Positions 1 to 39,408 of a DNA stretch of 39,408 nucleotides are shown in pieces. Source of the DNA: a virus; IMG/VR virus record IMGVR_UViG_3300035698_016456, positions 1 to 39,408 of that record; one strand, given 5' to 3'. Both the position numbers and the translations under genes were made by a program. Numbering within the stretch: position 1 is the stretch's first letter; each line of letters begins with the position of its first letter. The notes under the pieces are model-generated. The model was not told the DNA's origin and did no database searches. It saw only the letters and a list, made by a program, of their open reading frames with translations.

Positions 1-69
1 TGTTTTATCTTTTTTTTCTGATCCTCCGACGTAGCCCCCAATGGGCACTTTTTTATATGATCTGGACAT
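1..69 (-). CDS. Partial small phage protein (N-terminus only)
   Basis: On the minus strand an ATG at 69-67 opens a frame that runs off the left edge of the window. The 23 visible residues begin MSRSYKKVPIGGYVGG and continue basic and polar. An ACGGAG ribosome site lies about 5 bases upstream of the ATG. The opening MSRSYKK resembles, from memory, the start of a family of short basic phage proteins of unknown function, but the visible part is too short to be sure. It lies downstream of the leftward gene block but behind a terminator, so it probably has its own promoter. Confidence 0.5.
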   Translation of the reverse strand, partial: MSRSYKKVPIGGYVGGSEKKDKT

Positions 70-90
70 ACTGACTCCGTTTTTTTGTTT

Positions 91-113
91 TTAATTATAT
101 GACAAATATACGG
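91..113 (-). promoter_or_regulatory. Candidate promoter for the leftward gene at 69
   Basis: Read on the minus strand, CCGTATATT is followed about 7 bases later by ATAATTAA. The same pair with nearly the same spacing occurs at 1656-1677 in front of the leftward gene starting at 1624. The second half contains TATAAT, a perfect bacterial -10 box. No clear -35 box is visible. Function is inferred from position and from the repetition. Confidence 0.35.
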
Positions 114-151
114 AATTATTAGTTAAGATCCTAATAGTATTTAAAATTAAA

Positions 152-185
152 AAAACTCCTATTAGAATTGACCAATAGGAGTTTT
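152..185. terminator. Bidirectional intrinsic terminator
   Basis: A perfect 12-bp stem (152-163 AAAACTCCTATT, 174-185 AATAGGAGTTTT) encloses a 10-base loop and is flanked by A-rich and T-rich tracts, so it can work on both strands. It closes the leftward block that ends at 302. The rest of 70-301 holds AT-rich sequence and no convincing gene. Confidence 0.8.
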
Positions 186-301
186 ATTTTATAATTATAT
201 AAAGCACCCCTATGGCCGATATGTATATACCCCACCCGGATTTCCCATTGTTGTCGTATTTGTTGTCGTTGTTTTCATACTGTATATAGGCATTTTATAA
301 T

Positions 302-598
302 TTATAAATTTATATTTTTTATAAAAACAGGGACATCATCCGGATTTTTAGCTTGTAAGTATATGTCAACGAATTGTTTATCAAATTTATACAATTTTTT
401 AAATCTATAAAATTTGTCGTCCACATCGAGGTGAATTTCACGGATCTTGCCGTCATCTTTAACACATTTCATATAAAGATATTTGGTGGTGTCGAGGCGA
501 CACACCTTATATTTATAAATATTTGTCGTTTTTAGATAAATTCCCTGAGTCGTTTCGACAAGTTTTACCGACTTAGCGTCCAAAATTAGTTTAGCCAT
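302..598 (-). CDS. Hypothetical phage protein, 98 aa
   Basis: This small basic protein is the last gene of the leftward block. It is rich in Lys, Tyr and Asp and seems to alternate short strands (for example IYLKTTNIYKYKVCRLDTT), which suggests a small beta-rich fold. There are no membrane segments or recognised motifs. The ATG is preceded by GGA at about 7 bases. It starts 12 bases after the stop of the 611-892 gene, so the two are probably co-transcribed, and the terminator at 152-185 follows. I do not recognise the family. Small genes in such blocks are often early host-takeover proteins, but nothing in the sequence shows that here. Confidence 0.6.
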   Translation of the reverse strand: MAKLILDAKSVKLVETTQGIYLKTTNIYKYKVCRLDTTKYLYMKCVKDDGKIREIHLDVDDKFYRFKKLYKFDKQFVDIYLQAKNPDDVPVFIKNINL

Positions 599-610
599 TA
601 AAATTCCAAT

Positions 611-892
611 TTATAAAAAATCTAATATTTCCTGTTCCGTTGGTTCACTCATGTAGAACCAGCCCGGAGCCCCTTTTTTACTTGTAAACTTAATTATATC
701 AGTTGGGAAATCACTAAGATTTCTCTTACTGTCAGGCATGAAAACATAATTTTTGGCATTATACATCCCGCAAATGAAATCTCGATCCAAAATGAATTCT
801 ATGTCATCACTCCAAAATAGTTCATTATGCCCCTTTTCTAAATTGAGGGGGGATAAGAAACTCGCATCCAAATTAATTTTAGTGTTTGACAT
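611..892 (-). CDS. Hypothetical phage protein, 93 aa
   Basis: This is a soluble acidic protein with aromatic-rich patches (HNELFWSDDIEFILDRDF and GAPGWFYMSEPTEQ). It has no signal peptide, membrane segment or known motif. An AAAAGG element precedes the ATG. It lies between two other small leftward genes with short gaps and probably shares their transcript. TATAATTAAGAAT, on the minus strand across the end of the upstream gene (about 916-928), could be an additional promoter. The family is not recognised. Confidence 0.6.
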   Translation of the reverse strand: MSNTKINLDASFLSPLNLEKGHNELFWSDDIEFILDRDFICGMYNAKNYVFMPDSKRNLSDFPTDIIKFTSKKGAPGWFYMSEPTEQEILDFL

Positions 893-918
893 TTTAACCT
901 TTTTATATTTTCAAATTC

Positions 919-1275
919 TTAATTATAACTACGAAAAACGATATTTCGCCACCTCTCATTTTTTGTAGGAGCCATCTTCAACATATATTTAGGACATACA
1001 AAGTTCTTTATGAGATCCACTTCATCAGTTTTTATATACCCCCATCTATTTTTAGATGAACGGATAATGAATAGACTTATTATAGTATCATGAATAATTT
1101 TATCATTTTCAATCTCCCAGACAGTCCACAATTGATTCCAAGTTCGCATTGAACTTCTTTTACAATGGAAATTATATTCTGTTTCCCCAATCTTTTGGGA
1201 ATAGGATTTTTTAATGTGGAACAATAAATCTTTTTTACTATCCCATCCATAAAACCATTTAGCACGTTGCATCAT
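919..1275 (-). CDS. Hypothetical phage protein, about 117 aa
   Basis: This is a basic, Trp-rich protein (WFYGWDSKKDLLFHIKKS, RTWNQLWTVWEIEN, ERWRNIVFRS). It has two consecutive ATG codons at 1275-1273 and 1272-1270. GGAA lies immediately upstream, which gives a sensible spacing only for the second ATG, so the true protein is probably 117 aa. There are no membrane segments and the family is not recognised. The pattern of Trp and basic residues could fit a nucleic-acid-binding protein, but this is a guess. It is the second gene of the leftward block. Confidence 0.6.
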   Translation of the reverse strand: MMQRAKWFYGWDSKKDLLFHIKKSYSQKIGETEYNFHCKRSSMRTWNQLWTVWEIENDKIIHDTIISLFIIRSSKNRWGYIKTDEVDLIKNFVCPKYMLKMAPTKNERWRNIVFRSYN

Positions 1276-1342
1276 ATTCCTTTTAAATATACCGTTTAGA
1301 TTGTATATGTTAAAATTTGTATGATGTTTCGTGATATTAAAA

Positions 1343-1624
1343 TTACATCAGTTCTTTGATAAATTGGAACAGGGGGTGGGATTCATCATACTGCATGAAA
1401 TCGTCGAGCATACCAGCCTCTAACAATACATCATCGATGAGGCCTTCTTCTGTATACTCTTCCGGAGTTAATGGCACTACGTGAGGCCCTGGACCATTGT
1501 GATGTAATTCTCTGGCCGCTTTCATTCTTTTTGTATCCAACTCCTGACATCTTTTGACAGTTTCGTAAGCCCAATCCTCTGGTAGCATAGTGGTGTTGTC
1601 GAGTGTTGTGATTTCTAATTTCAT
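1343..1624 (-). CDS. Hypothetical acidic phage protein, 93 aa
   Basis: This is the first gene of the leftward block. The protein is acidic, with a Pro-rich middle (HHNGPGPHVVPLTPEEYTEE) followed by a predicted helical acidic tail (LIDDVLLEAGMLDDFMQYDE). A strong ribosome site, CGGAG, lies 7 bases before the ATG. Small acidic phage proteins sometimes act as DNA mimics or inhibitors of host factors, but nothing specific supports that here. The region upstream of it is rich in repeats that look like promoters and operators. Confidence 0.6.
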   Translation of the reverse strand: MKLEITTLDNTTMLPEDWAYETVKRCQELDTKRMKAARELHHNGPGPHVVPLTPEEYTEEGLIDDVLLEAGMLDDFMQYDESHPLFQFIKELM

Positions 1625-1655
1625 TATATTCTCCGTGTCATGTGTTGTTATATTC

Positions 1656-1677
1656 TTAATTATGTCCTAATATACGG
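1656..1677 (-). promoter_or_regulatory. Candidate promoter of the leftward gene block
   Basis: On the minus strand CCGTATATT is followed after a few bases by ATAATTAAGAAT, matching the pair at 91-113. It lies 32 to 53 bases before the ATG at 1624, a suitable distance for a promoter with a short leader. Confidence 0.4.
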
Positions 1678-1693
1678 CTTATTTAGCACAATT

Positions 1694-1857
1694 CCAAACA
1701 TTTTTTCACCTCCAACAAAAAATAAATCAAACATTTTTTGGAAAGGGGGGTATAAGAATCAACGGATTCAAAAAGAAGCATGGTCTAAATATAAAAATTT
1801 TTATAATTCCAATTATTTTTATACAGTTTCCAAACAGATTTTCTAAACACATTTTCA
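1694..1857 (-). repeat. Cluster of TGTTTGG-type repeats in the divergent region
   Basis: The 295-base region between the divergent genes (1625-1919) holds no convincing gene. It contains at least four related sites that read A-rich then TGTTTGG or TGTTTGA/TGTTTAG on the minus strand: 1694-1707, 1727-1740, about 1830-1844 and about 1843-1857. The last two are about 13 bases apart in tandem. Such an array looks like operator sites, or upstream elements of leftward promoters. One member belongs to the 27-bp element shared with 25064-25090. Confidence 0.5.
1817..1843 (-). promoter_or_regulatory. 27-bp element shared with 25064-25090
   Basis: The reverse complement of these 27 bases is identical to 25064-25090 (core CTGTTTGGAAACTGTATAAA). 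Weaker similarity continues on both sides, over about 60 bases in all. In both places the element points toward the downstream gene, here the leftward block, there the membrane protein and sigma factor genes. That arrangement suggests a shared promoter or operator. Confidence 0.6.
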
Positions 1858-1867
1858 AAACAAATTT

Positions 1868-1885
1868 ATTTTATAATTATATAAA
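1868..1885 (+). promoter_or_regulatory. Candidate promoter of the exonuclease gene
   Basis: ATTTTATAATTATATAAA, containing TATAAT, ends 34 bases before the ATG at 1920. The same 18 bases occur at 186-203. The sequence is nearly palindromic and low in complexity, so direction and function are uncertain. Confidence 0.3.
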
Positions 1886-1919
1886 AGGAAATTATAAAAA
1901 CATAAAATAGAAAGAAGAA

Positions 1920-3056
1920 ATGAAGATGGACAAATTAACCTTGTTATTTGACGGAAACTTTATATTCCATCAAGCACTCCATGTTATTAAGGGATATGAG
2001 AAACGATCCACTAAATTCCTGAGTACCAAAAAAGATGTCAATATTTTCATGGAAAAATTGATTAATGATTTTATTGGTATAACTAATAAATTCAAAGGCT
2101 ACTCCCGAATAATTTTTTGTCATGACTCACGTAGTTGGAGAAAAACATTTTATCCGGAATATAAAGTACCAAGAAAACAAAAGCAGAAGGACGATACAGA
2201 TTGGAAAGTATTTTTCGGCCTCATTAAAGAGTTTGGTGAATTATTAAAATTAAATAATGTTATTGTATCTTCCATAGACGGATTTGAGGGTGACGATTTA
2301 CTTCATCTCTGGAGTAAGTATTTATTTAATAACGGTGAGGATAGTATTGTCATAACCGCGGACAGTGATTTAACACAGATTGTTGAATATGGCCATGGAA
2401 ATTTTGTGGGGGTATACAATAATAAATCAGCAGTACGAAAAATTATTATGGATGATGGATTTGGTGAGTGGTCACAGGAAACATTTGAAGACCCAGCCAC
2501 TGACAATTTATTGGATATGTCTAAGCTACTGAAAAAACTCTCACGGTCATTTAGTAGTATAGATATTATCAACAATGCGAGACAGGATTTAAATTACCAG
2601 GAAATCGATCCTAACAAGGTAAGATTAGAAAAGGTAATATGTGGTGACGACGGTGACAATATAAAAGATGTTTGGAAACGAAAAAAAGGATCGGCAATAA
2701 AAAAAGTTTATGTAGAGGTTCTTAAATTCGTGGAGACATACCAAAAAGGTAATATTAACGTTAAAGAATTTTTAGGAGATGAAAAACTTCTTCGTAGACT
2801 CAAGGCAATAATAGAACAGGTATCCAAAGTGGATTTGAATTATGATGCGTTCAAATTGGACCTATTAAGAAACATACGACTGGTTTATTTGGATAAAGAT
2901 TACCTACCGGATGGACTCTATGATAAATTTTTAAAGGTTACAGAAACTGAGTTGCCAACCTGTAAGGGATTGACAGCACAAAACATTTTTGAAAATAGTA
3001 AGTATAAGCAAAGTAAAACACCCGGAAAAATACAAATAGTTTCAGACGCATTTTAA
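1920..3056 (+). CDS. 5'-3' exonuclease / FEN-family RNase H (T4 Rnh-like)
   Basis: This is a metal-dependent 5' nuclease of the PIN/FEN superfamily, expected to remove RNA primers and 5' flaps during phage DNA replication. Visible metal-ligand motifs are D11 (LLFDGNF), D69 with the arch-type basic stretch HDSRSWRKTFYPEYK, E123/D125/D126 (GFEGDDLL) and D148/D150 (ITADSDLTQ). A later GDDGDN at 242-247 starts the helix-hairpin-helix DNA-binding part. At 378 aa it is somewhat longer than T4 RNase H (305 aa). An alternative ATG lies two codons downstream. It opens a rightward run, with the Lys-rich gene 8 bases after its stop. The family is clear; the exact role (primer removal or general exonuclease) is inferred. 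Confidence 0.88.
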   Translation: MKMDKLTLLFDGNFIFHQALHVIKGYEKRSTKFLSTKKDVNIFMEKLINDFIGITNKFKGYSRIIFCHDSRSWRKTFYPEYKVPRKQKQKDDTDWKVFFGLIKEFGELLKLNNVIVSSIDGFEGDDLLHLWSKYLFNNGEDSIVITADSDLTQIVEYGHGNFVGVYNNKSAVRKIIMDDGFGEWSQETFEDPATDNLLDMSKLLKKLSRSFSSIDIINNARQDLNYQEIDPNKVRLEKVICGDDGDNIKDVWKRKKGSAIKKVYVEVLKFVETYQKGNINVKEFLGDEKLLRRLKAIIEQVSKVDLNYDAFKLDLLRNIRLVYLDKDYLPDGLYDKFLKVTETELPTCKGLTAQNIFENSKYKQSKTPGKIQIVSDAF

Positions 3057-3064
3057 GGAAAACA

Positions 3065-3529
3065 ATGGCAAAGAAAGTACCAGCAAAGAAGAAAGCAGCA
3101 GCAAAGAAAAAGAACCCAAATGACCTTTTCACGTTCATAAATAGCTTTTGGGATGAAAAGAAGTTTAACGCGTATACAGACTACCATCTCGGTAAATTCT
3201 ATTTCATGATAAATAAATTTATGTCAATTACATGGCCCCTCAATGCCGCGTTCATGGGGCAAAGTGGAATATATCCGGCAAATGCCGTCCGGTACTGGAG
3301 AAAAATGCTAACACTTCAATATCACAGCCCACCAAAATGGCTATATAACACTGGGGTGAAAGTAATTAACAAACCGTCATACGTCCCAACTGCGGAGACA
3401 ATCACAACCTTTTGTGAATGGAACGAATGTGAACCTAAAGATATCGAAGAGATGAGAAAATTATTTTCGGATGAGTTGGATGAGGAACTGAAAGCGATTG
3501 AAACCAGGGGCAAGGTTACCAAGAGGTAG
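3065..3529 (+). CDS. Hypothetical protein with Lys/Ala-rich N-terminus, 154 aa
   Basis: The N-terminus (MAKKVPAKKKAAAKKK) is a histone-like basic tail that probably contacts DNA or RNA. It is followed by a compact, aromatic-rich domain (FYFMINKFMSITWPLNAAFM, YPANAVRYWRKMLTLQYH) and an acidic helical C-terminus. It starts 8 bases after the exonuclease stop, so the two are probably coupled. The position beside a replication nuclease suggests a replication or late-transcription accessory factor, as in the T4 rnh-33-59 region. I could not match it to gp33 or gp59, so the function is left open. A similar basic tail occurs on the gene at 5570. Confidence 0.75.
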   Translation: MAKKVPAKKKAAAKKKNPNDLFTFINSFWDEKKFNAYTDYHLGKFYFMINKFMSITWPLNAAFMGQSGIYPANAVRYWRKMLTLQYHSPPKWLYNTGVKVINKPSYVPTAETITTFCEWNECEPKDIEEMRKLFSDELDEELKAIETRGKVTKR

Positions 3530-3538
3530 ACAACTTCT

Positions 3539-3552
3539 ATATATACATTATA
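3539..3552 (+). promoter_or_regulatory. Candidate late promoter, ATATATACATTATA
   Basis: This is a copy of the recurring AT-rich motif, with two differences from ATATATAAGTTATA, ending 18 bases before the ATG at 3571. No Shine-Dalgarno site is visible in the short leader. Confidence 0.45.
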
Positions 3553-3570
3553 AAAATAATAATATAGTGA

Positions 3571-5541
3571 ATGACAACATCATTATCACAAATAATTCAA
3601 AACGCAGGAGACTTCATAATATTTGGAGCCTCCTCTTCGTATTTGAATGTGGCCGAAATAACGGCCATAACCGAAGATATTACACAAACCCCCGGAACCC
3701 TATTAAAATATTATAGATGGAGTTATAACAATAATTCATATAGTCAGTGGGTAGAGTTATCTGTTGACAGTTTGAATGAAGAAATTTTATATTTGGAAAA
3801 TGATGAATTTTGGATTCAGTTCAAATATGAATTGGTGGATGAGGGGGATGTTACAATAAACTCAGTCTCATTGGAGGTTACCTTACAGGAATCTGCAGTG
3901 TTAGACAAGCCCGTACCAACGTTTTATTCCAAGGAAAAAGGAAATAAACATTGGCCTGTCCGCATGAAATCATTCACGTGGAACCCCTATCGCCAAAATG
4001 AAAGTATAAAATTACAAAAGGATTTATCATTTACCATGAACCAGATATACGGTCATGAGGTAACATATTTCAGGGCTGTACCAAAAGCTGATAGTCGTGA
4101 CGTGGTATTCTTGGAGTGGACACTGTTTGATGTATCCCCTGCAAAATGTCTAAAAGTTGTAGTACCGGAGAACACATTCCCCGAAATGAAATTAAATCAT
4201 AATGCATTTGGAGTGGATTTCGAATTACCATTTGAAGTTCATATTGACAAGAGATATTTTGAAAGTATTTTTGGTCATAACACCCACCCCCAAAAAAGAG
4301 ACATAATTCACTTTCCCTTAACGAATAGAATGTATGAAGTTAGCTCCTCCGCGGTTGTCGGGGAATTTATGCATGAATTTTTATATTGGAATGTCTCATT
4401 AGTCAAGTACCAGCCTAAGCACAACAGAATTATGACAGATGAAATAAGAGACAGTATTGAAAACTATACCACAGGAATTGATGATATGTTTGGAGATGAA
4501 CTCCAAACAATTATGGAAGACATAACGAATCCAAAACAATTGAAGGATGCAACATTGACATTTGACCCGGTTCGCTTATATGTTGAAAGTGCGGAAATGA
4601 GCATACAAGAAACATTATTAAATTATCATACAACCGTGGCACAATATTATTACGATTTTTATAAATTATATTTGGACAGTCAACGAGAGTACGCAAGGGC
4701 AGTTCAGTACAAAGAAAAAAACACATTTGGGGTTGACAAGGATCTTTCATATACCTGTTGGTTCCGGAATGTTCAACATAAATCAACATCGAAAGATATT
4801 CTTAGTGTGGAACTATTGGAAAACGAACTAACAATTAATTACAGTACGGCCATTCTACCATATTTGAAAGTTGGTAAATTTATAGGCATAGGTGACACCA
4901 ACTCACCAAACTTTGGAGTATTTGGAGAAGTTATATCCTTTGATAATGATCCATCGAAATTACAGGTGGTTATAAATGTTGACGATTATATCATTCAAGC
5001 GGCGGACGCCATATTCCCGACATGGAAAACCTCGACGAATTTATTATCAAAGGAGGTTGAGCGCAGGAACTTCTTATGGGGATTTGATGAAGACCTCAGT
5101 CGGGGACTTGCAATTGACACATTCGACATGAGATATATTAGGATCAAATTGAACAGTGATATAATTTGGTTCCCATTCACGACGCCGTTGGAATATGAAC
5201 GTTGGTACGGATTCGCGGTAAACATTTTAAATACATTTGGGCAAGTATCGTTCCATATATGGGAGCGCCAGGAATCAACAGAAAAGACAACAGGTTTAAG
5301 AAGTGTATTAAAACGAGTAATAAATAACTTACCAAATATTGATCGTAGCGTGGATGTGAATTACGAAATTCTGGCATCCCCATTACATTTAACAAATATC
5401 CGGCTCATGGATGTGAGTCTGGAAGAGGACGAGCAGTCGTCATTCCTGAACAAAAATATTGTAAAAAATTCTTCACATGCTATCATTATTGATAACGCTA
5501 TACCAAGAATTCAGTTGCCATATGCGGGTCAGGTAAAATAA
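3571..5541 (+). CDS. Large virion structural protein, possibly neck/baseplate associated
   Basis: This 656-aa beta-rich protein has no membrane segment. A segment near residues 230-275 (PQKRDIIHFPLTNRMYEVSS, then a Tyr-rich strand) resembles in style the gp13/gp14 neck family, where a 'P..GD.I..P....YEV' pattern occurs. The C-terminal third (from about residue 385) has alternating strands with Trp and Tyr that could form a jelly-roll or laminin-G-like domain. It stands directly before the terminase genes, where T4 carries its neck genes 13-15. It is preceded by a candidate late promoter and has no ribosome site. A virion role is likely; the neck assignment is tentative. Confidence 0.6.
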   Translation: MTTSLSQIIQNAGDFIIFGASSSYLNVAEITAITEDITQTPGTLLKYYRWSYNNNSYSQWVELSVDSLNEEILYLENDEFWIQFKYELVDEGDVTINSVSLEVTLQESAVLDKPVPTFYSKEKGNKHWPVRMKSFTWNPYRQNESIKLQKDLSFTMNQIYGHEVTYFRAVPKADSRDVVFLEWTLFDVSPAKCLKVVVPENTFPEMKLNHNAFGVDFELPFEVHIDKRYFESIFGHNTHPQKRDIIHFPLTNRMYEVSSSAVVGEFMHEFLYWNVSLVKYQPKHNRIMTDEIRDSIENYTTGIDDMFGDELQTIMEDITNPKQLKDATLTFDPVRLYVESAEMSIQETLLNYHTTVAQYYYDFYKLYLDSQREYARAVQYKEKNTFGVDKDLSYTCWFRNVQHKSTSKDILSVELLENELTINYSTAILPYLKVGKFIGIGDTNSPNFGVFGEVISFDNDPSKLQVVINVDDYIIQAADAIFPTWKTSTNLLSKEVERRNFLWGFDEDLSRGLAIDTFDMRYIRIKLNSDIIWFPFTTPLEYERWYGFAVNILNTFGQVSFHIWERQESTEKTTGLRSVLKRVINNLPNIDRSVDVNYEILASPLHLTNIRLMDVSLEEDEQSSFLNKNIVKNSSHAIIIDNAIPRIQLPYAGQVK

Positions 5542-5569
5542 GATTTCATTTTATTTTTAGGAGTATATC

Positions 5570-6325
5570 ATGGCAAAGGCCAAAAAACCAGTTAAAAAGA
5601 AGACTACCGTCAAGAAAGATATTGACGACAGTTATCAATTTGCATTAGACGCACTTAAAGGTGTTGGTGACGATATCCGTATGGGCGATGAGGAATTGGC
5701 GGATCCGTCTATGAAAACCAGTCCAGCATGTAACTTCATGGAACTGAAAACCAAATGTGAATCCAAAACGAATGATTTTATTGATTATTTAGTTGAATTT
5801 TATTTAAGTAAAGACGTTCTAAAACTACCACACACACAATCCAAAATTGATGACGACAAAAATACATTGTCAAAACTATTATTCCAAATTGAAACGTCCG
5901 AACATGCTATAATGAGGTGTCTGGAGCGGATAGAAGTGTCACCTGAGGCGAGATTATTTGAAGTGTTGTCACAGTGCCAGCGAGCCCAAATGGATATAAT
6001 CAAACATTATGAGGCCGATAAAAAACTCATCGAAGATAATTATAAAATGATAAAAGAGACGTATGCAATTCAAAGATTAGAACTACCGGAACATACAGGT
6101 GAAATCAAACCCGTGAAAAAGAAGCGGGATATGAAAAGTATATTAAGGGACGTTCATAAATCCGTAGGTACGCTCGATGTCAAGGACCATAAAACGGGTG
6201 GTGGTGAGGATATTACAACCGATGTTGAAATTACCAATACAAAAAAACCTACAAAGAAACCAAAAAGAAAATCACAGAAAAAGGATCCTCCTCCATCCTG
6301 GCCGAAGGGAGTTAGACCAAAATAA
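5570..6325 (+). CDS. Probable small terminase subunit
   Basis: This 251-aa protein has a basic N-terminal tail (MAKAKKPVKKKTTVKKD), a central helical segment (about residues 60-180) that looks like a coiled coil or oligomerisation domain, and a very basic C-terminus (KKPTKKPKRKSQKK). It lies directly before the large terminase, and the stop and next start overlap as TAATG, which implies coupled translation. A TAGGAG ribosome site precedes the ATG. Position and domain plan match T4 gp16 (164 aa), which assembles as a ring and regulates packaging initiation. Sequence similarity alone did not identify it, so the assignment rests mainly on context. Confidence 0.55.
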   Translation: MAKAKKPVKKKTTVKKDIDDSYQFALDALKGVGDDIRMGDEELADPSMKTSPACNFMELKTKCESKTNDFIDYLVEFYLSKDVLKLPHTQSKIDDDKNTLSKLLFQIETSEHAIMRCLERIEVSPEARLFEVLSQCQRAQMDIIKHYEADKKLIEDNYKMIKETYAIQRLELPEHTGEIKPVKKKRDMKSILRDVHKSVGTLDVKDHKTGGGEDITTDVEITNTKKPTKKPKRKSQKKDPPPSWPKGVRPK

Positions 6326-6840
6326 TGGCAGTTTCAAGTAAACTCAAAGCAGAGAATATAATATGGTCAACTGAGAAGGTCAACCAGTATTTGAAAGCGA
6401 AGATGGGTAATGCCGAACAGACCTTACCAAGTCCATTTTTTGATGGGGATAAGGATGTTTTTCTTCGTAAGGGAAATCTGGAATTCGATCAGACGGATGA
6501 TGAATATGATGAGATGTGTAAATGTGCAACGGACATTGTATATTTTGCGGAGACGTATTGTCAAACCATGACCGATAACGGAATTATGATTGTAGAGTTA
6601 TATCCATACCAAAAAAGAATATTAAGGGACCTGAAGGAAAACCGTTACAATATTTGGCTTGCTGCGCGGCAGAGTGGAAAGTGTTATATTTACAATACTA
6701 AGGTTATTATATCAAATAACGGCAAAAGGGAAACCATACCATTCTTTGAATTGTATTATTCTATTGTAAAAAAACACAGGAAACTGACATTTTTTGAAAA
6801 AATAAAGATAAATTTGTATAAAATATATAATAAATTATAA
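6325..6840 (+). CDS. Large terminase, N-terminal part fused to N-intein
   Basis: Residues 1-119 are the N-terminal extein of the packaging ATPase-nuclease: a lead-in region, an adenine-binding type motif (ELYPYQKRIL, residues 91-100) and the first half of the P-loop, LAARQSGK, ending at Lys119. Residues 120-171 are the N-fragment of an intein, starting with Cys120. The frame stops at TAA (6838-6840), and the A begins the ATG of the next gene in another frame. Neither gene alone encodes a functional ATPase. Trans-splicing with the product of 6840-8717 would rebuild the P-loop ARQSGKTTT. The final protein would be about 598 aa, close to T4 gp17 (610 aa). Confidence 0.92.
   Translation: MAVSSKLKAENIIWSTEKVNQYLKAKMGNAEQTLPSPFFDGDKDVFLRKGNLEFDQTDDEYDEMCKCATDIVYFAETYCQTMTDNGIMIVELYPYQKRILRDLKENRYNIWLAARQSGKCYIYNTKVIISNNGKRETIPFFELYYSIVKKHRKLTFFEKIKINLYKIYNKL
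6682..6837 (+). other. N-fragment of split intein (52 aa)
   Basis: It starts with the splicing nucleophile Cys (TGT at 6682-6684) and the block A region CYIYNTKVIISNNGK. A basic tail follows (KKHRKLTFFEKIKINLYK). It ends before block B, so the break lies between blocks A and B. Most natural split inteins instead break near the endonuclease insertion point between blocks B and F. The AceL-TerL group of phage terminase inteins has a similarly short N-fragment (25 aa, from memory). Confidence 0.9.
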
Positions 6841-7277
6841 TGTTTAGATCTGTTTTAAAAAATATAATATTATGGATTATCCAAGCGATAGAGACCCATG
6901 AATATACATCACTATCTTTGGATCAAAACGACATTGATAAAAAGATTATGGAGTCATTTAATGCAACTGACATTAAAATTCTCACAGATAATGGATATGA
7001 ATCCATTACAGAGGTTCATAAGACTCAACCATACGACATTTGGGAAATAGAAACCCCCACGAAAAAATTAGAATGTGCCGATAAACATATTATATTTGAT
7101 GAATATATGAATGAAATATTTGTCAAGGATCTGTCAATTGGGGATGTTATTACCACAGAGGATGGAGTAGAACCTGTCATATCAATAACAAGGAAATCAC
7201 AAGCAGTTTCAATGTTCGATATATCCATAGATTCCCCAAATCATAGATACTATACAAATGGTATTTTATCCCATAAT
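6840..7277 (+). other. C-fragment of split intein (146 aa)
   Basis: It opens MFRSVLKN, an opening that, from memory, resembles the MFR start of the AceL-TerL C-intein. About 30 extra residues follow, with a hydrophobic and then an acidic stretch, before the conserved IKILTDNGYESITEV. Block B is LECADKH, with His83 kept but Ala in place of the usual Thr. Block F is MFDISIDSPNHRYYTNG, and the end is HN (His145, Asn146; 7272-7277). The next residue is Thr147, an allowed +1 nucleophile. No homing endonuclease domain is present. Confidence 0.9.
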
Positions 7278-8717
7278 ACAACCACGGCCGCATTTTTCAT
7301 GATGTGGTATTCTATGTTCCATGTTGAAAGAAATGCATTGATTGTTGCCAACAGGGCGGAGACGATGCAGGAGATTATAGATAAATGTGAAATTATTTAC
7401 AGGGAGTTACCATTTTTCTTGAAAGCTGGGATCCTGGTAAACAATAAACGACGTATGGAATTTGATAATGGATGTAGAATTATTGGTCAAGCAACCACCC
7501 CAAAACCTGCCCTTGGTTTTACCATACATTTATTATATGCGGATGAGTTTGCCCACATCCCAAAAAACATTATAGATCCATTTTATAGGTCGATGTATCC
7601 CACACTTTCAAGTTCTGAAATTTCTCGTATACTTATCACATCCACAGCAAACGGATTAAATAAGTTTGAAAAATTATATAAAGATGCTGTCCGTGGTTGG
7701 AATACATACCATGCAATTCGAGTGGATTGGTGGGAGGTTCCTGGTCGTGACGACGCATGGAAAGAAAGAGAAATTCGAAACTTTGGACAGGAATATTTCA
7801 ATCAAGAGTACGACAATCAGTTTTTATCAAACTCAAAAATACTATTAAACGGACCAGTTCTAAATTTCTGGAGGCGTATAGAGAAGCCTTTCGAATGGAG
7901 GGAGTGGGATGAATTTGAAAATTACAATATTGATTATGATGAGTTCATATGGCATCCAAATTTCATTGATTATGATTTGGAGGACGATTTTAGAAAATTT
8001 GTAATTTCAATTGACGTATCGGAGAGTATAGAATTGGATTATAATGTTGTCAATGTATTTGAAATTGAACCCCTATCACTTGCAAAGATCCGGACTCTGG
8101 ACAAATATAGAGACGAGACGGATTTCTTCCGGTTGAAACAAGTTGGTTTATATCGATCAAATAAGATACCAATTCCAGAACTTGCAAAGTTGATATCAGT
8201 ATTAATGTTCAAGATATTGGGTGTAGAAAACATTATCACTATAATTGAGATGAACCGTGCAGAAGGGCAACAGATCCACGAAATACTAAAAACGGCGGGT
8301 GATTATGATGATAACCTTATGCTACAAACATTACACACAGTAAATTCTATCAACAAAAAAGTTGGTGTGAAATTGACCAAGGTAAGTAAGCCACTTTTCT
8401 GTAAAACTTTCAAGAATATGGCAGCAACCGGAAAAATTATATTACAAGAGCCTGGATCCGTTTTGGAAGCAGTAGAATTTGGACAAAGTGGGGGAGGTAT
8501 ATTTGAAGGTCAGGGAGACAACGATGACATTATAATTACTGCAGTAAATTGTTCACCATTATTTGAAAGCGAAGAGTACGTAGAAATGGTTGGTGGCATG
8601 TATGATGAATTACCTTCGGCGCATTCGACGGCAATAGATGAGAGGTTGGATCAAGTACCGGACAATATGTTTGTAAGTGACGACATAGATTATTCTGTGG
8701 TAGGTGAATACTCATAG
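6840..8717 (+). CDS. C-intein fused to large terminase C-terminal part (ATPase and nuclease)
   Basis: Residues 1-146 are the C-fragment of the intein, ending SHN (Asn146). Residues 147-625 are the C-extein. It begins TTT, completing the P-loop, then has Walker B LLYADE (231-236), the coupling motif ITSTANG (266-272) and an RNase H-like nuclease with D392 (SIDVSE), E470 (IIEMN) and D562/D563 (DNDDIII). These match the T4 gp17 plan of ATPase followed by headful nuclease. The start overlaps the previous stop as TAATG, so both halves come from one mRNA by coupled translation. The protein acts at the prohead portal. Its activity should depend on trans-splicing, because the P-loop is divided between the two genes. 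Confidence 0.92.
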   Translation: MFRSVLKNIILWIIQAIETHEYTSLSLDQNDIDKKIMESFNATDIKILTDNGYESITEVHKTQPYDIWEIETPTKKLECADKHIIFDEYMNEIFVKDLSIGDVITTEDGVEPVISITRKSQAVSMFDISIDSPNHRYYTNGILSHNTTTAAFFMMWYSMFHVERNALIVANRAETMQEIIDKCEIIYRELPFFLKAGILVNNKRRMEFDNGCRIIGQATTPKPALGFTIHLLYADEFAHIPKNIIDPFYRSMYPTLSSSEISRILITSTANGLNKFEKLYKDAVRGWNTYHAIRVDWWEVPGRDDAWKEREIRNFGQEYFNQEYDNQFLSNSKILLNGPVLNFWRRIEKPFEWREWDEFENYNIDYDEFIWHPNFIDYDLEDDFRKFVISIDVSESIELDYNVVNVFEIEPLSLAKIRTLDKYRDETDFFRLKQVGLYRSNKIPIPELAKLISVLMFKILGVENIITIIEMNRAEGQQIHEILKTAGDYDDNLMLQTLHTVNSINKKVGVKLTKVSKPLFCKTFKNMAATGKIILQEPGSVLEAVEFGQSGGGIFEGQGDNDDIIITAVNCSPLFESEEYVEMVGGMYDELPSAHSTAIDERLDQVPDNMFVSDDIDYSVVGEYS

Positions 8718-8740
8718 AAAAAAAACTAAATAGGATTCTC

Positions 8741-8755
8741 ATATATAATGTATAT
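8741..8755 (+). promoter_or_regulatory. Candidate late promoter, ATATATAATGTATAT
   Basis: It differs from the copies at 15101 and 19051 only by TG in place of GT at the centre. It lies 53 bases before the tail sheath ATG. A small hairpin (ATGAC, loop AGCAATAG, GTCAT) follows in the leader. Confidence 0.5.
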
Positions 8756-8808
8756 GACAGCAATAGGTCATTAAAAAGGGAAATAAAAATAAATATTAAC
8801 AATACAAT

Positions 8809-11800
8809 ATGGCAAAGTATTTTTTAGATTTAACGGAATTTAAGGCATCTGGAGTGTATACTGTTGAGTATGACAACTCGGAGTCCATTCGTCTAAACAC
8901 GCAGACAGTCAGATTGGTTATTGGCTTTTCAAAGAAAGGTCCAATAAATGCTCCTGTATATTGCCCAGACAAAGCGTCAGCAATACGAGTATATGGAGAT
9001 ATCGATACGTTCTTAGAACGCAGAGGTTCATTTTTCCATCGATCATTATTAACATGCGTGGAACAGGGACCAGTCTTCGGATTGAACCTTATGGCATTAA
9101 ACAACGACCCAGACTTTGGTGACAAAGTACCTTACAGGTCGTTCTCTGTAGCATCCACAGAAGCAAACGGTAAAAAGGTTTGGAAATTGTATGCATCTTA
9201 TTACAACAAAGAGCGTTTCTGGAGACCGGACCAGGAATATCTATTGGGTAATGTGAATAGCCCTGGCTCAATCAACGAAGGTAAAATTTTCAACCTCGTT
9301 AATTTAAGTCAAACTCCGGTAAGTATTCTAATTAAGAAAGCCGACGTAACAGGATTTGCAGTAACTGCAAGAGAATGGTATGGAGTTGGGAATGTTCCAC
9401 AATACATTAATGAATATGATTTCATCGAAGATTATTTCATTCAGGTAGTCATAGTAGAAGGAAATTGGACAAATTATACTCAGTTATCAATTGATCCAGT
9501 CTTCAGTGAATACTTTGATAGTCGTGGACTTATTAAATCGAAAGAAAGAGAATTTTATGGTTCAAGTGAAGTTAGTGTCATTGGTCAGTGGACAGGTTCG
9601 ATCATCCCAGACCTCACAGATGGTAATGGTGTAACTCATTCAGTTGACACTATAATTAATAACAGTGTAGCAACCACAGGATTATTTATATCAATTGACA
9701 GAGACGCATTAGAAAATTATGATGTATCCGCAAATGAACAAGATGACGATCAACTAAGTGCAGTTGACATGGTCGGGCACAACTTTGCAGATCCAACCAG
9801 AACGAATCCGGACATCATTGATTTCTTATCATACAGAACAGCAATAAAGGAAAACCTTGTATTTAATATGGATGATACTTTCACAGAGTGGACATATGAT
9901 TACAATTCAGTTGCGTACCCGGTAAGCTCAGATTCACGTCACCTTGGACTTTCATATGGTTATTTAGATAACGTAATTGTAATTCCAAAACCTGTTGACG
10001 TTGAAGACGATGACGACCAATTAGTTGATTATACAACAATGTTGAATTTACTGGTACCTGGTGTATCATTAGTTCAGATGAACGGCACAGCAGTTAATGA
10101 TTACGGGGACACCGAAAATCTTTGGGCTACAGTCGGACAGATTTGGGAAGAAGAAAATGCAATTGATGGATTGACATATTTGAAAATCGGATACAAACAT
10201 CCAATCAAAGAAAATGAATTGGCCCTACAGGGACTTGACATTAGCAGCTTGATGGGTAACGAGGTTGCATTACTTGATCCAACAGACGACGCAGATTACT
10301 TAGCAAAAATGACTGCATTAGGAATTGATACAACTTCTATGCATATAGTTATTAACGAACCTACAGTAGATACAGGTGAAATTGCGAAATTTGACTTGGC
10401 TGTTGCGGATGTGATTAATACCACATACCTTAACATTCCTAAAGTAGGTCAAGATGTTTTACTTGAAGACGTTTCAAATAAAATTTCATACTACTTTAAA
10501 GTTAGTGAAGAAGTTGTAGTATATCCTGATTCACTTTCAGCTGGGGACAAGGCCACTATTGAAGCTGGCGGATATGACGGTTATGGTTCATGGGAAAACT
10601 ATCCAAAAGAGATATTTATTCCAATCGTAACTCGCGATGATGTGGGAGATGCATTAGAATTAATTGACCAGAACTTGACAAATTATCAATTGTTCATGAG
10701 CAACTCAGATTATGTAAATTCATTTGAATTGTATACTAACCTACCAACGTTTGTCTATGAACCAGATAAATTAGTTTTCTTGGATGCACTTGCAGCCGAA
10801 GACGTTTTAGATGGTAATGGAGATGTCGTTTCCGCAGGTGAAGACGACCCAAACCTTTACATAGCATACAAAGGTAGTACACTATATGAATATTATGAAG
10901 CTGGTGCATTGTTACCGGGTGACAAATTCTATACAGGTGTATTAGCAACTGATTACTTCTATGCAAATTATGACAAAGCAGTTGATTCTGAAGGAATTCC
11001 GATTTTGAAGATTCAAATGTATGATACTTATGTTGAAGAAAAATTTGGTTACGTTCCTGCAATGAGCTATACGAATGGTTATAATTTCTCACCATTGGAT
11101 AACAGATTGAAAACTGAAACTGACTCGGAATATAATTTACGTTTGACTGGATCTGCAGTTGGAACACCTGTCATCACAGATGTAACTGAACTGTATATGT
11201 ATGTTTCGGCCGACGACCTATATGACGAAATGCAAATTGTAAATAACAGTTGGAATGCATACAAAACTAAGTTCTCGGTAAGACAAGAATATTCTACTGG
11301 AATTACAGTCGGAGATTATATTGTATCGAAAACAACAGATGACGACGCAAACGATCATTATAAACTTACAAAGGTTATTAGTAAGAAAAAGGTTTATAAT
11401 ACTGAGTTGCCAGGATATGTTCAGGAATATGAAGTAAATCAGCCGATTTATATAATTGACAGATCAGCACTTGGAAAATATATCACAAGATATAAACCAC
11501 TCGACGATTTCATTCAGAATTACCAAATGTTCTATTTGGACGGTTTCACCTTAACAGATTATCATTTACCAGGTGGAGCATACAAAAAAGCACAATTGGA
11601 AAAAATCCTTGGAATGTTAGACCCTGCAAATTCAAACTTAACAGCTGTATTGGCTGATAAGCACCTTATAACTTTCAGATATATCGTGGACACATTTGAC
11701 GGCGGATTAGCACCAATGACAGGACCAAAAACATGGATAACAAAATTGGCGAAACAAAGACAGAAATGCCTTGCAATTATGAACGCACCAAGTATGAAAG

Positions 11801-12609
11801 AATTTGCGGATTCAAACAATCCAAGATTTACATCAGAACCGACACGCGTTGATCCGAAGCCAATCTTAAATACAAGATTTATACCAGACGGCGGAAACCA
11901 GGACTTAGGACCTTCGTTCTCATTCACATTACCGGATGAAACAAACGGATCTAAATTCTGTGGATATTTTGCCCCATTCTTAAAATTATATGAAAATGGT
12001 AAACAAATATCAGTTCCACCAGCAGCAGACGTATCAAACAAATTTATCCAGAAATTTAAAACTGGAAATCCATTTGGTATCGTTGCCGGACCAAAACGAG
12101 GAACATTATCCAACAGAAAATTGGTTGGACTTGAATATGATTTCTTGCAGTCAGACAGAGAGTATTTGGAACCATTTGGAATCAATCCAATTATCCAAAG
12201 AAAAGGCGTTGGTTATATGATATTTGCAAATTCAATGGCATATCAGAATACACCATCTGCATTTAATAACATCCATGTTAGAGATCTTCTCATCACAATT
12301 GAAGACAGAGTAGAACAAGTTCTTTCAAGTTACTTATTCGAATTCAATGATGATACGACCAGACTCGAAATCAAAACTATTGTAGAAGTTTATTTAGATA
12401 CAGTCCGCGCAAACGGTGGTATTTATAACTATACAGTTGTTATGAGTGAAGAGAATAACACGGCAGAAGTTATTGACGCAAACACAGGTATAATTGACAT
12501 TGCAATTGAACCAGCAAGAGGACTACAGAAATTCGTCAACAGAGTGACTGTCATGAAAACTGGCGGAATCAGTTCTGGTGGTTTCAGTGTAGCCGGAGTG
12601 CAAGTTTAA
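8809..12609 (+). CDS. Tail sheath protein (T4 gp18-like), enlarged
   Basis: This is the contractile sheath subunit. The N-terminus (TVRLVIGFSKKGPINAPVYC, then a VYGDIDTFLERRGSFFHRSL region) and the C-terminal segment (LEIKTIVEVYLDTVRANGGI, then IEPARGLQKFVNRVTV) match the conserved handshake regions of myovirus sheaths. At 1266 aa it is about twice T4 gp18 (659 aa). The extra length is in the middle, a beta-rich region from roughly residue 150 to 900 that would be displayed on the outside of the tail. The leader is A-rich without a close ribosome site. A hairpin and the tube gene follow directly, as in T4 genes 18-19. Confidence 0.92.
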   Translation: MAKYFLDLTEFKASGVYTVEYDNSESIRLNTQTVRLVIGFSKKGPINAPVYCPDKASAIRVYGDIDTFLERRGSFFHRSLLTCVEQGPVFGLNLMALNNDPDFGDKVPYRSFSVASTEANGKKVWKLYASYYNKERFWRPDQEYLLGNVNSPGSINEGKIFNLVNLSQTPVSILIKKADVTGFAVTAREWYGVGNVPQYINEYDFIEDYFIQVVIVEGNWTNYTQLSIDPVFSEYFDSRGLIKSKEREFYGSSEVSVIGQWTGSIIPDLTDGNGVTHSVDTIINNSVATTGLFISIDRDALENYDVSANEQDDDQLSAVDMVGHNFADPTRTNPDIIDFLSYRTAIKENLVFNMDDTFTEWTYDYNSVAYPVSSDSRHLGLSYGYLDNVIVIPKPVDVEDDDDQLVDYTTMLNLLVPGVSLVQMNGTAVNDYGDTENLWATVGQIWEEENAIDGLTYLKIGYKHPIKENELALQGLDISSLMGNEVALLDPTDDADYLAKMTALGIDTTSMHIVINEPTVDTGEIAKFDLAVADVINTTYLNIPKVGQDVLLEDVSNKISYYFKVSEEVVVYPDSLSAGDKATIEAGGYDGYGSWENYPKEIFIPIVTRDDVGDALELIDQNLTNYQLFMSNSDYVNSFELYTNLPTFVYEPDKLVFLDALAAEDVLDGNGDVVSAGEDDPNLYIAYKGSTLYEYYEAGALLPGDKFYTGVLATDYFYANYDKAVDSEGIPILKIQMYDTYVEEKFGYVPAMSYTNGYNFSPLDNRLKTETDSEYNLRLTGSAVGTPVITDVTELYMYVSADDLYDEMQIVNNSWNAYKTKFSVRQEYSTGITVGDYIVSKTTDDDANDHYKLTKVISKKKVYNTELPGYVQEYEVNQPIYIIDRSALGKYITRYKPLDDFIQNYQMFYLDGFTLTDYHLPGGAYKKAQLEKILGMLDPANSNLTAVLADKHLITFRYIVDTFDGGLAPMTGPKTWITKLAKQRQKCLAIMNAPSMKEFADSNNPRFTSEPTRVDPKPILNTRFIPDGGNQDLGPSFSFTLPDETNGSKFCGYFAPFLKLYENGKQISVPPAADVSNKFIQKFKTGNPFGIVAGPKRGTLSNRKLVGLEYDFLQSDREYLEPFGINPIIQRKGVGYMIFANSMAYQNTPSAFNNIHVRDLLITIEDRVEQVLSSYLFEFNDDTTRLEIKTIVEVYLDTVRANGGIYNYTVVMSEENNTAEVIDANTGIIDIAIEPARGLQKFVNRVTVMKTGGISSGGFSVAGVQV

Positions 12610-12622
12610 TAAATAGATTACA

Positions 12623-12646
12623 TCCGGGATAGTAAAATATCCCGGA
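12623..12646 (+). terminator. Hairpin between sheath and tube genes
   Basis: A perfect 9-bp stem (TCCGGGATA, loop GTAAAA, TATCCCGGA) is followed only by ATTTAAAA, so it is at best a weak terminator. It may instead protect the sheath mRNA end or adjust the sheath to tube ratio. Confidence 0.55.
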
Positions 12647-12681
12647 ATTTAAAAGGAAAACAAAAATAAATAAATTATATT

Positions 12682-13242
12682 ATGCCAGGTTTTGGACATT
12701 ACAGAAATAGCCCTATCAATATTAATCGATGGGAACCTGTATTTACAAATCTTTTTGATGTAACCATACAGCCACCATCTTTAGTTGCAGATAAATGGGG
12801 ACAACTCGTTTTAGATAGCATTTTGAAGGTAGGCGGTCTGGAAACAGAAAAAATGCCAGGAATTGTAGAGCAGAAATTCAAGGGACACACAAGAAGATTT
12901 CAATCTGCTGTTCCGGAGTCGACTACGGTTGACATAACAATAGGGTTCGCAGTCAATGTGGACGATAGCAATAGCGTTTATGTATATAATGCATTAAGAG
13001 CGTGGTCAGATCTTGTATATGATCCACTTACAGGTGCAATGTCAAATAAAGTTGATTATTCAGGTGGCCCAATGACTGTATCACTTCACACTCGAGTTGG
13101 AGATATATTCAGACAGTGGAAATTCCCTTGGATATGGCCAATGGCTCCATTGCCACCAATAGAACTTGATTATACTGCGGCTGATCCGTGGGAAATGGAA
13201 GTTGTATTCGCCGCGGACTATTGGGAGGACAATACACTTTAA
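12682..13242 (+). CDS. Tail tube protein (T4 gp19-like)
   Basis: This 186-aa protein polymerises into the inner tube through which DNA passes. Its length fits T4 gp19 (163 aa). The opening (PININRWEPVFTNLFDVTIQ) and the alternating strands (KGHTRRFQSAVPESTTVDIT, then a YNALRAWSDLVYDP segment) are typical of the gp19 family. The order sheath then tube is the classic myovirus arrangement. AAAAGG lies rather far upstream (about 25 bases), and the immediate leader is AT-rich. A strong terminator follows at 13271-13307. Confidence 0.92.
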   Translation: MPGFGHYRNSPININRWEPVFTNLFDVTIQPPSLVADKWGQLVLDSILKVGGLETEKMPGIVEQKFKGHTRRFQSAVPESTTVDITIGFAVNVDDSNSVYVYNALRAWSDLVYDPLTGAMSNKVDYSGGPMTVSLHTRVGDIFRQWKFPWIWPMAPLPPIELDYTAADPWEMEVVFAADYWEDNTL

Positions 13243-13270
13243 TAACAACAAGGTGAAATTTTTTCTATAT

Positions 13271-13307
13271 AAAAAACCAATGACAAATCCCTGTCATTGG
13301 TTTTTTT
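13271..13307. terminator. Intrinsic terminator after the tail tube gene
   Basis: A 9-bp stem (13277-13285 CCAATGACA, 13292-13300 TGTCATTGG) has six A before it and seven T after it, giving an extended stem or bidirectional function. It ends the sheath-tube unit and separates it from the endonuclease gene that follows. Confidence 0.9.
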
Positions 13308-13324
13308 AAATTGAGGATATTGGT

Positions 13325-15097
13325 ATGGAAATTATAAATGACATGGTTAAAAATTCAGAAAATCTTTTGGAATTTTTTAAAAAATATAAAATTTTAAAAA
13401 AGACAAATTCTGATGTTGAGGCATATATTATATCAAAAACTTCATTTTTAGAAGAAAGATATTCAAATATCCATATAAATCAAAGACTTGTCCATATTTA
13501 CAATAATTATTACGAGTTTTACGTTTGTGAATTTTGCGGGGAATTAGTTCATAAATATGTGAGTGTAGATTTAAAAAATAATGTTTATTATAATACAATT
13601 TGTAAAAATAAAAAATGTATAGTATTGAAACGTAAGGCCACCAATTTAAAAAAATATGGGGTTGAAAACGCCGCCCAATCTAACACCATTAAAGACAAAA
13701 TGAAGGCCACCAATTTAAAAAAATATGGGGTTGAAAACGCCGCCCAATCTAACACCATTAAAGACAAAATGAAGGCCACCAATTTAAAAAAATATGGGGT
13801 TGAAAATGTATCTCAATCGGAAGTTATAAAGAAAAGGAAGATATCCACATGCTTTATTAATTTCGGGGTTGATTATCCCATGCAATCGAAAGTTGTTCAG
13901 GAAAAATCGGAAGATACTTGTATGTCAGAATATGGAAAAAAATACACATTCCAGACGGATAATTTTAAAATGAAGGCGAGACAGACCTGGAAAGAAAATT
14001 ATGGTGTTGGGAATCCAAGCCAATCCGAAAAAATTAAAAATTTAGCTCAACAGACATACGCAAAGAATTTTATTGATAATTCATTTATTTTTATTGATCT
14101 GAAAAAGAGAAAATTTGAAATGATAAATTATATGAGGAGTGTATTTACGTTAAGATGTCCAAAATGTGATAAAATTTTCAATATCCATCATAAATTATTA
14201 TATAGTAGGTTGTATAATCACTGTGTAGAATTATGCGTCAATTGTAACCCTCTTGATTTACATATATCAGGACAAGAGATAAAATTAAATGAATTTATAA
14301 ATTCTCTTGGGGTTGAAACCGAACAATCCAACCGAACAATCCTTGGTAATAGGGAAATTGACATTTTTATACCCTCCATGAAAATTGGATTTGAATTTAA
14401 CGGAATTTATTGGCACTCGGATAAGTATAAATCTAAAGATTATCATCAGGAAAAGAAATTTCTTGCGGCAAAGAATAACATCAATTTAATTCACATTTGG
14501 AAGGATGACTGGAATTTTAAAAATGAAATTGTCAAAAGTAGGATTCGAGCTGTCCTTGGGATATCGAAACGTATCTATGGCCGTAAAACTGAAATAAGAG
14601 AGGTCTCCTCCGTTGTCTCCAGGGAGTTTTTAAATATAAATCATATACAAGGACATATAAATTCAAAACATCGTATAGGGCTGTTCTATGAGAGTAATTT
14701 AGTAGCATTAATGACCTTTGGTAAAAGAAATGTTCGAACCGAGATGTTAAGATATTGTAATCTATTAAATTATACTGTCATTGGAGGATTTTCAAAGCTG
14801 TTGAAATATTATATTCAAACATATTCACCGAAAGAAATATTTTCATATGCCGATTTGGACTGGAGTAACCCAAATAAAAATGTATATTTAACGACAGGAT
14901 TTAAATTTTGTGGAAACACTGTTCCAGGATATAGTTGGACAAAGTCCGGCATACGATATGGAAGACAACAATTCCAGAAACATAAATTGGTAAATGAAGG
15001 ATTTGACAGTAAAATGACAGAGAGTGAAATTATGCATGACCGAGGATACAATAAGATATATAACAGTGGTAACGGCAAATATTTATATGAAAAATAA
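13325..15097 (+). CDS. EDxHD (Vsr-like) homing endonuclease with repeat array
   Basis: This 590-aa free-standing endonuclease has a zinc-finger-like module (C68, C71, C93, C98), then an array of about 23-residue helical repeats (KKYGVENAAQSNTIKDK and variants, roughly residues 104-245). A second Cys-rich module (LRCPKCDKIF, CVELCVNC, about 275-312) follows, and then a Vsr-like nuclease. Its likely active site is Glu317 (GQEIKLNEF), Asp346 (REIDIF), Glu357 and His364/Asp366 (EFNGIYWHSD). This fits the EDxHD homing endonuclease family, first described together with split inteins in fractured phage genes. It lies downstream of the tube gene, where T4 has its portal gene. Its target site is unknown. 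A GAGG site precedes the ATG. Confidence 0.85.
   Translation: MEIINDMVKNSENLLEFFKKYKILKKTNSDVEAYIISKTSFLEERYSNIHINQRLVHIYNNYYEFYVCEFCGELVHKYVSVDLKNNVYYNTICKNKKCIVLKRKATNLKKYGVENAAQSNTIKDKMKATNLKKYGVENAAQSNTIKDKMKATNLKKYGVENVSQSEVIKKRKISTCFINFGVDYPMQSKVVQEKSEDTCMSEYGKKYTFQTDNFKMKARQTWKENYGVGNPSQSEKIKNLAQQTYAKNFIDNSFIFIDLKKRKFEMINYMRSVFTLRCPKCDKIFNIHHKLLYSRLYNHCVELCVNCNPLDLHISGQEIKLNEFINSLGVETEQSNRTILGNREIDIFIPSMKIGFEFNGIYWHSDKYKSKDYHQEKKFLAAKNNINLIHIWKDDWNFKNEIVKSRIRAVLGISKRIYGRKTEIREVSSVVSREFLNINHIQGHINSKHRIGLFYESNLVALMTFGKRNVRTEMLRYCNLLNYTVIGGFSKLLKYYIQTYSPKEIFSYADLDWSNPNKNVYLTTGFKFCGNTVPGYSWTKSGIRYGRQQFQKHKLVNEGFDSKMTESEIMHDRGYNKIYNSGNGKYLYEK
13634..13806 (+). repeat. Tandem 69-bp repeat inside the endonuclease gene
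   Basis: Two perfect 69-bp copies (13634-13702, 13703-13771) are followed by the first 35 bases of a third (13772-13806). Each encodes one 23-residue helical repeat. DNA-level identity means the duplication is recent. An assembly or copy-number artefact should be kept in mind. Confidence 0.92.
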
Positions 15098-15100
15098 TTT

Positions 15101-15115
15101 ATATATAAGTTATAT
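15101..15115 (+). promoter_or_regulatory. Candidate late promoter, ATATATAAGTTATAT
   Basis: This is identical to 19051-19065. It sits just after the endonuclease stop and overlaps the ATG of the next gene, so a transcript from it would be leaderless for that gene or would mainly serve the DHH gene at 15412. Confidence 0.45.
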
Positions 15116-15380
15116 GAAAAAATTTAGTGAGTTCGAATTAAACGAGGTTAAGTTCAGAGGTTTTGTTGAGGACGAAAGTGCGGACATCCGATTTGCGTTA
15201 GATAATATAGCCACTCTGTATTCAGCACATGAAAGAGATACAATAGAGGGTTCCTTATCAGGAAGATTTAAACCTTCAGAAGCATTTAAAAGTACCAAGA
15301 AAGAAATTATTGAATATTTGGTGGATAAATTGAATAGTGGTAATGACAAAAAAGGTGCGATTAAGTGTACAATCAAATAA
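15114..15380 (+). CDS. Hypothetical phage protein, 88 aa
   Basis: This is a small soluble protein with mixed charge. The predicted helices (FSEFELNEVKFRGFVEDE, SADIRFALDNIATLYSAHER, KKEIIEYLVDKLNSGNDKK) suggest an all-helical fold. I placed the start at the ATG at 15114. The frame is open further upstream to an ATG at 15024, but that would overlap the endonuclease gene by 74 bases. No ribosome site is visible and the family is not recognised. The next gene, a DHH phosphoesterase, starts 31 bases later. Confidence 0.6.
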   Translation: MKKFSEFELNEVKFRGFVEDESADIRFALDNIATLYSAHERDTIEGSLSGRFKPSEAFKSTKKEIIEYLVDKLNSGNDKKGAIKCTIK

Positions 15381-15411
15381 AATTAAATTGATAATATAAA
15401 AAAAAGAAATT

Positions 15412-16902
15412 ATGAACGATTATATCATGGGCCATGATGCATATGTTGATTCTTTGAATGAGGACCTGAACATAAGTAAAAAAGAGTGGGCCGAGATGCG
15501 TGGAAAGTATAAGACAGCTGAAATATATTTTCATATGGATTTAGATGGTGTTACAAGTGCTATTGCAATGAAAGAGTATTTGGTAGAACATGGAATTTCA
15601 ACGGCTGCTGCACAGGTTATACAGTACGGAGGAAAAGAGTTCTCTGTTGCTAAACCTAAGACAGATCATTTGGCAGTGATGGTGGATTTTGCACACGGGA
15701 AACCATCAATGCACATTCACACAGATCATCACGACAGTCAAATTGGTGTTGAAGATACAACGGCATCCGCATTTAAAAGTGCTCCGTCAAATGCCGGAGT
15801 CATATCACAAGAAATTTCGAAAAAGGATTTATTCCCCGCGGAAGACATTAAGTTGATAAACATGGTCGACTCTGCAGATTTTGCGAGTCATGGACTGAAC
15901 CCCCGAGACATTTTCAAAGGGTTCTATGAATTCGACAAGTCTTCTGGTGCAGGAAAAAACAGGCAGGCAATGGGATTAGTAGTTAATAAAATGTTATTGA
16001 CATTTAAGAACAAACCAAACTTCTTGGTTCGATTGGTATTAGAGGCCACAACGTCTTTGATTTCAATATTTACAACCATTAAGAATATTGTCTCAGAAGA
16101 TCCAAATACATATCCACTCAAAGATATCGAGAAAAACACACAGTGGAATATTGACAAACAAGTAGCATTGAAAGTTCCTGCTTTAACAGACTTGAGTAAA
16201 ATCTATGATTTCAAACAGGGTAATAATGGCATGGTTGGTAATTGTTTGGTTCAGTACGGCGCCACAGTTATGAGAGGCTATGACAGATACATTGCATTCG
16301 AAAACAATCCTCAGGCGGAATATATGATAATTGGTTGGCCAATGGGTCTTTGCCAGGCATCAAAAAATCCGTTCAAAAAAGGTAAAAATCCAATGAACCT
16401 CGGCGATATGGCAAAAAAAGTATTGAAGAGAATGAAGAATAAATTGAAAGCCGAACTCAGTTTTGCTGATATTAAGAAGACATTGGAAATGGATATATAT
16501 AAATGGAACAAGAAAGAAGGATCTTGGCAGTATGACATTAAGAAGGGTTCATCGAAAGATTCAATCGGATTTACAGCGGAAGATTTAATGGCAATGTTCG
16601 CCGGTAAAATCAAAACAACTCCATATTTCAAGAGTCCAGCAGGACAGGCGTTGTTGACAGATATAGCCCACAAACATTATCGCAAATTAAGTCGTAAGCA
16701 AATTGAGATATTGGAAAAAGTTACCGTAAGTGTATATGACTTGATATCATCACAATCTGGTGGGCATCGAGATATTACAAACGTAACCGGACTTAATTTC
16801 TGGGCAAGTGTACCAGGAAACAATTTCAAAGATATTTCAACATTGATCAAAGATTTCATGGTAGAATTTGCAACGGAATTAAAAGATGCTAAATTAACAT
16901 AA
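15412..16902 (+). CDS. DHH-family phosphoesterase
   Basis: This 496-aa predicted metal-dependent phosphoesterase or exonuclease belongs to the DHH superfamily (RecJ, nanoRNase, pApase). Motif I is HMDLDGVTSAIAM (about residues 43-55), motif II VDFAHGK (about 92), motif III HIHTDHHDSQIG (about 101-112), and a later Asp motif is MVDSADFASHG. Together they would hold the two-metal centre. The C-terminal half does not show an obvious DHHA1 domain. Its substrate cannot be told from sequence; nucleic acid ends, short oligonucleotides or cyclic dinucleotides are possible. It sits in a virion and lysis gene run, 7 bases before the lysin gene. AAAGAAATT before the ATG is a weak ribosome site. Confidence 0.85.
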   Translation: MNDYIMGHDAYVDSLNEDLNISKKEWAEMRGKYKTAEIYFHMDLDGVTSAIAMKEYLVEHGISTAAAQVIQYGGKEFSVAKPKTDHLAVMVDFAHGKPSMHIHTDHHDSQIGVEDTTASAFKSAPSNAGVISQEISKKDLFPAEDIKLINMVDSADFASHGLNPRDIFKGFYEFDKSSGAGKNRQAMGLVVNKMLLTFKNKPNFLVRLVLEATTSLISIFTTIKNIVSEDPNTYPLKDIEKNTQWNIDKQVALKVPALTDLSKIYDFKQGNNGMVGNCLVQYGATVMRGYDRYIAFENNPQAEYMIIGWPMGLCQASKNPFKKGKNPMNLGDMAKKVLKRMKNKLKAELSFADIKKTLEMDIYKWNKKEGSWQYDIKKGSSKDSIGFTAEDLMAMFAGKIKTTPYFKSPAGQALLTDIAHKHYRKLSRKQIEILEKVTVSVYDLISSQSGGHRDITNVTGLNFWASVPGNNFKDISTLIKDFMVEFATELKDAKLT

Positions 16903-16909
16903 GGAAAAA

Positions 16910-17527
16910 ATGATAGATATAGTAGGGAAATTATTAAGAAACCAACAAAGTAGAATATTTGATGTTCTTTACAAAGACCTTCCGGAACCAATAACGACTG
17001 AGGAATCTTGGGCGTTATTGGTAGCCGAAAATGCAAAGAGGTATGTTGGGTTTCAAGAGAAGCCGGGAAACCAAGGATGGTATGACAAGGCGTTTGAAAA
17101 AGGAATGAGACTCATTGGATTTCAAACAGGTCATGCATGGTGTGCATACTTCACAGAAAAAGTATGGTTTGACAGTTTTACAGCATTAAAGGATACAGAT
17201 CACCTTGAGGGTCTTGAGAAATTATTCAGTGGATCGACTCAAAAGACTTTTTCAAATATTAAGAAGCACGGGGAGGAATATGGATTCGGTATTCATTATG
17301 TTCCACAACCTGGAGACGTTGTAATATGGTACAATGCGAAGAAAACATGGCAAGGTCACGCGGCAATCGTATTAGCAGTGTTAGACAACGATAAAATAAT
17401 TACGATAGAAGGTAACACGAATGGTGCAGGTAGTCGAGAAGGAGACGGAGTTTTCCAGAAGACAAGAAATATTAAAAGAAACGGTGATCTCAAATTAAAG
17501 GGATTCATACGAGCATATTTTAAATAA
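16910..17527 (+). CDS. CHAP/NlpC-P60-type peptidoglycan hydrolase (lysin)
   Basis: This 205-aa predicted cell-wall amidase or endopeptidase has a Cys in HAWCAYFTEKVW (about residue 80), a His in WQGHAAIVLAV (about 151) and a polar residue in TIEGNTNGAGS (about 167). These form the usual Cys-His-Glu/Asn catalytic set, and PQPGDVVIW is the characteristic strand before the His. There is no signal peptide, so it would need a holin, or could act as a virion-borne lysin that opens the wall at infection. Its place between tail genes favours either. AAGGAAAAA precedes the ATG. Confidence 0.82.
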   Translation: MIDIVGKLLRNQQSRIFDVLYKDLPEPITTEESWALLVAENAKRYVGFQEKPGNQGWYDKAFEKGMRLIGFQTGHAWCAYFTEKVWFDSFTALKDTDHLEGLEKLFSGSTQKTFSNIKKHGEEYGFGIHYVPQPGDVVIWYNAKKTWQGHAAIVLAVLDNDKIITIEGNTNGAGSREGDGVFQKTRNIKRNGDLKLKGFIRAYFK

Positions 17528-17528
17528 T

Positions 17529-17540
17529 TTATATACATTT
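17529..17540 (+). promoter_or_regulatory. Weak candidate late promoter, TTATATACATTT
   Basis: This resembles the copy at 3539-3552 but is less complete. It lies 21 bases before the ATG at 17562 and overlaps the end of the lysin gene's tail sequence. A TTAGGAG ribosome site follows. Confidence 0.25.
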
Positions 17541-17561
17541 TTATTAGGAGTAATTCATACA

Positions 17562-18590
17562 ATGGAATTAAGTGAAGATAGAGCCAAAGAAATTTTGGCA
17601 AGAAGAGACGAGCAAATGAAAAGAGCTGTAGAGGCAAATCCCGAAACGACAGCAAATCCAGAAGCAGCAACCAGCCCTAAAGTTGTAACCAGTCCGGTGT
17701 CGGGTAAACCGAGTTTGGGTCAAGTACAAGTTGGACAAAATCCAAACGCACCAACAGCGGCAGAAAGAAGAAACATTCCGGATACAGGATGGAAAAACAT
17801 GCCAATGGAAATATTACCATCAGGAGGAAAGTTTTATCCGGCCAATACCACAATAGCAATTCGGGCGGCAAATACCAAGGAAATTCGTCATTTTTCAACA
17901 ATAGATGAAGAAGATTTCCTTGATGTTGATGACAAGATTAACGGAATTATTGAAAAATGCACCCAGGTTAAAACAGCCAAGCCGGGCAGTTCATGGAAAG
18001 ATATTTCGGATGTTGATAAATTTTTCATCTTACTTTCAATTCGAGATCTAACTTTTGTGCATGGTGAAAACAAGCTTACAATGCAAACGCAATGTGAACA
18101 GTGTGGCCACACAGACAAAGTTGAAATTAATAGAAGTACACTTGATTTTTTCAAGTTGGATGAACGTCTACATAAATATTTCAATCCATCTACAGGTGCA
18201 TTGGATATCAAGACCAAAGATGGGGAAGCATTCTCAATTTATATGCCGACTCTTGGTGTCAATACATGGTTGAAAAACTATGCAAAGGGTAAATCACAGA
18301 ATAGAAAATTCTTGGATCATACATTCTTAAAACATGCACCATTCTTATTTGGGGACTGGAGAAGTATGAGCGAAAAAACTTACAGAGAAAAAGACACGAT
18401 GTCTATTGGCTGGGGACACAAGAAATTATCTGTCATCTCGGGTATTATTGACAACCTTTTGAATAGTGTGAATCCGGACGTTGTTCATTCATGCGGAGGA
18501 TGTGGGGCAGATGTGGTTGCACCATTAGACTTTCAAGGTGGCGTCAAATCACTTTTCTTACTTTCAGATCCCTTTGCCGAACTGGCTTGA
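17562..18590 (+). CDS. Baseplate hub/tail assembly protein, T4 gp26-like
   Basis: This 342-aa protein has a flexible Pro/Ala-rich start (residues 1-70). A domain opening MEILPSGGKFYP and then a KEIRHFSTIDEEDF stretch follows, typical of the T4 baseplate protein family (gp26). Two CxxC pairs (CEQCG near residue 183, CGGCG near 312) look like a split zinc ribbon. It is longer than T4 gp26 (208 aa). The last 53 bases overlap the next gene in the +1 frame. This layout directly upstream of the tape measure is like the frameshifted tail-chaperone pairs of other phages. A strong TTAGGAG ribosome site precedes the ATG. Confidence 0.7.
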   Translation: MELSEDRAKEILARRDEQMKRAVEANPETTANPEAATSPKVVTSPVSGKPSLGQVQVGQNPNAPTAAERRNIPDTGWKNMPMEILPSGGKFYPANTTIAIRAANTKEIRHFSTIDEEDFLDVDDKINGIIEKCTQVKTAKPGSSWKDISDVDKFFILLSIRDLTFVHGENKLTMQTQCEQCGHTDKVEINRSTLDFFKLDERLHKYFNPSTGALDIKTKDGEAFSIYMPTLGVNTWLKNYAKGKSQNRKFLDHTFLKHAPFLFGDWRSMSEKTYREKDTMSIGWGHKKLSVISGIIDNLLNSVNPDVVHSCGGCGADVVAPLDFQGGVKSLFLLSDPFAELA

Positions 18591-18990
18591 CGAATGGGCT
18601 AAGGAAAAGAATCAGGAAATTATTTGGGAGATGGAGGATCAAGGAGACACAAACTCTGTAAAAGAGGGTCTCTTTGGCCTATTCCAAATTGACTTGGAAA
18701 GGCATATAGAATATCAATTTTTATTCTTGAATCGTAAAGAGTGTGCATTTACAAGGCAGGATATACTTTCAATGCCATATTGGGAATGGGAATTAACATT
18801 AGGTCATTTGGAGGAATATCTCAAGAAACAGAAAGAGCAGCAGGAAAAAGAAGACGGTGGTGGTGGTAATTTGAAACAGAATAAAATGTATCAGGATGCC
18901 AGTAAAAACATGAAGGGTGGTGGAAACTACAAAATGCCTAACATGCCAAAAGTTCCTGGGTTCAGTTCCCCTTCAATGCCTAAGATGTAG
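18538..18990 (+). CDS. Tail assembly protein, possible frameshift extension or gp51-like
   Basis: This frame is open from about 18529 and overlaps the previous gene by up to 60 bases in the +1 frame. The first possible start is a GTG at 18538 without a ribosome site. An internal ATG near 18632 sits just after GGGAG. The protein is acidic and helical (LDEWAKEKNQEIIWEMEDQG, MPYWEWELTLGHLEEYLKKQ), with a low-complexity tail rich in Gly, Met, Pro and Lys. It may be made by +1 frameshifting (0-frame CCC TTT at 18570-18575), by internal initiation, or both. Its place matches T4 gene 51 or a G-T type chaperone. A terminator follows. Confidence 0.6.
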   Translation: MASNHFSYFQIPLPNWLDEWAKEKNQEIIWEMEDQGDTNSVKEGLFGLFQIDLERHIEYQFLFLNRKECAFTRQDILSMPYWEWELTLGHLEEYLKKQKEQQEKEDGGGGNLKQNKMYQDASKNMKGGGNYKMPNMPKVPGFSSPSMPKM

Positions 18991-19010
18991 ACGAAACTTT
19001 CATACATACA

Positions 19011-19050
19011 AACGGCGATGGCATAATCTATGTCATCGCCGTTATTTTTT
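19011..19050 (+). terminator. Intrinsic terminator before the tape measure gene
   Basis: A perfect 10-bp GC-containing stem (19011-19020 AACGGCGATG, 19034-19043 CATCGCCGTT) is followed by ATTTTTT. It is directly followed by a candidate late promoter, so the tape measure gene has its own transcription unit. Confidence 0.9.
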
Positions 19051-19065
19051 ATATATAAGTTATAT
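19051..19065 (+). promoter_or_regulatory. Candidate late promoter, ATATATAAGTTATAT
   Basis: This is the best-placed copy of the motif. It lies immediately after a terminator and 22 bases before the tape measure ATG, with no other gene signal between. It is identical to 15101-15115. Confidence 0.55.
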
Positions 19066-19087
19066 AAATTAAAATTATCCCATTTTA

Positions 19088-22000
19088 ATGGCTAAAGAAC
19101 AGAAAAAGAAATCCCTTGGAACAGTTGATCCCGCAAAAGGAGAAAAAAAAGATAAATTACTAAGTTCGGTAAATTCCGTATTTGGTTCTATTGAAGATCA
19201 AATGGATTCCATGAATAAAGATTCAAAGAAACAATCTAAACTTTTCGCTGGAGTTGGGAAAATTCTCACTTCACTTCAGGATAAGCCTAAGATGGGTGGA
19301 TCAAAAAAATCCGGTTTGGATGGAGGTGGAGGTGTTAATAAAGCTCTTTCAAAATTAAATGAATCTATACTGGCACAGACAGCGATCCAGAGTGCTTTAC
19401 TCGCCACCATTGCTGGTGCGGGAAAGAAATTACCTAATGTTAAAACACTTGCAAAACAGGATCTGGCAAAACAGTCAACGAAACTTGGATCTATTATAAG
19501 TGGATTGAAAAATGCCAAGCCCGGGAAAATGGGAGGAGATGGGAGTAAGGAAAAAACTGGTATAATGGATAAGGCTAAAAACCTATTCAAGGGCAAGAAA
19601 AACGTTAAGTTAGATCCTGCAGGCATGGATCAGCTTCTTGGATTTATGAAAGAGTTTACAAAATTAAATATAAAAGATAACAAGAGTCCGATATTTGAAA
19701 TATTCACTCCAAAAAATACGGAAAATATAACTAATTTCGTCATAGCAACCAAAAAATTGGGTCGTGGCAAGATCAAAAAGGCGATGAAGAATTTCCGTTT
19801 GCTTGTAATTGGGGACAAGAAAAATGACGGAATAGGTAGAATATTAATAAACCTTACAAAAGAATTTGGGGAAAAAACTCAAGTAGAATCCACGGAAATA
19901 ATATCTCTTATATTAGGATCATTGGGTACAATCGCAACCGGAATAAAAGCCCTGGCTAAGGTTGGGCCGTTCTCGAAACTTGCAAAATTTACAATCCGGG
20001 GTTTCGTAGAAATTGCAGATCTTTTGAAAGATGCGTTCACCAAAGGATTATTTGGTGCAGAGACTGACAATGCAATAGCAAAGGTTGCCGAGTCGTTAAC
20101 ACTAATTGCCGGAACAGTTAAAAAACTGGCATTGGTTGCCATATTGACGCCAATTGCAGCAGTATCTGTTTTATTCATATATGGAACATTAAGATTATTT
20201 CAAAAGTTAGGCAAGGGATCAAATAGTAAAAAATTAAGAAAGGGAATAAATTCACTTTCAATGTTAGGTTTTGGCCTTATTGTATTTGTAGCTGCCGCTG
20301 TACTTTTCGCGGCCGTAATATTTAAGATAATAGTTCCTCTTACACTTGGAATTTTATTAATCTCTACAATAGGTGTTATTTTTGCATTGCTTGGAACACT
20401 TAGAAAGAAAATTAAAAAGGGAAGTAAGGCTTTAATTGCAATATCAGTTGGCCTCACGGCATTTGCGTTTGGGGCATTTGTTTTAACACTGGCTATGATG
20501 GTTTCCCCCTTACATTTATTTGCAGGAATTATAATTATTGGAATGGCCGGAGTGTTATTCACTATCCTCGGAGTTTTGAAAAAGCCTATTATCAAGGGTG
20601 CATTTGCCATGTTGGCTATGTCAATTGGACTCGTAATATTTTCTGTAGCGTTATACATAATGACTCTTGCAATGAAAAACGTAACCTGGGAAATGCTGGC
20701 AATGATGGGTGCTACAATAGTGGGTCTGGGACTGGCCGCGTATGTGATAGGAGAGAAATTTACTACAATTCTACTTGGTGCTATTGGTTTAGCCGCATTG
20801 GGTATCAATTTAATATTATTCTCTACTGGTTTATTAATATTATCAAAGGCATCAAAAGACTTAACCTGGGATAAATTGGCCATGCTTGGTGCAGTAATTA
20901 CGGGGTTAGGTATCGCTGCGGCTGTTATTGGTCAAAATATAAGTACAATTCTAATCGGTGCCGTTGGTTTAGCCGCATTAGGAGTCAATTTAATAATCTT
21001 CGCAACAGGAATGTTAATATTTTCGAAGGCATCAAAGAACTTAACCTGGGATAAGTTACTCATGCTTGGTGCAGTAATTACGGGGTTAGGCCTTGCCGCG
21101 GCAGTTCTTGGTATTCCCCCAGTATCCGGTTTTGTATTAATGGGCGCATTGGTTTTGACGGCACTTGCCGTACCACTAATTGCATTTGGTTTCGCAATTG
21201 GTTTATTTGGGGATTCTGCAGATAAATTAACGGAAAAAAATATAAAAATGACTGGTGAATTTATTTCCATGTTAGCATTTAATGTTCCAAAATTAGTATT
21301 GGCAACCGTTGGGCTACCTGCATTATTAGGAATATCTGCAGCATTACCACTATTAGCAAAAGGCTTACAGGAACTAAGTAAGGTTCCTGAGTGGACAGAG
21401 AAACAAAGTGAGAGCTTCACCTTCTTAATGGGAGCCCTTGTTAGTGGAATGTTAGAAACCGTTTGGCCTCCATGGCGTGCTGCAGGAGTATTGGCGTCGA
21501 TACCCCTTGTTATTGGAATGGGTAAAGCGTTACAAGAACTTTCAAAAGGATTAACAGAGGCTTCAAAATTTAAATGGGATGAATTTGAAATTGCGCCTGT
21601 TCAAACCGTTCTTGTAGGATTAGCGGAAGCATTTGCCTTGGTAGGACAATCCAGTGGAGAAGGTAAGGGGATGCTTGGTGGAATAACGAGCATGATTGGG
21701 ATATCCCCAAATAACGTTTTAATTGGTATCAAGTCTGTAAGTGGTGCAAGCAAGGCCCTCACGGAAGTTGGTAAGGGAGTCAAGGCATTCTTTGACATGA
21801 CCGATGGAATGCCAAAAGAATCATGGGCAGTTAATGATGATGGTAGTCCGGCAGAGGGTTCAGTTCCACAAAGAATTGCAACCGTTCTGGGAGTGATTGG
21901 AAAAGTCTTCGGGGACATTGGGGCATCTGGGAATACAAATGACAGTCTCATTGGCATGGTATTTGGTAGTGACATGAAAAAATCGGACACTGAAGTTGGA

Positions 22001-25000
22001 ATAGAATCAACTAAAAAAGTAGGCAAGACGTTAATATCCGTGACAGAAGGCGTCCAAGCATTTTACAATATGTCAAACGGTATGGGTGACGAAGCATGGG
22101 CAGTCAATGAAGACGATAGTCCTGCGGAGGGTTCAGTTCCACATAGAATTGCAACCGTCTTGGGAGTAATTGGTAAGGTATTTTCTGACATTGGTGCTTC
22201 TGGAAATACAAATAATAGCTACATGGGTATAATTTTTGGTAGTGACATGAAAAAATCAGATGTGGAAGTTGGTATAGAATCAACCAAAAAAGTAGGTAAA
22301 TCGTTAATTTCTGTAGCACAAGGCGTCAAAGTATTTTTCGACTTAACTAAGGATATGGGTAAAGAGGCATGGGCAGTTAATGGAGACGGCAGTCCAAAAG
22401 CAGATTCAATTCCCCACAGAATATCAACTGTTCTTGGAGTTGTAAATAAAGTATTTGCGGACATTGGAAAACAGGGTGACGATGGCAGTTTAATCAAGAT
22501 GGTATTTGGTAATGATTTCAGTCAAAACAGTGTCAAGGTGGGATCTGAAAGTGTTGAGATGGCCGGAACAGCCCTTACAAAAATTGGAAAATCTCTGGGT
22601 GAATTTTGGAAATTTACGGAGAGTTTGGGTTCCGGAGTATGGGACATTGACTCAGAAGGTAAATTTAAAGATGGAACGATACCCCACAGAATATCAACTG
22701 TTCTTGGAGCAGTTAATTCTGTATTCTCTGAAATTGGTAATAACAAGCCAAAAAGCGTATTAGGATTATTATCAACTGTATTCTTAGGGACTACCCTTAC
22801 AACGTCGGACACAGACAAGGGAATTGAGTCAGTCAAGAATGCAGGGAGTTCATTACTACAAATAACCAAAGGCCTTGGTGAATTTATAAAAATGACAGGG
22901 GAACTTGGACCTAACGCATTTAAATCAATAGGCACGGGAAAAAATGGAAGGTTATTATTTGCGGCCGACTCGATACCTGCTAAAATAATTAGCGTTCTTG
23001 GAGTCATCAATCAGGCATTTGGTGAGATTGGAAGAAATGCAAGTGTGGGACCAGGCGGAGCTGAAGGATTAATAGTGGACGTATTTGGATCGGCCACAAA
23101 CGACAATTTCGTAAAAAAAGGAATTGAATCTGTCAAGGGAATCGGTGAGGTATTCACAGGCATTGCTGGTGGGATGAAAGCATTTGCCAATGTAGAGAGT
23201 ATGCTTGGAGGAGCAACCATAGCACAACTTGGTAAAAATATAGGTTCAGTTTTAACCGTCATTTCCGGAGTCTTCCAGAAAATTGGTGAAGGTAGTGGTA
23301 GTGGTGGATTCTTCAGTGATGGAGACATACAAGCCGGAGTTGAAGCAGTTCAGGGTATTGGCAAGGTATTTGGTGAAATAGCAACTGGAATGAAAGAATT
23401 TGCCACTCTCCAACAAATGGGACTAAGCCCAGAGGATTTCAAAGTTGGTGGTGGTGGAATGGTTGACAACATAAAGAATATCATGATGGCAGTCACCGGA
23501 GTATTTGCTGACATTGGAAAACAAAATGGTGACATGGTAGAGGTAAAAGATTCCGAAGGGAAGCCTCATATGGTATCAAAGGGAGATGCGGCAAAAGGTG
23601 TCAAGTCAGTTGCGGGTTCAGGGAAGATTCTCAAAAACATTGCAGCGGGAGTGAAAGTATTCGCGGATTTATCAAAACCTGGTAAAGATGCAAACGGCAA
23701 TGTTCAGAAGCCAATAAGTATCGTCAAAATTGGCGAGAATATAACTGCAATATTACAAGTTGTAAATGTCGCATTTGCCAAGATTGGTTCAGGGGATGGT
23801 TCCGTAACAAGCCCCGAAGCCGTAGCGGCGGGTATCAAAGCAGTCAAGGGTAGTGGTGACATATTATCCAAGATTGCAGGATCATTGAAACCATTCATGG
23901 ATTTGGAAAAGGGAATTGAAACCACTGACAAAGACGGCAAGAAATCCACAAAGCCATTTGAACTCGAAAAGATCAAAAAGAACATGGCTGAGGTTATTGC
24001 ATTATCTTTCAATATAATGGCAGCAGTTGGAGACCAAGCTTTTGGAACAGAATATTTTGGAAAGTTAGGATTGAAAGTTTCCCCAAAAGGATATGACCCA
24101 ACCGTCATTGAAAATGCCAAACAGCTATTTGAAAAAGTTGGAGCATTAACCAAACCGATGAAGGATACTGCAGGATTATTAGCAGATTTAGACATTAAAG
24201 ATTTCGAAAATAAAAAGGTTATATATAGTAAGATTGCAGGATTACCGATGGCAGCAATATCGGTTATTTCGGGACAGTATAAGGATTTAGATAAGAATGT
24301 CATCACAAACATACTCAGTGATGGTGGTGTATTGGCACAGATGAATAAAAGAATTTGTGAAGTTGACACGACACTTAAAAGTTTAGAAAATAGAAAATTT
24401 GGAAAAAACGGCCCAATACAGTCATTAGCAGTTGATATGGGTGTTTGGGTAAATAAAATGGGGGTTGGTGTAACGGATAAAAAATTAGAGGCAACAACCA
24501 AGTTAGTAGACCTCCTTAAAACCTTAGCCGGAATTGCAGATCCGTTCACGGCGTTTCAAAAAAGTTTCAGTATATTCTCAGGCGATTTCAATAAATTGTT
24601 AGTTAATATTAAAAAGATGGATTTGAAAAAATTAGAGGGTGTCACGGCATTACAGAAGGAAAATATTAATTTGGCCCTTGCTCCTGCAGACGTGGCAGAA
24701 AGCAATATGAGGAATATAAAGGAATATATGGAAGTTGTATTAGCCATTTCACAAGAAGATGTAAAAACGTTAGAGGGTGTATTTGAAAAACTCACACAGG
24801 TCCAACAAAAAATGATCGATTCCACAGCAGCACAGGCTCAAGCGACACAGGCAACTGCTCAAGCGACACAGGCAACTGCTCAAGCAAACGTAGCTGCACA
24901 ACAAACATCCGCCTCGGGAGGAAACGATACATACAATACAGGAAATATGGAATCTGTTATGAATGATATTAGAAATGCTTTATCAAACCCAGAAGGTTTA

Positions 25001-25051
25001 TTGGTTCAAACGAAAACAAGAAGAGGGAGTGGAGATACAGGACTCGGATGA
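19088..25051 (+). CDS. Tail tape measure protein
   Basis: This 1987-aa protein sets tail length and is ejected at infection. The order is: a Lys/Gly-rich soluble N-terminus (1-250), a long hydrophobic stretch with many membrane-type helices (roughly 390-740) in which a 60-residue unit (NLTWDKLLMLGAVITGLG) recurs, nine diverged tandem repeats (about 880-1648), a helical region, and a Gln/Ala/Thr-rich tail with AQATQAT repeats. It is the longest gene in the window and follows the assembly genes, as expected. At roughly 1.5 Angstrom per residue it could span a tail near 300 nm, about three times T4; this assumes all of it acts as ruler. The leader has no ribosome site. T4 gp29 (590 aa) is the functional counterpart. 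Confidence 0.9.
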   Translation: MAKEQKKKSLGTVDPAKGEKKDKLLSSVNSVFGSIEDQMDSMNKDSKKQSKLFAGVGKILTSLQDKPKMGGSKKSGLDGGGGVNKALSKLNESILAQTAIQSALLATIAGAGKKLPNVKTLAKQDLAKQSTKLGSIISGLKNAKPGKMGGDGSKEKTGIMDKAKNLFKGKKNVKLDPAGMDQLLGFMKEFTKLNIKDNKSPIFEIFTPKNTENITNFVIATKKLGRGKIKKAMKNFRLLVIGDKKNDGIGRILINLTKEFGEKTQVESTEIISLILGSLGTIATGIKALAKVGPFSKLAKFTIRGFVEIADLLKDAFTKGLFGAETDNAIAKVAESLTLIAGTVKKLALVAILTPIAAVSVLFIYGTLRLFQKLGKGSNSKKLRKGINSLSMLGFGLIVFVAAAVLFAAVIFKIIVPLTLGILLISTIGVIFALLGTLRKKIKKGSKALIAISVGLTAFAFGAFVLTLAMMVSPLHLFAGIIIIGMAGVLFTILGVLKKPIIKGAFAMLAMSIGLVIFSVALYIMTLAMKNVTWEMLAMMGATIVGLGLAAYVIGEKFTTILLGAIGLAALGINLILFSTGLLILSKASKDLTWDKLAMLGAVITGLGIAAAVIGQNISTILIGAVGLAALGVNLIIFATGMLIFSKASKNLTWDKLLMLGAVITGLGLAAAVLGIPPVSGFVLMGALVLTALAVPLIAFGFAIGLFGDSADKLTEKNIKMTGEFISMLAFNVPKLVLATVGLPALLGISAALPLLAKGLQELSKVPEWTEKQSESFTFLMGALVSGMLETVWPPWRAAGVLASIPLVIGMGKALQELSKGLTEASKFKWDEFEIAPVQTVLVGLAEAFALVGQSSGEGKGMLGGITSMIGISPNNVLIGIKSVSGASKALTEVGKGVKAFFDMTDGMPKESWAVNDDGSPAEGSVPQRIATVLGVIGKVFGDIGASGNTNDSLIGMVFGSDMKKSDTEVGIESTKKVGKTLISVTEGVQAFYNMSNGMGDEAWAVNEDDSPAEGSVPHRIATVLGVIGKVFSDIGASGNTNNSYMGIIFGSDMKKSDVEVGIESTKKVGKSLISVAQGVKVFFDLTKDMGKEAWAVNGDGSPKADSIPHRISTVLGVVNKVFADIGKQGDDGSLIKMVFGNDFSQNSVKVGSESVEMAGTALTKIGKSLGEFWKFTESLGSGVWDIDSEGKFKDGTIPHRISTVLGAVNSVFSEIGNNKPKSVLGLLSTVFLGTTLTTSDTDKGIESVKNAGSSLLQITKGLGEFIKMTGELGPNAFKSIGTGKNGRLLFAADSIPAKIISVLGVINQAFGEIGRNASVGPGGAEGLIVDVFGSATNDNFVKKGIESVKGIGEVFTGIAGGMKAFANVESMLGGATIAQLGKNIGSVLTVISGVFQKIGEGSGSGGFFSDGDIQAGVEAVQGIGKVFGEIATGMKEFATLQQMGLSPEDFKVGGGGMVDNIKNIMMAVTGVFADIGKQNGDMVEVKDSEGKPHMVSKGDAAKGVKSVAGSGKILKNIAAGVKVFADLSKPGKDANGNVQKPISIVKIGENITAILQVVNVAFAKIGSGDGSVTSPEAVAAGIKAVKGSGDILSKIAGSLKPFMDLEKGIETTDKDGKKSTKPFELEKIKKNMAEVIALSFNIMAAVGDQAFGTEYFGKLGLKVSPKGYDPTVIENAKQLFEKVGALTKPMKDTAGLLADLDIKDFENKKVIYSKIAGLPMAAISVISGQYKDLDKNVITNILSDGGVLAQMNKRICEVDTTLKSLENRKFGKNGPIQSLAVDMGVWVNKMGVGVTDKKLEATTKLVDLLKTLAGIADPFTAFQKSFSIFSGDFNKLLVNIKKMDLKKLEGVTALQKENINLALAPADVAESNMRNIKEYMEVVLAISQEDVKTLEGVFEKLTQVQQKMIDSTAAQAQATQATAQATQATAQANVAAQQTSASGGNDTYNTGNMESVMNDIRNALSNPEGLLVQTKTRRGSGDTGLG
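20881..21090 (+). repeat. 180-bp spaced repeat in the hydrophobic part of the tape measure
   Basis: Thirty identical bases occur at 20881-20910 and 21061-21090, part of a 60-residue hydrophobic unit. A third, more diverged unit lies just upstream (near 20680-20740). The repeats encode membrane-type helices separated by a TWDKL or TWEML turn. Confidence 0.8.
21725..24030 (+). repeat. Nine tandem ruler repeats in the tape measure gene
   Basis: Each unit of about 70 to 105 residues begins with a G(I/V/S)(K/E)(S/A)(V/T) segment. It continues with a helix ending GVKAFF, GEFIKM or similar, then a TVLGVIGKVFSDIG-type helix. Units 1 and 2 are close at DNA level (period 273 bases; GGTAGTGACATGAAAAAATC at 21965 and 22238), while later ones are diverged. 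Growth by tandem duplication is evident. Confidence 0.85.
24836..24877 (+). repeat. 21-bp tandem repeat, tape measure C-terminus
   Basis: Two perfect copies of a 21-base unit beginning GCTCAAGCGACACAGG encode AQATQAT twice. A partial third copy follows. It makes a flexible linker-like Ala/Gln/Thr segment. Confidence 0.9.
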
Positions 25052-25063
25052 TAAATCTGTTTG

Positions 25064-25090
25064 GAAAATCTGTTTGGAAACTGTATAAAA
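25064..25090 (+). promoter_or_regulatory. 27-bp element shared with 1817-1843
   Basis: This is the identical inverse copy of the element at 1817-1843. Here it starts within a tandem 13-base repeat (AAATCTGTTTGGA twice, 25053-25078) and is followed at once by a perfect TATAAT at 25091-25096. It lies 146 bases before the membrane protein gene and probably drives or regulates it and the sigma factor. The rest of 25097-25235 is AT-rich with no gene. Confidence 0.6.
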
Positions 25091-25235
25091 TATAATTAGA
25101 AATATAGAAATATGGTATATAGCCTTGCTTTTTTTTGAATTCGTTAATTCTTATATCCAACTATTGAAAAAAAGTTGTATTTATTTTTATATAAATATAA
25201 CATAATTTATAAATTTATAAAAGAGAGAATTTAAT

Positions 25236-25514
25236 ATGAATTACGACGATCGAATAAAAAATATAAGATCATTAAATAGTACAGAACCCACCCCTGTTGA
25301 TCCCAAACCAAAACCCAATAAAGGAGTAGGCATCCTCAGTATATTTGTCACAGGGGGCTACCTCGTGGCAATTATGGCGATTCTGCATATCCTTTGGAAT
25401 TATGTTATTGCGCCGGACATTCACCTACCACAGGTCAGTTGGTATTTTATGCCGACGGCCATGCTATTCTACCATCTTTTCAATCTAAATTTATTTTCAT
25501 ATTTTAAAAAATAA
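25236..25514 (+). CDS. Small membrane protein, 92 aa
   Basis: The N-terminus is soluble and Pro/Lys-rich (PTPVDPKPKPNKG, about residues 19-32). Two hydrophobic segments follow (GILSIFVTGGYLVAIMAILH, about 33-55, and YFMPTAMLFYHLFNLNLF, about 71-88), so both termini are probably on the same side of the inner membrane. The ATG has a GAGAG site upstream. It is the first gene after the shared 27-bp element and lies 99 bases before the sigma factor. Size and topology would allow a holin or superinfection-exclusion role, but nothing specific decides this. Confidence 0.65.
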   Translation: MNYDDRIKNIRSLNSTEPTPVDPKPKPNKGVGILSIFVTGGYLVAIMAILHILWNYVIAPDIHLPQVSWYFMPTAMLFYHLFNLNLFSYFKK

Positions 25515-25613
25515 ATTAGGCTCGTAATTAAAATTTATTTATATTTGTGTTACAATTGAATCGGGACATGAACGTCCATGGAACTTCAGTAATAATAACA
25601 ATAGAAAGCACTT

Positions 25614-26231
25614 ATGTCTAAATCTATCCAACAACTTACAAACAAATATCTCGAGACTCGCAAGGACACTGATTTCACCAACCTATATAATAAACTATAT
25701 CCCGGCATCAAAAACTATATCTCAAAAATGTTCGCATCTGAGCGTGACGTATTTGTCGAGGATGTTGTATCTGTAACATTCCAAAAGATATATGAAAAAA
25801 TACACACATATAATCCCGTATACAGTTTATCTACATGGGCGTACCGAATTGCACGGAATGAAGCATTAACGGTACTACGGAAGGACAAACACGAAATTTC
25901 ACTAAGTTCATATACTGAGGACGAAGACAGTTTGGATCCAATGAGTTTGGAAGGAGTTTTGGACAAAGAGGCGTTGAAGTATTCCTTTGACATGGAGATT
26001 CAGGAAACCGCACTGGCAACCAAAATGTATTGTGACGAGGTACGAAAAAAGATCCGCCTGTTGAAACCACTATATAGAGATATAATTATCGACACAGACG
26101 AGAACAATTTCAGTTATAAGGACGTTGCCCTGAAATATGAATTACCAATCAATACTGTCAAATCACGAATACATACGGGCCGTATCAATGTTCGTAAAAT
26201 GATGAAGGGTATTTCAATAGACGATTTTTAA
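25614..26231 (+). CDS. ECF-like RNA polymerase sigma factor
   Basis: This 205-aa protein has the two ECF domains. Region 2 (about residues 20-92) contains DVVSVTFQKIYEKIHTYNP and STWAYRIARNEALTVLRK. Region 4 (about 145-198) contains YKDVALKYELPINTVKSRIH, a helix-turn-helix for the -35 element. The linker is acidic. It would redirect host RNA polymerase to phage promoters. It is therefore the natural candidate to read the ATATATAAGTTATAT-type motifs before virion genes, playing the part of T4 gp55, although that link is inferred. Direct promoter recognition by an ECF-type factor would differ from T4 clamp-coupled late transcription. AGAAAG is a weak ribosome site. Confidence 0.88.
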   Translation: MSKSIQQLTNKYLETRKDTDFTNLYNKLYPGIKNYISKMFASERDVFVEDVVSVTFQKIYEKIHTYNPVYSLSTWAYRIARNEALTVLRKDKHEISLSSYTEDEDSLDPMSLEGVLDKEALKYSFDMEIQETALATKMYCDEVRKKIRLLKPLYRDIIIDTDENNFSYKDVALKYELPINTVKSRIHTGRINVRKMMKGISIDDF

Positions 26232-26292
26232 AACAAAGTAGAGTTTTTTTTGTAACAATAAAAAGAGTATTTATAAAAAAAGGAGAATTATT

Positions 26293-26733
26293 ATGATTTC
26301 ATGCAGTAAGATATACAAAGATATCCCATTTGCCCACAGACAACCCCGTCATGACGGCCGTTGTGCTTATATTCACGGACACAATTGGGATTTTGAATTT
26401 GAATTTCGTTCAACAGAAATGGACGGAAATGGTTTTGTTATTGATTTCGGGAAACTGAAATTTATAAAAGAATATTTGGATAAATACGACCACGGATTGG
26501 TTGTAGAAGAAGGCGATCCGGAATTATACAGATGGAGAGAACTTCATGACCTCGGTTTTGCAAATGTTACAGTTGTGCCAGATGTATCGGCTGAAGGATT
26601 TGCCGTTCATTTACTTAATGAATTGAATCCACTGGTGTCGAAGGCTTCGGATGGCCGTGCTTGGATACATAGTGTTAAAGTATGGGAAGACAGTAAAGAT
26701 TCCGCACTATATATTCCGGAAGGAGTATCATGA
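26293..26733 (+). CDS. queD: 6-carboxy-5,6,7,8-tetrahydropterin synthase, QueD-like
   Basis: This is the second enzyme of the 7-deazaguanine pathway and converts dihydroneopterin triphosphate to carboxytetrahydropterin. The 146-aa protein shows the zinc ligands H15 (FAHRQ) and H28/H30 (IHGHNW), the catalytic Cys24 (GRCAYIHGH), GFVIDFGKLK, the YDHGL motif, and a C-terminal Glu (VWED). A strong AAAGGAG site precedes the ATG. It overlaps QueE by 4 bases (ATGA). Phages carry this gene to make a modified guanine for their own DNA; the DpdA-like gene downstream supports that here. Confidence 0.9.
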   Translation: MISCSKIYKDIPFAHRQPRHDGRCAYIHGHNWDFEFEFRSTEMDGNGFVIDFGKLKFIKEYLDKYDHGLVVEEGDPELYRWRELHDLGFANVTVVPDVSAEGFAVHLLNELNPLVSKASDGRAWIHSVKVWEDSKDSALYIPEGVS

Positions 26734-27338
26734 AGGATATAAGAGTGGTTGAAACATTTTACTCTCTTCAAGGAGAGGGTGGAATGGCTGGTCGTGCAAC
26801 GATATTTATTCGTTTGGGTGGCTGTAACAAAAAATGTTGGTTCTGTGATACAGAATTTAATAAGTACGAGACAATATCAATTGACGAAATATATAATAGA
26901 ATAAAAAAATATACTGGTCGATATATTGTGTGGACAGGTGGAGAACCCGCGTTACAATTAACAGAGGAGATTGTTGATTATTTCAAAAAACTTGGGTATA
27001 CTCAAGGAATTGAAACAAACGGATCACTTTCCGTACCAAAAAATCTTGATTACATTGCATGCGCACCTAAAGTAGAAGTGGATGTATTGAATCAGGCATT
27101 TGATGATTCATGTGTAATTGATGAGTTGAGATACCCGTTGGGAGTTGGTGAAGAACCACCAATGATATCCGAATTACCGGCATGTAAATCGTATTATATT
27201 TCACCATTGTTCTTAGGTGAGGAAAAAGAACGATTTGAATTGTCTCGTGAAAACCTGGAATATTGTGTTGAATATTGTAAAAATAACCCAGAATGGACTC
27301 TGTCTGTACAGCAACATAAATTGTGGGGGATTGCATAA
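26730..27338 (+). CDS. queE: 7-carboxy-7-deazaguanine synthase, QueE-like
   Basis: This radical SAM enzyme forms 7-carboxy-7-deazaguanine (CDG) from carboxytetrahydropterin. The CxxxCxxC motif is C32, C36, C39 (GGCNKKCWFCDTEF). SLQGEGGMAGRATIFIRLGG is the typical QueE opening, and VWTGGEPALQL is the SAM-binding GGE motif. At 202 aa it is the normal size. It is coupled to QueD upstream (ATGA) and to the phosphoribosyltransferase downstream (TAATG). QueC, which would make preQ0 from CDG, is not in this window. Confidence 0.93.
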   Translation: MKDIRVVETFYSLQGEGGMAGRATIFIRLGGCNKKCWFCDTEFNKYETISIDEIYNRIKKYTGRYIVWTGGEPALQLTEEIVDYFKKLGYTQGIETNGSLSVPKNLDYIACAPKVEVDVLNQAFDDSCVIDELRYPLGVGEEPPMISELPACKSYYISPLFLGEEKERFELSRENLEYCVEYCKNNPEWTLSVQQHKLWGIA

Positions 27339-27748
27339 TGGCTAAACATTTTATTTCTTGGAATGAATTGAAGCTTAAAGTTTCCAGATTTGACCAGAGT
27401 AAAAAATATTATGGCATCCCACGCGGGGGTGCTGTAATTGCTGGAATGACAGATAATCCAGTAGAGACACCAGAAGAGGCTGACATTATTATTGACGATT
27501 TAATAGACTCAGGTGAAACGGCAAGAAAATGGAAAGAAAAATATCCAAACAAAGAGTTCATATTCTTGTATAATAAACAAGAAGAACACCAGAATATGTG
27601 GTTGGTATTCCCTTACGAAGAAGAGGGAGTGAAAGATATCGAGGACTGTATTATTAGAGTCTTAGAATTTGCCGGTCAAACGGTTGTGGATATAGATAAA
27701 ATAATTGTTTCAAAAAGTGGCAAGGGAGCAACAATAAATGTTGAATAA
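27338..27748 (+). CDS. Phosphoribosyltransferase-fold protein in the deazaguanine cassette
   Basis: This 136-aa type I phosphoribosyltransferase has the strand-loop YGIPRGGAVIAG (about residues 25-36), the PRPP-binding loop ADIIIDDLIDSGET (48-61) with the Asp-Asp pair, and the hood-type WLVFPYEEE near residue 88. I chose the ATG at 27338, which overlaps the QueE stop as TAATG. A GTG 15 bases upstream is open but less likely. The FolE gene overlaps its end by 11 bases. Its place in the middle of the cassette suggests it acts on a purine or deazapurine base or recycles the guanine displaced by DpdA. The substrate is not known. Confidence 0.8.
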   Translation: MAKHFISWNELKLKVSRFDQSKKYYGIPRGGAVIAGMTDNPVETPEEADIIIDDLIDSGETARKWKEKYPNKEFIFLYNKQEEHQNMWLVFPYEEEGVKDIEDCIIRVLEFAGQTVVDIDKIIVSKSGKGATINVE

Positions 27749-28403
27749 GACGAAGACTGATCCAAAATTAGGTAGTGAGGTAAATGAATATCTGGAAAAA
27801 ATGGGTGTACAAACACCAATGAAAAGAAATTCATATAGTAATATAGAGAAACAGGAATTTATTAAAAAACATTTCTCGGCTATAATGTCAATTCTCGGAC
27901 TTGATTTGGAAGATGACAGTTTGGCAGAGACACCCAAAAGAATCTCAAATATGTTTGTAAATGAAATATTTTGGGGTATGGATCCCGACAATTTCCCCAA
28001 GGCCACAACCGTTCAGAACAAATTTGAATATGACGAAATGGTTATTGAGAGAGATATAAATGTTCAGAGTAACTGTGAGCATCATTTTGTTGTAATCGCA
28101 GGCAGTGCAAACATTGGATATATTCCAAATAAAAAAGTTCTTGGCCTCAGTAAATTAAACCGAATAGTTGAATATTTCAGTAAAAGACCACAGATTCAGG
28201 AGCGCCTGGTGGAACAGATATATCACGCATTGGTTTACATTTTAGATACAGAAGACGTTGCCGTAGTTATAAACGCGAAGCATTTTTGTGTCAGTTCACG
28301 AGGTGTAGAGGATGTCAATTCAAAAACCATCACATCAAAAATGGGTGGCAGATTTAAATCTGACCAAATGGCAAGAACTGAGTTTATAAACTTCACAAGT
28401 TAA
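27738..28403 (+). CDS. folE: GTP cyclohydrolase I, FolE
   Basis: This first enzyme of the pathway converts GTP to dihydroneopterin triphosphate, the QueD substrate. The 221-aa protein has the zinc ligands C113 (SNCEHHF), H116 and C184 (KHFCVSSRGVED), the ETPKRI motif near residue 64, and the conserved GYIPNKKVLGLSKLNRIVEY. The length fits bacterial FolE. Together with QueD and QueE it supplies CDG without relying on the host. It starts inside the end of the phosphoribosyltransferase gene. Confidence 0.95.
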   Translation: MLNKTKTDPKLGSEVNEYLEKMGVQTPMKRNSYSNIEKQEFIKKHFSAIMSILGLDLEDDSLAETPKRISNMFVNEIFWGMDPDNFPKATTVQNKFEYDEMVIERDINVQSNCEHHFVVIAGSANIGYIPNKKVLGLSKLNRIVEYFSKRPQIQERLVEQIYHALVYILDTEDVAVVINAKHFCVSSRGVEDVNSKTITSKMGGRFKSDQMARTEFINFTS

Positions 28404-28426
28404 GATATTTTAATTAGGAGACAATT

Positions 28427-29365
28427 TTGAGAATAGTATTAAGTGATGTCGCGTGGACACCCGCGATGTTTGAGGAGATGACAAAAATGAACATTGTACT
28501 TGCCAGCGGCATGCAAACGGAAGAGGAACGATTGGCACTATTCAAAGGTGTCAATGGAGAAGGATTAATCAAAAAAGAGGAACATCTTAATGTCCTTTTC
28601 TCGTTCTTTTATGCAAGGGGTGGATATGCAACCAAAGGAAACCAAATCCTTCAGGACATAAAAGCCGCCAAGTTGAAAGGCAAAATGTATTTGGATTCAG
28701 GAGTGTTCTCTGCAAGAAAAAAGGGTATGATAATTCCCACTGAGGAATTGATCGACTTTTATTTTGAACATGAAGACACAATTGACCACGTATTTTCAAT
28801 GGATGATGGTCCAATTGAAACACAGTTGAAAAACGCAAAACAAATGAAAGATGCCGGCCTTCCGGTAATCGGAATTTTCCATCCGGGAACAATGCCCCTC
28901 GACTACTTAGATAAACTCAATGAGATATGTGATTACGTTTCAATTGGTATGTTCTCTGTTGGTGGATTTATGAAGAAGGATAGTATTATAAATACATTGG
29001 ACAAGGTATGGGAATATATTTACCATAGAGATTTGATGCCAATGAAAATACATTTACTGGGAACAGAGAATACAGATGTATTAATACGATATCCATTTTA
29101 TTCGAGTGATGCAAGTTCATTTTTCCTTGGATACGCAAACGGGGCATATTCATATTTCAATAAAATGAACCAGAGAATAAAAATGATCAACTTGAGAAAG
29201 AACCTTACAGACGCAGCAACTCTGGATATAAATGCAGTGGACTTAAAAGGTGACAGTATAGAACATAGAGTCCTTCGGGCATCAAATTCTATCCGTGCAA
29301 GATTTGACCTTCAACGATTTGTTACAGATGTTTGGACGAAGAAAGGTGTGGTATGGGAGGATTAA
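28427..29365 (+). CDS. dpdA: DpdA-like tRNA-guanine transglycosylase homologue (DNA base exchange)
   Basis: This 312-aa TGT-fold enzyme is expected to exchange guanine in phage DNA for a 7-deazaguanine. Motifs include MYLDSGVFSARKKG (D90, S91), VFSMDDGPIE (D126/D127), a YVSIGMFSVGGF loop and MKIHLLGTENTD, which matches the HLLG strand of TGT enzymes. It is shorter than bacterial tRNA TGT (about 375 aa) and close to the phage DpdA type. The start is a TTG at 28427 with ATTAGGAG at good spacing; no ATG fits. It directly follows FolE in the cassette, which favours DNA modification over tRNA queuosine. Confidence 0.85.
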   Translation: MRIVLSDVAWTPAMFEEMTKMNIVLASGMQTEEERLALFKGVNGEGLIKKEEHLNVLFSFFYARGGYATKGNQILQDIKAAKLKGKMYLDSGVFSARKKGMIIPTEELIDFYFEHEDTIDHVFSMDDGPIETQLKNAKQMKDAGLPVIGIFHPGTMPLDYLDKLNEICDYVSIGMFSVGGFMKKDSIINTLDKVWEYIYHRDLMPMKIHLLGTENTDVLIRYPFYSSDASSFFLGYANGAYSYFNKMNQRIKMINLRKNLTDAATLDINAVDLKGDSIEHRVLRASNSIRARFDLQRFVTDVWTKKGVVWED

Positions 29366-29608
29366 ATGGGTGAAATATATACATCAGATTTGGTCGATAT
29401 TGCAATAGCTAAAGGTGAGGAATTATATAATAGCTTGCCGGATGAGGATCTATACTATAAAATTCCTGATAAGTTTGTAGAACTACAAGAGGAATTAAGA
29501 CAAATTATATGTGAAAGATTATCTGTACAATTTAATAATGTGGTGGAAGATAATAATTTAAGTATGAAAATTAAGAACGATTTATTTAAAATTATAAATG
29601 AGTTATAA
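29366..29608 (+). CDS. Hypothetical phage protein, 80 aa
   Basis: This is a small acidic, helical protein (DLVDIAIAKGEELYNSLPDE, VELQEELRQIICERLSVQF). The ATG follows the DpdA stop with no gap, and GGGAGG lies at a good distance inside the DpdA gene, so its translation is coupled. It has no membrane segment or known motif. Its place between DpdA and the ParB-like gene suggests a part in the same process, but there is no direct evidence. Confidence 0.65.
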   Translation: MGEIYTSDLVDIAIAKGEELYNSLPDEDLYYKIPDKFVELQEELRQIICERLSVQFNNVVEDNNLSMKIKNDLFKIINEL

Positions 29609-29610
29609 AA

Positions 29611-30111
29611 ATGAAAAAATATATAAAAGTTGACATAGAGGACTTGCATGAAGATAAGGAATCTATCCATGGGTATGACATAAAAATCATGGAATCCTTA
29701 CGCAACTCAATCAAGAAACGTGGACAGATTGAAACCATTCTTGTTCGAGATTCTGGTGAGGGATATGATATTTTGGACGGCAAAACACGTGTCAGAATAA
29801 TGAAGGATCTTGGTATCAAGTCTGTATTCTGTTGTAGCGTAGGAAAAATTACAGATGAAGAAGCAGAATTGATAACAATTGAAATGGCAGAAATTAAGTT
29901 TCAAATTGATGTTATAAAAATTGCGGAGTCCTTTGAGAGAATTGTTAAGAAATATCCCGTCCACCAAGTTGCGGAAACAGTACCTTGGACTGAGGAGGAA
30001 ATTGAAAAATTCTCAACACTCCTACATTTCGACCAGAAGCAATACGAAGGTTGGGACGAGAAAAAGATCCTGGCATTAAATAAAAATGTATCATCAAAGA
30101 AATTATTCTGA
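29611..30111 (+). CDS. ParB/sulfiredoxin-fold protein
   Basis: This 166-aa protein has an N-terminal ParB-like nuclease-fold domain (residues 1-90): HGYDIKIMESLRNSIKKRGQ, ILVRDSGEGYDILDGKTRVR and a MKDLGIKSVFC strand. The C-terminal part is helical with an acidic middle. ParB-fold proteins bind or hydrolyse nucleotides and often act on DNA. The bacterial Dpd system includes a ParB-fold partner of DpdA (DpdB), so a link to base exchange is possible, although phage DpdA enzymes are thought to work without one. The stop and the next ATG overlap by one base. Confidence 0.72.
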   Translation: MKKYIKVDIEDLHEDKESIHGYDIKIMESLRNSIKKRGQIETILVRDSGEGYDILDGKTRVRIMKDLGIKSVFCCSVGKITDEEAELITIEMAEIKFQIDVIKIAESFERIVKKYPVHQVAETVPWTEEEIEKFSTLLHFDQKQYEGWDEKKILALNKNVSSKKLF

Positions 30112-30575
30112 TGTTATACATAATAAACGATATAAAAAACTGGCTATATGTTCGTAAGGTCGTGAAGCAGAATGAAAAAACTGTTGAATGGAACGAATTA
30201 AAACTCCGTCACGATTGGATATATAGGATCGGGACAGTTATTAACATGACTCCCGAAGATTTTGGTGACGACAAAGTCACCCACATTGATTTTGGCGGAA
30301 GCCACATTAGCAATAAGGATGTCCGCATTCAACGCTTCTTAAGGGACGCCAAGCCAATATTTGATTATTTGAAGGAACTTAAAATTGACGATTTGGTTCG
30401 TCCGGAAAAAACATTAATCCAGGGGACAATGTCATATATTTTAAAGTTTCCCCTTCAATTTCAAAAATTGTCATTAGGATATTTATTTAGGTTAGGTATA
30501 TTATCAACATTAATATTCACAATTGGATATATATACTTTGATGATATATGGAACTTAATTTCATTGATAACATAA
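30111..30575 (+). CDS. Hypothetical protein with C-terminal membrane anchor, 154 aa
   Basis: A soluble basic domain (about residues 1-120, with WNELKLRHDWIYRIGTVINM and THIDFGGSHISNKDVRIQRF) is followed by a single hydrophobic helix (YLFRLGILSTLIFTIGYIYF, about 124-145). The C-terminus ends just after it, so this is a tail-anchored protein facing the cytoplasm. It overlaps the ParB-like gene by one base (TGATG). I do not recognise the family. It begins a run of membrane-linked genes up to 32481. Confidence 0.65.
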   Translation: MLYIINDIKNWLYVRKVVKQNEKTVEWNELKLRHDWIYRIGTVINMTPEDFGDDKVTHIDFGGSHISNKDVRIQRFLRDAKPIFDYLKELKIDDLVRPEKTLIQGTMSYILKFPLQFQKLSLGYLFRLGILSTLIFTIGYIYFDDIWNLISLIT

Positions 30576-30608
30576 AAAACATTTTAAATTTATAATTAGG
30601 AGACTAAA

Positions 30609-31241
30609 TTGAGCAAAGTAAAATTGGAAAAGAATGAAGTGACAGAAACTGAAGAAGTGAACGAAAAACGTAAAAAAATGATTGCGGAATTTGAAGCAAA
30701 ATCTGAAGATGTCATGGGGCAGTTGGAAGAAAAGAAAAAGGAATTTGACGGGAAACTTGTGGCAATGAAATCTAAGTTTTATCTCATACATGGTGGGTCG
30801 AAATTAATTGGCAATTTAAAGAAATTTATTGTTGGTGCAAAGTGGACATATACAGAATCTTTTGGTATAGTAGACGCCGTAACTGCGTTGGATGCAGCCA
30901 AGGAACGTGCAACAGCCGGAGGAAAAGACGAATTCTTCATTACAGCGGGTGAATTGGATCCCATTACATATTTCTTGTCCAAACATGAGGGAGTCACATT
31001 TGGTGACGCACAGAACTTCAGTCAAATGATCAAGCCAATCTTGGATATGATAGGACAGATTGAAGCAGACGCACAGGCATTAAAACCTTACAATGACATA
31101 ATGGAAAATCTGAAGTTCAAACTTCAGGCATTGGCACAGAGAATTGAGCCGGCAACGGCCATTGATGCAACAAATGCCGATCATGAAGAAAAGATTAAGT
31201 CACTTGAAGAAGTGGCCGCATTATTACAGAATAAAAAATAA
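30609..31241 (+). CDS. Hypothetical coiled-coil protein, 210 aa
   Basis: The start is a TTG with TTAGGAG upstream at good spacing. The N-terminal 60 residues are highly charged and probably coiled coil (EEVNEKRKKMIAEFEAKSED). A mixed domain follows (GGSKLIGNLKKFIVGAKWTY, TAGELDPITYFLSKHEGVTF) and a helical end. There are no membrane segments and no family is recognised. Its place before membrane and virion-like genes does not reveal its role. Confidence 0.7.
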   Translation: MSKVKLEKNEVTETEEVNEKRKKMIAEFEAKSEDVMGQLEEKKKEFDGKLVAMKSKFYLIHGGSKLIGNLKKFIVGAKWTYTESFGIVDAVTALDAAKERATAGGKDEFFITAGELDPITYFLSKHEGVTFGDAQNFSQMIKPILDMIGQIEADAQALKPYNDIMENLKFKLQALAQRIEPATAIDATNADHEEKIKSLEEVAALLQNKK

Positions 31242-31249
31242 CCCATATT

Positions 31250-31597
31250 ATGGATAATTTTTATAATAAATATAAATCATACGTACATATTGCTATATTG
31301 GCAATATGCATGGCTGTATTTATGAGAGGCTGTTCATTAAACAGCAAAGTTAATACATTAATTGAAAATCAGAATCAAATTACTCTACAATTGGAAGATC
31401 AAGATAGGAATTGGATCAAACAGTTGGGGCATAATGCTGCTGTCATACAAGGTTTTGAAGATATGGATATATACTTCGAGGCAATGTTCATAGAATATTT
31501 ATTGTATGAAGATGCAATCGATAAACGTCAACTGACAATTGCACAGTTATCTTTGAGATTACAACAATTGAGAGAAAAAAATGATACTCTGAAATGA
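31250..31597 (+). CDS. Membrane-anchored coiled-coil protein, 115 aa
   Basis: One N-terminal hydrophobic helix (HIAILAICMAVFM, about residues 13-25) is followed by GCS, then long helices (VNTLIENQNQITLQLEDQ, IAQLSLRLQQLREKND). MRGC is a poor lipobox because of the Arg, so an N-terminal anchor with a periplasmic coiled coil is more likely than a lipoprotein. This topology is that of an inner-membrane spanin (Rz type), but no outer-membrane partner is visible. The stop overlaps the next ATG (ATGA). Confidence 0.6.
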   Translation: MDNFYNKYKSYVHIAILAICMAVFMRGCSLNSKVNTLIENQNQITLQLEDQDRNWIKQLGHNAAVIQGFEDMDIYFEAMFIEYLLYEDAIDKRQLTIAQLSLRLQQLREKNDTLK

Positions 31598-32481
31598 AAG
31601 TTAAAAATAGACAGAAAAAACTGTCCGAACAATTAGTGGTTGGTGCCTTCATAAGCGTACCAGCCATTTCGTCGTTAATATCCACCATCCACCTCGTTGA
31701 TTTATTTAACTTGGGAAATGTGGGAATTTTGTCATGGGCACTTGCTGTTGTATTTGAACTGGGATCGATTGCGGCGTTTTTGGTCCCGAAGGTCCTCCCA
31801 AAGATAAAGTCCGGACTGGTGTATTCTATATTCGTAATATTGGCAATGCTCCAGGTGGTTGGAAACGTATATTTCTCATATAATTTTATATTTGAAAAAT
31901 TAAAAATAAGTCCCGAGTGGTTAGTATCAATGCAGGATTTACTATCATTTTTCGGCACCTTTGGCCAACAAGAGACAATGTTCATGGTTGCAATGACAAT
32001 TGGAGTTCCAATTCCATTAATATCATTATTCTTCTTAAAATCTTGGGTTGAGTATATTAAAATTGAGGATGACCCTACTGAAGTCGAAACCATTACAGAA
32101 CCTGTCAAGGTAGAAGAAGTAGAAAAGAAACTCAAGAAGATGGTGGATGTTGATGAGTTTCTGTTTGATGAAGGTGCCAGCTGGTCCGATGACATTGACA
32201 GTATTGATATGACAGATATGGGATCGGGGCCGTCACATCCTACTGCAACTGAACCAGGAGTCCCGGGTGTGATAGGGATTTTACAAGAGGAACCTGAAGT
32301 TATTCCTAAGAAAATTACCGTCAAAAAAGACAGTCCTCTTCCAGAAATCAAACAGGAATATTATGCGGATGAAGATATAGAGGGTATTATAAAAGTATCG
32401 AATGAGAAAAATGATATATATTTAAAAGACGGACAGGGCCTTCCCTTACAAGCAAATAAAGCAAAAGATACAAATGAGTGA
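31594..32481 (+). CDS. Multi-pass membrane protein, 295 aa
   Basis: Four hydrophobic segments lie in the first 155 residues (AFISVPAISSLISTIHLVDL, GILSWALAVVFELGSIAAFL, LVYSIFVILAMLQVVGNVYF, then one ending VPIPLISLFFL). A long acidic cytoplasmic tail follows (from about residue 155: VETITEPVKVEEVEKKLKKM, later PTATEPGVPG). It is coupled to the preceding coiled-coil gene by an ATGA overlap and overlaps the next by 8 bases. The family is not recognised; a role in the cell envelope during infection or lysis is possible. Confidence 0.65.
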   Translation: MKVKNRQKKLSEQLVVGAFISVPAISSLISTIHLVDLFNLGNVGILSWALAVVFELGSIAAFLVPKVLPKIKSGLVYSIFVILAMLQVVGNVYFSYNFIFEKLKISPEWLVSMQDLLSFFGTFGQQETMFMVAMTIGVPIPLISLFFLKSWVEYIKIEDDPTEVETITEPVKVEEVEKKLKKMVDVDEFLFDEGASWSDDIDSIDMTDMGSGPSHPTATEPGVPGVIGILQEEPEVIPKKITVKKDSPLPEIKQEYYADEDIEGIIKVSNEKNDIYLKDGQGLPLQANKAKDTNE

Positions 32482-33043
32482 AACATATCCATTTTCAGTA
32501 ATACCACAAGTGCATTCTCCCGAGCCAGGTGGCGCAAGTTCACCATTATCCTGTCCCCCATCAGATTCTCAAAAATTTATAATTTTTGGAAATTGTAATA
32601 AGTTGGCAGTGGTTCAGGGTTGGGAAACCAAGTCGAACACAGAATTGAAAGATTTTTTCATACCAATAGATTCATACATGGAATATGAATTCAACCTGGA
32701 ATATGACGCAGACTTTTCAAATTACACAATTTTAAATTATGGTAACATAGGGGACTCAATTGAAGGTGTTCCATTTATTATGATTTTACCAATGTATCAT
32801 TTAACAGATATTGAGGACCAAAGAGATTGGGAGTTACTATATAGATTTAGTGATGACCCAACCTGGGATCCAATTGACGGATCAGGAGTATATCCAGATA
32901 ATTCTGCAGGAGACGAAACAACCTGGAGACGAATCGGTAGGATGTTCCTACAGAATGGCACAGACGAATATCCAGTAAAGCCAATCTATTTACAAAATAG
33001 AACGGGTAAGGACATTCCATTAAAAATTTTAATAGCAAAATAA
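32474..33043 (+). CDS. Beta-rich virion-like protein, 189 aa
   Basis: A Pro/Ser-rich start (SPEPGGASSPLSCPPSD) leads to a domain with many aromatic and Asp residues arranged in strands (FIIFGNCNKLAVVQGWETKS, YMEYEFNLEYDADFSNYTIL, RRIGRMFLQNGTDEYPVKPI). The pattern is that of a beta-sandwich decoration or fibre-associated protein. It lies 12 bases before another beta-rich gene. The function is inferred from composition and context only. Confidence 0.6.
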   Translation: MSETYPFSVIPQVHSPEPGGASSPLSCPPSDSQKFIIFGNCNKLAVVQGWETKSNTELKDFFIPIDSYMEYEFNLEYDADFSNYTILNYGNIGDSIEGVPFIMILPMYHLTDIEDQRDWELLYRFSDDPTWDPIDGSGVYPDNSAGDETTWRRIGRMFLQNGTDEYPVKPIYLQNRTGKDIPLKILIAK

Positions 33044-33055
33044 TAACAGAATATA

Positions 33056-34012
33056 ATGACAATGGTTCCTAATTTTCATGGTAGAATATCCTCGACATCG
33101 ACGGGAGTATTTTTCAGAGCAGGTCAGGCGGTATTTCCCCATGACCTTACAACGATTTATTATTCTTATGCACAAACTGTTCTTGTGGAACCGGCATTGG
33201 CATTACCACGAATTGATTATGCTGTTTATGAACAGTGTGGTTCGAGTATGGTTGGTAGAGTTCGAAAGGGAACGCCGTCAGCCTCACCAATTGTTGTGGA
33301 TACAGTAATAGAGTCGACTGATATGCTTGTTGGATTAATATATGTCCCTGCAAATTATAACGGCACCACAGATGTTGGTATTCGTAATGTAATCCAGACA
33401 GTTTCTACAGTAGAAGGCTGGGGATTTGCATTACCAGTAATGCCAGTGGATTTTGCCGAATTATTAAAAAAAGGAACTGAAGTGTGGACATACCCAACAT
33501 TTTATTTGAAGGATATGATTACAACTGAGTCGGAGAATATTTATTTTTCTACTCGAGCACATATTTCAACTTCAAGTTTTGTAACAGACAAGAACAATCA
33601 ACTCTGGTCAGTCAATACCAATCAGACGGCAACAACGTCCTCTACGAGCACTACCTGGACAGGTGTGACAACAGACGCAGTTGAGACTGAATTGTTCATT
33701 AACGGGTTTTCACCCTCAAGATTAACCATTCCTGAAAATTCTGTAATGGGAGTTACGATGACAGTTCTTGGGTGGGACAATGTGGATAAGTTGAGTTATT
33801 ATGAACGATTATGGATCAGAATAAAAAGGGATGCACTGGGAGTATTGAATTATGCTGCCCCAGCATTTGAAAATACAATTGACGACGGAGCGTGGTCAAC
33901 TAACATAGCCGCCGACAATACAAATAAGGCATTATCTGTTAAAGTGACAGGTGATCCAGTTAATCCAGTAACATGGCTCGTCGTTGCGGATTATATAATG
34001 ATTAGTTCTTGA
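33056..34012 (+). CDS. Virion structural protein, probable fibre or decoration protein, 318 aa
   Basis: This Thr/Ser-rich beta protein has few charged residues and a low-complexity centre (NTNQTATTSSTSTTWTGVTT). The end resembles the C-terminal beta domains of fibre or head-decoration proteins (KALSVKVTGDPVNPVTWLVV). There is no ribosome site; the leader is A-rich like those of sheath and capsid. It is the last rightward gene before the leftward gene at 34021. A virion role is likely; the exact place is not known. Confidence 0.6.
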   Translation: MTMVPNFHGRISSTSTGVFFRAGQAVFPHDLTTIYYSYAQTVLVEPALALPRIDYAVYEQCGSSMVGRVRKGTPSASPIVVDTVIESTDMLVGLIYVPANYNGTTDVGIRNVIQTVSTVEGWGFALPVMPVDFAELLKKGTEVWTYPTFYLKDMITTESENIYFSTRAHISTSSFVTDKNNQLWSVNTNQTATTSSTSTTWTGVTTDAVETELFINGFSPSRLTIPENSVMGVTMTVLGWDNVDKLSYYERLWIRIKRDALGVLNYAAPAFENTIDDGAWSTNIAADNTNKALSVKVTGDPVNPVTWLVVADYIMISS

Positions 34013-34025
34013 TATATAAGTTATA
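34012..34025 (+). promoter_or_regulatory. Copy of the ATATATAAGTTATA motif
   Basis: It spans the stop codons of two convergent genes and is identical to the first 14 bases of 15101-15115. A promoter here would read through the leftward gene toward the protease gene 458 bases on. That would make sense if the leftward gene was inserted later. Confidence 0.3.
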
Positions 34026-34416
34026 GATTTGAACTTTTAAAGTCTTCAAATGATAAGTAATGTTCGCCTATTATAGGATTATCACGACTACCAATTTTAT
34101 GAACATTTTTCACAGGCGTGGTGGTAGTTGCATCTAATTCAATAGTTTTCTTACTGCCGGAGTCAATAATAATAATAATAGATTCCTCACGTTTATAACT
34201 GACAATTTTACCAGTATGTATTTTTTCGTTCTCGTCTTTGCCAGTGACGGCCATTCCTACTCGGAAAGTTATTTCAGTATTTTCGGGTGCTGTATTTGCA
34301 GGTTGCTCATACGGAGTAGCAAGGGATCTAATCTTAACTTTAAAGACAGGATTATCAGTAACTCCATAATTTTGAATCTGGTTCATGCTATTTCCGCGGC
34401 CAGTTATTGTATGCAT
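34021..34416 (-). CDS. Hypothetical protein, 131 aa, single leftward gene among late genes
   Basis: I placed the start at the ATG at 34416. The frame is open to 34485, but the extra 23 residues are a hydrophobic reading of the AT-rich promoter region of the protease gene. The protein is soluble. A start rich in Asn, Gln and Gly is followed by a beta-rich central domain (EITFRVGMAVTGKDENEKIH, GKIVSYKREESIIIIIDSGS). This could be a small SH3- or KOW-like barrel that binds nucleic acid or protein. It is the only leftward gene between 1624 and the right end. No family is recognised. Confidence 0.55.
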   Translation of the reverse strand: MHTITGRGNSMNQIQNYGVTDNPVFKVKIRSLATPYEQPANTAPENTEITFRVGMAVTGKDENEKIHTGKIVSYKREESIIIIIDSGSKKTIELDATTTTPVKNVHKIGSRDNPIIGEHYLSFEDFKSSNL

Positions 34417-34449
34417 AATTGTAATAAATTTTTTCTTTGTTATAAATGT

Positions 34450-34463
34450 ATATATACAATATA
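34450..34463 (+). promoter_or_regulatory. Candidate late promoter, ATATATACAATATA
   Basis: It lies 20 bases before the protease ATG and has few differences from the other copies. It would drive the protease-scaffold and major capsid genes. Confidence 0.5.
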
Positions 34464-34483
34464 AATAAAAAATTAATAATGAC

Positions 34484-36427
34484 ATGATGAATAATCACAA
34501 AGATCAATGGGTAATGATCCTGGAACAAACAGGTATTAATCTGAAGGCTAAACAGTCGACCGATAATACATGGATGTTAGAAGGTGTATTTGCCGAATTT
34601 GGTGTTGAGAACAACAACAAGAGGATATATGAGGAAAAGGAATATTTACCCCATCTTGAATATCTTCAGGAGAAAATTAAAGCGGGTGCCTTGTATGGGG
34701 AATTAGATCATCCGGAAAAATTTGAAACGTCGTTAAAAAATGTTTCTCATCTTGTGGAATCATTATGGTTCGATGAAAAAAGTAGAACAGTTCGTGGCAA
34801 GATTAAATTATTAGAAACTGATCCCCATGGAAACAATGCAATTGCAATTTTACGAGGTGGTGGACAATTGTCAATATCTTCACGTGCAGCCGGAGTTGTA
34901 AAAGAAGATAAAAAAGTACAGATCAAACGCATTTTTGCATATGATCTCGTTGCAGAACCAGGTTTTAAAAACGCTCAATTGGACGTTGTCAGTGAAAGTA
35001 ATAAAGATGTTAAATTCAGTGCGCCATTAATTAATGAGCAACTCGGTTTAGAATCAGATTCAATGTTTGCTGTATATGATATGAGTGAAGCGTATAACTT
35101 CGATAATCCAAGTGTTGGGCCTACAAATGAAGAAAATAAAAATGAAAATATAAATATGGACAAAGAATTGGTAACGAGAGAGGCAATGGATGCTTATAGC
35201 ACTCACCTCAAAGAGGAATTTGCCCGCTTAGAATCACTGATTTTAAAAATGGGAAGATCCGACAACAATGACAATCCTTCAATTTATGAAGATGTCAAGA
35301 AGTTGAAAGCTTATGCACAGAAGACCGGCGAAGAAATTAACAACCTTGTTGGATATGCAGAATATGGCGTAGGCCTATCTGAAGAAATTCGAGGCAACAT
35401 GGAAAGCTTTGCTGCCAAAACTAATGAAAACTTTGAAATTGCGGACAGACACATTGAAAACACAAATGAAAATTTCCGTATGGCGGATAGATTCATTGAC
35501 AATGTAAATGAAAACTTTAGAACAGCGGATGCGTTTATCGAAAATGTGAATGAAAACTTCGAAACTGCCGACGCGTTTATCGAAAATGTGAATGAAAACT
35601 TCGAAACTGCAGATGACCTGATGGGTTCTGTTAACGAAGACACCACAAATTTGAAAAAACATACTACATACCTTGCAGAAAAAATGAACGAATCAATTGC
35701 ATATAGTGAATCAATTGCAGAAGAACTTGAAGTCGTTTCGGATCATAGTGACTATCTCAGTGAAAAACTGAATTATAGTATTAACTATTCTGACCGAATT
35801 GCAGAGAACGTGAACCATGACAATGGATATTCACCTATGAACGAAAGTAATAGAAATACAAACAGAAACAACAGCCTGGATATTAATAACCTTAATAATT
35901 CAGTTGACGCTATACTTGAGAATGCCAAAAAGCAAAAGGCAGAATATACTCAAAAACAAAACAATTTCCCTTACTTTAGAATGCTGAATGAACAACAGCA
36001 ACGGGAATTCTTAGATTTACCAAGTAATCAAAAACAAATGATTATCGAAAAATCACACCAGTTCAAGCCGATGAACGAACATGATGTTATTGACATCATT
36101 CAGAAAGTTATTACACCAAAAGAAGCAACCAATGTGATGGAAAGTCTTATTAATGAAATGCCATCCAGAATTCAGAGTGCGTGGGAAACTTCTTCACAGC
36201 CATTGAAAAATGCTATCATGGAACAAGCCAAATTTTATAACCTTACAACTCCTCAAACAAGAAGAAATTTCTGGTTGTCGAGAAAAAGTCTAAATGAAAA
36301 AGTTGAAATCGAAAAATTAAACGAAAATATAACTCCAATAATTAACGAAATGACAGAAGAGAAATTTGGATATAGTAATGATTATATCAGTGGAATCGTA
36401 GCAAAGGCAAAAAGACTAAGAAAATAA
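34484..36427 (+). CDS. Prohead protease fused to scaffold-like region
   Basis: Residues 1-180 match the T4 gp21 prohead protease: GELDHPEKF (H76), VSHLVESLWF (H89), QLSISSRAAG (catalytic Ser near 130-133) and IFAYDLVAEPGF. The enzyme matures the capsid by cutting the scaffold and the capsid N-terminus. Residues 225-647 are Asn/Glu-rich and mostly helical, with five 14-residue repeats (NENFETADAFIENV type) and LSEKLNYS coiled-coil segments. This is the composition of an internal scaffold (T4 gp22), which in T4 is a separate gene. An in-frame ATG at 35156 (INMDKELVTREAM, residue 225) could also give a scaffold-only product. The capsid gene follows. Confidence 0.82.
   Translation: MMNNHKDQWVMILEQTGINLKAKQSTDNTWMLEGVFAEFGVENNNKRIYEEKEYLPHLEYLQEKIKAGALYGELDHPEKFETSLKNVSHLVESLWFDEKSRTVRGKIKLLETDPHGNNAIAILRGGGQLSISSRAAGVVKEDKKVQIKRIFAYDLVAEPGFKNAQLDVVSESNKDVKFSAPLINEQLGLESDSMFAVYDMSEAYNFDNPSVGPTNEENKNENINMDKELVTREAMDAYSTHLKEEFARLESLILKMGRSDNNDNPSIYEDVKKLKAYAQKTGEEINNLVGYAEYGVGLSEEIRGNMESFAAKTNENFEIADRHIENTNENFRMADRFIDNVNENFRTADAFIENVNENFETADAFIENVNENFETADDLMGSVNEDTTNLKKHTTYLAEKMNESIAYSESIAEELEVVSDHSDYLSEKLNYSINYSDRIAENVNHDNGYSPMNESNRNTNRNNSLDINNLNNSVDAILENAKKQKAEYTQKQNNFPYFRMLNEQQQREFLDLPSNQKQMIIEKSHQFKPMNEHDVIDIIQKVITPKEATNVMESLINEMPSRIQSAWETSSQPLKNAIMEQAKFYNLTTPQTRRNFWLSRKSLNEKVEIEKLNENITPIINEMTEEKFGYSNDYISGIVAKAKRLRK
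35423..35632 (+). repeat. Five tandem 42-bp repeats in the scaffold region
   Basis: Five units of 14 residues begin NENF and end with a hydrophobic-polar turn (NENFEIADRHIENT, NENFRTADAFIENV and relatives). Units 3 and 4 are nearly identical at DNA level. The 14-residue period is two heptads, so the repeats should form a regular coiled coil. Confidence 0.92.
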
Positions 36428-36444
36428 AAAAATAATAAAATATT

Positions 36445-38247
36445 ATGTATTTTAATCAAAATTTAAATATCAACAAAAATGATATTTTCGAACAGTGGGG
36501 ACCTCTTGTTGAAGAAATGATGGGAACCGAAAATTTACAGGACGCTAACGGTCGAAAAGATCAGTCCAAACATCAGTGGTTATCAGAATATTGTCACTGG
36601 CACGCAACTTCCGAACAATATGACAAAGCAATGATGAATGAAAGTTTCACATACGGAACAGCTTCTTCAATGAGTAATACTGGTGGTATGGGATCAGTTT
36701 CTCCAGGTGGAGCACCGGGTGGTGTTAGTTCATTCTATGGTTCCGGTGCAGCTGGATCAGGTGACAAATTTCCTTCACTTCTACCTTTAGCAATTCAGGT
36801 TGCTGCAAGAACAGTTGGATTTGATGTTGTCCCTGTTATCCCAATGCCAGGCCCAACAGGTGTCTTGACTTATTTGGATTATGTATATGCTGGTGGTAAA
36901 ACTGGCACTGAAGAAAAACCATTACTTGTTAAAGTTAATGTTGCAGATATTAACAGTGTAGCTTATGTAGTTGGTACTTCTTATTGGGGTGTTAATGCTG
37001 CTCCTACTGCTGACGATTATGCATTGGCTGACAAATCAGTTGAATTAATCTTCGTTGGTTATTCAAGAATTGATGGATATGCTATCTTCCGTGTTGGAGA
37101 TACTTATACAACTACTGACGCTTCTTCAACTTGGGCTGCTGATGCAACAATTTCATTGACTGCTGTATTTGATACAACAGGTCAAGTGACTGCAAATGTT
37201 ACAGGTGACGTTCCTTCTAAGCTCGTTTCAGAAGCAACATCTCATCGAATCGAATGCACATCTAAACCTTCACTCGTTAGAGCTCTTGAAGATCACGTTC
37301 AAGGTATGGCCGGTGCTGGTACTTTTGACAACGATAACTGGACTGCTCCTGGCGTTGACGGTGGAGCTCCTATGAATCCAATGGGTAGAGGAACTGGTGA
37401 GAATACTTATTACAGAATGATGGGTATCACTGCTTATACTAAATTCGTTGAAGCAGAAACATTCCAGGTTGGTGCTAATGTTACTACTGAACAGATCCAA
37501 GATCTTCAGAAACAATTTGGTATCGATGTAGTTTCAATGATCGAAAATGCTTTGATCAATGAAGTGTCACAGTCAATCAACAAACATATCTTGAGTAGAT
37601 TGTTTGCACTCGGTTGGACTAACAATGCAAATATGTTGAAGACTGAAGCTGTCACTTTGAATATGACATTGGATGCAACACAGACTACTGCCGGAGTTAC
37701 TCCTTCTTTCTTGAATAAAACTGGTTTCACTGAAACTATGGCATTCACGAAATATCAGAGCTACGGAACATTTGAAAACTTGCATACATTGCAAAGAAGA
37801 ATTATGAGTAAACTTATTGCCGCTGGTAATATTATAGCTCAAAGAGGTAGACGCGGACCAGCTAACTTCTGTGTAACTAACTTGCAGATTGCAACTGCTT
37901 TACAGGATTCAGCTCAGTTCACATTCGCTCCAATGAATAATACAGTAAACCAGTCAAATGGTTCTATGTATCCAATTGGAACTGTTGCCGGAATGACTAT
38001 TTATGTTGACCCTAATATGAAATTTAGTGACAACAGAGTTCTTATCGGACGTAAAGGTGAAGATACCGAGCCGGGTGTCAAATTTATGCCCTATTTAATG
38101 GCCGAGTCAATTCAGACCATTGCCGAAGGAACAATGGCACCAAAAATCGCTGTCAAATCCAGATACGCGTTAGTTGAAGCCGGTCACTGGCCAGAAACAC
38201 AATATTACACAATGTATATTGATACTGGCGATGTTGGAATCATATAA
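36445..38247 (+). CDS. Major capsid protein (T4 gp23-like)
   Basis: This 600-aa shell subunit has an N-terminal region (1-105) with a Gly/Ser-rich stretch (SVSPGGAPGGVSSFYGSGAA) that is probably removed by the prohead protease. Then come LPLAIQVAARTVGFDVVPVI and GPTGVLTYLDYVYAGG, the gp23 family hallmark. An inserted beta domain (about residues 150-265) follows, and the C-terminal HK97-fold part ends KFMPYLMAESIQTIAEG and IAVKSRYALVEAGHWPETQY. It is longer than T4 gp23 (521 aa). Codon choice between about 36700 and 37900 is richer in GCT and ACT than in its neighbours, as in a highly expressed gene. A strong terminator follows. Confidence 0.93.
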   Translation: MYFNQNLNINKNDIFEQWGPLVEEMMGTENLQDANGRKDQSKHQWLSEYCHWHATSEQYDKAMMNESFTYGTASSMSNTGGMGSVSPGGAPGGVSSFYGSGAAGSGDKFPSLLPLAIQVAARTVGFDVVPVIPMPGPTGVLTYLDYVYAGGKTGTEEKPLLVKVNVADINSVAYVVGTSYWGVNAAPTADDYALADKSVELIFVGYSRIDGYAIFRVGDTYTTTDASSTWAADATISLTAVFDTTGQVTANVTGDVPSKLVSEATSHRIECTSKPSLVRALEDHVQGMAGAGTFDNDNWTAPGVDGGAPMNPMGRGTGENTYYRMMGITAYTKFVEAETFQVGANVTTEQIQDLQKQFGIDVVSMIENALINEVSQSINKHILSRLFALGWTNNANMLKTEAVTLNMTLDATQTTAGVTPSFLNKTGFTETMAFTKYQSYGTFENLHTLQRRIMSKLIAAGNIIAQRGRRGPANFCVTNLQIATALQDSAQFTFAPMNNTVNQSNGSMYPIGTVAGMTIYVDPNMKFSDNRVLIGRKGEDTEPGVKFMPYLMAESIQTIAEGTMAPKIAVKSRYALVEAGHWPETQYYTMYIDTGDVGII

Positions 38248-38278
38248 GTCGATATAAACTAACAGTTTATTAAACCAG

Positions 38279-38310
38279 GGAGACGTAAAGAAATTTACGT
38301 CTCCTTTTTT
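38279..38310 (+). terminator. Intrinsic terminator after the major capsid gene
   Basis: A perfect 11-bp stem (38279-38289 GGAGACGTAAA, 38294-38304 TTTACGTCTCC) with a GAAA tetraloop is followed by six T. A second small hairpin (ATAAACT, AAC, AGTTTAT at 38254-38270) precedes it. Confidence 0.95.
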
Positions 38311-38346
38311 ATTTTTTAAAATAAAACTTTTTTCTACCTGAAACGT

Positions 38347-38358
38347 ATATATAATATA
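38347..38358 (+). promoter_or_regulatory. Candidate promoter, ATATATAATATA
   Basis: This shortened form of the recurring motif (two central bases missing) lies 43 bases before the ATG at 38402 and downstream of the capsid terminator. The rest of 38311-38401 holds nothing else recognisable. Confidence 0.35.
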
Positions 38359-38401
38359 ACAAGATGTTAAACTGTTTTAGTAGATAGATAAGTGAGTTAA
38401 T

Positions 38402-39408
38402 ATGAATATACGAAATGAGATGAAAGATTGGTTTGATACACACTCCAAAAGAGCAAACCATGCATTATTTAAAAAAATAAAGACAGATCCAGATAATTGG
38501 AATGTCGTTTTAACGGAAACTGAATTTTTACCGGTAGACTCCCCTGACCAAAGAAGATTGTGGCATTATTATAATGGTGTGTTTGAAATCCCCAAATGTG
38601 CTATATGTGGAAAGGAATTAAGATATGTTAATTTTTCTGGGTCATATTTCCAAACTTGTTCAAAAAAATGTGCCACCACAAAAAAATGGCAAGATGGTAA
38701 GATGGATGATTGCCGTGACAAGCGAACTGAATCATTCAAATCTAAATGGGGTGTTGGTGCTGCCGGCCATGAGGATTTATTGGAAAAACGTAGGGAAACT
38801 TCGTTACAACGATATGGAGCAACTCATCACATGAAATCACAAGCAGGGTATTCCAAATATAGATCTATTATTGAAGAAAAATATGGCGTAAATAACGTTG
38901 CTAAAGTTCCTGCTGTTATTGAAAAAATTAAAGATACTTGGGATTCAAAATCAGATGAAGAAATAGACTACATAAATAAAAAACGACACCAAAATTCTGT
39001 GAATGGAGTTCGTGAAAAATATGGTGTGGATAATGTATTTCAATTGACATCAATACAGGAAAAAATTACAGAAACCATGATCTCACGATACGGAGTCAAA
39101 AAACCTCTTGAGTTGGAAGAATTTAGAATGAAGCAGAAAGCTACGATGAAAGATCGATTTGGTTGTGATAATTCTTCGTCTGTTCCTGAATTGAAAGATA
39201 AAAAGAAACAGACCATGGTTGATACAAAACGATGGATTGCTGATGAAGATTTAACAGAATGGGTTTTATATAAAAAAGATGTTACCCGGCGAACTCGAAA
39301 GACATTACTTGAGTTTGGAGATAAGAAGTTTGGAAATGATTGGAGAGACAAGATTGGAAAAATGGGTGTGGATGAGGGGATGCAAATTGACCACATATTT
39401 TCCATTAA
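38402..39408 (+). CDS. HNH-type homing endonuclease-like protein, partial (C-terminus outside window)
   Basis: The frame is open from the ATG at 38402 to the window edge (335 residues, no stop). A four-Cys zinc module (C66, C69, C86, C90) is followed by an array of YG-centred helical repeats (EEKYGVNNVAKVPAVIEK, REKYGVDNVFQLTSIQEK, SRYGVKKPLELEEFRMKQK). These are the same kind as in the endonuclease at 13325. The last residues, GMQIDHIFSI, look like the first strand and catalytic DH of an HNH nuclease. It stands downstream of the capsid gene, a common target region for free-standing homing endonucleases. No good ribosome site is visible. Confidence 0.75.
   Translation, partial: MNIRNEMKDWFDTHSKRANHALFKKIKTDPDNWNVVLTETEFLPVDSPDQRRLWHYYNGVFEIPKCAICGKELRYVNFSGSYFQTCSKKCATTKKWQDGKMDDCRDKRTESFKSKWGVGAAGHEDLLEKRRETSLQRYGATHHMKSQAGYSKYRSIIEEKYGVNNVAKVPAVIEKIKDTWDSKSDEEIDYINKKRHQNSVNGVREKYGVDNVFQLTSIQEKITETMISRYGVKKPLELEEFRMKQKATMKDRFGCDNSSSVPELKDKKKQTMVDTKRWIADEDLTEWVLYKKDVTRRTRKTLLEFGDKKFGNDWRDKIGKMGVDEGMQIDHIFSI

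What the first reader, a model, noticed from the sequence alone, without database searches (positions are those of the whole stretch)
6325..8717. Packaging terminase broken into two genes by a naturally split intein
The P-loop LAARQSGK ends one gene and TTT opens the extein of the next. Between them lie a Cys-starting block A fragment (52 aa) and a C-fragment (146 aa) with block B, block F and terminal HN. The exteins sum to about 598 residues, close to T4 gp17. The phage's essential motor thus should depend on protein trans-splicing. The break between blocks A and B is the rare AceL-TerL type rather than the common DnaE type.
Basis: partly seen in the sequence, partly recalled or inferred. 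Interest (0 to 1): 0.95.

Follow-up and report, generated by a model that had tools for sequence, protein, structure and literature searches.

The report
Split-intein terminase in a phage
A virus of bacteria makes its DNA-packaging motor as two separate proteins, each carrying half of a self-splicing element that should weld them together; relatives show that a gene-cutting parasite once broke the gene here and was later lost, leaving the break behind.

Summary
The T4-type large terminase is encoded by two genes (6325-6840 and 6840-8717) that overlap by one base (TAATG) and lie in different frames. Their facing ends are a 52-aa N-intein and a 146-aa C-intein, inserted inside the P-loop (GK|T). 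The exteins sum to 598 aa and all terminase motifs are present.

The arrangement is not unique. An IMG/VR scan found 144 related loci; I examined 86, plus two huge phages (462 and 735 kb). In 66 non-redundant members the splicing residues are almost invariant, and nearly all are split at the same place. Most carry a freestanding Vsr-like homing endonuclease gene between the halves. Every endonuclease-less split that can be read, except the window, keeps an endonuclease fossil at the junction. Five are single genes. One contiguous/split pair shows a conversion gradient centred on the endonuclease site. In the 735-kb phage the halves are 12.4 kb apart.

The window is best read as the end stage of a 'fractured gene': split by an endonuclease, endonuclease gone, split kept, terminase restored by protein trans-splicing. 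Splicing itself is inferred. A one-base assembly error at the unreplicated junction cannot be excluded. New variant of a known kind.

The parts
6325..6681 (+). N-extein of the large terminase (119 aa), ending in the first part of Walker A, LAARQSGK
   Evidence: PHROG terminase match 4.4e-20
6682..6837 (+). N-intein, 52 aa: Cys1, block A, then a lysine-rich segment KKHRKLTFFEKIKINLYKIYNKL ('N-tail') shared by most relatives
   Evidence: Cys1 in 54 of 54 non-redundant members, preceded by GK in 54 of 54
6838..6842 (+). Gene junction TAATG: the stop of the N gene overlaps the start of the C gene by one base; the genes are in different frames
   Evidence: one-base overlaps also at 6325 and 30111 in the same window
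6840..7277 (+). C-intein, 146 aa: start segment MFRSVLKNIILWIIQAIETHEYTSLSLDQNDIDKK ('C-head'), block B (ECADKH), block F and terminal SHN
   Evidence: Pfam Intein_splicing 0.0039, below the curated cut-off
7278..8714 (+). C-extein of the large terminase (479 aa): Thr+1 completes Walker A (GK|T), Walker B (ADEF), motif III-like STANG, and probable nuclease acidic residues (IDVSE, IIEMNR, GDNDD)
   Evidence: Terminase_6N 2e-11, PHROGs, motif positions; nuclease assignment by comparison with T4 gp17 from general knowledge

Best explanation
The window holds the only readable terminase of a T4-like phage fragment, split into two co-oriented genes by a naturally split class-1 intein in the P-loop. 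The two precursors meet, the intein halves fold into one Hint domain, Cys1, Thr+1 and the final Asn carry out trans-splicing, and a 598-aa terminase with a complete Walker A motif results. The split arose when a freestanding homing endonuclease gene invaded a contiguous intein between blocks A and B. The endonuclease was later lost without the halves being rejoined. The break lies in a mostly helical linker, so each half keeps one side of it (N-tail, C-head); these probably help the halves associate. Shown: anatomy, family, conservation, endonuclease gain and decay in relatives. Inferred: splicing, helix association, and endonuclease loss in the window's own lineage.
For: Anatomy. Terminase. 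Intein by sequence; by fold, on the model of the contiguous relative L045: C part pLDDT about 90; VidaL, Cat, gp41-1 and other inteins on top. Same family in 66 non-redundant members, nearly all split, with Cys1 54/54, preceding GK 54/54, final Asn 65/66, penultimate His 61/66, Thr/Ser+1 66/66, block B [AG]DxH 66/66. Endonuclease between the halves in 35 of 46 tips where both halves are seen and split; PD-(D/E)XK-type matches. Fossil endonuclease sequence in every readable endonuclease-less split but the window. Contiguous forms L045, L095, L102, L113, L129. Contiguous L113 against split L038: identity falls from 98/96% within 50 nt of the endonuclease site to 77/78% over 450 nt. Endonuclease presence among split forms needs at least 9 changes on the tree. 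LR756500 (462 kb) has one Terminase_6N match, the split gene. Intein parts mostly have dN/dS below 0.5 in close pairs.
Against: No splicing assay. The window's junction is seen in one record only, and a one-base length error within a short AT-rich stretch would suffice to make it; contiguous relatives do exist. The window is a 39-kb fragment, so a second terminase elsewhere is not excluded. Its endonuclease loss is inferred: no fossil remains. The window sits on a long branch. The N-tail and C-head are modelled as helices with low to middling confidence, and the two models differ in how they pack.
Confidence: 0.84

Rival explanations
1. The break is an assembly or sequencing length error; the real gene is a single ORF with a contiguous mini-intein, as in L045 or L113.
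For: A one-base length change in a short AT-rich stretch would join the frames. Contiguous relatives exist. The junction has no second record: the first scan found no close relative.
Against: Most relatives are split, at the same place. The C gene starts at the Met where relatives start. Overlapping-gene splits recur independently: L116, L119 and L120, three records with the same 8-nt overlap, and L117 and L121. One-base overlaps occur at two other gene junctions of this window.
Confidence: 0.1
2. The halves assemble non-covalently without splicing, as reported for a ribonucleotide reductase in pieces.
For: A phage gene in pieces that works without ligation is known (mentioned in PMC10448857). 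Three non-redundant relatives have Leu and two Ser in place of the penultimate His, and one ends in Gln.
Against: Splicing residues are almost invariant across 66 members; without splicing they should drift. Walker A would stay divided, with about 200 intein residues inside the ATP site.
Confidence: 0.04
3. The interruption is removed at the RNA level, by an intron.
For: ICP1 terL carries an intron spliced from the RNA (PMC10448857).
Against: No Rfam match in the window or seven relatives. The window has no intervening DNA between the reading frames. Both flanks are conserved protein sequence with intein motifs.
Confidence: 0.01
4. The split terminase is a relic and another intact terminase does the packaging.
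For: The window is a fragment. LR756501 has a second terminase-like ATPase gene.
Against: That second gene has lost the Walker A Lys (RQMGIT) and is only 390 aa. LR756500 and six IMG/VR records have one Terminase_6N match each, which is this gene (the IMG/VR records may be incomplete). Exteins are under purifying selection in relatives. The window's terminase motifs are intact.
Confidence: 0.05

Closest known systems
Fractured genes (Dassa et al. 2009, NAR 37:2560; known here from citations and memory, the paper is not held)
   Same: A conserved phage gene broken by a split intein with a freestanding Vsr-like endonuclease gene between the halves, as in most relatives found here
   Different: The window has no endonuclease. 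The break lies between blocks A and B, and the broken gene is terminase at GK|T. Relatives show loss of the endonuclease with the split retained, contiguous counterparts and a conversion gradient
AceL-TerL and GOS-TerL atypical split inteins (as listed in PMC11766414)
   Same: Natural split inteins in phage large terminase, short N and long C fragment, class 1
   Different: N/C lengths 25/104 and 37/115 against 52/146 (family N 42-73). +1 Cys against Thr, which suggests another insertion site. The N-tail and C-head are not described for them in what I could read
VidaL split intein (PDB 6vgv)
   Same: Nearest solved intein by sequence (4e-11) and by fold
   Different: The match covers only the C-intein core (profile 44-147); the C-head is not matched. 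About 22% identity
Contiguous terminase inteins of Ackermannviridae (Kuja, VAP7, MK-13) and Campylobacter phage CP220
   Same: Intein in the terminase ATP-site region, at the same GK|T in Kuja, VAP7 and MK-13
   Different: Single ORFs, 145-179 aa inteins without the N-tail/C-head sequence
MIJ3 split PolB intein with an HNH endonuclease between the halves (PMC6892783)
   Same: Jumbo-phage essential gene split by an intein with an endonuclease gene inside
   Different: DNA polymerase, HNH endonuclease, other intein

Membership tests
Class 1 intein | Nucleophile at position 1, Cys/Ser/Thr at +1, block B His, terminal His-Asn | tested here: met
   Window: Cys1, Thr+1, ADKH, SHN; family conservation
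Class 1 intein | Hint fold | tested here: met
   AlphaFold model of contiguous relative L045; the listed PDB matches are inteins and intein-like domains at E 1e-7 to 1e-4. The window's own two chains could not be modelled together
Naturally split intein | Halves encoded by two separate genes | tested here: met
   Different frames, TAATG; not replicated by a second record of this phage
Naturally split intein | Trans-splicing activity | not testable with these tools
   Needs expression and mass spectrometry
Atypical split TerL inteins (AceL/GOS type) | Split between blocks A and B in a terminase | tested here: met
   Block A in the N gene, blocks B, F and G in the C gene
Atypical split TerL inteins (AceL/GOS type) | N fragment about 15-37 aa | tested here: not met
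   52 aa here, 42-73 in 49 members, against 25 and 37
Atypical split TerL inteins (AceL/GOS type) | +1 Cys | tested here: not met
   Thr+1 in the window; 63 Thr and 3 Ser in the family
Fractured genes | Freestanding endonuclease gene between the intein halves | tested here: not met
   None in the window; present in most relatives, so the window is at most a derived member
T4-type large terminase | Terminase_6N ATPase with Walker A and B, plus nuclease domain | tested here: met
   nuclease residues by motif only

The most novel reading that the evidence does not exclude
In a whole group of large T4-like phages the essential packaging motor is made by trans-splicing because an endonuclease cassette, which carries its own pair of re-associating intein ends (N-tail and C-head), spreads by homing between terminase genes, breaks the intein without killing the gene, then decays and leaves overlapping or even distant half-genes. 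This would be an observed route from mobile endonuclease to natural split intein, with every stage still present.
Probability: 0.45. Interest if true: 0.75.

Novelty: new variant of a known kind. Interest (0 to 1): 0.62.

Why it matters
How natural split inteins arise is argued mostly from a few end products. Here one gene shows the stages side by side: contiguous intein, intein broken by an intact endonuclease gene, decaying endonuclease, no endonuclease with overlapping genes, and halves kilobases apart. The contiguous/split pair with a conversion gradient makes the homing step testable. The family is also a large source of new split inteins with Thr+1 and N fragments of middle length for protein engineering. 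For phage biology, packaging in these phages should depend on trans-splicing, so gene callers and terminase-based trees will miss or truncate their terminases.

Tried and rejected
A search with the window's own C protein found no close relative in IMG/VR. The genome collection gave none, so no host is named. An N-fragment alignment was too variable to search with. Mixed alignments of N and C fragments were misaligned by MAFFT; of the two AlphaFold runs only the first is usable, and only for the C part. The N-intein profile finds nothing in the PDB, and the endonuclease profile nothing significant. RNA intron: none. I considered that the bases after the junction in the window (frame reading CLDLF) are an endonuclease fossil, and dropped it: a relative with a genuine C-gene start shares the same bases (MFR start in L012), and tblastn finds no endonuclease similarity there. 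LR756501 as proof of function is weakened, since its intein ends LN instead of HN and a second terminase-like gene exists, though that gene lacks the Walker A Lys. Whether contiguous forms are ancestral or re-fused is left open; homing makes the tree a poor guide.

Full report
Check of the observation. The N gene (6325-6840) encodes 119 aa of terminase ending LAARQSGK, then 52 aa beginning with Cys. The C gene (6840-8717) encodes 146 aa ending ILSHN, then 479 aa beginning TTT. The stop and the start overlap by one base (TAATG), and the two genes are in different frames with further stops on both sides of the junction. The exteins sum to 598 aa. The C half is a T4-type terminase, the N half matches terminase profiles, and the C-intein matches solved inteins, VidaL best. 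Walker B and the probable nuclease residues are intact. Walker A is divided between the two products, so an active ATPase should need ligation.

Setting. The record is a 39,408-base IMG/VR fragment with T4-type genes: neck protein, terminase, sheath, tube, prohead protease and a gp23-type capsid protein.

Relatives. Ackermannviridae terminases carry contiguous 159-179-aa inteins at the same GK|T, and Campylobacter phage CP220 carries a 145-aa one near the ATP site. Two huge phages are split: LR756500 (462 kb) with a 366-aa gene between the halves, and LR756501 (735 kb) with the halves 12.4 kb apart and genes of both orientations between them. Profile scans of IMG/VR gave 39 and then 144 loci, of which 80 were kept in the second scan. 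I tallied 86 of them plus the window; 66 are non-redundant once LR756501 is added. Cys1 is present in 54 of 54 and follows GK in all of them; the final residue is Asn in 65 of 66; the penultimate His is kept in 61; +1 is Thr in 63 and Ser in 3; block B [AG]DxH is found in all. On a 67-row extein tree, 35 tips are split with an endonuclease gene, 11 split without an intact one, 11 have the N half unseen (mostly contig ends), and 5 are single ORFs. In L048 the end of the N gene lies about 11 kb from the C gene, as in LR756501.

The inserted gene. It is a roughly 300-420-aa protein with a zinc-finger-like start and weak but consistent matches to PD-(D/E)XK endonuclease families (MTES_1575 2.5e-5, DUF559 5.6e-4). 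In L089, L091, L126 and L128 an endonuclease lies on the opposite strand, and in L104 and L122 it is of a different, about 560-aa kind related to a freestanding gene of the window at 13325-15094 (38% to L122, 3e-88). Different endonucleases have thus used the same spot.

Decay and loss. Endonuclease (HEN) similarity at the junction persists in every readable HEN-less split except the window: L013 (1.6e-42), L023 (1e-33), L020 and L115 (truncated), L042 (6e-8, with an in-frame stop), L094 (4e-8), L105 (3e-6), L043 (3e-4), L116/L119/L120 (1.5e-6, fused to the N-tail), L117 (4e-14, in front of the C-head), L121 (0.007, weak) and L092 (0.013, weak). L019, which reads with internal TGA codons, could not be judged. 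The tree needs at least 9 changes between HEN and no HEN among split forms.

Contiguous counterparts. L038 (split, HEN) and L045 (contiguous) are 94-97% identical over the aligned blocks, except that 71 nt in L045 are replaced by a 1.2-kb block of N-tail, endonuclease and C-head in L038. A second contiguous relative, L113, matches L038 at both edges of the insert: identity is 98/96% in the first 50 nt on the two sides, 94/88% over 100, 83/81% over 300 and 77/78% over 450 (cumulative). Such a gradient is expected if the endonuclease moved by break repair with co-conversion of the flanks. L021 and L028 have nearly identical exteins but clearly different inteins, again replacement.

The extra segments. 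All contiguous members of this family carry the sequence that, in split members, forms the end of the N half and the start of the C half. It is predicted helical, in one run or two, with limited confidence. It evolves under constraint in most close pairs. That it helps the halves find each other is a hypothesis.

Reading of the window. The split is real with high probability: same place, same Met, same tail as relatives, and overlapping-gene splits recur in L116/L119/L120, L117 and L121. It is unreplicated, and a one-base length error would be enough to create it. The most economical history is endonuclease invasion, loss of the endonuclease, and retention of the split.

Comparison with the known. 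The general kind is known: fractured genes (Dassa et al. 2009), and atypical split TerL inteins (AceL, GOS). The window fails two features of the latter (N length, +1 residue) and the endonuclease feature of the former. The huge-phage paper never uses the word intein, and literature searches found no description of split terminases of this family in the held library; papers outside that library could not be searched. Hence: a new variant of a known kind.

Noticed in passing
13325-15094 and 38402-39406: Two further homing-endonuclease-like genes (phrog_3339, DUF7487) in the window; the first is 38% identical to the endonuclease that splits the terminase of L122.
   Followed up: partly
25614-29365: Sigma-factor-like gene followed by QueD-like, QueE-like and queuine tRNA-ribosyltransferase-like genes, suggesting deazaguanine DNA or tRNA modification.
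   Followed up: no
L083:555-1727 and L006:4937-5749: Both huge phages carry a second terminase-ATPase-like ORF whose Walker A Lys is replaced (RQMGIT, RQMGIS), without an intein and too short for the nuclease half.
   Followed up: partly
L019 (contig IMGVR_UViG_3300001598_000154): The N half reads through three TGA codons, and the C ORF stops early; either a recoded phage or a decayed gene.
   Followed up: no
L028:5968-9339, L047:5995-9411, L110:5911-9279: The terminase C gene is about 1,120 codons long in these loci, far longer than in relatives, so it may hold a second intein or insertion in the C-extein.
   Followed up: no
L006 and L050 (LR756500); LR756501, L048, L049: Unusual intein ends: Ser-Gln instead of His-Asn in LR756500, and Leu-Asn in the LR756501 group.
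   Followed up: partly
LR745206 (L009): A terminase nested among the split ones has no intein at this site (RQVGKT), a possible empty site.
   Followed up: partly
19088-25051: A 1,987-aa ORF without any PHROG match at E 0.01, by size and place perhaps a tail or tape-measure protein.
   Followed up: no

What the first reader, a model, noticed from the sequence alone, without database searches (positions are those of the whole stretch)
6754..6960. Long charged extensions at the intein break
Compared with what I recall of AceL-TerL (25-aa N-fragment; C-fragment beginning MFR then directly the IKIL region), this intein has about 25 extra basic residues on the N-fragment (KKHRKLTFFEKIKINLYK) and about 30 extra hydrophobic to acidic residues near the C-fragment start. 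Opposite charges at the two ends could be a docking device for the halves, or a remnant of a lost insert.
Basis: partly seen in the sequence, partly recalled or inferred. Interest (0 to 1): 0.7.

Follow-up and report, generated by a model that had tools for sequence, protein, structure and literature searches.

The report
Helical arms at split-intein break
A phage DNA-packaging gene is broken in two by a split self-splicing protein element, and the extra tails at the two broken ends are a conserved pair of helices, found in dozens of related phages, that probably help the two halves find and grip each other before the protein is spliced together.

Summary
The window's TerL carries a split intein (IntN 6682-6837, IntC 6840-7277, TAATG overlap) with about 26 extra residues on each side of the break compared with the solved atypically split inteins VidaL and Cat. 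The tails are not noise. Dozens of non-redundant TerL inteins from metagenomic phages have both arms, under purifying selection (dN/dS 0.31 and 0.38). AlphaFold predicts two helices, joined by a three-residue turn in a naturally fused relative. Unsplit inteins at the same site have a loop instead.

'Opposite charges' is not a family trait: both arms are on average basic (+3.3 and +2.3). 'Remnant of a lost insert' is half right. A homing-endonuclease-like gene sits between the arms in most relatives. It has been lost repeatedly, often leaving relics, and is gone in the window. The arms flank it and outlive it.

In one split/fused pair the intein cores are 99-100% identical while both arms are replaced at sharp boundaries, so the arms form an exchangeable module. 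In a 735-kb phage the halves lie 12 kb apart and keep both arms.

Best reading: a trans-bridging helix pair that aids assembly of the halves. Direct contact and an effect on splicing are not shown.

The parts
6325..6840 (+). N-half gene: TerL N-terminal part up to the Walker A GK, then IntN
   Evidence: ORF; PHROG terminase large subunit match
6682..6759 (+). IntN core, C1 to ELYY
   Evidence: translation; alignment A12
6760..6837 (+). N arm: SIVKKHRKLTFFEKIKINLYKIYNKL, predicted helix
   Evidence: conserved motif KLTFLEKIKxxLYK in relatives; helix in homologous models; dN/dS 0.31
6838..6842 (+). TAATG: stop of the N half overlapping the start of the C half; the endonuclease-like gene of relatives is absent here
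   Evidence: sequence; gap -1 and no credible endonuclease relic
6840..8717 (+). C-half gene: IntC followed by the rest of TerL (+1 Thr)
   Evidence: ORF; Pfam Terminase_6N
6840..6917 (+). C arm: MFRSVLKNIILWIIQAIETHEYTSLS, predicted helix
   Evidence: alignments A1, A11; helix in homologous models; dN/dS 0.38, amphipathic period 102 degrees
6918..6971 (+). Linker LDQNDIDKKIMESFNATD between arm and core, with invariant D28 and K34-K35 of IntC
   Evidence: alignment A11
6972..7277 (+). IntC core: IKIL ... CADKH ... HRYYTNGILSHN
   Evidence: VidaL, Cat and gp41-1 matches; Hint fold of homologous models

Best explanation
The two extensions are the halves of one helical hairpin that straddles the break of an atypically split TerL intein. 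When N- and C-half proteins are made separately, the N arm and C arm pair, mainly through hydrophobic faces. This bridges the break, holds the short IntN against IntC, and so raises the local concentration for folding of the Hint domain and trans-splicing of TerL. The tip of this hairpin is where an endonuclease-like gene sits in most relatives; that gene has been lost repeatedly, and completely in the window, where the halves are now coupled by a TAATG overlap. Shown: conservation, purifying selection, predicted helices, position, joint exchange, repeated loss of the endonuclease-like gene. Inferred: arm-arm contact, benefit for splicing, the order of evolutionary events.
For: Both arms recur in dozens of non-redundant split TerL inteins. 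dN/dS is 0.31 (N arm), 0.38 (C arm), 0.17 (C core) over 17 pairs. AlphaFold2 on the naturally fused relative L045 gives helices at 112-126 and 130-144 (ten-residue blocks at pLDDT 91, 78, 93, 91) with a three-residue turn; on split L044 read through its stops it gives helices 117-134 and 152-175 with a low-confidence linker. Both models are complete Hint folds (VidaL Z 17.9 and 17.5). Unsplit inteins at the same site in Ackermannviridae lack the arms and branch outside the arm-bearing clade (support 99/93). L040 versus L045: IntN core DNA 75/75, C core 365/369, but N arm 32/60 and C arm 44/69, with boundaries at LYY and LDEND. In LR756501 the halves lie about 12.4 kb apart, both with arms. Arms persist where the endonuclease-like gene is gone.
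Against: No coordinates or PAE were available, so contact between the arms is inferred from secondary structure and chain topology. The window's own pair could not be folded together. N-arm/C-arm covariation is weak and not specific to the arms (partial Mantel 0.19; other IntC windows reach 0.30). L052 and L063 share nearly the same N half (core 100%, arm 94%) with very different C arms (27%), which speaks against tight pair specificity. The N arm's hydrophobic periodicity is not significant at 100 degrees (p 0.34). Split Campylobacter phage F379 has no long arms, so arms are not needed for a split TerL intein.
Confidence: 0.62

Rival explanations
1. The hairpin is a structural insertion of the intein fold, kept because it stabilises the Hint domain whether fused or split. 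It bridges the break only because the endonuclease-like gene happened to insert at its tip; it is not a dedicated docking device.
For: Fused relatives L045, L060, L080 and L098 keep both helices although they need no docking. The tree is open at many forks and L008 is a long branch, so whether the hairpin preceded the split is unresolved.
Against: Unsplit outgroup inteins at the same site do without it. L045 is nested inside split lineages (support 100/93 with L040), so at least that fused form looks derived. Fused forms are four scattered rows among many split ones.
Confidence: 0.25
2. Electrostatic docking: a basic N arm attracts an acidic C arm.
For: In the window the N arm is about +7 and the C arm plus linker is net negative (own count of the sequence).
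Against: Family means are +3.3 and +2.3; the C arm is usually basic.
Confidence: 0.04
3. The arms are leftover coding sequence of the lost endonuclease-like gene or its flanks, without function in splicing.
For: An endonuclease-like ORF lies exactly between the arms in most relatives, with a decay series of shorter gaps, and arms can be exchanged together with presence or absence of that gene.
Against: The relics found lie in the gap between the halves; the window's arms have no credible match to these ORFs (best E 0.17). Arms are under purifying selection and persist where the gene is gone.
Confidence: 0.06

Closest known systems
Atypically split (S1-site) inteins: AceL-TerL, the consensus design Cat (6dsl), VidaL (6vgv), PolB16 OarG (8cpn)
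   Same: Short IntN and long IntC, Hint fold; IntC core aligns with VidaL and Cat and models match VidaL at Z about 18.
   Different: IntN of 52 aa rather than the 15-25 given for this kind (PMC10189870, PMC11923092), and a helix arm on each side of the break.
Fractured genes: split inteins with a free-standing homing endonuclease gene between the halves (Dassa et al. 2009, not held here; listed in the references of PMC10448857; content from memory)
   Same: Relatives have an endonuclease-like ORF between the halves.
   Different: In the window the gene is entirely lost; arms at the break were not found described in the papers searched.
Unsplit TerL inteins of Ackermannviridae (Kuja, VAP7, SenALZ1)
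   Same: Same insertion site after the Walker A GK, related IntC core.
   Different: Single ORF, loop instead of arms.
Engineered leucine-zipper-assisted intein splicing (PMC7338344)
   Same: Helix pairing used to bring the halves together.
   Different: Artificial zippers; here the helices are natural, intein-encoded and removed by splicing.

Membership tests
Class 1 intein (Hint domain) | Cys/Ser1, motif-B histidine, C-terminal His-Asn, +1 nucleophile | tested here: met
   C1 at 6682, CADKH, SHN|T; Hint fold of homologous models. Pfam Intein_splicing matches only below its cut-off.
Class 1 intein (Hint domain) | Splices in an experiment | not testable with these tools
   No assay data; inferred from intact residues and an otherwise intact TerL.
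Atypically split intein | Break near the N-terminus, before the bulk of the Hint domain | tested here: met
   Break after the first 26 core residues plus the arm.
Cat/VidaL-type atypical intein | No long extension at the break (IntN 15-25 aa; IntC of Cat enters its core almost directly) | tested here: not met
   IntN is 52 aa and 44 residues precede IKIL; Cat and VidaL align only from residue 30-44.
Fractured-gene split intein | Endonuclease gene between the halves | tested here: not met
   Gap -1, no credible relic in the window; met in most relatives.
T4-like TerL (gp17) | Terminase sequence on both sides of the intein | tested here: met
   Pfam PF03237 on the C half and PHROG terminase matches on both halves.

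The most novel reading that the evidence does not exclude
The arms are a natural, exchangeable dimerisation module of split inteins: a helix pair encoded on the two flanks of an endonuclease cassette, so that invasion of an intein by the cassette supplies the very clamp that lets the broken intein reassemble in trans and thus makes the insertion tolerable.
Probability: 0.25. Interest if true: 0.82.

Novelty: new variant of a known kind. Interest (0 to 1): 0.62.

Why it matters
If right, nature already uses built-in helix clamps to reassemble split inteins, something engineers add by hand. The family offers ready controls: fused and split versions of nearly the same intein, swapped arms on identical cores, and halves kilobases apart. 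It makes the question of how a gene survives being broken by an endonuclease gene directly testable.

Tried and rejected
The first single-sequence viral scan found nothing. MAFFT alignments mixing separate N and C fragments misplaced the N rows; solved by using in-frame read-through rows. Per-sequence hydrophobic moments were rarely significant. A first dN/dS run used saturated pairs and was discarded. Covariation between arms is not specific. No PDB relative of IntN or of the one inter-arm ORF tested was found by sequence. Literature searches in the open library found no report of such arms; key papers (Dassa 2009 and the original AceL, Cat and VidaL papers) are not held or were not found, so this is weak evidence of novelty.

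Full report
Observation. The window encodes a T4-like TerL broken into two ORFs at the Walker A lysine. The N half ends in an IntN of 52 residues (6682-6837), the C half begins with an IntC of 146 residues (6840-7277), and stop and start overlap as TAATG. No clear Shine-Dalgarno sequence is visible before the C-half start, so coupled re-initiation is likely (inference from sequence). After the ELYY of IntN come 26 residues, and before the LDQND of IntC another 26, then an 18-residue linker to the IKIL strand. The nearest solved inteins, VidaL and Cat, align only from IntC residue 30-44, and with a family profile the strong intein matches start at position 39 or later.

Relatives. A tblastn search of phage records found inteins at the same site in many phages. 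Ackermannviridae such as Kuja, VAP7 and SenALZ1 have the intein as one uninterrupted ORF with a loop where the break would be; Campylobacter phage F379 has a split form with a nuclease-like ORF between short halves. Two huge uncultured phages have IntC with the same C arm end to end. A profile scan of IMG/VR gave 39 loci, and a second scan found at least 508 relatives, of which the best 80 were kept. Among 100 loci, 72 were classed as split, 12 as contiguous and 16 lacked an N half in the stretch held.

Conservation. The N arm has the consensus (K)LTFLEKIKIKLYKxYxxLE, the C arm MKKILKxIIxFLIELIEKYEYRNLSLDENDISKKI. One exception is L024, whose IntN seems cut short. In 17 pairs with related cores, dN/dS is 0.31 (0.22-0.44) for the N arm, 0.38 (0.26-0.58) for the C arm and 0.17 (0.13-0.21) for the C core: the arms are constrained, though less than the core. 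The C arm shows a helical period of 102 degrees (p 0.014); the N arm does not reach significance (p 0.34).

Structure. L045 is a natural one-ORF intein with both arms joined. Its AlphaFold2 model has helices 112-126 and 130-144 with a three-residue turn; mean pLDDT is 81.8 overall, and the ten-residue blocks from 111 to 150 average 91, 78, 93 and 91. L044 is a natural split pair whose halves lie in the same frame 60 nt apart; read through its stops it gives helices 117-134 and 152-175 and a poorly predicted linker. Both models fold as complete Hint domains, matched by VidaL and other inteins. Coordinates were not returned, so packing of the helices on each other is inferred from the short turn and equal lengths.

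The lost insert. Gaps between halves fall into about 1 kb or more (an ORF with weak DUF559/MTES_1575 nuclease matches or a match to the uncharacterised phrog_22677) and short ones of -1 to 589 nt. Most short gaps hold relics of that ORF, for example L013 with 68 residues 96% identical to the ORF tail of L020; the window, L068, L082 and L086 have none that is credible. On the core tree the presence of a long gap changes at least 12 times. The insert was therefore lost many times, and the arms stayed.

Exchange as a module. L040 (split, with the gap ORF) and L045 (fused, without) have IntN core DNA identical at 75/75 and C core 365/369, while the N arm is 32/60 and the C arm 44/69, with edges at LYY and LDEND. 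In three other pairs (L013/L025, L019/L027, L020/L032) exteins are 93-100% identical but both intein halves, arms included, differ (IntN 21-27%, C arm 38-48%). Against strict matching, L052 and L063 share one N half with different C arms, and the covariation test is not specific to the arms.

Distance. In the 735-kb record LR756501 the N half (ending ...GKLYYQTLAKHRKLTTLEKVKVFLYKLLEKLD) and the C half are about 12.4 kb apart with other genes between. Such halves must meet after translation, and both keep their arms.

Interpretation. The simplest account is a helical hairpin bridging the break that helps the halves assemble (0.62). The main rival is a structural insert of the fold that only incidentally spans the break (0.25). 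Charge attraction is disfavoured because both arms are basic on average. The most novel reading, not excluded, is that the endonuclease cassette carries both helix codings on its flanks, so that breaking the intein supplies its own clamp; the sharp module edges in L040/L045 suggest this, but it rests on one clear pair.

Known and new. Split TerL inteins, atypical split sites and intervening endonuclease genes are known kinds. The paired helical arms, their retention after loss of the insert and their exchange as a unit were not found in the papers available here; several key papers are not held, so novelty is provisional.

Noticed in passing
window 13325-15097 (+): 590-aa free-standing homing-endonuclease-like protein: DUF7487 with TNLKKYGVENAAQS repeats and a weak MTES_1575 nuclease match.
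   Followed up: partly
L047 2995-6411 (+): The TerL C half carries what looks like a second, larger intein in its nuclease part (CVPGDTLIITNDG ... SYTANGNIVHNC).
   Followed up: no
L005 1985-4204 (Vibrio phage VP-1): TerL runs into a GIY-YIG-like endonuclease sequence, with a terminase-like protein annotated as the next gene: probably an intron or inserted endonuclease.
   Followed up: no
L006 2456-3385 (Salicola phage SCTP-2): IntC half without long arms followed, within TerL, by the start of another intein-like sequence (CLDGETTVKLRDKESGEV).
   Followed up: no
L101/L108 and L001 (LR756501): N and C halves of TerL are about 12.4 kb apart on the same strand; a second, weaker N-half-like match lies at 700589-700939 (L102).
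   Followed up: partly
L013/L025, L019/L027, L020/L032: Two clearly different split-intein alleles occupy the same site in phages with nearly identical exteins, suggesting recent replacement or homing.
   Followed up: partly
L024 1826-1933 (+): N-half ORF is broken and IntN looks truncated; possibly a frameshift or sequencing error.
   Followed up: no
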